Below, in pieces: positions 1 to 64,000 of a stretch of 64,000 nt of DNA (position 1 is the stretch's first letter; each line of letters begins with the position of its first letter). The translations under genes and the position numbers were made by a program. Source of the DNA: Diplolepis rosae (taxonomy: Eukaryota; Arthropoda; Insecta; Hymenoptera; Diplolepididae); assembly GCA_030998225.1 (NCBI GenBank), contig JAPYXD010000714.1:2976001-3040000 (forward strand). The letters run 5' to 3'. The notes below the pieces were generated by a model. That model was not told the origin of the DNA and searched no databases. It saw nothing but the letters and a program-made list of their open reading frames with translations.

Positions 1-656
1 TTCTTTCTTTGCGAGCCTCTTTCGAGGTTTCTGTTTCTTGCTAGTCGAGAAATTGTCGTGATGCTCAGAGGATGAAAATTTTAAACTTCAATATGCTGCT
101 TGTCTCTCTATGTTTGCTCCTATACTATTACATACACCCTTATCATGAGATGTACCATGGAAGTGCCATTCTGCTGAGACACTGAAATCTTCTTTATGGG
201 CTTGGAGATTTTCAAAGCTATTCTTATTCTTCAAATGTTGCCCTGCATTATTAGTGAAGTAGTATAAGCATAATTCCACTGCAGCAGCCCTATCTGATTG
301 CCACGGTAACTTTTTACCGAACCATTCTTATTAAAGTGAAATTCAGAGTTTGTTTATAATATTTTAGAGTTTCAATTGAATAATTAGAAAGATACGCCTT
401 TGTTCTTCGAAATGACTTTTCACCGGCCAAAATCGGTTAATTAATATTACTAGAAAAAATTCTTTAATCAAGAGCACACATATGTGTCTATTGCCGTCAA
501 AGGGTTAATGTAGAAGTATTAAATTTCTGGTCTAATTAAACTCAATCAATCTCATAGAAGTTTTTCTTTAGGGCTCATATGGATAATAAAAAATCACCCT
601 ATTGGTGTCTATCTATCGGGAGTGTTATTTAGCTTTGGCCCCTGTAAAGAAACTTT
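1..656. other. unannotated AT-rich DNA
   Basis: I see no gene, RNA or repeat structure in this stretch. The short open frames are not codon-biased and match no family I know. Confidence 0.5.
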
Positions 657-1000
657 ATATGCTTTTTGTGTGTTTGAGCTTTGGTTTCTCTGTGATTCTC
701 CTTGATGGTTGTTTTATAATGTCCGAGTTATTATGGTTTGCTTTGTCTATAATAATTTTTGCTTGTTGTTCTTGATTACTTCGCTCGATTATGTTTTGTA
801 TATCTCGTAGTGTTTTATTCCCGGATTCTTGAAGCTTCTTCTAGTCTGGTTATTATATCAAAAAATTCTGATGGTAAAGGTTCTTTAGAATTTGTGGATA
901 TTGCATCTACATTTGAATATGATATTCCTAGTGTATGAATTTCATAATTAAATTTAAATAGCTTGAACCAACATTTTCGTACTTGCCCCGATAGCAAAAG
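657..1000 (-). pseudogene. decayed Ty3/gypsy pol fragment (RNase H end/linker)
   Basis: On the minus strand the frame around 815-997 reads like the last part of a gypsy RNase H domain: KLFKFNYEIHTLG followed by NVDAISTNS sits where intact elements have F-x-Y/F-x-I-x-Y-x-x-G-x-x-N-x-x-A-D-x-L-S-R. After a frame change it continues as a charged Lys/Gln/Asn-rich segment such as normally links RNase H to integrase. No catalytic residues remain. Short and degenerate, so this is only moderately supported. Confidence 0.4.
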
Positions 1001-2465
1001 ATAGAGCTCAACATTTCGTCAATTGAAATAAGAGACTTATATGTATCAATGATTGATACTTATTTGTGTTTATTCACGAAAAAGATTTGTTGAGTATTTC
1101 CAGTGTACTATTCATTGTGCATTTACGTGTGATTAACGTGTTAAAATGTCATGCCGGAATAACACAGAAATATGGGGTCACATCTTGTCTTGCCGCAGAC
1201 TTCTGTCAATAGAGGCAACATCACAGTGTCATGCGTTGGAGTGCGTGAACTCGTATAGGATGTTTCAATCATTACAGAGTTAACAGTGATTCGAGATTTA
1301 CTTTCATATTTATGCATTATTGAGACTTTGGTATTGTATTGTGTGACAGCAAGTTTCTCCGAAATTTGCCTAATAACTGTGAATAGAAAATTTTATCGCT
1401 GCGCATCGCATTAAAAATACAGAATTCAAAATTCTTAAAAAAAATTTTTAGGGTTTACGTAATATTTATACGCATGAACTCTTCGAAAATATTATCGATG
1501 GCTGAAAATTGCGGAATACATTTTTGGGATTACAGAAAGAATACCTCTATTTTGTTGAATGTTAGGTTTTATTGTATCACGTGCCAAGTATTATTCGGAT
1601 AAATTGCTTTTAATTTGTGATATTATTCTACTTCTTTTGGTTTTACAACATTTTTCTGTGTTCCGATCATTTTCATCAGAAAATCGTTAACCCGAGAATT
1701 TTTGTTTGTTTGGTTTGTGATGTCAGTGAGGCACTTGAGGTTCGTTTCCTTATTACTAAAAAAAAAGGAAGTTTAGGATTTTGCATTAATGTTAATAATT
1801 TTTGTGTAAGCAGTACTCAATGTTAATTTTTAACTTCGCTAAGTAGCCTGAAAATAAATTTGCATTGGTGTGATCAACTTGTTGGCCAAATATATTCTAT
1901 ACCAACCCAACAAATATTCCCACATGTTATTTTAAAGCCATGAGTAATGACACATTTATTTGAGCATCATATCCTGTGTCGCCTTATAATGGCGTGGTGC
2001 AAAAAAGCAGCCTAAATGCATCTTTCAGAATGCTACATTTGATGCATACACTATGCTGCTGTAATGGAGAGATAATAAGGAAATGGAAGGTCTCAATACG
2101 AATGATCTGTTATGCTGCAGATTTTGCTCTGTCAGTAGGCTCATTTTGAATGCATGGAAAATCTTAGCGTTTTGCGGTCGCATCTTAGGCCAATTATGTA
2201 TAAATTTCGATAAATCCGATGGATGTGTTATTGACAAATGTTGCTTACGACACTGCTATCGGGGCGGGGTGAGTTTTAAGTTTTGTTGTTTTTGAACCAA
2301 ACTAATGGCTGACAATTGGTTAGTACTGTAGTCTTTTTAAAATAGATATATGATTTGAAGGTTTTCTTATGTTAAGGTCGGGGATGGCTTTGTCTTAATT
2401 AGGCATTTACCAGTTGTGGCGCATCATAATTTCTCATTTTTTCCTAAAAAAACACGTTTAATGTA
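1001..2465. other. unannotated intergenic DNA
   Basis: No coding potential or structured repeat recognised. Several short opposite-strand open frames overlap around 2025-2295 but show no family similarity. Confidence 0.45.
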
Positions 2466-2469
2466 GGAG

Positions 2470-2990
2470 AAAGGTAAAAGGTAGTTTATTCCATGTATGC
2501 ACCATATTTGGTCACACATTTTTCCCATCTCTCTAGATATTTGTAGATGCCTTTCCAAATCAAACGTAGATCTTTAAAGGTGACCCAACATCAAGCCATT
2601 TTTCGACGTCTCCATAATTGTTGAAGTGTTTCATGAAGAGTTCGTGACACATCGACAAAAACAAGTATTAGTCAGAAGGGGCCAAGTTTGGTAAGTACGG
2701 CGAGTCGATATTGATGCTTGTCCTGGGTCAACCCATGATTTCCTGCATTTGGGGTTGTCACAATATATCCATTTCCCTGTTTAGTAACCAGCCGATGCAA
2801 AAGAGTCTTTCTTTCCTGCCGAGAAACCAAAACTTCGCACACCATTTTCGCTTTTCGTTTCGGCTTTCGTTCAGCTGATGTGGTACCCATGTACCAGTCT
2901 TCTGGATCTTCCTCATGACATGGAGACGATCTCAAATAGTTCGGGAACCAACATTTGACCTCTCTTCCATTTGTTGTCATCTCTTGAAAA
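2470..2990 (-). pseudogene. degenerate mariner-family transposase
   Basis: The minus-strand frame at 2672-2980 contains CEVLVSRQERKTLLHRLVT, close to the mariner region just before the first catalytic Asp, where intact proteins read C-E-x-L-L-x-R-x-x-x-x-x-F-L-H-R-I-V-T-G-D-E. The T-G-D-E itself has been lost. Downstream on the same strand (about 2475-2545) the other end of the protein is visible as YKYLERWEKCVTKYGAYME followed by a stop, matching the mariner C-terminus (L-P-x-R-W-x-K-C-V-x-x-x-G-x-Y). Frames are broken between the two and the central catalytic motifs are missing, so this is a dead copy. Confidence 0.6.
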
Positions 2991-3950
2991 AATTAAGAAA
3001 TATAAACCGCCACACCTGGTATTCTATGTAGTACACTTCTGTATGTGAAGATTCACATTTATCTGAACTCATGTGAAGGCGAGCTTGTCTTTAACTTTCG
3101 GTAATTGATTTCATATTTTCTTTATGCCTGCCTTATAAGTTGGCAAAGATTACAATATTATCAATATAGGAAAAGATATATTTTCTTAAAAAACCTTTAA
3201 AAATTATTTTGACGAATTTTTGAAAAATATATGGGCCATTTTTTTAACCGAAAATTACCTTTACGTACTTGTAATGATCATATGGGTAACTAGACGCAAT
3301 TTCATGTAAATTACGAGGATCCATTAAAAATATACTTTGTCTGTTCCATCTGGCAGCGACACCCGAAGTTTGAACAGAGAAGAATGTACAGAATCATTCT
3401 CAGTGGAGAGGGTAGACAACGGAGGGAAATCACGGTTACCTGCCCAGATTGTTGTAAAAGATCTTTTCCTTCTTCTGCATTTCCCCCTTACATTTCGTGA
3501 GAAGCTGCTAGGTCGGTTTCTTTGAATCATGCTACATACGGTGAATACGGTAACAATTTTTAGCGTAATTTGACTAGTTTTGCTGTGGCGATTACAGATG
3601 AGTGATCTGGTGCGTTGTCATGGCAGGGGTGCACTGTTTTTACCGATCGGGGCCGTTTTTTAAACATTTTAGTGCCCGAACGGCCCAATAAGTCAGCGTG
3701 GTACTTTTCTGTGATTGTCAATGCCCTTTTCAAATAGCCATGACTTTTCTGACCGATGGGGCCGTCTTTGCCTTCTTTAGAGCAGATTGTCTGGTTGCAG
3801 TCTAGTATTTTGATTGGTCTCTTGTTCCTGGCGTATTGTGATTAATTCGTGTTCCTTAAACAGTGACTTAAATTGAAATACAATAGTTTCTCAAGGAGCC
3901 TGAGAGCCACATTTTCTCGAAGTTAAAAGAAAAGTTATCGTGAATACCCT
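2991..3950. other. unannotated DNA
   Basis: Two overlapping open frames on opposite strands (3324-3530) have no recognisable similarity. Around 3640-3770 the phrase 'gatcggggccgt' recurs in diverged form, hinting at a very old repeat. Nothing else seen. Confidence 0.35.
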
Positions 3951-3954
3951 TGAC

Positions 3955-4295
3955 TTTTACATTATGGGGTGCTTTATTATCGTGAGTCGCCTTGCTCCTC
4001 ATAAATCTGAGTGTCTTATTATCGTAAGTATCCTCTCTTCTCGCAAGCTTTATTATAGTGAATCGTCTCCCTTTTTATAAATCTGATTGTATCATTATCG
4101 TAACACAATACAGGATGCTCCATTATTGTGAGTGCTTTCGTTTCTCGTGAAAATCGTGATTCCTCTCTCCTTTCGCAATACGGAATGCTTTATGATCGTG
4201 ATCGTCCTCACAAATGTGGGTAATTTATTATACTGAGTCTCTTTGTTCCTTGTGGATATGAGTTGTATCGTGGCAAATTACGTTATGCTCAGTGT
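3955..4295 (+). repeat. degenerate ~45-bp minisatellite, array 1
   Basis: A diverged unit recurs about seven times: a TTTCGCAA-type segment, then TGNGTGTTTTATTATCGTGAGT, then a CTCTC/CTTCTC pyrimidine block. Units differ at many positions and in length. The same unit in the same orientation makes a second array at 6410-6665, so the two probably come from one older satellite-like locus. Confidence 0.6.
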
Positions 4296-5385
4296 CTTCA
4301 AGCTCCGATCCTTTCTTCAGCGATAGAAATTGTGCGCCATCTACCTCGACATTTTTTTAAAAATTGAAATTGAAAATAGAAAAGTCGCTCGCGTAGAGTG
4401 ATAAAGTGGTTCATTCACTTTCGTTCTTTCGCGTTCCAGGATTTCTTCGGTTCGCTCGATGCACTCGATGAATATTTTATATCAAAAGCCGGTGATTTTC
4501 ATGGTTCAATAACTCAAAATGCAAACTTGAATTTAAATGTAATTGATGATGTTATGTCTAAACTTATATGAAGATCTATTGATATTCGTAACATTACACC
4601 GTAGTAATAACAAAAATATCCAGACCCCCCCCCCCCTTCATACATTCTAAATGAAAATTTTTGAATGTGAGGGAAGAGCGATTGTCCCCGGAAGCCATCA
4701 CAAAAGAACCAAATCTTTCGCATGCGTTTGAATGAGGCCAACATATTATGAGACAATAGTTCGTGATAGGTTTCTTGAATGGGTAAATCATACAAAGCTG
4801 TCTTTTAAACGCTCTTCTGGATATTCTCTTCGCAGATAAGTCACAATATCAAAAATTGTTGTGTTTCTCGTCTACGGGAAACCCACAGCTTTATTAACAC
4901 CTTTAATTTTTATAGGGTGATCCGTTTTCAAAGTAAATAATAGTGTAAACGCCCGACGGGAAAAACAAATGCATAAATAAATTTTACTTTATATTTCGTT
5001 CCATTCTAGTCACTCTGGACTTGGTCATTTCGAGTCACTCACCATCCCGTTTTTTTTTACTTTTAATTACCATAGCTATATTAGAATCGTGACGGAATAA
5101 TAAATTTGATTTTTAGGGGACACTGCTTCTTTCTTGCTTTTGCTTGCCCCCTTTTAATCGCTTGATCACGTCTATTTTCAACAGTCTGCTGTCAAAACCG
5201 GACACATAAATAAAAAACAAGTACGGATCAGATAATTTCACGATTTCTGCGAACTGTTCTAATCTTTTAAAAAACACTAGTCTTATTACAAGTAATGTTG
5301 AAAAAGAATTTAATGATGAGATAAACTTAAATAGATATAAGATTCATAATCGTTTACTACTAACCCAAGCGAAGCTGGAGTTACC
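4296..5385. other. unannotated DNA with a poly-C run
   Basis: No gene recognised. A homopolymer of at least 11 C lies near 4625-4637 and is likely polymorphic or assembly-prone. The opposite-strand open frames that read across it are uninformative. Confidence 0.4.
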
Positions 5386-5408
5386 ATATATCTCAAATAG
5401 CCATACCC

Positions 5409-5662
5409 TTCGCAAAATGGCGGATTTCCAATATGTCTGACATCCAGTTTTGGAAACTCAAAAGTTTTCGTGGAAGTTTGTACTCCAGGGCTTTTGGGGT
5501 CGCTGATCACAAATTTGAAATCGGATTTCCATTTTTCGAAATGGCGGAGCCAATATTGCGGACATGAAATTTTGGAAACTACGGTTTTTGCACAACTCTG
5601 TACTCGGGGGTTTTCGGGGTCTTTGATTACGAATCTGATATTGGATTTTCAGAATTCCACAG
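5409..5662 (+). repeat. two diverged ~125-bp tandem units
   Basis: Two head-to-tail copies share the order AAATGGCGGA ... CCAATAT ... GACAT ... TTTTGGAAACT ... TACTC.GGG.TTTT.GGGGTC ... GATTACGAAT/GATCACAAAT ... GGATTT. The first starts near 5409, the second near 5535. The longer open frame across them (5470-5793) is a by-product of the repeat, not a gene. Confidence 0.65.
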
Positions 5663-6062
5663 ACTTTAAGTTGATTTTAATGAGATATTATGTGTGTTAC
5701 TTATTTTTTCATCAAAATTATTTTCTGATGCATCCACTTCGTACTCCACGTGGGAAGATACGGAACGCCTTTTCCGTTCCTGCGATATGGTGATGAGAAT
5801 GACAACTCCTAAGTGAATCTCCCAGGAACTAGTTATTATCTACATTATAGGTAGTCACTATTCGAAAAATAATTAGATTATAATGCTTGATTCATCCATG
5901 AACAAATGAATAGCTCTCCAGGCAACGTCGGGTCTTTTTTATCAGATCTTCATTTGTTTCATGCACTATATTCAGGTTAAGTTGTAAAAGGCACTCTCAA
6001 CAGTCCGTTGTGAATTGTTTGGAAGAGTTTCGATACCAAGTTTCTGGAAGATTCAGTTATTT

Positions 6063-6320
6063 ATGCTTACTACCATCGCCATGTCGCCAACAAAACGAAA
6101 AAGACGTTCTGTTCGTACCCATGTGGGTTACGAGGTGGATACATCAGGAAATGATTTCTGCGAAATAATTACGTTGCGAAATCCAGACGATTCTGGCTCT
6201 GATAATTCGGATTCTGACGCTGAATCGGGCGTAAAACTTTCGAAAATTACTTATAAAGAAGCTTGTAAAACTTACACCGAAGATCAAGCTAAACTAGAAG
6301 GAAATCATGATTTCTGTTGA
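6063..6320 (+). CDS. unrecognised 85-aa ORF, acidic Ser/Asp-rich
   Basis: An ATG at 6063 opens a short frame with a basic start (SPTKRKRRSVRTH) and then an acidic stretch (DDSGSDNSDSDAESG). This could be the N-terminal leader of a transposase or a chance frame. No domain, neighbour or regulatory signal supports it. It lies between unrelated repeats. Confidence 0.2.
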   Translation: MLTTIAMSPTKRKRRSVRTHVGYEVDTSGNDFCEIITLRNPDDSGSDNSDSDAESGVKLSKITYKEACKTYTEDQAKLEGNHDFC

Positions 6321-6409
6321 CTACGGATTCTTCAAGAGCATACCCAAAACTATAAGGAAACATGGTTTTCGTTTAGAAATTTCTATTATTCAGTCATGAG
6401 AATGAGGCT

Positions 6410-6665
6410 TGAACATAACATTATCGCGAGTCCCTTCTCTTTTCACAATGCGGAGTGTATTAATCATCGTAATTTCCCTCCCTTCTTTCGAATCTGGGTA
6501 CCTTATTTTCGTGTTGTATCGCCTTTCGCAATATGGGTAGCTTCATTATCTTAATTCTCTTCGCTTAACAAAAACCTGGGTGTTTTATTACCACGAGTGC
6601 TCTCTCTTTTCGCAAATTTGGGTGTTTCATTACAGTGAGTCCTCTTGCCTGTCACAATACCACAG
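6410..6665 (+). repeat. degenerate ~45-bp minisatellite, array 2
   Basis: Same diverged unit as at 3955-4295 (TTTCGCAA..TGGGTGTTTTATTA..GTGAGT..CTCTC), about five or six copies, same orientation. Confidence 0.6.
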
Positions 6666-6692
6666 TACCTACTATCGTCAAATTAAGTGAAA

Positions 6693-7024
6693 AGGTAAAC
6701 TATTTTTGTCCGACAGCGAAGCGCAAATGTTCGTTTTCGCTCCGCTGGGGAGGAGCGAAACCAAGCGATTCCACGCCTGTAAAGAGGGGAGCATCGAAAA
6801 CGTTCAAGGCACAACGAACGATGTGGTGGAATATATGGCCGAATTTATAAACTATCAAAAATAACAATTAATCAATTTTATAATAATTTTTCAGCTCAAT
6901 TTAGCTCACATAAATGACAGATAATATATAGCAACCAACAGAACATCAGTTACTTCAAACCCGTTTTGTATATTTACAAACGTGAAAACTCGCTTTCGCT
7001 CCGCTGCCGGACAAAATAGTATGT
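6693..7024. mobile_element. MITE-like inverted-repeat element
   Basis: ACTATTTTTGTCCGACAGCG near 6697 is repeated in inverse near 6996-7022, where the reverse complement reads ACTATTTTGTCCGGCAGCGG. The arms are about 28 bp with a few mismatches. No transposase inside. Target duplication not resolved by eye. Confidence 0.5.
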
Positions 7025-7204
7025 GAACCTCGAGCAAAAACGAGCGCCTGTGCCTTGTATAAAGTTGAACTCAACTTTTCACGCGGCGCGCAAAAGCCTG
7101 CTTTTGCTCTCGGTGCACAATATACTATTATGTAACTCCGGCGCATTTACGCGTTTTTATGTGACAGTTGAGAGTAGCGTAATGTTGTGTATTTCCTATA
7201 CAGA

Positions 7205-7308
7205 GGAGCACAATGTAAAAATTGAACTGCGCATGCGCCTATTACGATACAGCCGATCATAATGTTAAAATTGAACTGTGCATGCGTCTATTAAAATACG
7301 GTGACAGG
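7205..7308 (+). repeat. two ~54-bp tandem units
   Basis: The segment ATTGAACTG(C/T)GCATGCG(C/T)CTATTA.(G/A)ATAC occurs twice in tandem (about 7218 and 7270). Confidence 0.6.
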
Positions 7309-7309
7309 T

Positions 7310-8925
7310 TGCGACATATAGAAATGCAAACGTAATACCAATTAAGCGACTCAAATCCGAAATGATTGTCAATACATCGACGTTACTGATATTAATAAAT
7401 ACAAATCGAGATTAATGCGTCAAATAGATAAAAGTCGAAACTACGAATGAAGGGCCACCAGAAATAACTCGCCGAGCGCTCGAGATGGCGGAAAACTATT
7501 GTCCACGCACGAAAATCGTGATAAAATTTTTTATCGGTCATTCACAAAAACAAAAATATCATTTTTTAGGATTATTTTTCACGACGCATTTTTTTATTTT
7601 AATACAATTTTTATGCAGCCTTAATAGTTTTTCAGATAAAAATCAAACACACTTAATTTTTCGTCATAAAAAATGATCGAAAATCAGTGTTTTTCAAAAC
7701 ACAAATTGCTATTACTCGGTCAATTTTTGAGGAAATTGTTTGTTTTTCTATCATTAGACGTGGAATACTTCAGCGGAACCAATGTATTAAATGAAATATG
7801 TCGAAACATTTTTCTTCAAATGATATTTTGATGTAAATAAAAAACCATGTTTTTGTGGTTGTCCCGGTAGAAAGTCTCTCATAAATTTTCGTTTTCGGAA
7901 AACTTACAGCGACAAAGTTGTTCCTTACCGTTAGAGGAAGTTTTCTGGAAATTTTAGGAAATATTTTCTTATTATTGCGGATTTGGGAGCGATGTATTTC
8001 GAAAATCGCTCCGCCATCTCCGCTGTCTCGTGTCAATTGCGTAATTTTCTATTATCGAAGATTCGATTGGAAGATTCTGCGTATACTAGATTGGATTTGA
8101 GTGTACGCAGAAAAATTCGTAAATGCACCGAAGTCACATGAAATAGTATATGCACCGATGCACACAATTCGGGTAATTACACATGTATTTTAAGCTTTTT
8201 AACAGTTTATTACTAGAACTGATAATAGAACTTTGCTCTATATACATTTTTTAAGATGTAGACCACATAATATCATAAAATTCGCACACTTCGTTCCTAA
8301 CATCGTTGTCTAAGTCTTTAATCATTAATATCGTTATGAGTACATTCCATAAAATTCGCTTCCATATAAATTGTTACACCAACACTTATCTTATTTAATG
8401 TGTGACATCTATCAAAATGACGAACAAAATTTAATGTTACTCGCTGCTTACAGTTATTTGAATCACATTTTATGGACCTAATAAAAGGAGATGACTTCAT
8501 CACATAAGCTTCACTTTAAATAAATATGTTAAGTAATTAAAGATACATCATATAAACGCCGCATCATAAATATCTCAATACGTATAAAGAGTAAAGCTAC
8601 GTCAAATAATTTTCAATGCGCCTTTTTTTCAGCTAATGCTAAAGTCTCCATTATTCATATTATTAAATCAATAATATAAAAGCTAATAAAATTCCGCGTG
8701 TAACTAGTCAAACTTGAAAGTAAAATATCAATTTTGTAAAAAGATATTGCAAAAACAACCTGAAATTTCCATATCTTTGAAAAATATCATTAGCTGAAAA
8801 TAAATAACATTTTTTAAAGTTTTTTTCTTCACTTCAAAGTTAAGTTCCCATAGTACTTCGGAACCTCACCTATATATGTAAAAAAATTCCTATATTCTGA
8901 CGAAAACTAAGGTCCGTACAAAAAA
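7310..8925. other. unannotated AT-rich DNA
   Basis: GAGATGGCGGA near 7483 and its inverse near 8006 may be the remnants of terminal repeats of one element spanning about 7480-8030, but the similarity is too short to call. No coding region recognised. Confidence 0.35.
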
Positions 8926-8929
8926 GTAT

Positions 8930-9000
8930 TAGGTTTACAACTTTGCTTCCCCCGTTTTCGATACATGGCTGTAGCGGTAAGTGCTGGTCGAAAGAGGCAG
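8930..9000 (+). mobile_element. mariner-like terminal fragment
   Basis: TATTAGGTTTACAACTTTGC followed by GTGCTGGTCGAAAGAGGCAG resembles the terminus seen again at 23813-23873 (ATTAGGTGTGCAACTAAGTT ... AAGTGCTGGT). Insect mariner ends have this style. No transposase follows. Confidence 0.45.
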
Positions 9001-10055
9001 ATCAAAAATCAGTCTTCGCATAGCATGGACGTAATGTATAGTTTGAGATATTAGCTTTCTTTTTTTGATATTTTTATAAAAATTTACCTAAAATGAATAT
9101 CTAAAAGATTTTTTGGATGATTTAAACATTTGAGAAATTATTTTTTAGTAAAATTTATAGTTCAATAAGTATTTAAAGTCTAAAAACAAAATATCGATTA
9201 ATATATTTTTTAGCCTTGTAAATAAATTATTTGAAATTAAAAAATTATGTGGTGAATATTTCATATCAAGATATGAGAAGATAAGTAAAAAAATGATAAA
9301 AATGAAAATTTTGTTTACATTATCACAATTCAATGTGTTCTTGGCAACAAATAAAAAGGAAAACTTAAAATTAAGAGAACTGAATTTTCCATGAGTTTGG
9401 ATTTTTCATACATAGGAAGAAAATGACGCCTGTTGAGATTTAATAAGTGGTACTTACAATTAAAAATTTATTTACTATAGTGTTTCTAACTTCATGTTGG
9501 TTCGGTAACAGTTTGTCTCTTGTCTGGCTGAGAATATTTTTCTACTGATCTGAAGTGAATCTTGGTAAAAAATTTGCACAGGAAGCTCCTGGGCGCGTGT
9601 AAATAGTGAGTTTCTATTGGCCAATTGCAATGCTTAATAGTATGAAAACTATTATTGGCACAACATTTTGTCAATATGATTTCTTGTTTTTTTTTTTAAC
9701 AAAGAATTTGACATTCAAAACTATATGAATATTGATGGATCACCCTGTATAAGCGCGAGTAAAAAATTAATAAATGAATATTATTATTATATTTGTCAAT
9801 TTTGCTTCATACCAAAGAATTCTCAATGTGCAATTGCGTATGAAATATAAGATATAATTTATTTCATTTTTAAATAATCAAACCTTTTATTTACATTTAT
9901 TTGTTGAAATTGTTATAAAAGATGTCAAGTGTAATAAATGTTCTTTTTGAGGTATGTTATTCCAAAGGAATTTCCAAAGGGCCATTAGCAGGCCCTGATA
10001 AGGTACATTATTTGATTAGTACATTATTGATACATTATTTGTAATCGGGCGCTTG
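9001..10055. other. unannotated AT-rich DNA
   Basis: No gene recognised. A CACCCTGTATA motif at about 9740, typical of Tc1/mariner-like ends, is the only hint of mobile DNA. Confidence 0.35.
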
Positions 10056-10069
10056 AATAAAAAATTTCG

Positions 10070-10450
10070 TATTCGCCAAGGTTGGCCCGACAGTCGGTTC
10101 GAGTCTGCGCCATAGTTGGGCCGCCAGTTGGTCGTGCAATGGCAACGGAATCTAGTTATTAATATGCCGACGATTTGTTTAACCGTGGTCCAGAGGTGGG
10201 CCGACTGAACTGTCACGGTCATCTAAAGCAATTCGCCAAAGTTGGTCCGACAGTCAGTTCGAGTCTGGGCCATAGTTGAGCCGACGGTCAGGCAAATCTT
10301 TGGTTGCCGGTGTTGGCTGCCAAAGTTGGTAAAACCAAAAATAACACAGTTGGCCCAACTATGGTCCCCAAACCTTGGTCGACCGAGTAGGGCCAACCAT
10401 GGCCCGATGGTCCAACTCTGGCAGCCGACCGAAATTCGCACCTGGGTAGT
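10070..10450. mobile_element. GGCCNAAC-rich imperfect repeat block (candidate MITE)
   Basis: About 380 bp of higher GC than its surroundings. It consists of short direct and inverted copies of TTGGCCCRAC/GTTGGGCCGAC-type words. The ~55-bp phrase beginning ATTCGCCAA.GTTGG.CCGACAGTC occurs at 10070 and again at 10231, and inverse forms lie in the right half (10345-10440). Opposite-strand open frames across it are produced by the symmetry. Confidence 0.5.
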
Positions 10451-10451
10451 G

Positions 10452-11280
10452 ATATCTATGTTACAAATATCATTTAATTATTTAATAATTATAAATATTT
10501 AAAAACAATTCAAATTTTTTTAGCTCACCTATTGTTTCAGTTGTTTCAGGCTCATGAGGTGTAAAATTTTATTAACTTTCATATTATCAGGAATATCTCA
10601 AAAATTGTTATTATCGAAATCGAGTCATTCTCAATATACCTGTAACAACAGGTGTGGTACAAAATTTAAATTGTTTTTATACAAATTAAGTCACGAAAAA
10701 AGCTGAATGAACATATGGTGAACATGTAATTACCGATGTGTAATTATAAAATAATTTTCATGCCTGTGTGAATGAAGAATTTCATTATAAAATAAATTGT
10801 ATCTAAATTTGCATAAGAAATTACATCATGAGATTTCCCTGACCTAAAGTAAGATTGAAAAATATATCTTTGGAATCAAATACTCAGGAAAAGCTTTTAG
10901 GATACTTAAAATCCTTCACATGACAATTTCAATATACAATACTTTTGAAAAGCTTCTAAGATACATAACACCTTTTACGAGCCTTTTTTTCAATACATAA
11001 TTGTGAATAGAAGGCCTGATTATTGAAAAAATAAAAAACCATATTTAGTTTTGTATTGAAAATTACACCTTAAATTCCTCTATTATAAAATAAAATTTAT
11101 GACAATTCCTTTCGAATAAAATACCTCAAAAAAAACTTTCATCATACTTAACATCCTTTAAAACAACTTTAACAAATAAATGTAAATAAAAGGTTTGATT
11201 ATTTAAAAATGTAATAAATTATACCTTTTTTTAAATAAGAAATTACACATATAGAATTCTTTGGTTGTGAAGCAAAATTG
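10452..11280. other. unannotated AT-rich DNA with weak internal repetition
   Basis: Phrases such as AAAGCTT(T/C)TA.GATAC.TAA and CTTTTACGA/CCTTTAAAAC recur diverged at about 10890, 10950 and 11135, suggesting an old tandem repeat. No gene. Confidence 0.35.
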
Positions 11281-11284
11281 ACAT

Positions 11285-11780
11285 ATACCATCCAGTGTTC
11301 GCAGAACGTGGACGTAAACGGCCCCCACCATAGATGCTTCGAGCTCATTATGTCTTCCTCATTCAACCAACCTATGGCAGTGGAGCGAGGAAAAAGCCAT
11401 GAGCTAGTAGGGTCCATGGTGGGAGCCGTTTACGTCCACGTTCTGCGAACACTGATACCATCTGATAAAATTTGACCCGCACAGGCCTAGTTAAACCGCG
11501 CGCGTAAACCGAAAAGGTAAAAAGTTTTTTTTCTAGGTTGGTAACACCTTCTTTGACAGTTGTGTGATGTTTAAGCGGGATACGTCCATTAATGTGTGTT
11601 TGGCAGGCATTGGTTTACGACGCGAAAAGTTTGTTTTGGCATTAAAGAGGTAGCAGAGGCATGCTTCTATTGGCTCAAAATAAACTTATTTTGGAAGCGA
11701 TAATAAAGGTTTGTATTAAAATACATAAAAATGTTGTTTTTTTAACTAGTCCGGATCAAATTTGACCAGGTGGTATAATG
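11285..11780. mobile_element. Tc1/mariner-like MITE host of a nested hAT MITE
   Basis: TATACCA..TGATAAAATTTGACC at the left and its inverse GGTCAAATTTGATCC..TGGTATA at the right (about 11753-11778) form imperfect terminal repeats beginning at TA dinucleotides. The left end is interrupted by the hAT MITE at 11293-11454. Removing that insert and one target copy restores a continuous left terminus. Confidence 0.5.
11293..11454 (+). mobile_element. 162-bp hAT MITE, copy 1, with 8-bp target duplication
   Basis: The element starts CAGTGTTCGCAGAACGTGGA and ends with the exact inverse. Perfect terminal repeats run about 30 bp and the interior is also partly palindromic. It is flanked by ATACCATC at 11285-11292 and 11455-11462, a perfect 8-bp target duplication. 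CAGTG termini plus 8-bp duplication define a hAT-type MITE. A second copy is at 16279-16440. No coding capacity. Confidence 0.9.
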
Positions 11781-12150
11781 TAATAATAAAATACATTTAT
11801 TAATTTTCTTTTAAATCTAACCTTTTATTCACCCTGTATATTAAAATTGACATATAAAAGTTGCTAAGTATTCAAATAAGTTTTTCTTAGTATTTTATTA
11901 TTATAAAATATCACGTATAGTAAAAAGTTAATTAGCAGTCATCTGTAGGAAGTTAGGTTGCGTTTAATGGTATAGAGAAGCGATTAAATTTGCGTCGCAT
12001 AGAATTGAGTCTAGATTCTATTTTGCGTTTGTCGAGTAAGTAGAATCCTCAGCTTAAGAATGGGCTTTGGGTATTCGTCGACTAGCAGGTCATACCCGGA
12101 GTTCTACGTTTAGGATTAAGTGTGAAATGATTCTTTTTTAATTAACTTTC
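11781..12150. other. unannotated AT-rich DNA
   Basis: A CACCCTGTATA motif lies near 11830. Otherwise no recognisable structure. Confidence 0.35.
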
Positions 12151-12184
12151 CTACGTGCTAGCCTTGTAAGGTGGAGCAAAAGTA

Positions 12185-12470
12185 GCCAGCTGAGCTCATG
12201 GGCCAGCGTATAGTTGAGGTACCCTGGGTCGTGGTGGCCGCAGATATCATGGGTCCACTCCGCCGTAGTTGTGCCAGGTATGAATATATTCTGGTTTTCC
12301 AGGATTTATTTACCAAGTGGGTGGAGTGTTCCTTCCTTTCGAGTAGCAACGGGTAAAAAGAATGAGTCATCTTTCCGTGAGCTGGTGAACCGGTGAGGAA
12401 CGCTTGAAGTACTTCTCACAGACAATGGCACCGAATTTGTCAACAAGACTGTGTAGGCCCTGGTCAGGGC
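12185..12470 (+). pseudogene. Ty3/gypsy integrase core remnant
   Basis: In one plus-strand frame the sequence reads ADIMGPLRRS then YEYILVFQDLFTKWVE, the start of a gypsy integrase catalytic core with the first catalytic Asp in AADIMGP. After stop codons and a frame change it resumes as LLTDNGTEFVNK, the second Asp motif (L-x-D-N-G-x-E-F). The Glu of the DDE triad is not present. No LTRs or other pol domains are adjacent, so this is an isolated broken fragment. Confidence 0.75.
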
Positions 12471-12714
12471 TGGTCATCCTTTAATGGATGAGGTGTGCGC
12501 GTAGCATTATTATTATTTTTAGTGAATGCACACAGTTGTACGCACGTCAGTTGTCGCAAGCAGGCCATGCCCGCGTAATGCTTTAGTGGTGATACAACAT
12601 AGATTTCGTCAGAGCCATCTGGCGTAAGCTCAAAACCCTAAAAGAAGATAATAGATGACTGTTCAGATCATATTCAAATCATGTTCAAATCATGTTCAGA
12701 TAATTCAGGAAATA

Positions 12715-13082
12715 ATGAAATCGGAATAAACTTTGAGGTTAAATAAAATTATGTAAGTAATTATTATCGAGTAATTATTCGAATCGTATTGATAATCTTG
12801 ATTTTTGTGATTGCAGTTTCCTGATGAGTGCATTCTCACATACATGGAGTTTTAATTGTGTATCGCAGAGTGCTGTGAGGCTAAACACAAATAGAGATGA
12901 TCACTCAAGCGTCCCAAAATTACAAATATATACATTGAAATAATAATACTCCATGTATGTAAGGATGCACTTATCAGAAAACTGCAATCATAAAAAGCAA
13001 GTTTATCAATGCGATTCGAATACTTACTCAATAATAATTACTTAAATAGTTTTATTAAACCTCCAAGTTTATTCCTATCCTT
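12715..13082. mobile_element. fold-back MITE with ~135-bp arms
   Basis: The left arm (about 12717-12853: TAAGTAATTATTATCGAG ... TGATTGCAGTTTCCTGATG ... ACATACATGGAGT) is repeated in inverse at about 12950-13080 with roughly 85-90% identity judged by eye. The spacer is about 95 bp. No ORF. Confidence 0.8.
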
Positions 13083-14320
13083 TAGCATCTTAGCACATTT
13101 TAGTGACCATTAGTGATGCAACTACGGTGTGGTGGTCAGCGGGGTGAGGTTTAAGAAATTATACTTCGGCGCCATCTGGCGTAAGCTCAAAATAGGATCA
13201 AAGTATAGTGGCCGCTATCGCCTATGCTCGCGAACTCGGCCTGGTCGCAAGCGAGAGGAGTGCGGCAAGGGTAACTGGCTTCATCAGTTTTTCGAAGAGA
13301 GGATATGCTGGATAACGACTGATAGAAACCTCCGCGAACTCTTACTTGTTGAGGTTATAATACCTACAAGTAGTGGAGAGGAAAAATTTCGTTTGTCATC
13401 GACATTTCGATGAACAATATTACTATCAACAGAGAAGTGGTGCAAGTCCGGAAACAGTAGTGCTATCTAGTTCCTTTGGATTACGTGTATCGTCGTATTT
13501 ATTCGTGTTCGGTTAATAGTGATTCAATTCTGAAATCGGGACGAACTAACCTATCTTGTTAAAAAGTGCATGCCAAATTCATTTCTCGGGTACTTAGCAA
13601 GATATGTAAGCGGATAATTGATCATACCAATTGGTGGACCAACATCCCTTAATTTTTGGAAAATAAGGAATTCTACACCGAGCTAGCGACATGAGCAGGA
13701 TTCTTGCCATAATGTCAACAATTTCGTATGATCATCAAACGACTGAATCTCTCTCACTTCGACTCTTTAATTCAAGTCAGAATCCGAACCTTTTTGTTGT
13801 ATTGCTATATATCTCTGTTGTTGTGCGATACCTTTCAAACGTCACATATTATTCCTGTATATCACGGATTTTGCATTTGATTATTGGCACTTTTCTTTTA
13901 ATTTTGTGCCATATTTGTATCACATTATATAACCTCACAAAATCTTAACGAATTTAAAATATGGTTCTCTCATTTCATTGCACTGCCGCAGAGAGAAGGA
14001 TGGTGTTATTGGCTGCGACGCCATGAGGCGCGGCCGAGACAACTAATAGCCGTGCTAGTTTCTATATCGTCATTAGAGTCGCCCAATTACATTGCGGATC
14101 CAGTCGCAGCGCCATTTTTATGAAGTATCGTGTAGGAAGACAGAGCTAACTAATATCGCTTTGGATCCAGTCGAAGCGCCATCTTCAGTGTGAACGAAGC
14201 AGTGCTATGCCGTGGAGGACGTGACTACGTTGATGATTTAAGGTCGAACACCAACCCTGCCGATTACGGATTGCTGTGGGTAAACTGTAGGTCGATCACC
14301 GTCATTTTGTGTATCGCACC
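13083..14320. other. unannotated DNA with short repeats
   Basis: GCCATCTGGCGTAAGCTCAAAA occurs at about 12617 and again near 13173, and ATCCAGTCG(C/A)AGCGCCAT at 14099 and 14165. Short open frames (13129-13413; 13691-13948, the latter hydrophobic) have no support. Confidence 0.35.
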
Positions 14321-14327
14321 GGCTAAA

Positions 14328-14474
14328 GGTGCAGTCCCATGTCAGCGTTTTTACGTGGCGTAAAGCAGAAGGTAATGAGAAAGAAATATATACATAGATG
14401 CACCACTTTCTTTCTGTCTCATGATTTTATTCTTCACGCCGCGTGAAAACGCCGGCATGGGACTGCACTCTTAG
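14328..14474. mobile_element. ~145-bp palindromic MITE
   Basis: GTGCAGTCCCATGTCAGCGT at 14331 pairs with the inverse at 14432-14471 (GCCGGCATGGGACTGCAC). Arms are about 42 bp, imperfect, and the loop carries no coding sequence. The target duplication is uncertain. Confidence 0.7.
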
Positions 14475-14574
14475 ACATCGTTGGAGGGAAGCCTCTTGAT
14501 GCGTCACTCTTCTTGGTGGAAAATATAAAGCAAAATCTATCTCAAGATTGAGCTCTGGGCCTCACATTGCTATA

Positions 14575-14960
14575 CAAGATTCTAGGCAAGTTCTGGATGA
14601 GGATGAAAGGTAGTTGACCAGTCCTGAGGACCGTGTCATTACTGACCACAGAGATATTTACAAGTCCTAATTACCAACGAGGATGTCATTGCTGCAGTCA
14701 ACTACCACGTTTGAAACTCTAGGCGTGTTCCGGATGAGGACATAGGAGTACTGCCCAACCTTTATTAAAACCCTTGGTCAGTTTCGAGGGAGTCCGGGAC
14801 CGATAACCATCCTTGGAGATAGCCAGCGCGGATGTTGTTGATGGCGTACGTCAATCTGTCGAGACTTCAGGCTTATTCGGAATGAGGACGGAAGAGTACT
14901 GCCCAACCCTCCCTGAGACACTCGACGTGTTCCGGAATAGGACAGGACAAATATTCGGCT
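14575..14960 (+). repeat. degenerate tandem repeat (GTGTTCCGGATGAGGAC units)
   Basis: The phrase (G/T)GTTCCGGA.(G/T)AGGACA.A.GAGTACTGCCCAACC recurs with decay near 14585, 14725, 14870 and 14927. A 70-aa open frame across the last copies (14813-15025) is repeat-derived and not supported as a gene. Confidence 0.55.
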
Positions 14961-15340
14961 CTGAGCACATAGTGGATTCAGTCCATTATTTGAATAATAA
15001 AGGTCTCGTCTCTGTTTCTAGTTAGAAAGAGACAGAATTAATATAGACAGGGACGGAACACCCATAGTGAAAGAAAGCGACTTTGTACACAAGAAAGAAG
15101 AAACGATTGATTGACATTTCTGTGAATGGCGTATCTTAAAATTTACGATTAAAGGTTTTTGAATCTGCAGTTTTACCTGATTGACACAGCCCATAAAATT
15201 TGAATCGTTTAGATACGTTTCGTGAATTTTTATCTCAATTGTGAAATTACGATTAAAATCAGTAAAACAAATTTTTGCGATTGGAAGAAGCGTAAAACCA
15301 ATTTAAAAAAGTAATGATGTTTATAAACGTTCATCGCAAT

Positions 15341-15810
15341 AAGATCTTGGAAAGGCATGCATTAAACAAAGGTTCGATTCTAGTTCATGCATTCAAGATG
15401 CACGCATTAAATTTTTTTTGAAAATGTACTTATAAAATTATTGGAAAGTATGTTTGTGAACTATTAGAGTGATGGTATGGTTATGGATAATTAATAATGA
15501 GTCGAAGTAACTCATAAATTTGAAATAAGTTTCGTATTCATGTCAAACCGAATCCTTCCTAGTGAGTACTTGGTTCCACGAGTCAACGACAGCAAATAGA
15601 ATGGAAGTAAAAGAAGCTGTTACAATATCATTATAGAATCTTAATTCACAGAACATGGTCTATTGATTCAATATCGTAAACTCCCTGGGTAAGAGTGTCA
15701 CTGTGGAGAGACCGTCGGTTACTTTTACGCATTCATGCAAACTTCATATGTGCGAATGCGTGCACGTGCGTGTTTTCAGAATATGTTTTTACAATAAACT
15801 AAATACATTT
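15341..15810 (+). repeat. dispersed repeat, copy 1
   Basis: TCGCAATAAGATCTTGGAAA through GTAAACTCCCTGGGTAAGAG to ACAATAAACTAAATACATT matches 21221-21590 in the same orientation with about 90% identity by eye. Copy 1 carries extra sequence near 15470-15560. No ORF. Family unknown. Confidence 0.8.
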
Positions 15811-16107
15811 TTGTTAAACCCGAACCCGCACCACCACTAACCCGGACTCCTCCCAACGTCCAAACAAAAGCACAACTAAAAACTCTAAGGACTCGAAACC
15901 AATCGAATCCCCAAAACACAACCAAATTTGAACCACAGTCACCACACCTCAACACAACCACCAGAAAACAAACCGTGAGAAAAACAAACAAAAAAGGAGG
16001 TAAGAAAAAAGAAGGCAACCTTTCAAAACCCCTTCCTTCTTTTTCTTTCGTCCTTTTTTGTTTTTATCACCCACCATCATTTACATAAACAAAACTTCAA
16101 ACCTTCG

Positions 16108-16150
16108 CTGACGTTTCGGTGCTCATCCAGCACCCTTTTCAGAGCTATAA
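16108..16150 (-). ncRNA. hammerhead-ribozyme-like motif, core mutated
   Basis: On the minus strand: AGCT, CTGAAAA, an extra G, stem GGTGC...GCACC, GAAA, CGTC, AGC. This follows hammerhead order with CTGANGA changed to CTGAAAA, so cleavage is not expected. Related motifs lie at 19692-19731 and 55408-55455. Such motifs are known in Penelope-like retroelements. Confidence 0.4.
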
Positions 16151-16278
16151 GACTATAAAAATAATTATTTAAATAAATGTGTGTCTCCTATCACCCTCCA
16201 TGGGGACGCAGACCCTCCCCCACGGAACGCCAACAGGAAACTGAAATAAGACCCATGCATCCCTCCCTTCCAAGCACC

Positions 16279-16440
16279 CAGTGTTCGCAGAACGTGGACG
16301 TAAACGGCCCTCACCATGGACCCTACCAGCTCATGGCTTTTTCCTCGCTCCACTGCCATAGGTTCGTTGAATGAGGAAGACACAATGAGCTCGAAGCATC
16401 TATGGTGGGGGCCGTTTACGTCCACGTTCTGCGAACACTG
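16279..16440 (-). mobile_element. 162-bp hAT MITE, copy 2
   Basis: Same family and same length as 11293-11454, inserted in the opposite orientation (interior reads as the reverse complement). Flanks CAAGCACC (16271-16278) and CAAGCGCC (16441-16448) form an 8-bp target duplication with one mismatch. Confidence 0.88.
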
Positions 16441-16726
16441 CAAGCGCCTGAAAGACCCCAAGGGTCATTCAATAAATTAAAAAATTTTTCGCAGAATCTA
16501 GAAACCTCAAGGATATTTACTTTGTAACATTGTCTTTAAAGATAACTTATCATGCTGTCATAACATCTATTGTACTTAACAAAATCTGGTTTTAAATTTA
16601 TAGAATATGTTCCCTCTCTTTTTATATATAACATTTCCATAAATTCTCTTTTTCCCTTATTACTTTCAGAGTGTAAAATCTCTACATTGTTCCAGTCAAA
16701 GTGATGTTTTTGATTGGCCTAAGAAA

Positions 16727-16922
16727 GAGTCGGTTTCATTTCTACACAAAATTTTTTTTACAGAAAGTGTTTTTTACAGAAAATACAGATTTAATTTAAT
16801 CGGAACCAAAATTCGGAAGATATTTTCCGATTCTGGTTTTTAATTTAATCAGATGATTATATTTACTGTAAAAAACACTTTCTGTAGAAAAAATTTTGTG
16901 TATATGGTAAATGAAACCGACT
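16727..16922. mobile_element. ~195-bp near-complete palindrome (fold-back element)
   Basis: The sequence is its own inverse around about 16822: CAAAATTTTTTTTACAGAAA on the left and TTTCTGTAGAAAAAATTTTG on the right, continuing into AATTTAATCGG/CCGATTCTGG...AATTTAATC at the centre. Confidence 0.75.
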
Positions 16923-16924
16923 CC

Positions 16925-18890
16925 TAAGAAAGGCCTGGTGCCCGCGGAATAACTATTTGTCGAGCTAGTAAGAAAAGTGGTATGACTCTTCGCTTGACGT
17001 TTTAAAACAAGTCCAAGACATAATACCCAAGTGTGCATTGCATGAGACAGGGAAGATTGGAGCGTCACAGTATTCAGCTTCAGAATTGACTTCCTTTGGT
17101 TTCAGTTGACTTCTACTCGTTTTATATAAGATTTCATAAACGGGAATTGGTTGTTGTGAAGAATAAGAAAAAAATTCGCTTCCTCTTTATTACTTATTAC
17201 TTTTCTTCCACCAGTGTTTTTTCAAAATTCATGTCACGCTCATCACGTTGTAAGTGCATGTTTATCGGTGCTGACATTTGGTAAAACATTAATATTACGA
17301 ATACCTTCTTAAAATGAACATCACACTCGCTGCTCTGACTGTGGTATGCTCATGAATAATGCTTGAGCAATTCAGTGACCTTCCTTATATAGAGCTTAGA
17401 AAACAAAAGGCACTAGAATACTAAGAACAATAAAAAATCTATATTGCTGTCATCTGTTCCTCGGTATAATTCAGGATGCTATCTGATATAAATCTCAGAA
17501 AAAAATTGACTCTGTACCTATTAGGTAAGTAGAATAATTGAAAGTCTACATTTTGTTCTTCATATTATAATCAGATGTAATTGAACAAAATAAATAATGA
17601 CCACACAAATGCAATTTCAAGACCGAAACAATTTCATCACAGCAGACATTGGTCACCGTGTTGGATAGTTACATAACGCTGACTCGTCAATATATTGCCT
17701 AAAGGTCAAAACAACATTGATATAGACGCGAGCCGAAAAAATTGTGATCACAAAAAATTTTAATGTTAACCAAATACTTTCAAAAAAAAATGGAAACGCA
17801 TAGAATTTGTGAGAAAATATGTACAAAATGAAAATGGATGAATTCTATTCGTTCGTTCTCCTGCAAGTAAATTCCACCCATACTCAGAATTACGCTTGTT
17901 TCATCACAAATATAATTTTTTTTACTGTTCTTCAACAAATTTCAACATATATGTCATATGACCGATCAGAAACAATCCTGACCGTCATTTGGAATTAAAT
18001 AAATGTCAAAATCTGACCGTCACTGACCCTCACATGACGGTCAAAATAACCATGACGTCAGAAAATATGCTCTGACTAGTAATTTCGCATCACTGTAAAC
18101 GCTAGGACGAGTCTTATCCTTTCGTATGGCATGGCTGGTGTACTTTCTTGAGAGAAAAGACGCGCTACTGCCGCGATAGGGCTTTACTAACTACTAAGCG
18201 CAACTGCTGTCCCTGTATGGGGCTATTAGAAGCCGAATACCATACGAAAGCAGCACCAGTTGTCCCTTAGTTTGGCAAGTCTGCTGTGCCAAAATCAGTA
18301 TAACAGTTGTCTTGAGCCATGTGTACAGATTCTGTGCTATAAGTGGCGCGTCTACTGCGCAGAAATTCTTTTCGTGAAGGATGATCGTAGAGGATGACCT
18401 CTATTTTAACTGACAGCTGTAACTAAAAAAACTTTATTCTCAACAAAATAAGATCTGTTACCTAAAATAATTAAATATTATTATAATAAACTTTGTGCAG
18501 CTTTTCCTAAAAATCACGAATACCCATATATTTATAGAATGCAATATTTGACTTACGAAACTTCTGGTGTGCGCCTTACATTTTTTAAGATTATGACGTA
18601 AATTTATTTTTATTCAATTTTTAGGGATCATTTTCACGGTATCAATATGATTTGAAGCATTACTGAAAATACATGTATTAAATATTATTTTAAAGCCCAA
18701 TTAAGTTTATTTGATTATGAATGAAACAGATTTCTTTCTTAGACCCTTGGCATGCATATAACTTAATTTTTTCTAGATGGTGCAATACATTTTTCAGTAC
18801 AATTATAGAGAGGATTTTGCATTTGATTATTAAATATGAACTGATTTGTTATTTATGATTTAATTTGAGAAAATTGAACAGGTTGATAAT
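16925..18890. other. unannotated DNA, probably intron 5' of the EF-hand exon
   Basis: No exon recognised upstream of 18906. Around 17960-18060 the phrase TGACCGTCA is repeated. By position this is likely host intron, since the exon at 18906 begins with a splice acceptor. Inference only. Confidence 0.4.
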
Positions 18891-18905
18891 CCTTTTATCT
18901 TACAG

Positions 18906-19184
18906 GACCTTCTGGTAACTCTTTCTACACTTCTACGTGGAAGTGTCTATGAAAAATTGAGGTGGACATTCAAGTTATACGATTTTAATGGTGACGGTTG
19001 CATATCTAGGACTGAACTGGGCGAGGTGGTTACAGCGGTTCACGAATTAATGGGTCGAAAATATCAACAACAAGCTGAAGAAGAACGGAAAGCAAAGGAA
19101 CAGTTGGACAGAGTATTCCGGAAGTTAGACCTCAATGAAGATGGTGTTATTACCATTGAGGAATTCATTGAAAGCTGTCTCAAA
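18906..19184 (+). CDS. KChIP: KChIP-like calcium sensor, internal exon (EF-hands 3-4)
   Basis: A single 93-codon exon, bounded by a TTTATCTTACAG acceptor and a GTATGT donor, both phase 0. It encodes DLLVTLSTLLRGSVYEKLRW, then EF-hand 3 with loop DFNGDGCISRTE, a charged helix rich in Glu/Lys, and EF-hand 4 with loop DLNEDGVITIEE, ending FIESCLK. Both loops keep all calcium-coordinating positions (D1, D/N3, D5, E12). The order LxxLLRG, LYDFNxDGCI and VxTIEEFIESC is characteristic of Kv channel-interacting proteins (insect CG5890 type), which bind Kv4 channels at the membrane and in the cytosol. Frequenin or neurocalcin are less likely. Upstream and downstream exons are not visible. This is the only clear host gene piece here. 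Confidence 0.9.
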
Positions 19185-19185
19185 G

Positions 19186-19560
19186 TATGTTTCACTTACC
19201 ATTCATTATTCATTGAATTTTTAGTTCAAATGCTTACATATTACAGATAATATTCTGAATAAATTAGACAAAACAATTAGAACGTAAGTGATGTTTAGAA
19301 CACACAATCAAAAAAATAGCTCTGATGGAGAATTCATTGAATCTGTGGTGACGGTTAGTTTTATTATTTGGCACAAAAATACGGAATTTGGTATTTCAAA
19401 ATCAATTCTAATATGTTTTAGAGCATTTTTCATTAAGTTGTATTTTTGATACACATTCAAACCCGGATTTTAAATATGGACCGGTCTCAAAATGAAGCAA
19501 AACCTGATGTACTAAGAAAAAAATGATATTTAGATGAAAATTTAAGAGAAATTTTTTTTT
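19186..19560. other. intronic AT-rich DNA
   Basis: Follows the EF-hand exon's donor. Nothing recognised apart from A/T runs. Confidence 0.4.
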
Positions 19561-19561
19561 T

Positions 19562-19840
19562 CGTTCTCGATAAATGTTTTGGTGCTCTTCCAGTAACCTT
19601 CTCAAAGCTAAAAAAATTTTTAATTTGTTTATTGTTCAATATTACTAACTAACTAAATGTTGAATAATTAACAAAATTGAAATTTTTTTAGCTTTGAGGA
19701 GGGTACTGGAACAGTACCAAAACGTCGGCAAGTTAATTCTTATCTAGATGTTTGTGGATAATAAAGACAAAAAAAGATGAAAGAAAAAAAAAGAAGGAAG
19801 GAGTTTTGGAAGGTTGCCTTCTTTTTTCTTTCTTCCTTTT
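19562..19840. mobile_element. inverted element with hammerhead-like ends
   Basis: GGTGCTCTTCCAGTAACCTTCTCAAAGC at about 19580 is the inverse of GCTTTGAGGAGGGTACTGGAACAGTACC at 19691, separated by about 80 bp. The same arm, with the flanking pyrimidine/purine blocks (CTTCCTTTTTTG / GAAAAAGAAGGAAGG), occurs at 15990-16150, so both loci belong to one repeat family. The right arm (19692-19731) holds a hammerhead-like fold with core substitutions (TTGAGGA, AAAA). Confidence 0.5.
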
Positions 19841-19849
19841 TTGTTGATT

Positions 19850-20390
19850 TTCCATAATTGTTGATCCTAGGAAATTTGTTGGCCCAAATTTGGTCGTTTT
19901 TTGTATTTTGAAAGTTTGAACGGTTTCGAATTCTTGAAATTTTGAACTGTGAACTACAGTTCCCCAAAGACGCCCACGCCCGGTTTTGCCGTGCGCCGAT
20001 CTAAAACTTTAAGCGCGTTTTTCTTGAAACCGTGTTTTTCAAGTTGGTGTGGAAAAAACGCGTGTAAAACAATTTTATTTTTCGAAGTCCGTGATTTTAG
20101 TGATTTTAAAAAATTTGCGAAACCCTTACGTCAGTACCTCGGCAACTAGATTACGAATGACGAAATACTTTCATTTTGAACAACCGATGCATGCCATATC
20201 TTGAACACCGTTTGGTACTATCATTTTGAGGAGGTCCCATTTCAGCCTCTATCAGAGAGACATCAATTTGATTACGTTATTGGAAAAATTTATGTAGAAT
20301 ATTGAATGGTGTACAGACAAAATATTCTAAGCATCATTAGAAAATCTTAAGTAGATGAAAAATTTTTCTGTGAAAAAAGGAACGCTTGGA
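19850..20390. other. unannotated DNA
   Basis: A 66-aa frame at 19949 has no known similarity. No structured repeat. Confidence 0.35.
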
Positions 20391-20391
20391 C

Positions 20392-20472
20392 TCTGCTGGG
20401 TATCGAGCCCAGGACCTTTCGATTGCCGGTCGAATGCTCTATCATCTGAGCTATGGAGGTTCACAAAACTTT
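20392..20472 (-). repeat. tRNA-derived SINE or tRNA pseudogene
   Basis: On the minus strand there is an A-box-like TAGCTCAGATGATAGAGC with an intact D stem (GCTC/GAGC), a 5-bp anticodon stem TTCGA/TCGAA around CCGGCAA (GGC in anticodon position), and a T arm CTGGG/CCCAG whose B box reads GGGCTCGATACC. The acceptor ends do not pair, position 33 is C, and the T loop lacks TTC. Hence a tRNA-like SINE head or a pseudogene rather than a working tRNA-Ala. Confidence 0.6.
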
Positions 20473-20810
20473 TCTCCCAAAATCTATTTACGCCAATTTG
20501 GCCATGGATATATCATGAACTATATACAAATTTTCCCAAATAATTTCAGTCGATTATGTCGATAGTTAGAAATAAATAATTAGAAACAAATATAAGAATA
20601 AATAGAGACAATAGGTCCAAAAATAAAGTTCAAAAAATCTTCTGCAACTGAATATTATACCGAACATTAACTAATGACAAAATGTATAAATACATTTGTA
20701 AACAGAAGTAAAAAATAAGATTATGTTTACTTTTTATAAAAGTGTTGAAGAGTTTATTACACTTTCCACACTATTCTACGTATATCACGTAAATAGTGCA
20801 ATATATATTA
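20473..20810. other. unannotated AT-rich DNA
   Basis: Possibly the body of the tRNA-headed repeat. No poly-A tail or tandem tail is clear. Confidence 0.3.
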
Positions 20811-20816
20811 AAGTCA

Positions 20817-20847
20817 TAAAGTTACGCGTAACTTTATACCCTGGATG
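20817..20847 (+). mobile_element. right terminus of a hAT element related to the one at 23874
   Basis: AAGTTACGCGTAACTTTATACCCTG is, with small changes, the inverse of the left terminus at 23874 (CAGGGTTGCAAAGTTACGCG). Both share the 16-bp perfect palindrome AAGTTACGCGTAACTT. The two ends face outward relative to each other, so they belong to two copies, not to one element. Confidence 0.55.
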
Positions 20848-21220
20848 GTGGCGAACCCCAACATAAATAGCTAAGCATGTTTGATATGCTATATGATAGC
20901 GTTGCCCACTCATTAGCTGTCGTTATGATAAAATTTATCAGGTAGACATCCTGTCGCACACTATTTTTAAACTCCCAGCTTTCTCTATTTTCTGCGCGCC
21001 TGAATCCCAAGCCTTGAATTTCCGCGAATTTAGGGCTTTCCCAAGTAGGCCGTAGAAGAGGATATCAAAGTTAGCTGAACCCATTTTTTATTTTTTATTT
21101 GCGATATTGCTGAAGAAGTTTGAAGTTCATGAAATGGAGTTGATAAAAACAATGAGAAATTTTTCCTATCATAATTTTCTAGCCTTTTTTATATATCAGT
21201 GGTTACTCTTTGAAAAGTTT

Positions 21221-21590
21221 ATCGCAATAAGATCTTGGAACGGCATGCATGAAACGGAGGTCCGATTCCAGTTCACGCATTCAAGATGCACGCATTAAAT
21301 TTTGTTTGAGAATGTACTTATAAAATTATCAGAAAGTATGTTTGTGAACTATAAGAGTTCCACGAGTCAACGACAACAACTGGATGGGAAGTAAAATTAT
21401 CTGTTATTATTATAGAATCTTAATGCACAGAACATGTTCTATTGATTCAATATCGTAAACTCTCTGCGTAAGAGTGTCTCTGTGGAGAGACCGTTGGTTA
21501 CTTTTTCGCATGCATGCAAACTTCATAAGTGCGAATACGTGCGCGTGCGTATTTCCACAATAAATTTTTACAATTAACTAAATACATTGT
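21221..21590 (+). repeat. dispersed repeat, copy 2
   Basis: Matches 15341-15810 in direct orientation from TCGCAATAAGATCTTGGAAC to ACAATTAACTAAATACATT. Lacks the internal block near 15470-15560. Confidence 0.8.
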
Positions 21591-21654
21591 ATTAAAAAAA
21601 AATGAATCTTCTTCCAAATATCTAATAAAGGAATAAAATTCGTAAACTCCTTTT

Positions 21655-22135
21655 AAGCAAACCATTTCTTATTTTAACGTTTATTTTTATCTCACATATT
21701 TTGGTTAAAGAATTGAATTTTCGATTTTCAATAGTATTTTTTTAGACCAAAACATAAAATATATTGTACATTTTGTCAAAAAATGTCCTACTGAGAATTT
21801 GTACACCAAATAATTTTCCATCCTAACGTTTTTTTCGTATGTCACATATTTTGGTTAAATAATGGAATTTTCGAATTTTAATCGTATTTTTTAAAATTAA
21901 AATCAAAAATATACGTCTTATCAGAAACTAAATCAGACAAAAATTGTAGATCTTATTGAAACGAACAATTTTGCAAAATTACATTTTTTTCATATTTCAC
22001 GTATTATTGTTGAAAAATTGAATTATGGATTTTCAGTGGTTTTTTTTTTTTAATCGGAAAGAAAAATATACATCTTATGAAAAATGTTTGCACTTGAAAC
22101 GTGTAGGTCTTTATGTAGTAAAAAATTTTGTACGA
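21655..22135 (+). repeat. three ~155-bp tandem units
   Basis: Each unit has TTTT(T/A)TC.TA.(T/G)TCACATATTTTGGTTAAA.AAT.GAATTTTCGA.TTT, then AATCGTATTTTTT, then AAAATATAC.TCTTAT. Units begin near 21660, 21820 and 21985. The flank at 22270-22300 carries a (GACA)n-type tract (AGACAGACAGACATACAGAC) that often accompanies such insect repeats. Confidence 0.6.
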
Positions 22136-22299
22136 TAACCAGTATTGGAGTTTTGAATTTTTCTAAAATCTTATTTTCACAATTACTTTTATTTTTTATG
22201 GCTGTGATAAAGTATGCCAAAGCTGAATTCAATCCGATTAATCTATCGAGAGTTATCGAGTATACGACCTAGAGACAGACAGACAGACATACAGACACT

Positions 22300-22940
22300 T
22301 TCGCAAAAACCGTTTTTTATGACTCAGGGGGCGTCAAAACGTAAACATTTGATGAAAATTTCGAAAGTCATTTTTCACATAAAACAAAAACCTTATATGA
22401 CGAGAATGTAAAAAATACCACCTAAAAGGGGTTTTGCTGTTATACCAGAATTTGCTTAGCTATCTATTATGAATTGCAAAATTTCTACGTGAAAAGCAGT
22501 CTAAAAATCAGTATGTATTTAGGTCCTTATTATATTTTGTAAATATTGTATAATGAGCTGATTGAATTAAATGTTGAATGGATTTTATGGTTAAATCTGT
22601 TTCAATAAAGAACGCTTTTCATAATCAATCTTACGATTGGACCAAATTCTACACTACAATTTATTTCAAACAACGGGATTAATATTTGTGATATTTCAGC
22701 GCCATGCTTGGTGCTGTACTATCGTGTTCAAACTACATGTTTCTAATGATTTCTCCAACTATTGCGATTATTGTAGCGGAAATTCGATTTCTGAGTATAT
22801 TCTCATGTTTGCTTGGATTTAAATCTCTTTTGTTATGATCTGTCATCTAGTTTACCTAGCCAAAAACTCAACTTTTGCAAATGTACTTATTAGGATTTAT
22901 TCTTTATCATCCATTGGGGATTTGTAACAAACCAATATAG
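22300..22940. other. unannotated DNA
   Basis: No gene or repeat recognised. Short frames (22214-22411, 22637-22822) are unsupported. Confidence 0.4.
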
Positions 22941-22949
22941 ACTGTTATG

Positions 22950-23724
22950 TAGTGGTGGGAAAAGTATCGATAAATATCGATACATATCGATTATCCATCG
23001 TATCAACGATAATCGATACATTTTTCTCTTAACGATATATATCGATAATTTGTTGCATTTGGTGGTAGGGTGTACTTTGGACCGTATATCGATTCTCCAA
23101 AGCATTAATTCTCCCAGGCGCAGTGAATTTCACGTTGGAAATCCTAAGAATTTTTAGGCGCGCATTATAATTCACAAGAATGGCGCCTAAAAATTCTTAG
23201 GATTTCAACGGCAGGAAATACTATCAATAAAAGGTCGCGTTTGTCGCCAAACCTAGCCGAACAACTGGTTTTCCTGAGGCAAAATTTTGAATTTCTCAAA
23301 ATGCAAATCCCTGGTTAAACCTGAACAATATATATTGAACATTTAAATAAATATATTTTATAGTATTTCTTGTGTTTTAATCTTCCTTTATTTTTCAAGT
23401 AAATTTAATTTGCGAAACTTTGAAGTAAGTTCAGCTTAGTATTCCCCATATTATTTTTATTGTTTATTATAAATAAATAATGGCATTTCAACTAATAAAA
23501 ATAATATTTTTCAGCATTCTAAACCGCGCGCTAATAGCAACCATTCAGATACGGCCTGCAACGTATGCACAGTTGAGTAAAAGGGGCACGAATTAGGAGC
23601 ACTGGGTCAGGTTAGGATGGCAAAGAGAGGGGGAAGTTATCGGTAAATATCGATATTATCGATACTTTTTCCAAAAATATCGATATTAATCGATACGCGA
23701 TTTGGTCGATATTTCCCATCACTA
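22950..23724. mobile_element. 775-bp non-autonomous hAT element with 8-bp target duplication
   Basis: Termini TAGTGGTGGGAA and TTCCCATCACTA are inverted with one mismatch. Flanking CTGTTATG at 22942-22949 and 23725-23732 is a perfect 8-bp duplication. Both subterminal regions are packed with ATCGATA words (about ten on the left, seven on the right), the likely transposase binding sites. The interior has no transposase. A short inverted repeat (CCTAAGAATTTTTAGGCGC) lies at 23140-23200. Confidence 0.88.
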
Positions 23725-23810
23725 CTGTTATGGTTGTTTATAGTAGTGTTTGGTTCCAATGTTGCCTTATAGGAAAAAAATTCTATAAAGGAAACTAAGG
23801 TATGCACTTA

Positions 23811-23873
23811 TATTAGGTGTGCAACTAAGTTCCCGCTGTTTGTCAATAGATGGCTCCAGCAGAAAGTGCTGGT
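23811..23873 (+). mobile_element. mariner-like terminal fragment interrupted by a hAT element
   Basis: ATTAGGTGTGCAACTAAGTT ... AAGTGCTGGT is a mariner-style terminus, related to 8930-9000. It stops exactly where the hAT terminus CAGGGTTGC begins at 23874, and its continuation is not found in this window. Confidence 0.5.
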
Positions 23874-26435
23874 CAGGGTTGCAAAGTTACGCGTAACTTG
23901 AGGCTTTCCATGTAAATTACGTAAATTACGTAATTTACGTCGAAAACTGTAGTTGATTACATATTCAATATAGCACGATGTAGCGAACCTTAAAAGAGTA
24001 TGTATAATCCCTCTGTTGCGTTTGTTTATGCAATTAATTATAGTTGAAATTTAAATCTGCATTCGTCTTAATTTGTCAAGTGTCGAAATTAAAATCAAAA
24101 TATAAAATGAGCAAATCTGAAGGAGGAAAAAAAATGAAACGCGCAAATAAAATCCCATGGTCAGAATTGAATTTTAAGTGTTTAAAAGAAACTGATAAAA
24201 TTGTGGCAAAATGATTAAAGTGCGACAAAATTTTGAAAAACAGTGCTTACGATCGGCTTTTAGGTCACAGGTAAGTAAATAACAATTAAAATCTATTCAT
24301 TTATTTGTTTATTATTCTTTGCTAATCACTGGAATATCAATAATTTTGATAGAAAACCTAGAGAAGTTATAAATATTTACCGAACTACTGTAATATGTTA
24401 TATTCAGGATAACGTAAATTTCTTTCCAATATATAAATACTATAGTAATATACAGACTTAATAATGTATGTTAATGCTGTGATCACATTGCTTTATACTT
24501 ATACTAACTTTTTTTTTTATTTATGTTGAGAAACGTCTGTAAAGTGGAATCGACAATAAAATATAATTCTGAGAATGAGAATCATCCATCTCAAGAGGAC
24601 ATTACGGAAATGGATAATCCTTTTAAAAAACGTAAAGTAAGTTTATAAACTTTTCAGGGATACTTTATTTATAGCAAAATAAAATAATATTGATAGCTTT
24701 AATAATAATAATATTTTTATTTTTATTCTGAATATATCATATTAATAATATTTAATAATTTCATATTCAAAAATTCAAATTTTATTTTATTTATAAGCTA
24801 AATTTTTTAACATGTCAGTAGTTAAGTCTTGAAATTTATAAAGATAGTTTTATCAAGTCTATATCATTCAATTCCTAAAGTACAAAGGTTGGATCAAATA
24901 CTACGAATTACTTTTCATTTTTATTTATTAATATATTATAGTTACATAATAGAAAATTTGAAGGGATCCATTGGGAAATTTTTATATTTTTACAGGAACA
25001 TCCAAAAATTGTCACAAGTGATACTCCATCGACTTCAAACCAGACAAGTGATCCTTCTATTAATCGTTTCTCAATTATTGATATAGCCTTAGCGTTCTTT
25101 TTCTTTGCTTGTAACATACCGTTTTCTGTTGTCGAGTCGTATTTTTTTATAAAATTTGTTAAAGCTTTAATGCCGAATTACACACCACCTTCAAGACATG
25201 TCTTAAGTACTTCGTTATTGGACATTGTGTATGCAGATATTCTAAATCGAAATTCATCATTGGTTGACGAAAACAGCGTTTTGCTACTTGATGGATGGAA
25301 GAACTTAAGTAAGAATGAAAAATACGTAGTTGGTTTGATTCATAATGTAAATGGCGAAAAAATTTTCCTAAATTCATGGGATTTCACTGAAAAAAGTGAG
25401 ACTGCGTTAGCATTAAAAGACGTCGTAGAAAAAGCTACTGTAGATGCAAAAGAAAAATATAATACGAATGTATTCGCGGTTGTTTCTGACAATGTTTCAT
25501 CTATGTTATGTATGGGAAAAATGATCGACTCTTGGCATCTGACATGTAACAGTCACAGCGGCGATTTATTGGCTAAAGCAGTGGTAGATCATTCTTTTTC
25601 AACGAAAGTAACTCAAGTGCTAAAAACATTCAAATCGTCACAGTTAGAAAGAAAACTTACAAAACTTGGTGGAAAACGAATCGTTTTACCAGGGGATACT
25701 AGGTGGTGTAGTTACCGCGATGCTTTTCGATGCTGCCTTGAAAATTTAAATTTTATGCGAAACATAATCATCAAAGAAGGCCTATTAGAGATTAAGAAGG
25801 AGATAGTCGATTTGATATCAGACAAAGACTTCGAAGAAGAGTTGCTAGTTTATATAATAATCTTCGACGGAATATGTGAGCTAGTAAATAAGTGTCAGAG
25901 ATCTGATTTTAACATTGCTGATGCTGTTGAGGAATGGTTAAAATTAAAATTTCCAGTCCATAATGAAGCATATGAATCACTTCTTGAAGCTCGCTTAAAA
26001 AAAGTTATAAATCCAATCAATTTAGCCGCAAATATCTTGCACCCCGCATACAAAGGCAAGCTTTTCTTCAATAATCCAAATTATAATGGAATGGCCTTTG
26101 AATTTTTTCAAGAAAATTTAAATGACAGTGGTTTAAAAGACTTAGCTGCCTATCAGAGGGAAGAGGGGATTTTTCAAACTCTTATGAAAAAAGACGTGAA
26201 ATCTCCTGAAACGTATTGGTCTTTAGTAGAACCAAAGCATCCTATATTAACAAAATTGGCTAAAAACTTGATGAAAATACCGAGTTCAACCACGTCAATC
26301 GAGCGACTCTTCTCTCAATGGTCGTTTGTTCATAACAAACTCAGGAATCGCTTGACCACTGAGAGATCAAAAAAACTAGTACACGTTTATTACACATTAA
26401 AATTGTCCGATACTAATGTAAGCGATGATTATTAA
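23874..26435 (+). mobile_element. hAT transposon, left end plus transposase gene
   Basis: It begins CAGGGTTGCAAAGTTACGCG with the 16-bp palindrome AAGTTACGCGTAACTT and a second palindrome ACGTAAATTACGTAATTTACGT, giving a dense subterminal inverted-repeat zone typical of hAT ends. The transposase gene follows on the same strand. I could not find a matching right terminus or second copy of GTGCTGGT (23866-23873) downstream, so the right end is lost or rearranged. Confidence 0.7.
24107..26435 (+). pseudogene. three-exon hAT transposase with BED finger, nonsense-mutated
   Basis: Exon 1 (24107-24270, donor GTAAGT) starts MSKSEGGKKMKR and encodes a BED-type zinc finger, but TGA at 24212 stands where the first zinc-binding Cys of the A-K-C-L-K-C-D pattern is expected. 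Exon 2 is 24531-24636. Exon 3 (24996-26435) is open throughout: a DUF659-like part around DENSVLLLDGWKN, an RNase H-like core with AVVSDNVSSM and DTRWCSYRD, and the hAT C-terminal dimerisation segment with SIERLFSQWSFVHNKLRNRL. Intron phases are consistent (2, then 0). hAT transposases excise and reinsert DNA with 8-bp duplications. Except for the stop, this copy looks intact, so inactivation is recent or the stop is bypassed by a downstream start. Confidence 0.85.
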
Positions 26436-27150
26436 TTAATATTTTTAAATAATATAAATTGGAATTGTAAAGTATTAAATTGTAAATAAAATAAATATGT
26501 CACGTAAATGCGATATACGATTATACGTTCTTCATTGAGTATTATTACCTTTATTTTATGTGCACAATTTAAAATTTACAACAATAAAAGTATCACATGT
26601 ACATCAATTTTTGAACATAATAATGCATGAGGATACGAAACTTTCGAAATTAATTAAAACATATATTTGATATAAATTATTTTATTTCTCTTTTATAAAC
26701 AATAGTTAATGTTCTTTCAAAACAGAATAGAAACATTTAAAATTTTTAAACAAAGTTTTTAATGTAATAAATTCGGAATTGTAATATTTTATACATACTT
26801 TTATAGTTTAATTGTATAAAAATTTTTAATTTTATCTATATCAACCATTAGATTATTTTCAAACATGTACATATGACTTTGGTGTTTATGAACAATTGTA
26901 TAATAAATTTTATACATTTCACCTTACATAAGCCTGCAAAAACTGTTCACTGTTGGAACTTAAAACGAAAACATTTCTTAAAAACTAATCTTTTGTTCAA
27001 ATATCGTAATCTTAAATCGTAAATTTTTCATCATTTAAACTTAAAAACATAACAATTTATTGAGAATGAAAGCCTTATTTAAATCACAGATTCTTTAATC
27101 GTAGAGATATTAACAAGATCAGTCAATTTTTTGCGAAATACGGGGTTTAG
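26436..27150. other. AT-rich spacer between two converging hAT genes
   Basis: Contains possible poly(A) signals (AATAAA near 26488) for the plus-strand hAT gene. No inverted terminus was found here. Confidence 0.45.
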
Positions 27151-27152
27151 GT

Positions 27153-28082
27153 TCACAAATTCTCGCTCTGTTTCGAATCACGTATTCTCAAGTCGTAATA
27201 CAGGTTTATTAGTTTATCCAATTGTCCCGGAGACAAATTTTTGCGTCCAAGGAAATGGCACTTCAAGTCAATTATGCAAGCTGGAATTTGAGCAACTTTC
27301 AGAGCTGCCTTTGATAATTCATAAGCTTTATGTTCTGCAGTGTGCCAAAATGCTGTAGGTGACTTTATGTCTCTATTAAAAAGCTTTGAAAAGATTCCTT
27401 TTCCATTCTTATAATCTGTTAGTTGATTTAAACCTTCGTCATAAAGGAGCTCCAGTAAATACTCATTAGCTATCCCTATTTCATTTGCACATAATTTACA
27501 ACCTCGATATTTAGGATGTAAAAGGTTTGATGTAACCGAGACCGGCTGCAATATTTCTTCTAATTGATTTTCAATACTTGAAGTAAGCTTTCCTTTTATA
27601 GGACTCGAATAGAAAGTTAACTAATCTTCGACAGCATCTGCAATGGAATAATCCTTCTGTCTGAATTTTCTGATTAACTCTACTATTGACTCGTACATTT
27701 CAATTAGACTCTTCACTTTAGATTCAAAACTATCACTGAATAATAGAACTTTTATTTCATCATTAAATTTCTGTTTACCCTCAGCTATCAATTTTCTTAA
27801 AATTTCTGCGTTTTCTACAAAAAACGAATATGCATAATAGTGTTTAGTCCAAGAATCTGCATTATCTGTTAAGGACATCCCTTTACCGCTAACTTTCAAA
27901 ATTTCAATTAGTTTCTTATCGCTCTTACAATCATTTAACAGGTTACTAACTTTATTATAAGTGTCAAAGTCTGCAATATTTTCTGCGACAGAGTTAGCAA
28001 TTTGAATATGGCATTTCAAAAATGATACGTTGTCTGAATTATTGTAGTTTTGAAATGATGATTCCAATACAACTGCAAACAC
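27153..28082 (-). pseudogene. second hAT transposase relic
   Basis: Two segments (28082-27621 and 27551-27153) are in the same frame, separated by a TAG at 27621-27623. The layout follows the 421-codon exon at 25170-26435: WTKHYYAYSFFVENAEIL (trp-rich core), IADAVED, SNLLHPKYRG, then DIKSPTAFWH and a C-terminal helix LDKLINLYYDLRIRDSK. The ERLFSQ dimerisation motif has decayed to a sequence without it. N-terminal BED exon not found. It is tail-to-tail with the plus-strand hAT gene. Confidence 0.8.
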
Positions 28083-28126
28083 GCTTCTACCTTTTTTGTA
28101 GGCAGTGTATTTCCAAAAATAAATTC

Positions 28127-28371
28127 AAATTTTCATAAGCATTTAAAAAAATATAATGAATTCTTCAATATGGAGGTTAGTCCATTAAGCAATTCATAAA
28201 CAGAGATACAAATATAACAAATCAAAACAAGGAATCGGTTTAAATCATTTGCAACTCAACGTAAACGTTTTAGAGTTGAAGATTAATGTAGTTTATCTTA
28301 ATCTTAAGCTCGAAATATTATCTTATTATATTGAAGAATTCACTATATTTTTTTGAATGCTTATGAAAATC
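28127..28371. mobile_element. ~245-bp fold-back element
   Basis: TTTTCATAAGCATTTAAAAA...GAATTCTTCAATAT at 28127-28170 is inverted at 28329-28371 with few mismatches. The ~160-bp interior has no ORF. Confidence 0.65.
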
Positions 28372-28764
28372 TGAAGTTGTTTTTGCATGATCAAGATATT
28401 TTTTCAGTTCTTCCTATATTTGATCTTCAGATGACCTTGAATTTGGTGTGATCAAGACTAACTAACCTTGTATTCGAACTCAGTGACCTCAAACACATAA
28501 GTAATAATTTTTACAGATTTTTCTGACGCATTTTTCTACACTTGACCTTCAAATGTGTTACGTCCCGAGCTAAGGCGAGGGTAGGTTGGGAAAATTAGGA
28601 AAAGGGAGGAAAGTTTGCTGATTAAATCAGAGTGGTAAATTCTGATTATTTATATTTTTGTGGGATCGTGGTCACTAGTCAAACCTATGCGGCTCGAGTT
28701 GTTCACAATAGTAACAAATTTGGTTATATTGCGGTGTACAAGCTTTATTAATTAAAAGATGGAT

Positions 28765-29137
28765 ATACAATAAGTTTTGAGATGCTTATGTGTATGACTT
28801 ATACTACTTCTCAGGATGAGAAGGCAATATTAAGGGTTTTATGCGTTTATGAGTTAGTAATACAGGTTTTGAGATGCCTATATATGTAACTCACGCATTA
28901 AAAGTGTGCGTCTATATAAGTCAATAATACAGGTTTTGAGATGCCTATATATGTGACTTCCGCGTTTAAGTGTGTGCGTCTACAAATTATTAATACAGGT
29001 TTTGAGATGCCTGTATATGTAATTTGTACGTTTTATGCTAATATACTAGGTTTTGAGATGCCTAGGTATACAACTCACGCACTACAATTGGCGTTATAGT
29101 TAATATAATAAGTTTTGAGATGCTTATATATATAACT
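28765..29137 (-). repeat. array of ~6 covarying hairpin units in the 3' LTR
   Basis: Six ~60-bp units each hold the invariant plus-strand core GTTTTGAGATGC. It is flanked by inner arms (ATAAG/CTTAT, ACAGG/CCTGT or CCTAT, CTAGG/CCTAG) and outer arms (GAGTTA/TAACTC, AAGTCA/TGACTT, ACAAATTA/TAATTTGT, TAGTTA/TAACTT). Arm sequences change between units but pairing is mostly kept. Confidence 0.8.
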
Positions 29138-30100
29138 TACGCTTTTTCCTTGCTCGAGAAGGCAAGAGAAAGAGTTTTGTCGTATATTTCTCCTTGTTGA
29201 TAGCTGGATAACGGCACAATCCTGGCTGGAGTTAAGTAGTGCTAGTCAAGTAGTACAGGAAGCGTATCAGACAATCCAACTTGCTTGCTAAACACTGGTT
29301 AAGTTCGTTTTCTGTAGATTTATATCTCAGAACTCGACTTAATACTTAAGGATACTTAAGGACCAGGGATTTTATTTACCAAGTACCGAGGTATTCCTTG
29401 TGTAAGATACCGATTTACGAATATCGAAGGGTCAATTCGTGACACCGACAGTATGACTTGCGGACGGAGTGATTACCGACGTTAAGATCTTGAAGACTGA
29501 ACAGCTACTTAGCGAAAAGACAACCTCCAGAGGTAAATCTGGGGTTTATATATTATTGATTATTCCTATAGTGGGAGAGCATTCATGTTTTCGTGGATCG
29601 GCACGTACCTTGCTACTCGATGGATCGACACGCGTCTGGCAGCAGTGTCATTGACCATACTTGCTGACAATCGCGTAAATGCATGAACTTGCGGCGCGTT
29701 CCCACACAGGTCATACTATCGGGATCAAAGTTCATTCACGCTCAATGCGGTACATCTTTCTCTTGTCTTTTCAGCTATGCTACATAATATGTATATGTTG
29801 ACAGGTCGGTGCAGTTGTACTGAGTTACAAATGCACTGACTCATCTATTATTTTATACATTAGTTTTTAATCTTATTTTCTTATAGTATTTATGTAATAC
29901 ATAATCTTCTAGCGTCTATATTTTGAAATATTATTTACGTTATCTTGCGAATCCCCAATAATGTGATTGATGTTATTGATTATCCATTATTGGTCCTAGT
30001 GTTTGATTATTATTAATAACTATTTAACGACAATAATGAATTTTATTGTTATTTATTTTGTTAAATGATTATTAATGTTACTTATCTGATTTCCTACATT

Positions 30101-30152
30101 ACCGACGGCAAGGCAGTGTTCTTGGTCTATGCAACTCGACTGCCTTGTCGGT
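30101..30152 (-). promoter_or_regulatory. stem-loop near the U3 end of the 3' LTR
   Basis: ACCGACGGCAAGGCAGT pairs with ACTGCCTTGTCGGT (14 bp, one 3-nt bulge) around a 21-nt loop. Lies ~140 bp inside the sense-strand start of the LTR. Also present at 44645-44696. Confidence 0.6.
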
Positions 30153-30292
30153 CTCAGATAATTTCTGACAGGTGTTTCCTACTATCAGTGTTGTAATGAG
30201 GAGACATGTATCAGTTATATCCCTGAGCGTTTGCAGAGTTGCCTAGGCACAGGCGAGAGGAATTAAAATTTTAAAATATCAGGGATGTAACA

Positions 30293-30335
30293 GTCCTCCC
30301 TCCTTAGATTAATCATCGTCCCCGATGATAATATT
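30293..30335 (-). promoter_or_regulatory. polypurine tract and adjoining hairpin of element 1
   Basis: Read on the minus strand: a perfect 7-bp hairpin ATCATCG-GGGA-CGATGAT, then AATCTAAGGAGGGAGGAC, immediately followed by the LTR start TGTTACATCC. The purine-rich tract abutting the 3' LTR is where plus-strand DNA synthesis would be primed. A second copy of hairpin plus tract is at 33306-33345. Confidence 0.85.
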
Positions 30336-30699
30336 ATTTATTTATCTTCCCCTTTTTCCTTTCAGATTTAATTAATTAATTTAATTATTATTATTTTTTT
30401 TTATTTTTAATTTACTTGGCTATAACAACAGGAGAGGCACCGCGTCGGTTTCGAATTCCAAGTGATATTAATTTCTGTCTCTTGCTGGATTGTGTATTTC
30501 TCGTGTAATTGATCATGTGTTGTGTCTATAGTGAACTTCTGATTCTCGGATTGACATAGGTGAGTATGATTTATCCTTGATTCTTAACTTATGTTTCCCT
30601 GGATTGTCGTTTCTTTTCATTTTATTTTCTTTTTTTATTTTTTTTTTTATTTTCTCTCTTCTTGTTTTGCATAGGTAAGTTTTAACGTCTGTCATCAAT

Positions 30700-30886
30700 T
30701 TTTGTGTGGCTGGGCAGCTGCTCTTTTGTTTGAAGATGCGTTACTTCATTAGTTCTTTTAACATCATGGCAGGACAAGCTTCATCATCCAGTGGTTCCCG
30801 GACGATTCCTTACTCGTAGTGGTACCTAAACAACGCCCATGAGACCAACGATTTGACCATGGAACGTGGAGAACTTCGACCTCACG
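30700..30886 (+). other. possible 5' leader exon of the antisense gene in element 1
   Basis: A GTGAGT donor at 30887 and a TTTAATAG acceptor at 30951-30954 suggest a short upstream exon ending ...CTTCGACCTCACG. The 5' boundary is not defined. It lies just outside the 3' LTR, so transcription could start in or near that LTR in antisense. Confidence 0.4.
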
Positions 30887-30954
30887 GTGAGTTTTTAATT
30901 TCTTTGAGTCATCAGTTTTTGTGATTGTTGGTGGGGTGTTTTCGTATTTAATAG

Positions 30955-32309
30955 GTCTTCTGGGTTGGGTCTCTTACATTTCGGTGCGCGATGTCTGAAC
31001 CCCGTGAGAGTAATTTCCGTGCCGTGTTAATCGACGAGTGTATCTCGGGCCAGTCCTCTTCTTGCCTTACCGGGTCCGATAGTCAATTTTATTTAGATAA
31101 TTTTGATTGTAACTTATTTGAATCGGGTCCATCTTTTCCGGATCATTCCCGCGGCACTCTGTCTACTCTCTCAGTAACTGAGAGTTTATCGTCTCGGATT
31201 TCCGCGCTTGAGGATTCAGCGGGGATACATCAGTTTATTGTTTGGCGTGTGCCGGTCTGTCGAGTTGTTCCGGTGCTCGTTTCGTTGGCAAGGGAGCTCC
31301 TTGGATTATCGGTGACGGACTCGGATTTCTGTATTGTTCATCGATTGAAGAAATCTTATAACGGGGTGTTAATCCGCGTTTCTTCTGGAAAAATTAAGGA
31401 TAGTTTTGTTGCTCAGCGTTCTATGCTCGCGCTAAGGGGTTGTTTTGTTGATCTCGCGTAGGTTAGAGTCCTTTTTCTTGTTGTGTTTCCAATTTTTAAT
31501 GTATGGTGTTTTATTCTCTTCTTTCTTTTTTATTTTTGCAGATTCCTATCAACGGGCTCCGCAGGTTCCTGCTCCAGGGTTGCTGAGGCAGGTGTCGAAC
31601 CTGGTGGATACCCTGGTGCCCTGGGTACGACTGATGTGGTTCCTTATCCAGGAGCGACAGGTGGGTCCACCGGAGGCCGAAGAGGGTCCGTCCTGGCGCA
31701 TCCCTGCGTCAACTGCAGATCCATCTGCTATGGAGGCGGCATCGGCGGATCATGTGATTCGTGAGGCGTGTCAGGAGACCTATAACCTCTGTGAGGAGCT
31801 TCATAGCATGGTGTCACGGGATATCTCGCCCTTACCTGCTCAAGCGTCTCGTTGCTGTTCTCACTCAGCACCCTCAGCTTATTGTTTGGGGTAGGTTTGC
31901 CTAATTTCATCCTCTTTCTTTTTTGTTATATATTTATTATATTTTTCTTCTTGTTTTTCTCTTCCTTTGATTAATCGATTTTATCTTATTTTTCAGGATA
32001 CAGGGCACTGAGGAACGTTTTTGCCGGTGTGGGCGATTCATCCGGTTACCACACTCGAGAGACGTCACGAGATGCACCTGTGGCTCGGCTCTGGTGTCCT
32101 ATGAAGGTTAGTTTTTTTCCTTGGTTCTTGTATTTATTTCTTTTTTTTTTTTTTTTTCTTTTAAATTTTTGTCCTGAAGATCTTTTACTAAAATTTTTTG
32201 AAATTTTGTTTCAGCTCCTAGGTCCGTGGTTGTATATCGCAGGCGTCCGATCCTGAGGGGTTATCGTCGGGTTCCAGCTCGTGGAATGCCATACCTGCCT
32301 CGCGTGTGA
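30955..32309 (+). CDS. spliced antisense gene of element 1, FP-like domain and Arg-rich tail
   Basis: Four exons on the strand opposite gag-pol-env. Exon 1: ATG 30991 to 31457. Exon 2: 31542-31890. Exon 3: 31997-32106. Exon 4: 32215 to TGA 32309. Donors GTAGGT, GTAGGT, GTTAGT; acceptors TTTTGCAG, TTTTTCAG, TTGTTTCAG. Exons 2-4 join in one frame with matching phases; exon 1 to exon 2 is one base out, so this copy has an indel or an unseen site. Exon 1 has a short predicted helix (LSSRISALEDS) then LARELLGLSVTDSDFCIVHRL and VLIRVSSGKIKDSFVAQRS, a layout like baculovirus FP25 and LINE ORF1 proteins. Exon 3 is Cys-rich (CRCGRF...CTCGS). Exon 4 is Arg-rich (VVVYRRRPILRGYRRVP). A poly(A) signal AATAAA follows at about 32463. 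Function unknown; RNA or DNA binding is plausible from the composition. Confidence 0.65.
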
Positions 32310-33300
32310 CGTGTTTTTGTATAATTTTGTATATATATATATATATTTTAGTGTATATGTATCTTTAGGCGTAATTATATGTTGTGTGTTTTGTTTATTA
32401 TGTATTTTTAATGTGAGCTTGTGTGTGAGTGTATTTCCTTTTCTGTTAGATGTTTATTTTACCAATAAATTTTATGTTATTTCAATTGAAATGGGTTGAG
32501 ATTAGTGAAATTGGTCCTCCGATCAATTTGTTTTTGCTTTATTTTGGCAGTAATTTCACCAATCTCAGGAATTTTTTCTTGATTTTTGTTTTCCTCAAAT
32601 CCTTCTCCTTTCATTATTAGTGTTAGTTTTGTCAAAAATTGCTTTATCATCAAGTAAATTTTTATATCTACTATTTCAATTTCTTTTGCTGAGAATTTAT
32701 TTTTATTTTAATAGTTAATTAATTGGAATTCTCTCGGAATTTCTGATTCAGGTCTTCTCATTTCTTATAATTGATTATTAATCATTATTATTAAAACCTA
32801 TGAATTCGTGAAATTTAAATATTTATTCATAACACTGGTATTCTAATTTGGTCATTCTGATCAGGAACTTGCTAGTTTAGTATTAATATTGATCCTTTTT
32901 GATTTTCTGAATTTCACCTAAAATTATTAATAATTTTTAATAATTGAATTGCGAGTTTCTGATCAGGAATACATAACCTTCAATCTGGTTGGTGACGATG
33001 ATGGGCATGATTGTCATCTTGTCGCTTCCATTGCCATTGAGAGGTGTATCGTTGCTCTTCATCTATTCTGCGGTGTCAGGTTACATGCTCGGTGCCATAC
33101 TGCTTCTTCGTATGATTATTTCTCGCGCTAGCCATTTTGTCGGGAGCGGCTTATCTCATTGAGGTAAGTTTATCCTGCTGGACTGCGTAAATGCTTCGCA
33201 GGTTAATCTAATTACAGGCGTCGCTGACTGGTACTGTAGAGTTCTTTCATTTTTATTTATTTTTTGATGAAAAAATTTTTTTTTTTTTTTTTTTGTATAA
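32310..33300. other. non-coding region of element 1 between antisense gene and env
   Basis: Contains a (TA)n tract near 32328-32346, AATAAA at ~32463, and AT-rich sequence. No ORF supported. Confidence 0.5.
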
Positions 33301-33305
33301 CTTTC

Positions 33306-33345
33306 CGTGTCCTCCCTCCTTAGATTTGTCAGCGTCCTCGGTGAC
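33306..33345 (-). promoter_or_regulatory. internal second polypurine tract with hairpin
   Basis: On the minus strand a hairpin TGTCACCG-AGGA-CGCTGACA (one mismatch) is followed by AATCTAAGGAGGGAGGAC, identical over 18 bases to the tract beside the 3' LTR. It lies just after the env stop. Confidence 0.75.
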
Positions 33346-33360
33346 ACAGGAGGTGGTATT

Positions 33361-35330
33361 TTAGGCAATTCGGATATTTCTAATTGGAAATTTAGTAGTT
33401 TCTGTTTGTAATCGAATTTCGGGGATGTTTACTGGCTGTAAGTATTGTAGTTTTCTTGGTGCCTCTTCCTTTTGAGGGGTTCTTTTTGGGTTTTTTAAAC
33501 ATTTTAGGATTGGATTTTTTCCAAAATAAATCATAATTATTATTATTATGATTATTATTGCACTAGATCCTCCTGTCCAATATTTATTATGTAATTGTTT
33601 ATTAAAAGTTTGTTCTTCGAATTCTGTCAATTGTTCTTCTATGGTTGAAAGTGATTCGTCTGTGTGGAGCCTTTTCCAATTTCCTATGTGAGTTTTTTCC
33701 CACGTAAAAGGTTTTATTTTAGGAAGTTGTTGAATTGTGTCCAACTTTGGAAGAATTTCAGTTATATGGAAAGTAAAATTAGGGTTGTAAATATATTCTT
33801 CTGTCTTTTTATTAATCTGAGTTCCGGTTAGGGTGGTATATTTCGTCCTTGCAGTACATCCTGTACCTAATCGGAGTAGTCCTGAATTGCTGAGGTAGCC
33901 TTTTTCCAGTTTTCCTTTTATGCAGTTAATGCTTATTGGCTCTGGATTTTTTGTTGAATAAATCCAGGCAGATAACGAAGGGATGTAGTTCCAATACATT
34001 TCTTCTTCTATTTTCATCCTGATGTCACAAAGGTGAATGGTATCTTTTGATGGTCTTATTAACATCAAACATTCGCATGAGTTGGTTGTGGAAACTTCGT
34101 GCTTGGGCTGGGTGTTTTCACAGATGGTGTTGTAAAAGGTTTTTTGACAATTATCATAATATTCTTTGCTTACGAGAAAGAATTTTCTTTCATCATTTGC
34201 CAGGGCAATATACGGAGTTTTTGGTATTATATAAATAGATTCTGTTGTATTCGGAGATATTTGTTGATACACTGGATGTGCATAAATTTCATAAAGCTGA
34301 TACCCTGCCTTATCAAGTAAGGGTATGTCGACGGCGATGAGCAGTCGTCCAGAGCTGATTCTAACATCTGTTTTTCCTAATTTTGATAGTTCTTCTGCTC
34401 GAACATGTGAAGTGGGTATTGGAAATTCGTTTTCACTTAATTTAAAATGTATTTCGGTAATGATTTCTTGGAGTTGTTCTTTAGTGAGAAGGAGTGGATG
34501 TAACCTTTTGCTCGTGCTGCTTCTACTATTTTTATAAATTGTTTTAAACTTTCGGCTAAGTGATTAAGTTTTATCTCAATATGGTCAGCCCATTGTCTTA
34601 TTTTTCTGAAATATATGATGTTACTCCAGAATTGGTTATGCGATTCTAGGTTTTTGATGGTCTCGTTTAGTTGTTGTTGTATGTTGGCGATCTCTTGCGA
34701 TTTTTGATTCAATTCTAGGTGAATGTTGTTGATTTCTGATTTGACAATGTGGGTCTGTTTTCTCAAAATTTTGCTAAGGTTATTTTGTCTGTCATGTAGT
34801 TCGTTGATAGCGTTATCATATTCTTCTGCGTCGTCGGAAGTCATCACTCCTATCACTGGTCCAATAATTGATCCGATAAAGCCTAATAGGGGTGCTCTTC
34901 GTTTCTGCATACTTGGGGGTGGGTTTTCTGCTTCTGGTGTATCTTGCTTTATTTCTGTTAACATATTTTTTAATTCTTCATAATTATTTTCGATTTGTTT
35001 GACTTTTCCATTCAACAGGTCTACTCTAACTTCACTTCTGCAGTCTTCTTCTAGGGATTGGTCCAAACATGTTGAATATACGTTGTTTATATCAGTTGAT
35101 ATGTTTTTAGATTGGAGATGGGCTTGTAGGTGCTGTGGATCCATATACACGACAATCCTCCAATATGTATTGGTAATACGTAAGGGCTCAACTTTGGCGT
35201 AAAATAGTCCAGGGTTGTTTCTCAATGGTTGAATTTCATATTGTGTTGGGGTGACTGGGGTTGCAAAAATAATGACGATCAAGATCCAGGTCCATTTTTC
35301 TCGGCCTTGGGTGGGGTTTAGTTGGTCCAT
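33361..35330 (-). pseudogene. env: F-like envelope glycoprotein gene (element 1), frameshifted
   Basis: Two overlapping frames make up env: 35330-34437 and 34272-33361 (the latter frame is open further upstream, to about 34500). The first part has a signal-peptide-like segment (residues 12-29), a basic KRR site at about 143-145 followed by a hydrophobic glycine-rich stretch that fits a fusion peptide, and long helical heptads. The second part has a Cys-rich ectodomain and a membrane anchor of consecutive isoleucines (AIIIIIIIIMIYFG) before a basic tail. This is the layout of baculovirus F and errantivirus Env proteins, which mediate membrane fusion. The frame changes near 34500, so this copy cannot make the whole protein without frameshifting. 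Confidence 0.85.
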
Positions 35331-35615
35331 TCTGCTACTGGATGATGCTGCGTATCAGAAAATATATATAAGTACTTTTCAAGATAGGTTTTATTTAATC
35401 TTATCCCTTTACTCTGTTAAATTACTGTATTGTTGAGTTTGGGGTTTTTGATTTATCAAAATTAAATTTTATGATTTTAATATATTTTATTTTGATCATT
35501 TTGAATATTCTACATGTGGTTACAGGGTCTATAGGTGTTATTATAACATATATATGTATTGGATATTATGCCTATTACAATGTGTTTATTAAAGTTCGAG
35601 TAGTGTGTGAGACAT

Positions 35616-36203
35616 TTATTGAGTGATATAAATTAAATTTTTAATGTTATCTACAGGATCCCAAAAATCCTCTTCCGTAACAGTGTAATTTTCTTTAAAA
35701 TTTTTATTACGTTTTATTATTCTTGAACAATTTTCTACTTTATGTCCTCGTAAATAACAATATTCGCAACATTGTTCCCACTTATATAGCTTAATGAGCA
35801 TCCTACTTTCTTTGTCTTGACACGAAACAAAAATATCTTCTACTTCATTATTAATATTTCGCTCTTCGCTAAAATAATAATTATCCTCTAGTTTTTTTAG
35901 AATTTTCCTTGCTGCCTCATGTTCAGCATTTTTAAGTTTGTTTTCGCCATTACTACTTTCTGAAAAAATCTTATTACGTTTACAATCTTTTATAGTACAT
36001 GATGCGTAAAAGGTCCTATTATGAGCTGGTCCTTCTGACTTTATTAGGATATAAGAGGGTTTGGTAAATCCGTATTCGGCTGATAGCTCTTCCAACGCTC
36101 CCTTTGGATTCTTGAGGTGTTCCACATCTCCTTTGGGATGTATGTATGTGGGATAGATTCGTCCTCTGGGGAGTGGTGAGTCCAAGGTTGTGAGACCAGA
36201 CAT
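35616..36203 (-). CDS. accessory protein: dsRNA-binding domain plus CCHC zinc knuckle
   Basis: A complete 195-codon ORF between pol (stop ~46 bp upstream) and env (start ~285 bp downstream). Residues 31-106 match the double-stranded-RNA-binding fold: ALEELSAEYGF, then PSYILIKSEGPAHNRTF with the hallmark EGPAH-x3-F, a beta segment FYASCTI, and the C-terminal helix KLKNAEHEAARKILKKL. Residues 146-159 form a CCHC knuckle (C-x2-C-x4-H-x4-C). No such gene belongs to the standard gag-pol-env set, and Gag of this element lacks a knuckle. Plausible roles, all inferred: masking dsRNA from Dicer-2 or ADAR, or RNA packaging in place of nucleocapsid. Element 2 carries a related gene (58677-59139). Expression presumably needs splicing or a subgenomic RNA. 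Confidence 0.85.
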   Translation of the reverse strand: MSGLTTLDSPLPRGRIYPTYIHPKGDVEHLKNPKGALEELSAEYGFTKPSYILIKSEGPAHNRTFYASCTIKDCKRNKIFSESSNGENKLKNAEHEAARKILKKLEDNYYFSEERNINNEVEDIFVSCQDKESRMLIKLYKWEQCCEYCYLRGHKVENCSRIIKRNKNFKENYTVTEEDFWDPVDNIKNLIYITQ

Positions 36204-36248
36204 GTCCTTCCTATAATGAGAAGACTATTAGTTTCTAATATTAAGTGA

Positions 36249-38377
36249 TTATTCGTAAGCTATTTTGAGTTTGTCTACGTGTTTTTGGAATAGGGTTTCG
36301 TTTTTGTCTTTCAAAATCGCTGTGTGTTTATCCAAGAGTTTAATAATTTCGAAAGGTCCATAATATTTGCTGTCTAATTTACCGCGTTTTTTTACTTCCT
36401 TTTGTACATAGACTTTATCTCCTACTTTTCCAAGGAACGATCTTGCTTTAGCGTCGTAATTTAGTTTGGAGTTTTGTTTTGCTTTTATCAAATTGTCAGC
36501 TGCCATATTTTTAATTTCTGTTAATCTGCAGATTAATTCTTGTAAATATGAGCCATAGGTCTCTAATTTTTCGTAATTGGGGAATGAACTAGGGGTACGG
36601 GCTATTTTTCTGAACACTAATTCGAATGGGGTGAATTTTGTCGCACTGTGGACAGATGTGTTGTAAGCAAACATGGCGAATGGTAGCAGTTGATCCCAAT
36701 CGTCATAGTTTTCTGCATAGGCTCTAACATAATCCATTAGTACGGCATGGCTCCTTTCTAGTGAACCATTAGATTGTGGTCTATAGCCTGAGGTGGTTAT
36801 TTGTTTTATTCCAAATATTTTTGATAAATTACTCAATAGGTTGTTCACAAATCCTTTTCCTTTATCGGTGAGAATTGCCTTTGGTGCTCCATACTGAGAA
36901 ATAAGGTTTTTTGCTAATGCATGGGCTATTGTTGCTGCTGAGATGTCTGGAATTGGTACTGCTATGCAGTATTTTGAAAGGTTGTCCTGCATGGTTAATA
37001 TGTGCTTATTGCCGTCTGGGGTGGTTGGTAATTTGCCTACAGTGTCTAAAGAAACTTTATCAAAGGTATCCAGGGGTGTATCTGTTATCAACATGGGTTC
37101 ATGAATTTTGGCTCTTACAATTTTTTGTTCTTGACAAATTTTGCATTTTCTTACAAAATCAGTGACTTGTTCCTTGATTCCTGGCCAAAAGTACCTTTCT
37201 CGAATTCTTTGGTATGTTTTGTTAACTCCTTTATGGCCTCCGATCTTACTATTGTGGTTTTCAGAAATTATTTCTAGACGTGACTCCTCAGGGGGTGTAC
37301 TTATATTTCCGTAACACATACTTATCTTTATATTACTATTTTCAAACTCGTTGATTATCATTTTGAGCAGTTCTTCCTTCGTCAGGTCGTCTGTCAAGTC
37401 TCCTTGTCGCGAAATACGAAATTCGGTGATGTTTTCTCTGAATAGAGCCACTCTTAAATTATGGAGGGCTGTTTGGAGAATGGTTTTATCTATGTTGTCG
37501 AAATGTCGGTTTTTTATTATCAGTGAATATACATTATATTGTCCTCTGGGGGTAATCAATACTTCTCCTATTTTTGGCTGTTTAATTTTTAATTCCTGTG
37601 GGTCTATTGCTCCGATGTTGATTAGTAATCTTCCTACAGGGGTAGTTACTTTAACATCAGCAGAAAGAAAATGTACATAATTATTCCTTAAATATGTTAA
37701 GTTTTCTCTGCAACTAAGAACTTTGAAGTTTGTCGTAGGGGCGTTTGAGCTACAACCGGTGGGTAATCCTGGAGGGATGCTGGTGATAAGCTTAGAAGTG
37801 TTTTTAGTCTTGTCATTATGTGTGTTTTCAGAGATTTTTTCCGAAAATTGAGGAATTTCCATGTCCATTCTGCGTGGCTTGTATCTAGTGGATGAAGTTA
37901 CTGTATTGGGGTGGTCTTCTTTATTACTTGAATATGGGGTTGATATCGCTTTAGGTTCTTTGAATGCTGAAGGACTAACGTTTGCTAGCATGTCGGGTGT
38001 TGCAGGTATCTCAGGTCCAAAAGTTACGCTTTTCCGGGTCCGCAGAGGTGGATTGGGGGTAGGTTGATCTTCTTCATCAGAAGATGGGATTCCGGGGTCC
38101 AAATTTTCCTTTGTTTCTGGGTTCACCTCCTTTCCCATTTTTTGTGTTTCTTTCATCAATTTCTGTGCTGTTTCAATTGCTGTTTTAATTCGGTTATCAA
38201 ATTCAGTTTCACTTTCTGGTTCTAGTTTCTTCGTTAAGGGTTTTGCTATTGCGGAGAAGTCTTTTATAAATCTCCGGTAGTATCCTGCTAGCCCTAGGAA
38301 CTGTTTGATATTTTTAGGGTTCTTGGGTTGCGGAAAACATTGTACAGCCTCTATCTTCTTTGGATCGGTTTTACACC
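36249..38377 (-). CDS. pol: pol, 3' part: RT thumb/connection, macro-like segment, integrase
   Basis: Open from about 38377 to the stop at 36249, one base out of frame with the RT ORF. It begins with the gypsy RT connection (FLGLAGYYRRFIKDF). RNase H should follow, but no TDAS-type motif is present; instead a Pro/Asp/Glu-rich linker leads to ~110 residues around LINIGAIDPQEL, GEVLITPRGQYNVYSLIIK and FRISRQGDL, which look like an alternating alpha/beta macro-like fold (inference). Integrase then has the HHCC finger (GGHKGV ... CKICQ), DDE core (VSLDTVGK; ILTDKGKGF; NGSLERSH) and a GPY/F module (KYYGPFEIIKLL). The enzyme inserts the cDNA into nuclear DNA. Integrase motifs appear intact. Confidence 0.88.
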
Positions 38378-39917
38378 TTCGCTGCTAATGATGTGACCCA
38401 AGTAAGCTATTTCTTTAAATAGAAATTCACATTTTTCGGGTTGCAGAGACAGGTTTGCTTCTTTTAATCGTTTTAGGAGTCTTCTTACCTTTTTTCCGTG
38501 TTCTTCTAGATTGTTTGCGTATACAACTATGTCGTCTAGGTATACGAATAGTTCTGTTCCTTGCAGTCCTATTAACACTTGATCCATTAGCCGTTGGAAT
38601 GTGGCTGGTGAATTTTTTAATCCCATGGGCATTCTGACATATTCATAATGCCCATTTAATGATGAGAAAGCTGTCTTAGGTCTGTCCGCAGGGTCTAGTT
38701 CTATCTGGTGAAATCCACTCGCAAGGTCAAATACTGAAAAATATTGGGCCCTACCTAAATGATCAAGAATTTCGGAAATATTTGGCAGAGGGTAAGCATC
38801 GCCAATCGTCTTTTCATTGAGAAGGCGGAAGTCGATCACTATTCTCCATTTTCTTTTTCCGGTGTGGTCCAATTTTTTAGGTATAATTAGTAATGGAGAG
38901 TTGTAGGGTGATTTTGAATTTTGAATGGCTCCTTCAGTTTTCATTTTAGTTATGACGCGTTCTATTTCTTCTTTCTGAGCTGGTGAAAACCGGTAAGGGC
39001 GGGTGTTTATCGGTATTTCGTCTGTTGTATGTATTTTATGTTGTACCAGATGTGTAGAGGTTAGTGGTTCCCCAGGCAGATAAAAGCTATCTGGAAACTC
39101 TCGCACTATTTCTATAACGTGCTCCTTTTCTTCTTGATTGAGATGATCTAACTGTAATTTGTCAATTACTTCCTCTATTTTGCCTCTTTCACATTTGAAA
39201 TTTTCAGCTAAAAAATATTCGTCTGAATCTTCTCCTGGTAAATTATAATATTCGAAGGGTATTAATTCTTGTGGGGGTATTTCAATGCTTAAATCTTTTT
39301 CAGTTGTGTTGATTGCTAATACGTGGCAAATTCCGTTTGCGTTTGTTACAGCTGCTTCACCCACTAGTACTCCTTCTGTAGTTTTAATTAAGGGTAGATA
39401 ACCTTCTTTTAATTCTGTATTTGTGACTTCTACGGGGATTACTCGTTTAGTTCTGGCTTTGATATGGATAGGTCCTAATGATGTCCCTTTGTAGCCTTCC
39501 ATATTTTCCTGGGCTATTTTGGATTCTTCGTCTACAAATGGTACAGGTTTGGTTGGGTTGGAATGAGTGACGATTGTGTTGTGCCAAAATGAAATCTCTA
39601 CCTTTTCTTGTCGGAGGTATTCTCTTCCTAAAATCCCGTCGGTGTTGATAGGAAAATCTGGTTCTGTGACGTGAAAGGTCACTATTGAGTTTTTAATTTT
39701 TATTTGAACGGTTCCAAGGGTTGAAATCTTATTCTGGGTTATTCCAGCTATTTCAATTGCTTCATTGTGTGATACCATAATGTCTTCGTCGAGTGAGCTT
39801 AGCTTAATTATGTTTACGTCTGCTCCAGTGTCGACTAGTAATTGGGCCTTGTTTTCTTTAAAATTGGGTGAGCTGATCTCTACTACTGGTGATTCTCTCC
39901 TAAATTTTGTGCACAGG
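38351..39917 (-). CDS. pol: pol, 5' part: protease and reverse transcriptase
   Basis: Open in the -1 frame from the end of gag. Near the start it has the aspartic protease active site LLVDTGADVN and the flap/GILGREYL end. The RT domain follows: PYRFSPAQKEEIERVI, KWRIVIDFRLLNEKT, FSVFDLASGFHQIELD, AFSSLNGHYEYVRMPMGLKN, and the catalytic VYLDDIVVYA. The frame ends at 38351 just after EGVKP, where a one-base loss in an A run (about 38375-38380) shifts out of the downstream pol frame. The first ATG-like start (39778) lies inside protease; translation instead enters from gag by frameshift (see 39901-39907). Confidence 0.93.
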
Positions 39918-41007
39918 ACTTTCTTTGCTGCATTAATATCCTCACACTGCTTTGACGCTCTTTTTGGTCTGTGCTCGTCGTCGCGTCCTCTCGGCGAGCA
40001 AGGCTGGAGTTTAAATGTTCTGTGTTTGATGGAGATGGGGATGGCGTACGAGGGGGGTTGGTGGGGTTCTTATAGGGGTAGTTAGGGTTTGGATATGGAA
40101 TAGGGTGATTTGGGTAATAAGGATATGGTTGATAGGGTGGATATGGGGGGTATGGATAGGGGTGGGGGGAACTGCTGGGGTAGTTTTGTTCCGTTGGGAA
40201 ATGGTTTCGTCTATTTAATCTAGGTGAATTTTGCCTATCTTCATTGGGTCTATTTCTTTCTGGGGAGGCCGCAAATCGGACATGCGGACTAGGGCTGCGA
40301 TCACGCATTCCTGAATATGCAGGTTGAGCAAAATTTCTGTCATAAAAATTATTATGTGGGGATTGAGGGTTTAACTGATGTCTTGATTCGTATTCTATGG
40401 CATATTTTAGAGCTGCTTCTATTGAATTTGGATTTCGGCTTTCTACTGCTCCCGAGAGTCCATCTGGAAGTCCACGAATAAAAGATTCTAACGCACAATC
40501 GTTGAGAGGGGCTAACAATAGATCCGCGTTATCGTATTTATCTTCTAGTGCGGCTTGCGCACCAGATTTTAATAATGTAAGGCGATCGTAGTATTCACTT
40601 ACACTTTCGTTACGGGTCATTTTGATGTTCGAAATTTCGTGTGTGTACCAGGTATATGACTTGTGAGGAGCAAACCGTTGTTTGAGGTGGTCAATCAAGT
40701 CCTTCATGGAGAAAAAACTTTTTCCGTGTGTGCTATCTCTTGCTGCTCCCTTCAGTCGGGAGAGAACCGCCCTGATATACTGTTTTTCACAGTTGGTAGG
40801 TATGCTGGCTTCTCCGTTTATCACGTCCTGAATAAAGTCTCTTACTGGCATATTTTTACCATTAAATATCGGCACATTCATTATGCCTTGTTGAATAGCA
40901 AAACATTCTGCCATGGATGTTACCATTGCGTCGTTTAAGGTACGTGAGATGTCGCCGGTAAAATCGGTTGTTCCGGTCTTGTCTGATCGAATGCTGTCTT
41001 TGAGCAT
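39883..41007 (-). CDS. gag: gag of element 1
   Basis: A 374-codon ORF starting at ATG 41007. The middle matches the gypsy-group capsid region (FAPHKSYTWYTHEISNIKMT, NESVSEYYDRL, ALESFIRGLPDGL). The C-terminal third is Pro/Tyr/Asn-rich low complexity (repeated YP and PYPP) and the end is basic. No CCHC zinc knuckle is present, as in errantivirus Gag. Gag should form the cytoplasmic particle that packages genomic RNA. The stop at 39883-39885 lies 15 nt beyond a slippery heptamer leading into pol. Confidence 0.88.
   Translation of the reverse strand: MLKDSIRSDKTGTTDFTGDISRTLNDAMVTSMAECFAIQQGIMNVPIFNGKNMPVRDFIQDVINGEASIPTNCEKQYIRAVLSRLKGAARDSTHGKSFFSMKDLIDHLKQRFAPHKSYTWYTHEISNIKMTRNESVSEYYDRLTLLKSGAQAALEDKYDNADLLLAPLNDCALESFIRGLPDGLSGAVESRNPNSIEAALKYAIEYESRHQLNPQSPHNNFYDRNFAQPAYSGMRDRSPSPHVRFAASPERNRPNEDRQNSPRLNRRNHFPTEQNYPSSSPHPYPYPPYPPYQPYPYYPNHPIPYPNPNYPYKNPTNPPRTPSPSPSNTEHLNSSLARREDATTSTDQKERQSSVRILMQQRKSCAQNLGENHQ
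39901..39907 (-). promoter_or_regulatory. -1 ribosomal frameshift heptamer A_AAT_TTA (gag-pol)
   Basis: In gag frame the codons read CAA AAT TTA GGA, giving X_XXY_YYZ = A AAT TTA, the same heptamer as used by Rous sarcoma virus. Slipping back one base gives AAA TTT AGG, exactly the frame open through protease. The gag stop follows 5 codons later. Confidence 0.75.
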
Positions 41008-41183
41008 GTTGGTGGTTTTTTTAAACGCTTGAAAATTATCAATGAGTGCTCTGAACTGGCACTATTATTATGTTTGATGTAATCTCGACGTCTGTATTTA
41101 ATGCTCAATCCAAATCTCTATTTTTGGAAATTTATGGGCCTAAAATTGAATATGAATTACAAGTTTACCTTTATCAATTTTGT

Positions 41184-41459
41184 CTATTTGACTAAATCCG
41201 GAATAGGAAGATTCAATTTAGAAATAAAGGATTTTCCAATTACTCCTGCGATACCTGTACCTATTTCGTGTTTAATTATGTTGAATTTAATTGAATTACG
41301 CAAAATTGGGATTTCTACTGATCCTACTGTTGAAAGAGTGGCGTTATGTAGTATGTAGATTTTTAAATGGTTTATTTTGACTTCGGGGTTTATTTTATCC
41401 TTTTGGATTAAATTGATATTTAGTGTTGGATCGTACAAGAAATCTCCTATTTTATTTCA
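41184..41459 (-). pseudogene. protease-like fragment upstream of gag
   Basis: The minus-strand frame has STVGSVEIPILRNSIKFNII followed by GVIGKSFISKL. This parallels the C-terminal half of the element's own protease (STLGTVQIKIKNSIVTFHV ... GILGREYL). The DTGA active-site half is absent. It lies in the leader, before gag, where no protease is expected, and may be a duplicated or captured fragment. Support is by motif pattern only. Confidence 0.45.
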
Positions 41460-41499
41460 TAATAGGTCAGAATATACTGAAATTATAATATTGGTTTGA

Positions 41500-43020
41500 T
41501 GTTTTATTATTATTTGAGTTTGGTTAGTTGCCATATAATGTAGCCAACTTTATTATTATTATTTAGTATAACTATTGATTTTGAATTTCAATTTGTTTTT
41601 GTTGAAGAATTTATGCTGTAGTTTTAACGCACTGTCGATTTTGATCGCGATGTATGCAGGTACTCTACGTTCTTAGCCTTGAATGCTATGAATTCAGTGA
41701 TGCAAAGGGGGTCAGGTCAGACGTATTTAATATTCGCCTGAGTGAATATTACACTTGTTATTTTAATAGTTGTTTAAGAGAATTAACAAAAGTTATTTTG
41801 AGCGATATGAAATTGGACAAGTTAGATTTAATGAAAATGCGCGAACAATTCTGACAATTATAAAATTTGTTTATTGCTAACAAATAACAAAATTGTTTAT
41901 TTTTACAGAATTTTAGTGATGTAAGATTGGACAAACTAGACTCAAGCACAATTTTTGGACAATCTTCACATTCAAAAATATTCTGTTAGTTAATTAAGTT
42001 GAAAATTGCAGTTTATAAACAATACAATACGAGCACTTCAAATTTTGCCTTACCCAATGATCGAAATCACTGGTGACCGTTCAACGTACCTAAAAAGGAC
42101 TTATACTCTTGAAGGCTGTTTTTTGTTTGTATTAAACTCAATCTAAAACTTAGTTAACAATTTGTGATTGGAAACAAACTGTTATATTTTAAGTAAATTT
42201 GATGAAATGTTCACTGTTTAATTTATTTTTGATTTGATTTTACTGTGATATAAATTTTATTTATTTCGTTTGCCTTTTTATGTGTTTTTATTTATTTTAT
42301 TAGATTTCAATAATTTCAGTTATTCAAGATTGGGCAAACAAAATCTTGACTAATTTTAGGAATTAGAGAAATTATTTAGTTGGGTATAAATTATTGGCAA
42401 TTATTAGTTTAAGTAATGCAAAATTAGACAAGCATGACTCAAGCACAAATTCCTGAATAATTTTTGCATTTACAAAAACTACAATATGTCGATAATTCAA
42501 TTATTTATAGAATACAATTGAGAATTTTAGTGATGCAAGATTGGACAAACCAGACTCAAGCACAACACTTTGGACAATCTTATGCAATCACAAATATTCT
42601 TTCAATTGTTTAAAGTGAAAATGAAAGTTATAAACAATACTTGACACACACTACGAACTTTGCCTTGCCCAGATGATCGAAACCACTGGTGACCGTTCAA
42701 CGAATCTAAGAAGGACTTATACTCTCGAGTGCAGTCTTTGTTCTGTTTAAAACTTAGATAATAACTTATTTTGTTTAAATAATTATTCCAAAAATGTTTT
42801 AATTTTGAAAAGCGAGAATAATTTTTAATTAATTCCGACTATTTGAAATTCAACAATTTTAAATTTACTTATTTCAATTTATTCATTAATAATTTAGAAA
42901 ATTTCCGAAATGTGAAGCTTAATAGTTATGTAACAATCTAAATTTTCCGAAATGATTGTACATGTAATTTTGTCGCTTCAAATTATAAATTTGGAATTTA
43001 TTATTAATTGTGACAACAAT
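41500..43020 (-). repeat. leader repeats of element 1
   Basis: Two ~243-bp direct copies lie at about 41909-42152 and 42522-42765 (GATTGGACAAAC.AGACTCAAGCACAA ... ACTGGTGACCGTTCAACG ... AAGGACTTATACTCT). Weaker versions of the ATTGGACAA..GACT unit occur near 41812, 42333 and 42425. Position between primer site and gag is where gypsy carries its insulator repeats; no known factor site is recognised. Confidence 0.75.
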
Positions 43021-43026
43021 AGTGAC

Positions 43027-43046
43027 GATCCCACCGCTGCCACCAA
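43027..43046 (-). promoter_or_regulatory. primer binding site (tRNA-Leu type)
   Basis: On the minus strand TGGTGGCAGCGGTGGGAT lies 7 nt after the 5' LTR. It is complementary to a tRNA 3' end ATCCCACCGCTGCCACCA, which from general knowledge fits tRNA-Leu(AAG/UAG). It confirms transcription direction right to left. Confidence 0.8.
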
Positions 43047-43052
43047 ATCAGC

Positions 43053-44835
43053 TGTTACGTCCCGAGCTAAGGCGAGGGTAGGTTGGGAAAATTAGGAAAA
43101 GGGAGGAAAGTTTGCTGATTAAATCAGAGTGGTAAATTCTGATTATTTATATTTTTGTGGGATCGTGGTCACTAGTCAAACCTATGCGGCTCGAGTTGTT
43201 CACAATAGTAACAAATTTGGTTATATTGCAGTGTACAAGCTTTATTAATTAAAAGATAGATATACAATAAGTTTTGAGATGCTTATGTGTATGACTTATA
43301 CTACTTCTCAGGATGAGAAGGCAATATTAAGGGTTTTATGCGTTTATGAGTTAGTAATACAGGTTTTGAGATGCCTATATATGTAACTCACGCATTAAAA
43401 GTGTGCGTCTATATAAGTCAATAATACAGGTTTTGAGATGCCTATATATGTGACTTCCGCGTTTAAGTGTGTGCGTCTACAAATTATTAATACAGGTTTT
43501 GAGATGCCTGTATATGTAATTTGTACGTTTTATGCTAATATACTAGGTTTTGAGATGCCTAGGTATACAACTCACGCACTACAATTGGCGTTATAGTTAA
43601 TATAATAAGTTTTGAGATGCTTATATATATAACTTACGCTTTTTCCTTGCTCGAGAAGGCAAGAGAAAGAGTTTTGTCGTATATTTCTCCTTGTTGATAG
43701 CTGGATAACGGCACAATCCTGGCTGGAGTTAAGTAGTTCTAGTCAAGTAGTACAGGAAGCGTATCAGACAATCCAACTTGCTTGCTAAACACTGGTTAAG
43801 TTCGTTTTCTGTAGATTTAACTCTCAGAACTCGACTTAATACGACGATACACGTATTTAACGGCACTTATTAATTCACGACCACCGGACTTGCACCACTT
43901 AAGGACCAGGGATTTTATTTACCAAGTACCGAGGTATTCCTTGTGTAAGATACCGATTTACGAATATCGAAGGGTCAATTCGTGACACCGACAGTATGAA
44001 TTGCGGACGGAGTGATTACCGACGTTAAGATCTTGAAGACTGAACAGCTACTTAGCGAAAAGACAACCTCCAGAGGTAAATCTGGGGTTTATATATTATT
44101 GATTATTCCTATAGTGGGAGAGCATTCATGTTTTCGTGGATCGGCACGTACCTTGCTACTCGATGGATCGGCACGCGTCTGGCAGCAGTGTCATTGACCA
44201 TACTTGCTGACAATCGCGTAAATGCATAAACTTGCGGCGCGTTCCCACACAGGTCATACTATCGGGATCAAAGTTCATTCACGCTCAATGCGGTACATCT
44301 TTCTCTTGTCTTTTCAGCTATGCTACATAATATGTATATGTTGACAGGTCGGTGCAGTTGTACTGAGTTACAAATGCACTGATTCATCTATTATTTTATA
44401 CATTAGTTTTTAATCTTATTTTCTTATAGTATTTATGTAATACATAATCTTCTAGCGTCTATATTTTGAAATATTATTTACGTTATCTTGCGAATCCCCA
44501 ATAATGTGATTGATGTTATTGATTATCCATTATTGGTCCTAGTGTTTGATTATTATTAATAACTATTTAACGACAATAATGAATTTTATTGTTATTTATT
44601 TTGTTAAATGATTATTAATGTTACTTATCTGATTTCCTACATTACCGACGGCAAGGCAGTGTTCTTGGTCTATGCAACTCGACTGCCTTGTCGGTCTCAG
44701 ATAATTTCTGACAGGTGTTTCCTACTATCAGTGTTGTAATGAGGAGACATGTATCAGTTATATCCCTGAGCGTTTACAGAGTTGCCTAGGCACAGGCGAG
44801 AGGAATTAAAATTTTAAAATATCAGGGATGTAACA
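43053..44835 (-). repeat. 5' LTR of element 1
   Basis: 1783 bp. Same ends and internal organisation as 28556-30292. Carries ~46 bp more than the 3' LTR in the segment 43841-43898, plus a few substitutions. The hairpin array is at ~43262-43634 and the U3 stem-loop at ~44645-44696. Confidence 0.95.
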
Positions 44836-44839
44836 AATG

Positions 44840-45300
44840 ACCTTGAATCTGACGTGATGGAGGTTAACTGACCCTCTCATCCTAATCAGTGACCTCAAAA
44901 ACCTTTGTATATCCAATCCGTTTCTGGTGTTCCAGAGTAGATAAAATGTTGAACTGTGTAATCGTCATTTACGGGAAGTGTTGATTTTCTTCTTCCATTG
45001 GAAGAAAACGGCGGCTGAAGTGCATCGAGAGCTCCAAGAAGTATTCTTATTATAGTAAGTTTCTTGTTCTTGAAATCATCTATCAACAAACCTAAGCGTC
45101 TTAGCCATTCTTCCTCGTTGCAATTGGGCATTTTATCCCTTTCAATTTTTGTCCATAATTTTCCGGCTGCATTTGGTTTAACTTTTACACTTTCATTTTT
45201 CACCGTTTTTTTTTCACAGTAGAAAAGAGAATGCATTTACGCACGCTGTGTGGGACTCGGCCAAAACAATACCCATTAAACTCAAATCTCCCCTGTTTTC
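44840..45300 (-). CDS. unrecognised ORF, 113 aa
   Basis: Minus-strand frame 45236-44895 encodes a Lys/Asn-rich N-terminus, WLRRLGLLIDDFKNKKL in the middle and a C-terminal VQHFIYSGTPETDWIYKGF. I know no matching family. The immediately preceding sequence (44836-44900) is a TGACCTTGAA/GTGACCTCAAA repeat also present at 28430-28500, the site the LTR element entered. Could be a fragment of a transposon gene. Low confidence that it is expressed. Confidence 0.25.
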
Positions 45301-45303
45301 TCG

Positions 45304-45353
45304 CCAGACAATGACCCCGGAACCGCGTTAGCTTTACTCCAGGGTCATTGTCT
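45304..45353. repeat. short inverted repeat flanking the LINE end
   Basis: CCAGACAATGACCCCGG and CCAGGGTCATTGTCTG form a 13-bp-stem hairpin at the 3' boundary of the LINE fragment. Confidence 0.5.
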
Positions 45354-47391
45354 GTGGGCGCAATCCGCCGAACCTCGGCGCTCTACGTTGTAGCCTGCTT
45401 GGACTCTCTCTTCGCGGTCTCTTCAAGGCTTCCTATTTGGGGCTGCCTCTCGGAACGCCGCGCAACGCATAATTTCCAGAATATGGTAATCCCGGGGCTT
45501 CTCGTCTCCTGCGGTGCACAGGTAGCAACGCGGTTTCCTACAACAGGACGCCGCAGCGTGTCCCTCCTCGCCGCACCTGCAGCAAGACTTGCTGCGATCC
45601 GGCCCCCGGCAGTCCGCAGCCATGTGTCCAAAACCCAGGCAGCGGCAATCAGGCCCCCGAAGCTCCAATGTATTTCGCTCTAACTAAGTTGTGTGGACGT
45701 AGTTCAAATCGTGAAGTTCGATTGCGCCACCTCCGCCACTTACATGGTTAAGCCTTACCGTCACTGATATATGTCAGTGCATTTGCATTGATTTGTGTAT
45801 GCAAATGTTTTGTGGTTTACGGCGTAGTTTTGTGTGGATTGTGGTTTTTTATGTGAATTTTGAAGCAAATGATTATTCAAAGAGTATACAGAAGCTGTGT
45901 TTTCCAATTTTTCTTGAATTAATGTGCAATGAAAACCAAATTACAAATAGGATTGTAAAATTACTACGTGTCACGTGTTGTTTCATTTGGTTTTCATTGA
46001 ACAGAAATTCAAATAAAATGCACTTACTTAAAAAAAAATTGGAAAACACAGCTTCTGTATACTCTTTGAATAATCATTTGTTTCAAAATTCACATAAAAA
46101 ACCACAATCCACACAAAATTACGCCGTAAAGCACGAAACGTTTGCATACACAAATCAACGCAAATGCACTGACATATATCAGTGACGGGAAGACTTCACA
46201 ATGTAAGTGGTGGAGGTGGCGCCATCGAACTTCACGATTTGAACTACGTACCCAGAACTTAGTTACAGCGAAATACATTGGAGCTCGGGGGGCCTGGCGG
46301 CAACACCTACTAATCTCCGTTTTCTTTCGGACTCTACAGGAGACCCCCCCGATCTTCATGTGGGTCGCCTTCAGTTAAGTCAGGGCACGCGCTTCCTCAA
46401 GTTCGACGAAGGCCTTCCGAGTGCCTCTGAAGGACTTCTTCGTCAGGAATACCTTTACCTCCGAAGACGGTTCCTCCCGTAGGTAACTCCGGACTGTTTG
46501 TGCTACTTCTTCCTCCACAATGGGATCGACGTCCAATATCTCCACCTCGACTGTAGGGACGAGATGGCGGACTGATCCAGACTCATCGACTACGCCGCGG
46601 AAAGCAGAGTCAAGTCTCCCTCTATCCTCCGCTGCGCATTTCACTTCGACCAGGAGATCTTCCGTCCTGGTCTTACGGATGCCAGCAATCCTGACCCCTA
46701 GCTACTCTGGGTTTACGCGGCTCTTCAGATTCTTCAGAATTGCTACGTAGGAAACCCCCTCCGCGGGTTTTATGATAACCGCTTCAGAGCGGGCCTTTTG
46801 TGGCCGCTCTGTTTTCTTCGACGCCGGCTTTGATTTCTTCTTCTTCCAAAGGAACCTCAACCCACTTCTCTGGTTGCTGAGATGTCCTAGGCCTCTTCTC
46901 CACCGGCTTCTTGGCAGCCCTCACCTTTGGGCTGACCGTCGGCTCCCTCAGCCGCTTACGAGGATCTGGGGTGGACCTTGGCATCGGCTTCGGAGGGTTT
47001 GGGTGCCCTTATCCAGTACAATCTTCTTAGGGGATCTCACCTCCTTAATTTTCTGTACCATCTTGTCCCTAGGATGGCCCTCGAAGTGCTCGATGTAGCA
47101 GTAGTTGCGCTTCATGCTCTCTTTCAGGAGCTGCATCTCCCGCAGAGCCACCGTGAGGCCTTCCCTGATGGGGAGGAACATGTTTTTCTTCGTGCAACAG
47201 AAGTCCTCCATCCTCTTTAAGGTGTCCAGCACCTTTTGCAGACTGTACCAGTCTTTTTCGTTGAGTTGATGCAGCCAGTTAGGATGCTGCCTAGCCTGAG
47301 ATTTCTCGCAGTAACCAGGTACCTTCATCACGTCCAATTCACCTCCAAACAGCTCTTCACACATGCTATTTTTTAAGTTTCCTTTCTCCAT
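45350..47391 (-). pseudogene. LINE ORF1 (R1/I-group gag-like), disrupted
   Basis: Minus-strand frames 47403-46948, 46984-46784, 46644-46375 and 45668-45423 are successive pieces of one ORF1; a plausible ATG is at 47391 (MEKGNLKNS). The first part is helical and charged; then a basic Pro-rich region (KRLREPTVSPK), a DVDPIVEEEVAQ segment, and near the end CCHC knuckles (CRCLGFGHMAADC; CCRCGEEGHAAASC; CYLC) typical of R1/I/jockey-type LINE ORF1 RNA-binding proteins. Frameshifts separate the pieces and a ~640-bp palindrome is inserted between the third and fourth, just before the first knuckle. ORF2 is missing. Confidence 0.8.
45651..46301. mobile_element. ~640-bp fold-back element inserted in LINE ORF1
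   Basis: Almost the whole insert is one inverted repeat centred near 45965. Arms of ~290 bp run from AGGCCCCCGAAGCTCCAATG inward (CATTGGAGCTCGGGGGGCCT at the right end), with TATACAGAAGCTGTGTTTTCC/GGAAAACACAGCTTCTGTATA nearer the centre. Flanks GCGGCAA on both sides are a target duplication of at least 7 bp. The ORF1 frame would rejoin at RCLGFGH. Opposite-strand frames inside it are artefacts of symmetry. Confidence 0.85.
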
Positions 47392-47439
47392 TTTGATTTC
47401 CACGATTTTCCGCGACTGCTTATTTAGATATGTGTTGAA

Positions 47440-48470
47440 ACATTACGACTTTCTGGATTTTAAATTTCTTAATATTTAAATATTTTCAAACTTAATTTTG
47501 GCCTGAATTAGCCAAAAAGTTTACTGAGTATGTCTGGACTGGTAATCGAGAATAGTCTAGATAAGCAGTCCGCAGCTTTATCTTCTTTACCTTTAACGTA
47601 TTGGACTTCATACTTGTATTGTTCTAATCGGAGCCTTCATCTCAGTAGACGTGAGCTTGGGTTATGGGCTTTATGGAGCCAAATAAATGCCTTGTGGTCC
47701 GTCTGAACTGTAAATTTTTTTCCTAGTAGGTATTGACGGAGTCGTTTGAGCGCCCATACAATAGCTAAAAATTCCTTTTCACTAGTAGTATAATTTTCTT
47801 CTGCCTTGTTCAATGTTCTTGATATAAAGAAGCATGGGTGTCCGCCCTGTGACAGTACTGCACCTAGTCCAAGGTTAAATGCATCTGTGGTTAGCACAAA
47901 AGTTACTTGAAATTCAGGAATCGTAGTACTGGTGCTGAGCATAGGGCGTTCTTTAGTTGTTCAAAACTTTCAGTGCATTTAGGTGTCCAGTCGAATATGG
48001 TCTTTTTTGGGTTAGCTTAGTTAGAGGTCTTGCTATACTAAAGAAGTTTTTTATAAATTTCCTATAGTATTCAGTAAAACCCAAGAAAGACTGAATTTCC
48101 TTCATTGTGGTAGGGATTTAAAAATTCTTGACCGCTTCAGTTTTTGATGGATTAGGTTTGACTCCATCCCTGGTGAGTCGGTGGCCTAAATACTGGAGTT
48201 CTGGTCGTAGATACCTGCATTTAGTTGGTTCTAATTTTAGTTCTAATGCCTTTATCCTTTCAAGCACTTTAATCAAATTTTAGTTGTGCTCCTCTAGGGG
48301 TTTTCCTATTATGTCGTCTATGTATGAAAAGCATTCTCTGCCAATTAGACCTCTAAAGGCGTTGTCCATCATTCTTTGGAATGTATCTGGTGAATTTTTT
48401 AGACCGAAAGGCATACGATTGAATTCGTAATGGCCTTGAGGTGTTGAAAATGTAGTATATCCGATATCGT
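47440..48470 (-). pseudogene. Ty3/gypsy RT-RNase H fragment
   Basis: On the minus strand from ~48470: EFNRMPFGLKNSPDTFQRMM, then FSYIDDIIGKPLEEHN (YxDD catalytic box as YIDD), YLGHRLTRDGVKPNPSKT, and an intact-looking RNase H piece at 47942-47637 with LTTDAFNLGLGAVLS, YTTSEKEFLAIVWALKRLRQ and VQTDHKAFIWL. Frames are broken several times by stops and indels. It ends abruptly at 48470, where another sequence begins. No LTRs. It is not the same lineage as element 1, whose pol lacks this RNase H. Confidence 0.85.
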
Positions 48471-49225
48471 TTACGATGTCGTAAATGATACCGATTACGA
48501 CCTTTTTTTTATTAAATAAGACAAAATATTTTATTATTGTTACAATTCAAATCTATTTTACTGTATGAAAGGAATATGAAGCCAATATAAATTAATAAAA
48601 ACATATTATATGTGTGTATTTAATTTCGAACGATTGTGAATATTTGTGTGCCGTTCCGAATTTGCACTCTTCACAGTGTTCCTGAAGCATGCAAAAGTGG
48701 TCCAAAAATGGATCCAAAATCCGCTAACGTAGAAAGTTTCTACATCATTTGTAGATGAAAAAAATGAAAAATTGAAAATCCTAAGTGATCGGTTTCGAAA
48801 GTTACGGACGTTTTTGTATTTACGCTATGCGCGCTCATGAAGTGCTATAAGTAGAGCTTTCGAGGCCACATGTGCAATCCGTTTTTTAACTATAAATCAA
48901 GTAAATTGAGCTGTTATTCAGTATTTATTGTTAATTATAGTATTTTTTCAACAATTTATTGTTATGTTGATAAATTATTTACTTGGCTTAATGAACAATC
49001 CAAAACTTGAAAGGTTTAATCTTCCATTTATCTCAAAATGCGTCAGCTAATTTTTATAGAGTTCTTTTTTTTTTCTAAATATATGCCAATTTTCAGCTTC
49101 TATTTATACCGCTGGGTGGCGCATGCTAATCTGTGAGAGGAAAATTCATGTTGAAGTAACATATATACCGAAGAAAAATCCACAAAACCTCTTTGAGTTG
49201 CATTTTTGAAACTTATGTTTTAAAA

Positions 49226-51244
49226 ATGACTCCGCCGTGTTCTCATCAGGATAATAGAAAAAAAGTATGTGGCCCCTGTGGTCGAAAAATTATCTTTGGC
49301 AAAATTAAGCCAGACAAATTTTTAATAAGTCAATCTACTGAAAGACTTATAAAAAAGTCCAAAGGGCACATTAAAGTTGAGAAAGGCAGAGGGAAATTTA
49401 GAGATATAAATAAAGAAATTGATATTTCTACTGGCTTTTATGAATCACACAAACTAGAGAAGCTTTCATTGAATAAAAGTAGTGATTCTGTTGATCTTAA
49501 TAAATATTGCAGCAAGTGTTATCAAGAAATAAAAAGAGGTAAAACTCATACTTGCAAAAATCTTAGGGATAATATAATAAGCTTGGTTGAGAAACTCCCA
49601 GAAAAAGTACAACAGCAAATTGCCACGCATGTTATTAAAAACAATCTAGAATCTCAACCTGATCTAAATGGCAGACGAGTCAATGTCGACTTGAACTTAA
49701 GTACTGCTGGGCAAAGTACAAGGATCACAGTAAATAAGATTGATAAGACAGTGTTCTTCGATGAAGATAAATTAGATAATTTTCGAGTCCAACTAGCAGC
49801 TTCACAAAGAGAAATGAAAAAAATTACAAATTTCATAAGGTGTAATGTGGGTAGAATGTCTATTCCAAAAAACTACAGAGAGCATATGTCAAAAAAGTCT
49901 AAAGAATTAAAAGATGTTTACAAATCAGGTGTACATGAATTTGATTGTGAAAGCGGAACAGACGCAGAAAAGCAATCACGCCCTGTTGTCTATGCCAACG
50001 CAGAAGAACTTTTAGACAAAGTTATCGAAAGTAGAGGATTAGTGGGCAATTTTTGTATCAAAGCTATGGCTGATGGTGGACAAAATTTTTTCAAAATTAG
50101 TTTATGTATTATGCCTGCTAGTTATTCACCTAAAAATGAAGAAAGTTCCATGCAAGAAAATTGTTATGACGAAAGTGATCCAGAAGATTCAGTTGATTTC
50201 AATTGTCCCAAAAAAAGAACGCTGTACTCTGAGGGAGGTCGCTTAAGCAAAAAAGGTAAGCTATCAAGTGTCAATAAGTTGATATTGTTGTGTGTGGTTC
50301 CTGGAATCAAAGAAACTCACGCAAATATTCAGCTTTTATTTGATTTGACTAAACTTAATGATATCCCCTTTAAATTTGTTGCAGACTTTAAGCTTTTGCT
50401 GATTGTAAATGGTCAACAAACTGCAACTTCGTCATATCCTTGTCCGTACTGCTTCGTCTCTCTAAATGAATTGAGACGCAAATCGACTCCAGATACAAGT
50501 TTGAATGGCAACACTACTTCAAATGAATCTGATGAACTGGAAGTCGCAAATGCTACGAAGTTAAAAACATTTGGCGATTTAAGAAGAGATTTCGATAGAT
50601 ATCAACTTTTAAGAAATCAAGGAGAAGAAAAGGAATGTAGTAGGATGTGTCACAGCACAATTAATCCTCCCATTTTTGATGAAAAAGATGATGTTTGTGT
50701 TTTGGAGAAATGTGTTATACCTGAATTACATGTCCTGCAAGGCTTCGTAAACCACTTATTTTGGCAAGGTTTGGTTTCCCTTTTAGGCTTAGAAAAAGCT
50801 CTATTATGGCCACACAAACTCAATCTTATTTCAAAAAATTATCATGGCGATGCTTTTGAGGGCAATGCGTGTAGGAAGCTTGTGAAAGAGTCTGATAGAC
50901 TCAAAGATATTGAAATATGTGGAGAGGTAGGTATTTTTAAAATTTTACCTTTTATTGCAGCTTTTAAAGCTATGGACAAGGTGGTAAACTGTTGTTTCAC
51001 CTCTGGAAAAGTAGGATCTTCACTTGATGATTATATTGAAGAATTAAAACAAGCTTTGGAAAGTATTGAACAGCTTTCAGAGACATTAAAAATTCATGTT
51101 ATTCTTTCACACGTAAAAGAAGGTTTTAAGTTTATTGAAAACAATAATGGCTTAGGTTTTTGGTCAGAGCAGAGTGGTGAGTCAATTCATCGTGACTTCT
51201 TAAAGTTTTGGGAACGTTACAAAGTAAATGGTTATCACCGTTAA
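49226..51244 (+). CDS. transposase-like protein, 672 aa, family unplaced
   Basis: Single uninterrupted ORF from ATG 49226 (frame open from 49193 without ATG). N-terminal Cys pairs CGPCGRK and CSKCYQEIKRGKTHTC look like zinc fingers for DNA binding. Candidate acidic catalytic positions lie in MADGGQNFFKIS (about residue 282), KFVADFKLLL (about 383), and Glu in WSEQSGESIHRDFLKFW (about 650). In between is a conserved-looking Cys motif SSYPCPYC and GFVNHLF. I have seen this layout as uncharacterised proteins in Hydra and aphids (memory, not checked). Its TIR context makes transposase the best reading. No frameshift: the most intact mobile-element gene in the window. Confidence 0.75.
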   Translation: MTPPCSHQDNRKKVCGPCGRKIIFGKIKPDKFLISQSTERLIKKSKGHIKVEKGRGKFRDINKEIDISTGFYESHKLEKLSLNKSSDSVDLNKYCSKCYQEIKRGKTHTCKNLRDNIISLVEKLPEKVQQQIATHVIKNNLESQPDLNGRRVNVDLNLSTAGQSTRITVNKIDKTVFFDEDKLDNFRVQLAASQREMKKITNFIRCNVGRMSIPKNYREHMSKKSKELKDVYKSGVHEFDCESGTDAEKQSRPVVYANAEELLDKVIESRGLVGNFCIKAMADGGQNFFKISLCIMPASYSPKNEESSMQENCYDESDPEDSVDFNCPKKRTLYSEGGRLSKKGKLSSVNKLILLCVVPGIKETHANIQLLFDLTKLNDIPFKFVADFKLLLIVNGQQTATSSYPCPYCFVSLNELRRKSTPDTSLNGNTTSNESDELEVANATKLKTFGDLRRDFDRYQLLRNQGEEKECSRMCHSTINPPIFDEKDDVCVLEKCVIPELHVLQGFVNHLFWQGLVSLLGLEKALLWPHKLNLISKNYHGDAFEGNACRKLVKESDRLKDIEICGEVGIFKILPFIAAFKAMDKVVNCCFTSGKVGSSLDDYIEELKQALESIEQLSETLKIHVILSHVKEGFKFIENNNGLGFWSEQSGESIHRDFLKFWERYKVNGYHR

Positions 51245-51674
51245 ACTTATTTACCAAATCTACTAAAAGCTGTAGTTGAATTTTCATCACTGCATCTTTA
51301 ACTATTAATTACAAATATTTAAAGAAAACTCTATTACTCGTTCCATTGTTGTTAAAGAAAAAATTATCAAAAGCTCTATTGTCAACTTACGTTTATACAA
51401 AATATAAAAAAAAAAAATTAAAAAGAAAAAAAAAAGAAAAAAAAACAAAAAAGGGATCAGGTAACCACTACGTCCTCGTCGTTGATCCTGGGTCGCGCTA
51501 AAAGTGGGTTCAGTACGTTAATTCTGAAATTATTATTTCAAAATTTATTTCAGCCAATTTTTTAATTACTCAATTTGTTGTTGCGAAGTTTGTTAAAAAC
51601 GAAAACAATTTTTTTTATAGTAAAACATTAATTGATCTAAAAAAAATTGTTTATGCATCGTAAGAACGACACTT
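51245..51674. other. 3' untranslated part of the transposon
   Basis: Contains an A-rich tract (51403-51450), no ORF. Confidence 0.5.
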
Positions 51675-52265
51675 AAGTCTTGGATTGTTCACTAAGCCAA
51701 GTTAATAATTTATTAACATAACAATAAATTGTTGAAAAAATACTATAATTAACAATAAATACTGAATAAAGGCTCAATTTACTTGATTGATAGTTAAAAC
51801 TGATTGCACATGTGGCCTCGAAAGCTCTACTTATAGCACTTCATGAGCGTGCATAGCGTAAATACAAAAACGTCCGTAACTTTCGAAACCGATCACTTAG
51901 GATTTTCAATTTTTCATTTTTTTCATCTACAAATGATGTAGAAACTTTCTACGTTAGCGGATTTTGGATCCATTTTTGGACCACTTTTGCATGCTTCAGG
52001 AACACTGTGTCTTATAAAATAAATTTAAATTTTAACAATAATAAAATATTTTGTCTTATTTCATTCTGAACCGGTTTCACCAATGGCATGTAGCTTGATG
52101 TAGCTCAGAAAGAGTATACAACAATGACGGAACTCATACGAAGCCGTTCCCCTTGCCGCACCCCATCTGCTTCCGACAACTAGCGCCGCGTATATCCCTG
52201 CACCTGATCTACCCTACGAGGACACCCAATACATTAGAGGTTGACCTGCCCTGACGAGGACTGCC

Positions 52266-53456
52266 TGGAAAGTATCAGGCCTACCTTTATATATCCGCGC
52301 CATAGTGTCCGAGTGACCTCTGCGGGGCATGAACGTCAACAGCAAAGCTTCAAGAACCTATCGGTTGCTTACTGACATCTGCCGGACGTATAGTTCATGC
52401 GCAGCGTGTCTTTGTCTACAAAGCTATTTTTGAGTTCGGCGGGTTTTGTGATTGTTAAAAATGACTGAAATACAAGATCAACGAATTTGCATCAAATTTC
52501 GTTTTCAACTCGGAAAAACGAGTTCAGAAACTATTCAGATAATGCAGAAGGCCTTTGAGAATGAGTTGATAGAGATTCTCGTTCTGGCCGACCATCGACG
52601 ACAAAAACATTGGATAATATTGAGCGGGTCCGACTTGCGATCGAACAAGATCGTTGTATGACCTCGCGGGAACTAGAAGAAGACCTTGGAATACCAAAAA
52701 CTATAATTCGGGAAATTCTAACCTCAAATTTACAAATTTAGAATTTAGAATCAGGACAACTTAGAAATGGTCAATAACGATGATACTGTGCTTAAAAAGG
52801 TTATTACTGGTCATGAATCATGGGTTTATGGTTACGATCCTGAAACTAAACAACGGTTTTCACAGTTGAGGCGTCCAGACGAGCCATGGCCGAAAAAAGC
52901 ACGTCAAAGTCGGAGCAATGTGAAGTCAATGTTGATTGTTTTTTTCGATTATGAAGGTGTTGTGCACTACGAATATGCACCGACAGGTCAGACAATCAAT
53001 AAAGAATATTACGTTCAAAAGTTTAAACGTTTGCGTGAAGCAGTGAGAAGAAAACGGCCGCACTTTTGGTCAAGTGGTGGCTGGCTTCTCCATCACGAAA
53101 ATGCGCCAGCGCATTCATCGAATCTTGTGCAGCAGTTTCTGAGTAAACACAGTATCTCATTGCTTCGACAACCCCCGTACAGTCCTGACATAGCCCCCTG
53201 TGACTTTTGTTTCTTCCAAAACTCAAAAAATCACTCAAAGGACAGCGATTCGATGACAAAACGACGGTTGAAAATAATGCGACGAGCGTACTGAAGGCCA
53301 TCCCTAGAAGTGAGTTCCAGGACTGTTTCAAGAATTGGAAACATCGCTGGAACCGTATTATTCAATCAAGTGGGGATTACTTTGAAGGATGCCACCCGCC
53401 TATGATGACGAATAACGCCAGTGAGGAGATATAAAGGTAGACCCGATACTTTTTGC
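52266..53456 (+). mobile_element. mariner transposon, inactive
   Basis: Terminal repeats AAAGTATCAGGCCTACCTTT (52267) and AAAGGTAGACCCGATACTTT (53433-53453) are inverted and enclose ~1.19 kb, the usual mariner length. It contains a broken transposase gene. Confidence 0.85.
52452..53430 (+). pseudogene. mariner transposase, catalytic Asp replaced
   Basis: N-terminus TEIQDQRICIKFRFQLGKT gives the helix-turn-helix start of mariner transposases; frames break between 52530 and 52767. The catalytic part (52767-53294) has VITGHESWVYGYDP where active proteins have T-G-D-E, then LLHHENAPAHSSNL where H-D-N-A-P-x-H is expected, and YSPDIAPCDFCFF with the third Asp. Thus two of three catalytic Asp residues (DD34D) have changed to His and Glu. 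A further frame change near 53215-53290 separates the C-terminus (FQDCFKNWKHRWNRI). Dead copy. Confidence 0.9.
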
Positions 53457-55395
53457 ACTGAAACCATACTCTTATTCATCTTCATCAGATGTGAAAAATA
53501 GGAACGCTTGGATGCTAAAGAAAATAGGAAAAAACGTGCCCGTGAAGAAGAAGAAAATGGTAAGGTTAGTTTCATCACTCATAACTGTCTAATCATTGAA
53601 TAATATTTTTATGCTTTAATCAGTATAAATCCAAACTAGTCTGAAAAAGTAATAACAATATATAAAACTGCATTACATATCATAAAATAACATAAAATTT
53701 AATCCATCAGTGAAACTCGAGCCAAATTGGCATCTTCGATTAACAGTGACAAACTGAATGTGACGATGATATTATTGGAAAGTAATGAAGAGTTCAACGC
53801 ATGCTCTTCTCCTGTAACGATAGATTAGGTCGAAATAGCTGATCCAGCGAACGTCCAAACACCTTCCAAAACGCCAATTTGGACTTCTAGACTTGCAACA
53901 GCTCTTGATGTAGCAAAAATCAGTGACAAGCGAGCAGTTCCAATTCTTCTAGCAGCTGCTAAATATTTGAGCATTACTCTTTCATCTGTAAGTACATACT
54001 TTATTTGAAAATTTCACGAACACTCCAGGCACATAAAGAATGTTCGAAACAATACGGGAAAGTTTAAAAGTAAAGCAGTTACCATTCATTTTGACGGCAA
54101 ATTACTTCCAGTTTCAACTGGGAAATAAAAGTAGATCGACTACCTTGTAACGTGATAAATTACATTATACTTTGCCTTGACCGACAACGACAGGGTCGGG
54201 CTTAAAGACTGTGAATTGATCAATTTCCTAATTGTAAGGGGAGGTTCGAGTGGTGCTTAAGAAACTTCTTTTTAATTTTCTTTTATGGCGTTTGCTTATT
54301 GTTTTATTTATTTAGCTCGAAAATCGCCGCCAATAAGGGTCACGGTGTTACCATCGCGTATGCCAAGTTTGATACATATCAGGTGAAAATTCATAGTTTT
54401 GGCCGTCATCTTCAATTCGCCATTTTTTTCCAATTTTTCATATATTTGTAATCAGTGACCTCGACAATTTTCGTATACAAGGTTTAATACGAATCAGGTA
54501 AAAATATATAGTTGTCGGTCTTGAATTTAAATCCACTATTTTAAATTTTAAATTTTTCATATCACTATTTTAGACGGGATTAACGAATACATGAGCTATG
54601 CTATAATCAGTTATGATGCTAACGATTTAAAACGCATGGATTTCATTCAATTATAAGTTGTTCACGAAATTACATTTAATTCTTTTTAGTAGTGTTCTCT
54701 GTCTGATAATTGGCAGATAGTAGAAAGTGATAGTGTTTCCTTTTTTTAGTAAAAATAATTATTTATGTTCTAACCACATCCCAATATTTTAGCATTATTA
54801 GTTTGTCTAAACTCAAATTCGATTTTTTATTTGAACTGGACAACGATAAAGTATTTTGTGAATGAAGTTTGGATTGGAATATTACTGTGTACATCCTGCG
54901 GATCTACGAAAGGCGTAAGTAGGAAAATAGCAAAGCGCATGATAGTATGAAATACATACTGAATCAGGATGAGTGCGATGCAATGGCGATGGAATTTCAT
55001 CGCATTTTTGACGAATTTTTCTCGTCAAATTGGCAGTTAAGGATAGGATTGTCAGTGAAATATTAACTTTTTTTATTACCTTTTTCAATTACTGATCAGC
55101 TTTTGTAGTAAAATTTATTTACTGCTTATTGTTTTTGAGTTAGTTCTACTATTATAAACGTCAGCAGTACTTCTCCCGCTTTTCCCCGTTGATTGAAAAA
55201 AAATTATAATAATCAACCGTAGCGAACCCAGTCAGGTGACGTGCAGCGAATTTGCTCACCATTCACTGACTGTTAACTGACCTCTTAATAATATGAATAA
55301 GAAGAGCATAAAAAACATTTGAATTAAAGAATTTGATGTGTCACCCTCAATAGTTATTATCGATGAGGGTAAAATATAAGGAAGAAAATTCCTCT
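53457..55395. other. unannotated DNA
   Basis: No gene recognised. Around 53460-54000 short purine-rich frames (NRKKRAREEEENG-like) could be exon scraps of a transposon gene. Nothing firm. Confidence 0.35.
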
Positions 55396-55407
55396 TTATG
55401 TTGAAAT

Positions 55408-55455
55408 TATAGCGACGTTTCGTTGGCTATCGGTTTTCCAACCTCATCAGGCTTT
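55408..55455 (-). ncRNA. hammerhead ribozyme motif with intact core
   Basis: Minus strand: AAAGC, CTGATGA, an extra G, stem GTTGG...CCAAC, GAAA, CGTC, GCTAT. Both core boxes match the hammerhead consensus; stem I pairs as AGC/GCT and the self-complementary ACGT would form stem III in a dimer. Penelope-like retroelements carry such minimal motifs (established for the family). The unpaired G at the base of stem II is non-standard. Confidence 0.5.
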
Positions 55456-55459
55456 ATTA

Positions 55460-56375
55460 AATTTAAAAAAGAAATACCAAATAATAAACTGATAAGACTG
55501 TCATACGAAAACACTTTTTCACAAAACATACATAAATATGTCAAAATTTACCTTCATAAAAGCAGGTGAAGTCACGATTATAACTGTCAAATAGATATAA
55601 AAAATAATAGTAAAAACCATGATTTGAGTAGGTATTTTAAGCTGGCAGAACCACATTGTCGTATTCAAGTTTTTGATATGTCATAATTGAGGGCTGACTT
55701 AGTCTTAATTTAGTACCTTAGTACTTATAACCCTACTGCGAAATTTATAACCTTTTAATGTTTTAAAATAATCAGTAGTACTACTAGCTTACACCAAAAT
55801 AGCACTTCCTCTATCTCAAAACGGTATTGAGCAAAAATACAAATGTACCCCATTTTTGGGCTTTTTTTGGGCTCCTTAAATCATCAAATATCGATGACAA
55901 GAAACTACCTCTTCTATGAAATAATTAACCCTTGGAAAATAATTTGCAATCTTACAAAAAGAGACGCGCTATATTTTTGGGCTCTTCAAAAATGTCTTTA
56001 TCGATTTTTGGGCTCTGACCCTTTACATCAAATCCCACCCCTGCATGGATATATAGAGACGACTTTGACTAAAACTCACCTTTTTGTAAACTTTATTATC
56101 TAGAAATACTCTCTGTTTTTTGGGCTCTTCAAAAATGTCTTTATCGATTTTTGGACTCCATCCCTTAAAATTAACGCGAAGGTCGAGCTATTTTCGTAAG
56201 GAGCATTACTCTTATTGCAGTTAACACTAGCAATTATGGAATGCGATTGGTTTTTTATAGTATAAGACATTCCATGATAAAAATTCATGAGTCGATGCCA
56301 ATATTGTTAGAAGTTTATACCAATTTCGCACATTAAGTTCAGTGCTCAGCTTACTATAATAGTTAAATTTTTTTC
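55460..56375. other. unannotated DNA with a short repeat
   Basis: TTTTTGGGCTCTTCAAAAATGTCTTTATCGATTTTTGG occurs at ~55975 and ~56117, part of a diverged tandem. The frame at 55843-56103 is repeat-derived. Confidence 0.45.
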
Positions 56376-56381
56376 TCCGTG

Positions 56382-56711
56382 CAGTTTCAAAAGATATTTT
56401 GGGCAGAAAACTCGTGGTTTTTGCATTACGATAATGCGCCGTCTCACACTGTACTCGTTCTTCGTGACCATTTCGTTAAAAACTCAACGCGTATCGTCCC
56501 GCAACCACCATATTCGCCTGATTTGGCTCCGTGTGACTTCTGGCTATTCCCCAAACTCAATACAATACAAGCCGAATCGAAGAAGGCTTTGAAGGCAATT
56601 CCAGAAATCGAATTTAACAAATGTTTCGACGATTGGAAAAAACGTTGTCATAAGTGCATTATATCGGGAAGGGATTACTTTGGAAGGGATGAAATTGATG
56701 CGGGTAAATGA
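56382..56711 (+). pseudogene. mariner transposase, C-terminal fragment
   Basis: Open frame with SWFLHYDNAPSHTVLVLRDH (second catalytic Asp intact), QPPYSPDLAPCDFWLFPKL (third Asp intact) and FNKCFDDWKKRCHKCI near the end. The N-terminal two thirds, including the first Asp, are absent; sequence before 56382 is unrelated. It belongs to a different mariner group from 52452-53430. Confidence 0.85.
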
Positions 56712-57476
56712 ATGAAGGTTTTTCATTTTATAACAAAATTCACACATTTAAAGTTTCGAGAATGTTAGCGCGCTCATGCGCGCCTCTACGTCTACAGTTC
56801 GAATATTGCCCCCCTTTTTTTTATATCGATTTGTATCTAACGGCATATCATTTTCATATATATAGAGTACTTTAAGAACAAACAAAAGATTTCAATTTTT
56901 TGAAGCGACCAAAGTGGTGTAACCCCTTAATCTCATCTGAATAAAAAATATAATACTTATAATATCTTTACGCTTACAAAATTAAAAAAAATATATATTG
57001 ATCAAAAGAAAAACCAAAACTCAAAAATTATTAGAGAATATAATTTTTGTTTAGAGATACTTATAATTTTTTGATTTACCATCCCTTGTTCGAAAAACTT
57101 ATGTTTATATATTCTCTTAATAATTCATAAACTGTAATAAAAGTTACCTAGTTCTGCATAGTTCAGCGTTCTGGGAGAGATCAGGTCAGGTTTCTCAGAT
57201 AAGGCAATTTTTTATGTCAATTTCACTAAGGGTATTTCAAAGAACCAGTCAAGCTTAAAAATCCTTTTTATTTTTTGAATCTATGAATTTTTTCAGAAAA
57301 AATATAGTACAGGCAAATTAGGATTTCTATTCCGAATTGTTAGGTGACCATAAGAGAAGCTTGAAACCAACCATTCGGGACTCCCCTTCCTTTAGCACTT
57401 TTTGCAATCCAAAATTTATTTTCAAATTATTTTATGACGAAATTTTTATTTAATAACTATTGAAAAGTTAACTATA
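56712..57476. other. unannotated AT-rich DNA
   Basis: Nothing recognised. Ends at the LTR of element 2. Confidence 0.4.
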
Positions 57477-58239
57477 TGTTACGTCACAAGTACGTAAATA
57501 CTTACTTTGATCAAAGATTCCTCGTTTTAAGTTAAGATCGAATGATCCTCGCTTAGGGATGAGGATAAGTCAATGAAAAGTACACAATGATTAGTAAAGT
57601 AATACAAATTGAATTTATTTAAATTAACACTGATATAAACAAGGTTAAAACTTTACAATGATTCAAACAATGGCACAGGGAATAGGTGAAGAATAGAGAG
57701 AATTTTCGGTACCTTTGTTGAGTTGTGAATAGTCCCTTTTTTATGAATGATCCTCACAGGTGTGAGGGAGAGAGAATGATTCTTCCACTGGTGCGACGAA
57801 GACAGCAATAGGTATCCCACTGGTATGAGGAAGACAGAAACAAATATCCCACTGGTGTGAGGAGGACAAGAATAGTTATCTCACTCTACACTGTCTCTAA
57901 GATCCTTTCAAAGATTGAAAGTACAATCAGAGAATTTACGACACGTTTCTTCGGAAAACTGAACTAAACACGTATCTCACGCTGTGAATCCTTTTAAGAT
58001 TTTTAGAAATTTGCCGCACATAATTTTGCTCACAAGACTAGTTTTCCCTTGGCGGTGTGTCCTTTTTATATTATATTTTTTGGTGACGTCACGCGTTGCG
58101 CAGTCTCCCGCTGCGTGTGACGTAGTTATACCTCTCTTTTCAATAGGTGGTTTTCTCTCTCTTTTAGTAATTTCCCCAGATTTCTCTCTAGACCTAGCCT
58201 GTGCCTATAGTACATTCGAATGCGTCGCGGGACGTGACA
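57477..58239 (-). repeat. 3' LTR of element 2
   Basis: On the plus strand it begins TGTTACGTCACAAG and ends GGGACGTGACA (763 bp), abutting a polypurine tract. Inside, at 57775-57880, three ~32-bp tandem units share CCCACTGGTGTGAGGAGGACA. The partner LTR is outside the window. Confidence 0.8.
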
Positions 58240-58250
58240 CCTCCCCCCCT
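58240..58250 (-). promoter_or_regulatory. polypurine tract of element 2
   Basis: Minus strand CTAGGGGGGGAGG directly precedes TGTCACGTCC, the LTR start. Confidence 0.8.
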
Positions 58251-58676
58251 AGTTCGAGCGCGGGGGTGAAGCATCCGCGATCGAATCTTCGGAAGAAGAA
58301 TACATTCGTTAATGTTTTTGAAGCGATACATTCAAATTCTTTTTCTGATATAGTAACAAAATATAACATTCATTTCTGCGTCTATTTTACAATTTGTATT
58401 CTACTATTTGATACATTTCAATATCGACCATTTCTTTTTGGATGTCATTAAAATTTATATTATCTTAATATAATAATTTTTTGTTATAAATAATTACATA
58501 GTTTTTTGAAATAGTATGAACTTAACATAAGGTTACATATGATTTTTTTGGTTAATAACTAAATACATCAATAATTTTTATTTCATATTCGTAAATTATA
58601 TCATGCCATAATATTAAACGTAATTTTATGATATCGTAGATTGAAAAAAAAAAATTTTTATTTTTATTTTTTTTTT

Positions 58677-59139
58677 TCAAGAATTATTTTTATATTTTCT
58701 ATTACGTAAAGGGTTGCGGCAGTTATGAGCTAAATGCCCTCTTTGAAAACACCTTTCACAAGAGTTGGTCCATTTTTGCAAGGTTTCTTTACTGATTTCA
58801 TCACTTATTTTGAAAATTCTCGTTTCTGGGATTAAGCTTTTTTCTTTCATTTCTTCTAAAAATACATATCTTGTGGAAAGCATTTCCAAGAGTTTAGATG
58901 CTGCATTTTGCTTTGCAGACTTTTTGAGGGGCTGGTTCCCCAATACAAGAAAAAGTTATTTTATTTTTAAAAATTTCACAAGTTGCTTGGAACGGTGGCA
59001 GTTCTTGATGTTTTCCATGCGATTTTACAGTATATGAGGGTTCGGAGAAATCATACTCAATGCTTATCTCGTTTAAAACTTGTACAGCAGTGCCTTTCGA
59101 TAGGTCTCTTGTCTGCAAGGCCATTGTTTTGATCTGCAA
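58677..59139 (-). pseudogene. dsRNA-binding/zinc-knuckle accessory gene (element 2), frameshifted
   Basis: Two overlapping frames: 59139-58894 gives the first half of a dsRNA-binding domain (AVQVLNEISIEYDFSEPSYT, then a ...F-x-A-T-C beta segment); 58943-58677 gives its C-terminal helix (LKKSAKQNAASKLLEML, with the canonical K-K-x-A-K-x-x-A-A) and a CCHC knuckle CERCFQRGHLAHNC. The frame changes between 58943 and 58894. Layout, linker length and the KW...C-x2-C-x2-RGH signature are shared with 35616-36203, so the two are homologous. The position differs: here it is the last sense-strand gene before the polypurine tract. A programmed shift is possible but decay is simpler. Confidence 0.8.
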
Positions 59140-59488
59140 AAGAATTACCTGTTTGAGTTGATGATTGAATTTATTGAAATTCTAAAGTTAGTTAGTTTTT
59201 TTTTTTGTAATAATTTTGTGTTTGTTGATATATTCACTTTCCGCGTTTCCTAACTCAAAGAGATATTTCATGCAGAGAAAACAGTGGTCCGTTTTTAAGA
59301 ACATTTTAATTTATTAAGGTTTGTCGTTACATTATAGCGGTTAAGGAAGAAGTAGTGGTGTATATGAAATATGATTTTAAACAACGAATAAAAAATTAAA
59401 AGGGAAAATTTTTTAACAAAAGTTACTAATAGATATTGTTTATATTTAGAAAAAAGAATAATAAAAAATATGGATTGATTTATTATTT

Positions 59489-60013
59489 TTATTCGTTGTT
59501 ATTATAAATAATGGTCGATGCTTCGGAATCGACGTCGTTATACAGTGCTTCTTGTTGGTATAAATGAATTACACGTTCGGCACAAGTTACACATAAATCT
59601 GCTCTTTGCCGCATGTAAAAAATTTGTGTATTGCAAATGGAGCAGTCGAGGCTAGATAGTTTTAACGTACAATATAAGTCTTTAGTAACTATGTGGTCTA
59701 TTCGGACGGGTAATGTTACTTCGGTTTCGAAAAAGCTGAGTTCTGTCATCCAACAATCCTCGCAAACAAGTTTTTTTTCGAGAACATTCATGTAAAAATT
59801 CTCGACCAGGGTTGTGCAGCAGTATTCTGACCATAATTGATTTTCAAAATACGGCTGAACATCCTGCTCGCTTGCTCGAACTTCTTCTGCTTCGATTGTT
59901 TCGATTTCTTGGGGCAGCATTTTCTGTTGGGGAAATTTACAATATTTAAGGAATTTGAAATATTTGCAAAATTTAAAATTTTTTAGTATTAAGGATTTTA
60001 TTAAATTTAACAA
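59489..60013 (-). CDS. Cys-rich accessory ORF B (element 2)
   Basis: A 174-codon frame; the first ~30 residues are Lys/Phe-rich and may precede the real start at MLPQEIETIE (about 59920). The rest has Cys pairs: SEYCCTTL, VCEDCWM, DCSICNTQ and LCVTCAERV, with His in between, suggesting a zinc-binding fold. It aligns by spacing with ORF A (60161-60466). No known family recognised. It lies between ORF A and the dsRNA-binding gene on the same strand, separated by intergenic gaps of 150-350 bp. Confidence 0.6.
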   Translation of the reverse strand: MLNLIKSLILKNFKFCKYFKFLKYCKFPQQKMLPQEIETIEAEEVRASEQDVQPYFENQLWSEYCCTTLVENFYMNVLEKKLVCEDCWMTELSFFETEVTLPVRIDHIVTKDLYCTLKLSSLDCSICNTQIFYMRQRADLCVTCAERVIHLYQQEALYNDVDSEASTIIYNNNE

Positions 60014-60099
60014 AATTTTTCATGCGTGATTACATGCGTGGAAGGTAGATACGTATAATCATGCAGGGATATTTTCTACTAGAACTTCGTTTCCTTGAC

Positions 60100-60466
60100 T
60101 AATCTTGAATTTATTATTTAAATATTGTTCGATACATTCTCTACAATCAGCTGCTCTTTTTCACGGAGTAATTAATAGTTCTTGACAACCGTAACAATTC
60201 ATATATATGCATTCCAATTTACAAATGGAATGCCATGAAGTAAAAAATTCACAGTTATTTTGAGTTTCCTGATCTAATTTCTCGAAACAGAATTGGCAAT
60301 ATCTTTTTGTGGTTTGGTGATTATAATATAAAAACAATGTTGAGGGTTCTAATTCGAAGCAATAACTCTGTAATAAGTGCGCGTATGCTATCGGATAGTC
60401 TTGCGGACATACACCGTCTACTGGTCCAAGATGGTTAACAATAGGTTCACTTGGAGTTGGTATCAT
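60100..60466 (-). pseudogene. Cys-rich accessory ORF A (element 2), interrupted
   Basis: From ATG 60466: MIPTPSEPIVNHLG, then QSYCFELEP, RYCQFCFEKL, HSICKLECIYMNCYGCQELL, ending at TGA 60161-60163. Beyond the stop the same frame continues with another Cys pair in the place where ORF B has LCVTC, so the stop is probably a recent nonsense change (CGA to TGA fits). The pattern of Cys pairs matches ORF B, making the two likely paralogues. Function unknown; zinc binding inferred. Confidence 0.6.
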
Positions 60467-60479
60467 TTTCTACAAATTG

Positions 60480-60960
60480 TTAGAATAGATTTATTTTATT
60501 AAGGTCTGATAAGGAGATTGAAAAATAACTTTTTGAATATATTTTCTAATCATGCAAGGTAAAAGATTTTGCTAAAGGTATTTTACTTTCCGTCAGAAAA
60601 ACAACTTTTATATTACAGTTTGTTTTTCCTTTAGTAAGAAACATTAAAGACGTGGGTACAAAAACTGTCCTTCTGACGGTATAGGACGTTCATGCACGTG
60701 GTTTTGAGGAAGGTAAGGACGAAATGTACCTGTATCTGAAAAAATTTCTAAGGTGACTTTGAGTCTATATATAAAAAAAAGGGTAAAAGGAAGATAGAAT
60801 AAAGGGATGGTTAAAAGTAGAGTTATGAGTCATATAAAAAAAAGTTTCGAAAAGGGATGATTTGGTACAAGGTAACAAAATTGTTCTTAGAAAATTAGTT
60901 ACGGATTTTCTCTAGTTGCTGGTAAAAAAAGAAAATGGAAGGAGGAATATGGTTAGGAGT
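60480..60960. other. intergenic region of element 2
   Basis: No ORF. By position it separates sense accessory genes from the antisense gene and may hold the latter's promoter or 5' exon. A possible ATG-start mini-ORF at ~60935 (MEGGIWLGV) is in a frame that stops soon after. Confidence 0.35.
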
Positions 60961-60963
60961 TAG

Positions 60964-62142
60964 AACTTGGATTTTAATATATATATAATAGAAAAATTGA
61001 TTGAGGAAGTTAGAGATGGAAGTGTCGCGGACAGGAGTGATTATAATAATTTAATTCATGAGTTAGGTTTGATTGAAAATGACATTGAAGTGAGTAATAG
61101 AGAAGCAAGAGACAACAGTGCTATTATAAGGGAGTTAGAGAATGTAGGTTTAGAATTTAGACATAAAAGTGGTGTAAGAGTTGAATCCGTAGAGACTGTT
61201 AATCGGAATTTAGGTCCAGTCAACGAACAAAGAATAGAGATTTTTTGTGGGGGGGGTTTTAGTTAAATGTCCCTTAGGCTGGAATGAATTTCCAGCTAAC
61301 GAGAGGGTCACTTTGCTTAATACTCTGAGGGAGCAACTAGCTTTCCATGGAATAGCTGGTGCTTTCTATTTGAAGAATATTTTTTATGAAGTTGATGAGA
61401 AGAATGACCTGAAGATTGTAAGTATTTAAAACGATAATTTTTCTCTAATGTATATATTTGAATATTTCTTAGATTATTTTTTGTATACAGTTGGATCCGG
61501 CCAGAATTCGATGGATGCCTGATGGTCGGAGATTGAAGAGGGCGCTGCCAAAGTTGGAGAACAACGTTCTTCAACCTCCTTTGGCATGGTCATCCAACCG
61601 TCGTATGAAAATAGACGATTGGATGAGGCCATATTATAAAAATCTTAGGAGTCCTTTTGTTTCCGGTGGCATGAGGTGGAAATTACAGGAAGGACGAATC
61701 GTACGAGTAAGTGTGAATGAGAGTGTTAAATTTCAGTAAGACCTAAAATTATCTCAAGATTTGTATTTATTAATTGTATTTGATTTTAGGTAGGAAGTGA
61801 AAATTTAAAATGGACTGGGCAGGATTCATCAATGTCCATAACTGAAAGGGATCGTATCTTCAAATACAGGGGCAAAAATATAAAGGTGCCCCTGGATTGG
61901 ATGTACGTTAACCCGAGTAGGTTGAAGAAAAATAGAGCCCTGCTGAAGGTTATCTTGAATAATCAAAGGGAGGGGGCTCCATTTATAATAAATGAGCAAC
62001 GATATCGTCTGGTCAATGATGAGATTGTAGAGGTAATATTTGAAAATTCAGTCAATTTTGCTTTTGGGTACCGAAATTAAATAGTATTAATAAGAAATTT
62101 TTATTCTTTTTTTTTTAGTATTGGGACAACTGCGAGGAATGA
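60964..62142 (+). CDS. spliced antisense gene of element 2 with exon-encoded repeats
   Basis: Opposite strand to env. Exon A ~60964-61417 (donor GTAAGT), exon B 61491-61706 (TATACAG / GTAAGT), exon C 61790-62032 (GATTTTAG / GTAATA), exon D 62119-62142 ending YWDNCEE and TGA. All three introns are phase 0. Exons A, B and C each end in a similar way (NDLKI, EGRIVR, NDEIVE) after an aromatic-Y/W segment, and A and C share P-L-x-W, so each seems to encode one copy of a ~55-residue repeat. In exon A the frame changes at a run of eight G (61249-61256); either an indel or a sequencing error. No known domain recognised. Position 3' of env on the opposite strand matches the antisense gene of element 1. 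Confidence 0.7.
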
Positions 62143-62407
62143 TTTTTAAGATAATTTGGTACATTCAAGTTTCGTGTGATGTTTATTGATATATTTATTG
62201 TTATTTATGTATATTGTAGTAGTAGTGTTGTATCTTTTGTAAATATTAGTTTATATAATAGTGATAATGTTTCTACGATAGTCATAGTGTGTGTATTTGT
62301 TTATATATATAGATTTATGTATAACGATTTGTATCGATTTTGTTATTTAATATATATTATATTTTATCCTAATCTCTGTGCAATTTATTTCAATGTGAAT
62401 TTTCATA

Positions 62408-64000
62408 TTATTCGTAGTCTAAGTTAAATGTTAAGTCAGTGAGTAAAGGTTTCTCTACTGAGCTTAAAGGAGTTTTTTGTATAAGTTCTATACGTGTTGG
62501 CGTTTTGTTTATTTTTCTAGATATTTTTTGAATTTTCAATAGTAATAATCCTACAATTGTAATCATAAGTAAAGTGATAAATATTAGTGCTAATGTCAAT
62601 TTATGTGCACTAGAAATAAAAATTGATGGAATGATTTTTTGAATGTTTGCATATTTTGTAAGGATAAAGACATGGTTTTCGAAGATTAATAATGGCATGT
62701 CTTCTTTTTGCTGAAGAAGAAGTAATACCTTTTTTAGTAAGTGAGGCTCTTGAATGGAAATATTATATAAAAATGGTGAAATTATAGCAAGGGAAGTAGT
62801 TGATTTGCTGACTGGAATCGAATTATCCATTATATTTAAATGGTTTTGAAGAAGGTAATATGGAGTTGATGAATCTAGATTGCAACCTGATTTTGTTTGC
62901 AAAATTCCTATTCCTTGGAGTGTGATTAAGGTCTTAGAGTTTTTTCGACATGATAAGAAAATTTGTCGGGGGAAAATTGCTGAGTATAGCCATCCATGAT
63001 GAAATTGCAATGGTATTAGAAAGGGATATTCACTAAAACTGATGAATATTTTACACTTGTATGGTTCTGAATTTAGAAACATTGATGTTTCACAAATAGG
63101 ATTGTTATCGATGTTAGATACAGATCTTGGTGGGTGACAAAATGTTTGGAATCCATTTTGATAACATGCATTGAGGAAATTTTCATTTGTTATAAAGTAT
63201 GATTGGTTATTTGAAGAAATAGCGAGATAAGAATTTTGAGGTTTTATGTAAATAGAGGAAATTACGTCAGTATTAAAATCGAGATGTATTGGAATTGGAT
63301 GTGGTTTAAATAATTGAAATTCTTCAGCAGATGGGATTGGTATAGTCATAATAAAAATCAAGTACTTATCGAATAAGAAGTATTGTATTTTAGAAAATGG
63401 AAGGACCATAGAAAAAAGGGACGTTGAAAGGTGTGGGTCTTCTTTGTTGGATTTGAAGTCTAAGAAGGTATCAGGAAGTAGCATAGGGTGCCATAAATTA
63501 GTTGCGGCATGGGTAATAGCTTCTGTAAGTTGGTCAAGGAGTAAAAGAAAAGATTGAGAAATTTCATGCAGGTCTTTAAGCCAATTTGCTGCTAATATTC
63601 GATATAGGTGAATATTTGGATCTTTTTGAGAATTATGCCATTTTTTGTAGGTCATAATGTTGTCAAGTTTTGAAGAAAGATTTGTAACTTTTTGGAAAAA
63701 TGGATTAGGAAGTAGAAATAAATTTTCTTTGGGCCAGTAAAGGGAGGTTTCATTTCTCATTCTTAATTCTAAAAGTACTTTTTGTATCTGTTGCAAGAAT
63801 GGATCATTAGTGTTAGAAATATTCGTGATATTACGAGCTTGTCTAGATATAAATGATATTTCTTCAAGAAAATAGTTGATGCGTTGTTCTATAAAATCAA
63901 GTTGTGTCTGATGATCGTATAAATTACAATTATTGGCAATATTTGAGAGTATGCAATATTCATATAATTTATGTGAGAAATCTATTATTTTGTATTTAAG
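62408..64000 (-). CDS. env: F-like envelope glycoprotein (element 2), N-terminus beyond window
   Basis: The frame is open from the window edge at 64000 to the stop at 62408, over 520 codons. It begins in a helical heptad region, continues through a Cys-rich ectodomain (NACYQNGFQTFCHPP, NPICETSMF, PYKCKIF, FLSCRKN, KSGCNLDSS) and has a membrane anchor LTLALIFITLLMITIVGLLLL before a short basic tail. Segments parallel element 1 Env in order: SIYIKPQNSYLAIS with SIYIIPKTPYIALA; the Trp-x-Tyr-Ser motif; TKSGC with LGTGC. Errantivirus/baculovirus F-type fusion protein is the best reading. No break seen in this part. Any signal peptide and cleavage site lie outside the window. Confidence 0.82.
   Translation of the reverse strand, partial: LKYKIIDFSHKLYEYCILSNIANNCNLYDHQTQLDFIEQRINYFLEEISFISRQARNITNISNTNDPFLQQIQKVLLELRMRNETSLYWPKENLFLLPNPFFQKVTNLSSKLDNIMTYKKWHNSQKDPNIHLYRILAANWLKDLHEISQSFLLLLDQLTEAITHAATNLWHPMLLPDTFLDFKSNKEDPHLSTSLFSMVLPFSKIQYFLFDKYLIFIMTIPIPSAEEFQLFKPHPIPIHLDFNTDVISSIYIKPQNSYLAISSNNQSYFITNENFLNACYQNGFQTFCHPPRSVSNIDNNPICETSMFLNSEPYKCKIFISFSEYPFLIPLQFHHGWLYSAIFPRQIFLSCRKNSKTLITLQGIGILQTKSGCNLDSSTPYYLLQNHLNIMDNSIPVSKSTTSLAIISPFLYNISIQEPHLLKKVLLLLQQKEDMPLLIFENHVFILTKYANIQKIIPSIFISSAHKLTLALIFITLLMITIVGLLLLKIQKISRKINKTPTRIELIQKTPLSSVEKPLLTDLTFNLDYE

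What the first reader, a model, noticed from the sequence alone, without database searches (positions are those of the whole stretch)
35616..36203. Retroelement-encoded dsRNA-binding protein with a zinc knuckle
A complete ORF between pol and env carries a textbook dsRNA-binding domain (EGPAH-x3-F and the AAxxxL helix) and a CCHC knuckle. The usual gag-pol-env set of insect env-bearing gypsy elements has no such gene. Because insects silence transposons and viruses through Dicer-2 siRNAs, a dsRNA binder is a natural counter-defence or ADAR shield. An alternative is RNA packaging, since Gag here has no knuckle of its own. I know of no described errantivirus gene of this kind, but that is memory, not a search.
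Basis: partly seen in the sequence, partly recalled or inferred. Interest (0 to 1): 0.88.

Follow-up and report, generated by a model that had tools for sequence, protein, structure and literature searches.

The report
Retroelement gene with dsRNA-binding domain
A family of virus-like jumping genes carries an extra gene, between its polymerase and envelope genes, that joins a double-stranded-RNA-binding domain to a retrovirus-type zinc knuckle; it recurs in many copies, shows signs of selection, and probably handles or hides the element's RNA from host defences.

Summary
The ORF lies on the minus strand (36203..35616, 195 aa) between pol and env of a 16.3-kb LTR element. It has a dsRBD (Pfam dsrm 2.4e-10; alpha-beta3-alpha model; nearest solved folds Loqs, Xlrbpa, TARBP2) and a CX2CX4HX4C knuckle. 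It is not unique to this insertion: the host genome gave 150 scored matches (the cap), in two clades about 50% identical. In 40 of 40 loci examined the gene sits between pol and env; median dN/dS is 0.34 (clade A) and 0.17 (clade B); a splice-acceptor-like YAG lies 7 nt before the ATG in 38 of 40. Two further lineages (another capped 150 matches) carry a homologous dsRBD+knuckle gene; where read, also a two-dsRBD gene, a chuvirus-type glycoprotein and a weak CARD-like ORF. Pol carries a TARG1-type macro domain. Best reading: a captured accessory gene acting on RNA, most likely against Dicer-2-type sensing. Against it: clade B and lineages D/E lack GPxH, and in clade B the knuckle is the most constrained part, so packaging or export stays open. 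Ten literature searches (capped listings) showed no retroelement gene of this kind. Host not identified; nothing tested at the bench.

The parts
35616..36203 (-). dsRBD + CCHC accessory ORF (195 aa), the finding
   Evidence: ORF; dsrm 2.4e-10; model
35889..36107 (-). dsRNA-binding domain (residues 33-105)
35727..35768 (-). CCHC zinc knuckle (residues 146-159)
   Evidence: strict spacing in 22 of 28 family proteins that reach it
36211..36224 (-). splice-acceptor-like site TCTTCTCATTATAG, 7 nt before the ATG
   Evidence: rank 11 of 810 AGs by a home-made matrix; YAG at 7 nt in 38 of 40 loci, at 6 nt in one more, absent in one (read by eye)
43053..44835 (-). 5' LTR (1783 bp)
   Evidence: 17 substitutions in 1737 aligned positions against the 3' LTR
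28556..30292 (-). 3' LTR (1737 bp)
30293..30304 (-). polypurine tract AGGAGGGAGGAC before the 3' LTR
   Evidence: read by eye
28552..28555 (.). target-site duplication AATG, left copy
44836..44839 (.). target-site duplication AATG, right copy
39883..41007 (-). gag ORF (374 aa), no zinc knuckle
   Evidence: Retrotrans_gag 3.3e-5, 24.5 bits against a cut-off of 24.1; no CX2C
38351..39778 (-). pol part 1: reverse transcriptase; protease motif DTGADVN lies just upstream in the same open frame (38351-40069)
   Evidence: RVT_1 8.4e-37
36249..38159 (-). pol part 2: linker, macro domain, integrase
   Evidence: Integrase_H2C2 1.1e-21, rve 9.6e-10
37281..37730 (-). TARG1/OARD1-like macro domain inside pol, before integrase
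   Evidence: PDB phmmer 4j5q 1.9e-5; Foldseek TARG1 2.8e-10, TM 0.84 on target; Pfam-A finds no macro family
34437..35330 (-). env, first piece (baculovirus F type)
   Evidence: Baculo_F 9.2e-18
33361..34272 (-). env, second piece, separated from the first in this copy
   Evidence: Baculo_F 2.1e-20

Best explanation
The ORF is a captured accessory gene of a lineage of env-bearing Ty3/gypsy elements. A dsRBD of the kind found in Dicer-partner proteins (TARBP2/Loqs class, most like their second domain) was joined to a retroviral-type CCHC knuckle, and the gene is probably expressed from a spliced mRNA, like env. Its most likely job is to act on the element's own structured or double-stranded RNA so that the host siRNA machinery (Dicer-2 with R2D2/Loqs) does not process it, either by covering the RNA or by competing with the host dsRBD partner. 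Shown: domain, knuckle, position, copy number (lower bound), selection, fast divergence between lineages, and the acceptor-like site. Inferred: capture from a host gene, splicing, RNA binding, and the anti-RNAi effect.
For: dsRBD fold with nearest solved relatives among Dicer partners and Xlrbpa. Among six host loci compared (L023-L028), the window dsRBD matches best the second dsRBDs of two Loqs/TARBP2-like genes (35.7%, E 2.7e-8 and 29%, 3.5e-7, E for those six loci only). Two basic residues at the start of helix 2 (positions 89, 91) are kept in 40 of 40 copies, and GPAH in 20 of 20 clade A copies. Selection: median dN/dS 0.34 within A, 0.17 within B. Fast turnover, as in host-facing genes: A-B median dN 0.45 for the dsRBP against 0.37 env-a, 0.33 macro, 0.14 integrase; L057-L059 dN 0.37 (dsRBD+CCHC) and 0.54 (two-dsRBD gene) against 0.05 for integrase. 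Company: macro domain in pol; a two-dsRBD gene next door in D/E, in L057 best matched in the PDB by R2D2, weakly (0.0013). Precedent: iridovirus 340R, a dsRBD with 30-aa and 73-aa flanks, blocks Dicer-2 and needs both the dsRBD and its C-terminal part (PMC4231766; abstract and section 17 read). Nearest viral predicted structures are dsRBD proteins of a nudivirus and an iridovirus and VP8 of Kadipiro virus. Insect ERVs are reported as siRNA targets (PMC4246233, passages).
Against: Clade B has N instead of the GPxH histidine in 20 of 20 copies, and E stands at the third basic position of helix 2 in 40 of 40. In 340R, alanine at what I align with that position (K89, by residue numbers) lost suppressor activity, though RNase III-type dsRBDs also have E there. 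D/E proteins lack GPxH. In clade B the knuckle segment is more constrained (dN/dS 0.09) than the dsRBD (0.19); in clade A the knuckle segment shows dN 0.023 with no synonymous change, so no constraint can be claimed there. The clade B protein P0007 scores slightly better with dsRBD1 than dsRBD2 of the TARBP2-like protein, and Foldseek ranks Loqs dsRBD1 first, so the source domain is not settled. Fast divergence can also mean weak constraint; between L057 and L059 dS is higher too for the accessory genes (1.9-2.2 against 1.1-1.2), so part of it may be older divergence through recombination. No binding, expression or small-RNA data exist here.
Confidence: 0.5

Rival explanations
1. It is a detached nucleocapsid or RNA chaperone: Gag has no knuckle, and this protein supplies dsRBD + CCHC in trans to select, dimerise or package the genomic RNA.
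For: Gag and the pol frame lack a knuckle. The CCHC has the usual Gag spacing, the lowest dN/dS of five segments in clade B (0.09), is kept per residue in 29 of 30, 28 of 30, 26 of 31 and 26 of 29 family proteins with a residue there, and is present in the D and E proteins read.
Against: It is made from its own ORF after pol rather than as part of Gag, so it would have to be recruited. It diverges faster than integrase and env-a between A and B. In clade A the knuckle segment shows no sign of constraint. Errantivirus Gags in general lack a knuckle and still work (recalled, no call).
Confidence: 0.25
2. It is an RNA-export or splicing regulator (Rev/CERV-like) that binds a structured region of the intron-containing genomic RNA and takes it to the cytoplasm.
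For: The acceptor-like sites before the dsRBP and env ORFs would mean that unspliced RNA must escape splicing. Cer1, a C. elegans Ty3/gypsy element, has an accessory protein (CERV) with a cysteine loop needed for export (PMC10309623, passages).
Against: No structured RNA target was sought here. No localisation signal was examined. The dsRBD relatives are Dicer partners.
Confidence: 0.15
3. The dsRBD has become a protein-binding (type B) domain that sequesters a host dsRBD protein or Dicer without binding RNA.
For: RNA-contact residues are changed in clade B and D/E while fold residues stay. Type B dsRBDs of Loqs, TRBP and PACT bind proteins instead of RNA (PMC5716075, abstract and passages).
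Against: Clade A copies keep GPAH, and clade C proteins keep P-x-H (P0018, P0022 the whole GPxH, P0020 VPPH). In the pairwise test dsRBD3 of the TARBP2-like protein gave no signal (Z -0.7 to 0.3) while dsRBD1 and 2 did.
Confidence: 0.1

Closest known systems
Iridovirus IIV-6 340R (viral suppressor of RNAi)
   Same: One dsRBD with short N-terminal and about 70-90-residue C-terminal parts; a virus-encoded small protein (PMC4231766)
   Different: 340R belongs to a DNA virus, and no knuckle is mentioned in the section read; our dsRBD lacks the third basic residue, and no suppressor activity is shown
TARBP2 / Loquacious / R2D2 (Dicer partners)
   Same: Closest dsRBDs by sequence and among the closest by fold
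   Different: They have two or three dsRBDs and no CCHC knuckle (recalled); they are host genes
Cer1 CERV and MDG1-group sORF1/sORF2 (accessory genes of Ty3/gypsy elements)
   Same: Extra, non gag-pol-env genes of LTR elements with reported functions (PMC10309623, PMC11952523, passages)
   Different: No dsRBD reported in the passages seen; different position or function
Anakin (BEL/Pao element with a chuvirus glycoprotein)
   Same: An LTR element that captured a chuvirus glycoprotein, as lineages D/E did (PMC7642597, passages)
   Different: Anakin is BEL/Pao and no dsRBD gene is mentioned in the passages seen; D/E have a baculovirus-F-type env as well

Membership tests
dsRBD (dsrm, PF00035) | Profile match above Pfam's cut-off | tested here: met
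   41.3 bits, cut-off 23; P0007, P0009, P0018, P0020, P0022 also above it; below it are P0003 (18.0), P0017 (21.0, partial) and the lineage E copy (20.8); P0006 and P0013, which lack much of the domain, have no match
dsRBD (dsrm, PF00035) | alpha-beta3-alpha fold | tested here: met
dsRBD (dsrm, PF00035) | RNA-contact residues: GPxH loop and basic residues at the start of helix 2 | tested here: inconclusive
   Clade A: GPAH 20/20, basic 89 and 91 20/20, third position E 20/20. Clade B: H to N 20/20, basic 89 and 91 20/20, E 20/20
dsRBD (dsrm, PF00035) | Binds dsRNA | not testable with these tools
   Needs a binding assay
CCHC zinc knuckle | CX2CX4HX4C | tested here: met
   22 of 28 family proteins reaching the region; D (L057) and E (L059) proteins too (sequences)
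env-bearing Ty3/gypsy element (errantivirus-like) | LTRs, TG..CA, 4-bp TSD, gag, PR-RT-(RH)-IN order, baculovirus-F-type env | tested here: met
   RNase H is missing in the window copy but present in sibling L053
env-bearing Ty3/gypsy element (errantivirus-like) | RT phylogeny inside genus Errantivirus | not tested
   No named reference RTs were compared
Viral suppressor of RNAi | Suppresses an RNAi reporter or Dicer-2 processing | not testable with these tools
   Bench assay needed
Macro domain, TARG1/OARD1 type (pol) | Macro fold | tested here: met
   Model pLDDT 77.8; Foldseek TARG1 4j5r 2.8e-10

The most novel reading that the evidence does not exclude
This genome hosts a lineage of 'complex' endogenous retroviruses of the Ty3/gypsy type. 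Beside gag, pol and env they carry a set of captured counter-immunity genes: a TARG1-type macro domain in pol, a dsRBD-plus-knuckle protein, and in sister lineages also an R2D2-like two-dsRBD protein, a CARD-like protein and a second, chuvirus-derived envelope. It would be an invertebrate parallel to the accessory genes of complex vertebrate retroviruses, aimed at Dicer-based and ADP-ribose-based defence.
Probability: 0.5. Interest if true: 0.93.

Novelty: new variant of a known kind. Interest (0 to 1): 0.84.

Why it matters
Whether transposons of animals, and not only exogenous viruses, carry dedicated suppressors of siRNA defence is, to my knowledge, an open question. Here is a dsRBD gene that travels with LTR elements, is under purifying selection in the two clades tested, recurs in two capped lists of 150 scored matches over four lineages, and changes fast between lineages, together with a macro domain. 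That makes the question testable with small purified proteins. It also shows an endogenous retrovirus-like lineage with more accessory genes than the usual gag-pol-env set.

Tried and rejected
Viral-contig scans with the dsRBP alignment (75 pattern matches, 0 relatives) and with RT (2 pattern matches, 0 relatives) gave nothing. The scan of prokaryote genome contigs gave 2 loci at 35% identity over the dsRBD only, not examined further. Chance motif rejected: profile, fold, homologs and dN/dS agree. Host-gene insertion unique to this copy rejected. A macro-domain call by Pfam failed; sequence and fold against the PDB succeeded. P0061 suggested an AP-endonuclease (APEX1-type) part upstream of the macro domain, but the sibling copy L053 has only RNase H and linker there, so I do not count it as part of this element. 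Clade C (P0018, P0020, P0022) was seen only as database proteins. The dsRBD tree places the out-groups inside clade A with middling support and was not used. My first idea that the KKxAK region was lost was softened after the pairwise alignment showed a one-residue insertion. The neighbours of lineage E copies were read at one locus only (L059). A loose pattern count of the acceptor gave 39 loci at 7 nt and 1 at 6 nt; the printed sequences show no YAG at L051, so I use 38 and 1.

Full report

THE ELEMENT. LTRs of 1783 and 1737 bp differ at 17 of 1737 aligned positions plus one gap. Ends are TG..CA, the target duplication is AATG and a polypurine tract precedes the 3' LTR. On the minus strand follow gag (Retrotrans_gag 3.3e-5), protease motif and RT (RVT_1 8.4e-37), a macro domain, integrase (H2C2 1.1e-21; rve 9.6e-10), the dsRBP, and a baculovirus-F-type env. 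Gag and the PR-RT frame hold no CX2C. This copy is damaged: pol is interrupted after RT and lacks RNase H, and env lies in two ORFs. In the sibling L053 RNase H is present (7.6e-37).

NOT UNIQUE. A protein search found 17 relatives and, with an 11-sequence profile, 57 at E up to 0.1. I treat the first 51 as the family; the other six (E 2.6e-3 or worse) are five RNase III-type proteins and one TARBP2-like protein. All 51 carry only the source tag 'ena', without names. The host genome (758 Mb, unnamed) gave 150 scored matches, the cap, out of 1916 first-look candidates. By my hand count of its rows with at least 176 matched residues, 37 of 48 clade A-like rows (64-100% identity) and 49 of 72 clade B-like rows (45-52%) have no stop; such lists favour intact copies. 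I examined 20 clade A loci (the best 20, the window's own among them) and 20 clade B loci (picked from stop-free rows, a bias). In 40 of 40 pol lies upstream and env downstream of the dsRBP. Two database proteins show the same neighbourhood: P0017 (clade A) runs from integrase into the dsRBD, and P0051 (clade B) from the end of pol into the dsRBP start.

SELECTION. Median dN/dS (Nei-Gojobori) of the dsRBP is 0.34 within A (159 pairs) and 0.17 within B (177 pairs), beside 0.25/0.11 for integrase (18 and 17 copies), 0.54/0.18 for the macro domain (19 and 15) and 0.36/0.23 for the first env piece (17 and 16) (pairs with dS of 0.02 or less dropped, copies with under 80% coverage dropped; 3 of the 20 A copies of the dsRBP hold a stop). 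By segment in B: knuckle region 0.09, linker 0.18, dsRBD 0.19, tail 0.19, N-terminus 0.38. In A: tail 0.07, linker 0.31, dsRBD 0.35, N-terminus 0.38, and in the knuckle region dN 0.023 with dS 0, which is no sign of constraint. Between A and B, dS is saturated or undefined. Median dN is highest for the dsRBP (0.45), then env-a 0.37, macro 0.33, integrase 0.14. So the gene is kept in each clade and changes fast between clades. That fits a host-facing gene, but weak constraint could look alike.

RNA-CONTACT RESIDUES. Clade A keeps GPAH in 20 of 20 copies; clade B has N for the histidine in 20 of 20. Basic residues at 89 and 91 are kept in 40 of 40. Position 94, the third basic place of the usual KKxAK (motif recalled), is E in 40 of 40. 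RNase III-type domains in the same alignment also have E there. In the wider family H stands in 14 of 37 proteins with a residue at that place and N in 20 of 37; the strict knuckle is in 22 of 28. A single dsRNA-binding mode is therefore not proven for the whole family.

EXPRESSION. An acceptor-like site ends 7 nt before the ATG: TCTTCTCATTATAG in most A copies and ATTTTCTTTTACAG in most B copies, while the DNA around it differs. YAG stands at 7 nt in 38 of 40 loci and at 6 nt in L052; L051 has none there, and L045 keeps the CAG but has lost the pyrimidines (read by eye). In the window it ranks 11th of 810 AGs by a matrix I wrote from recalled frequencies; a site before env ranks 16th, and stronger-scoring sites exist elsewhere. 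This suggests a spliced mRNA; no transcript was seen. In the D and E loci printed, no equally clear site lies directly before the dsRBD+CCHC start.

TWO MORE LINEAGES. Searching the genome with a TARBP2-like protein led to elements with a macro-integrase part 38-41% identical to ours (3 of 5 stretches). Lineage D was read at five loci (L054-L058). A two-dsRBD ORF, a dsRBD+CCHC ORF and a baculovirus-F-type env follow each other in 5 of 5 (some broken), with a chuvirus-type glycoprotein match before them in 5 of 5 and a CARD-like ORF match in 4 of 5; integrase was seen in 3 of 5 stretches. Pfam at L057: glycoprotein 7e-248, two-dsRBD ORF dsrm 6.6e-8, dsRBD+CCHC ORF dsrm 7.7e-5 (just above the cut-off), env 2.2e-24, CARD 0.0021 (below the cut-off). 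The two-dsRBD protein matches R2D2 best in the PDB, weakly (0.0013). Lineage E was read at one locus, L059, whose env is the ORF at the right edge of the window (62408-64000). It has the same order; there the dsRBD+CCHC ORF scores 20.8 bits, below the dsrm cut-off of 23, and CARD 0.014; a PDB search with that CARD-like ORF gave only one unrelated weak match. Profile comparison of the A/B/C family (A3) with D/E proteins (A7, 3 sequences) gives 96% probability, E 1.4e-9, over dsRBD and knuckle together. The genome has 150 scored matches to the D gene, again the cap (1593 candidates); by hand count 125 of 150 rows are near 52% identity to the D query, as L059 is, and 120 of those 125 have no stop; of the 25 D-like rows 14 have none. 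Between L057 and L059 dN is 0.05 for integrase, 0.10 for the glycoprotein, 0.29 CARD-like, 0.37 dsRBD+CCHC, 0.54 two-dsRBD, 0.60 env; dS is 1.1-1.2 for the first two, 1.9-2.2 for the last three and undefined for CARD, so saturation or recombination blurs the comparison; dN/dS is 0.04, 0.09, then 0.20, 0.25 and 0.29.

MACRO DOMAIN. Pol residues 144-293 match TARG1/OARD1 (1.9e-5). The model (pLDDT 77.8) matches TARG1 at 2.8e-10, TM 0.84 on the target. Pfam-A reports no macro family. Lysine and aspartate aligned to what I recall as TARG1's catalytic pair are present in the window copy. Activity is unknown.

MECHANISM. I favour an accessory protein acting on RNA to blunt Dicer-2-type processing (0.5), over packaging (0.25), export (0.15) and a purely protein-binding dsRBD (0.1). 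The precedent for the first is 340R (PMC4231766; outline with abstract and section 17 read). Precedents for accessory genes in LTR elements are CERV (PMC10309623), sORF1/2 (PMC11952523) and Anakin (PMC7642597), of which I saw passages only. Term searches inside four papers on insect ERVs showed no dsRBD gene of an element (PMC13172572 no hits, PMC12992720, PMC5408687, PMC4246233 passages). I also saw the outline and passages of PMC12440569, passages of PMC5716075 and the abstract of PMC10809485. That no such retroelement gene is in print rests on ten searches of the held open-access library, whose listings were capped (for example 20 of 1,456, 12 of 123); most subscription papers and Repbase are not in it.

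LIMITS. The host species is unknown. Counts of copies are capped. RT phylogeny was not tested. No experiment was possible.

Noticed in passing
window 37281-37730 (minus): TARG1/OARD1-type macro domain inside pol, between linker and integrase; relatives P0058-P0061 keep it at 49-97% identity.
   Followed up: yes
window 62408-64000 (minus) and L059: A second element at the right edge of the window with baculovirus-F-type env; beyond the window it carries dsRBD+CCHC, two-dsRBD, chuvirus-type glycoprotein and CARD-like ORFs.
   Followed up: partly
L054-L058: Elements with two envelope-type genes (chuvirus-type glycoprotein and baculovirus-F type) and two dsRBD genes between pol and the last env.
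   Followed up: partly
P0061 residues 1-103: APEX1-like AP-endonuclease half in frame with a macro-integrase pol protein; not seen in the sibling copy L053.
   Followed up: partly
L053 1633-6738: In one copy, which lacks the end of integrase and the start of the dsRBP, the pol frame runs on into the dsRBP as one open frame of 1701 codons.
   Followed up: no
window 41907-42138 and 42521-42754: 80% identical direct repeat in the leader between 5' LTR and gag.
   Followed up: no
window 30991-31894 (plus): ORFs on the other strand between env and the 3' LTR without Pfam match (first one tested), perhaps a later insertion.
   Followed up: no
window 49193-51244 (plus): 683-aa ORF without Pfam family above cut-off.
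   Followed up: no
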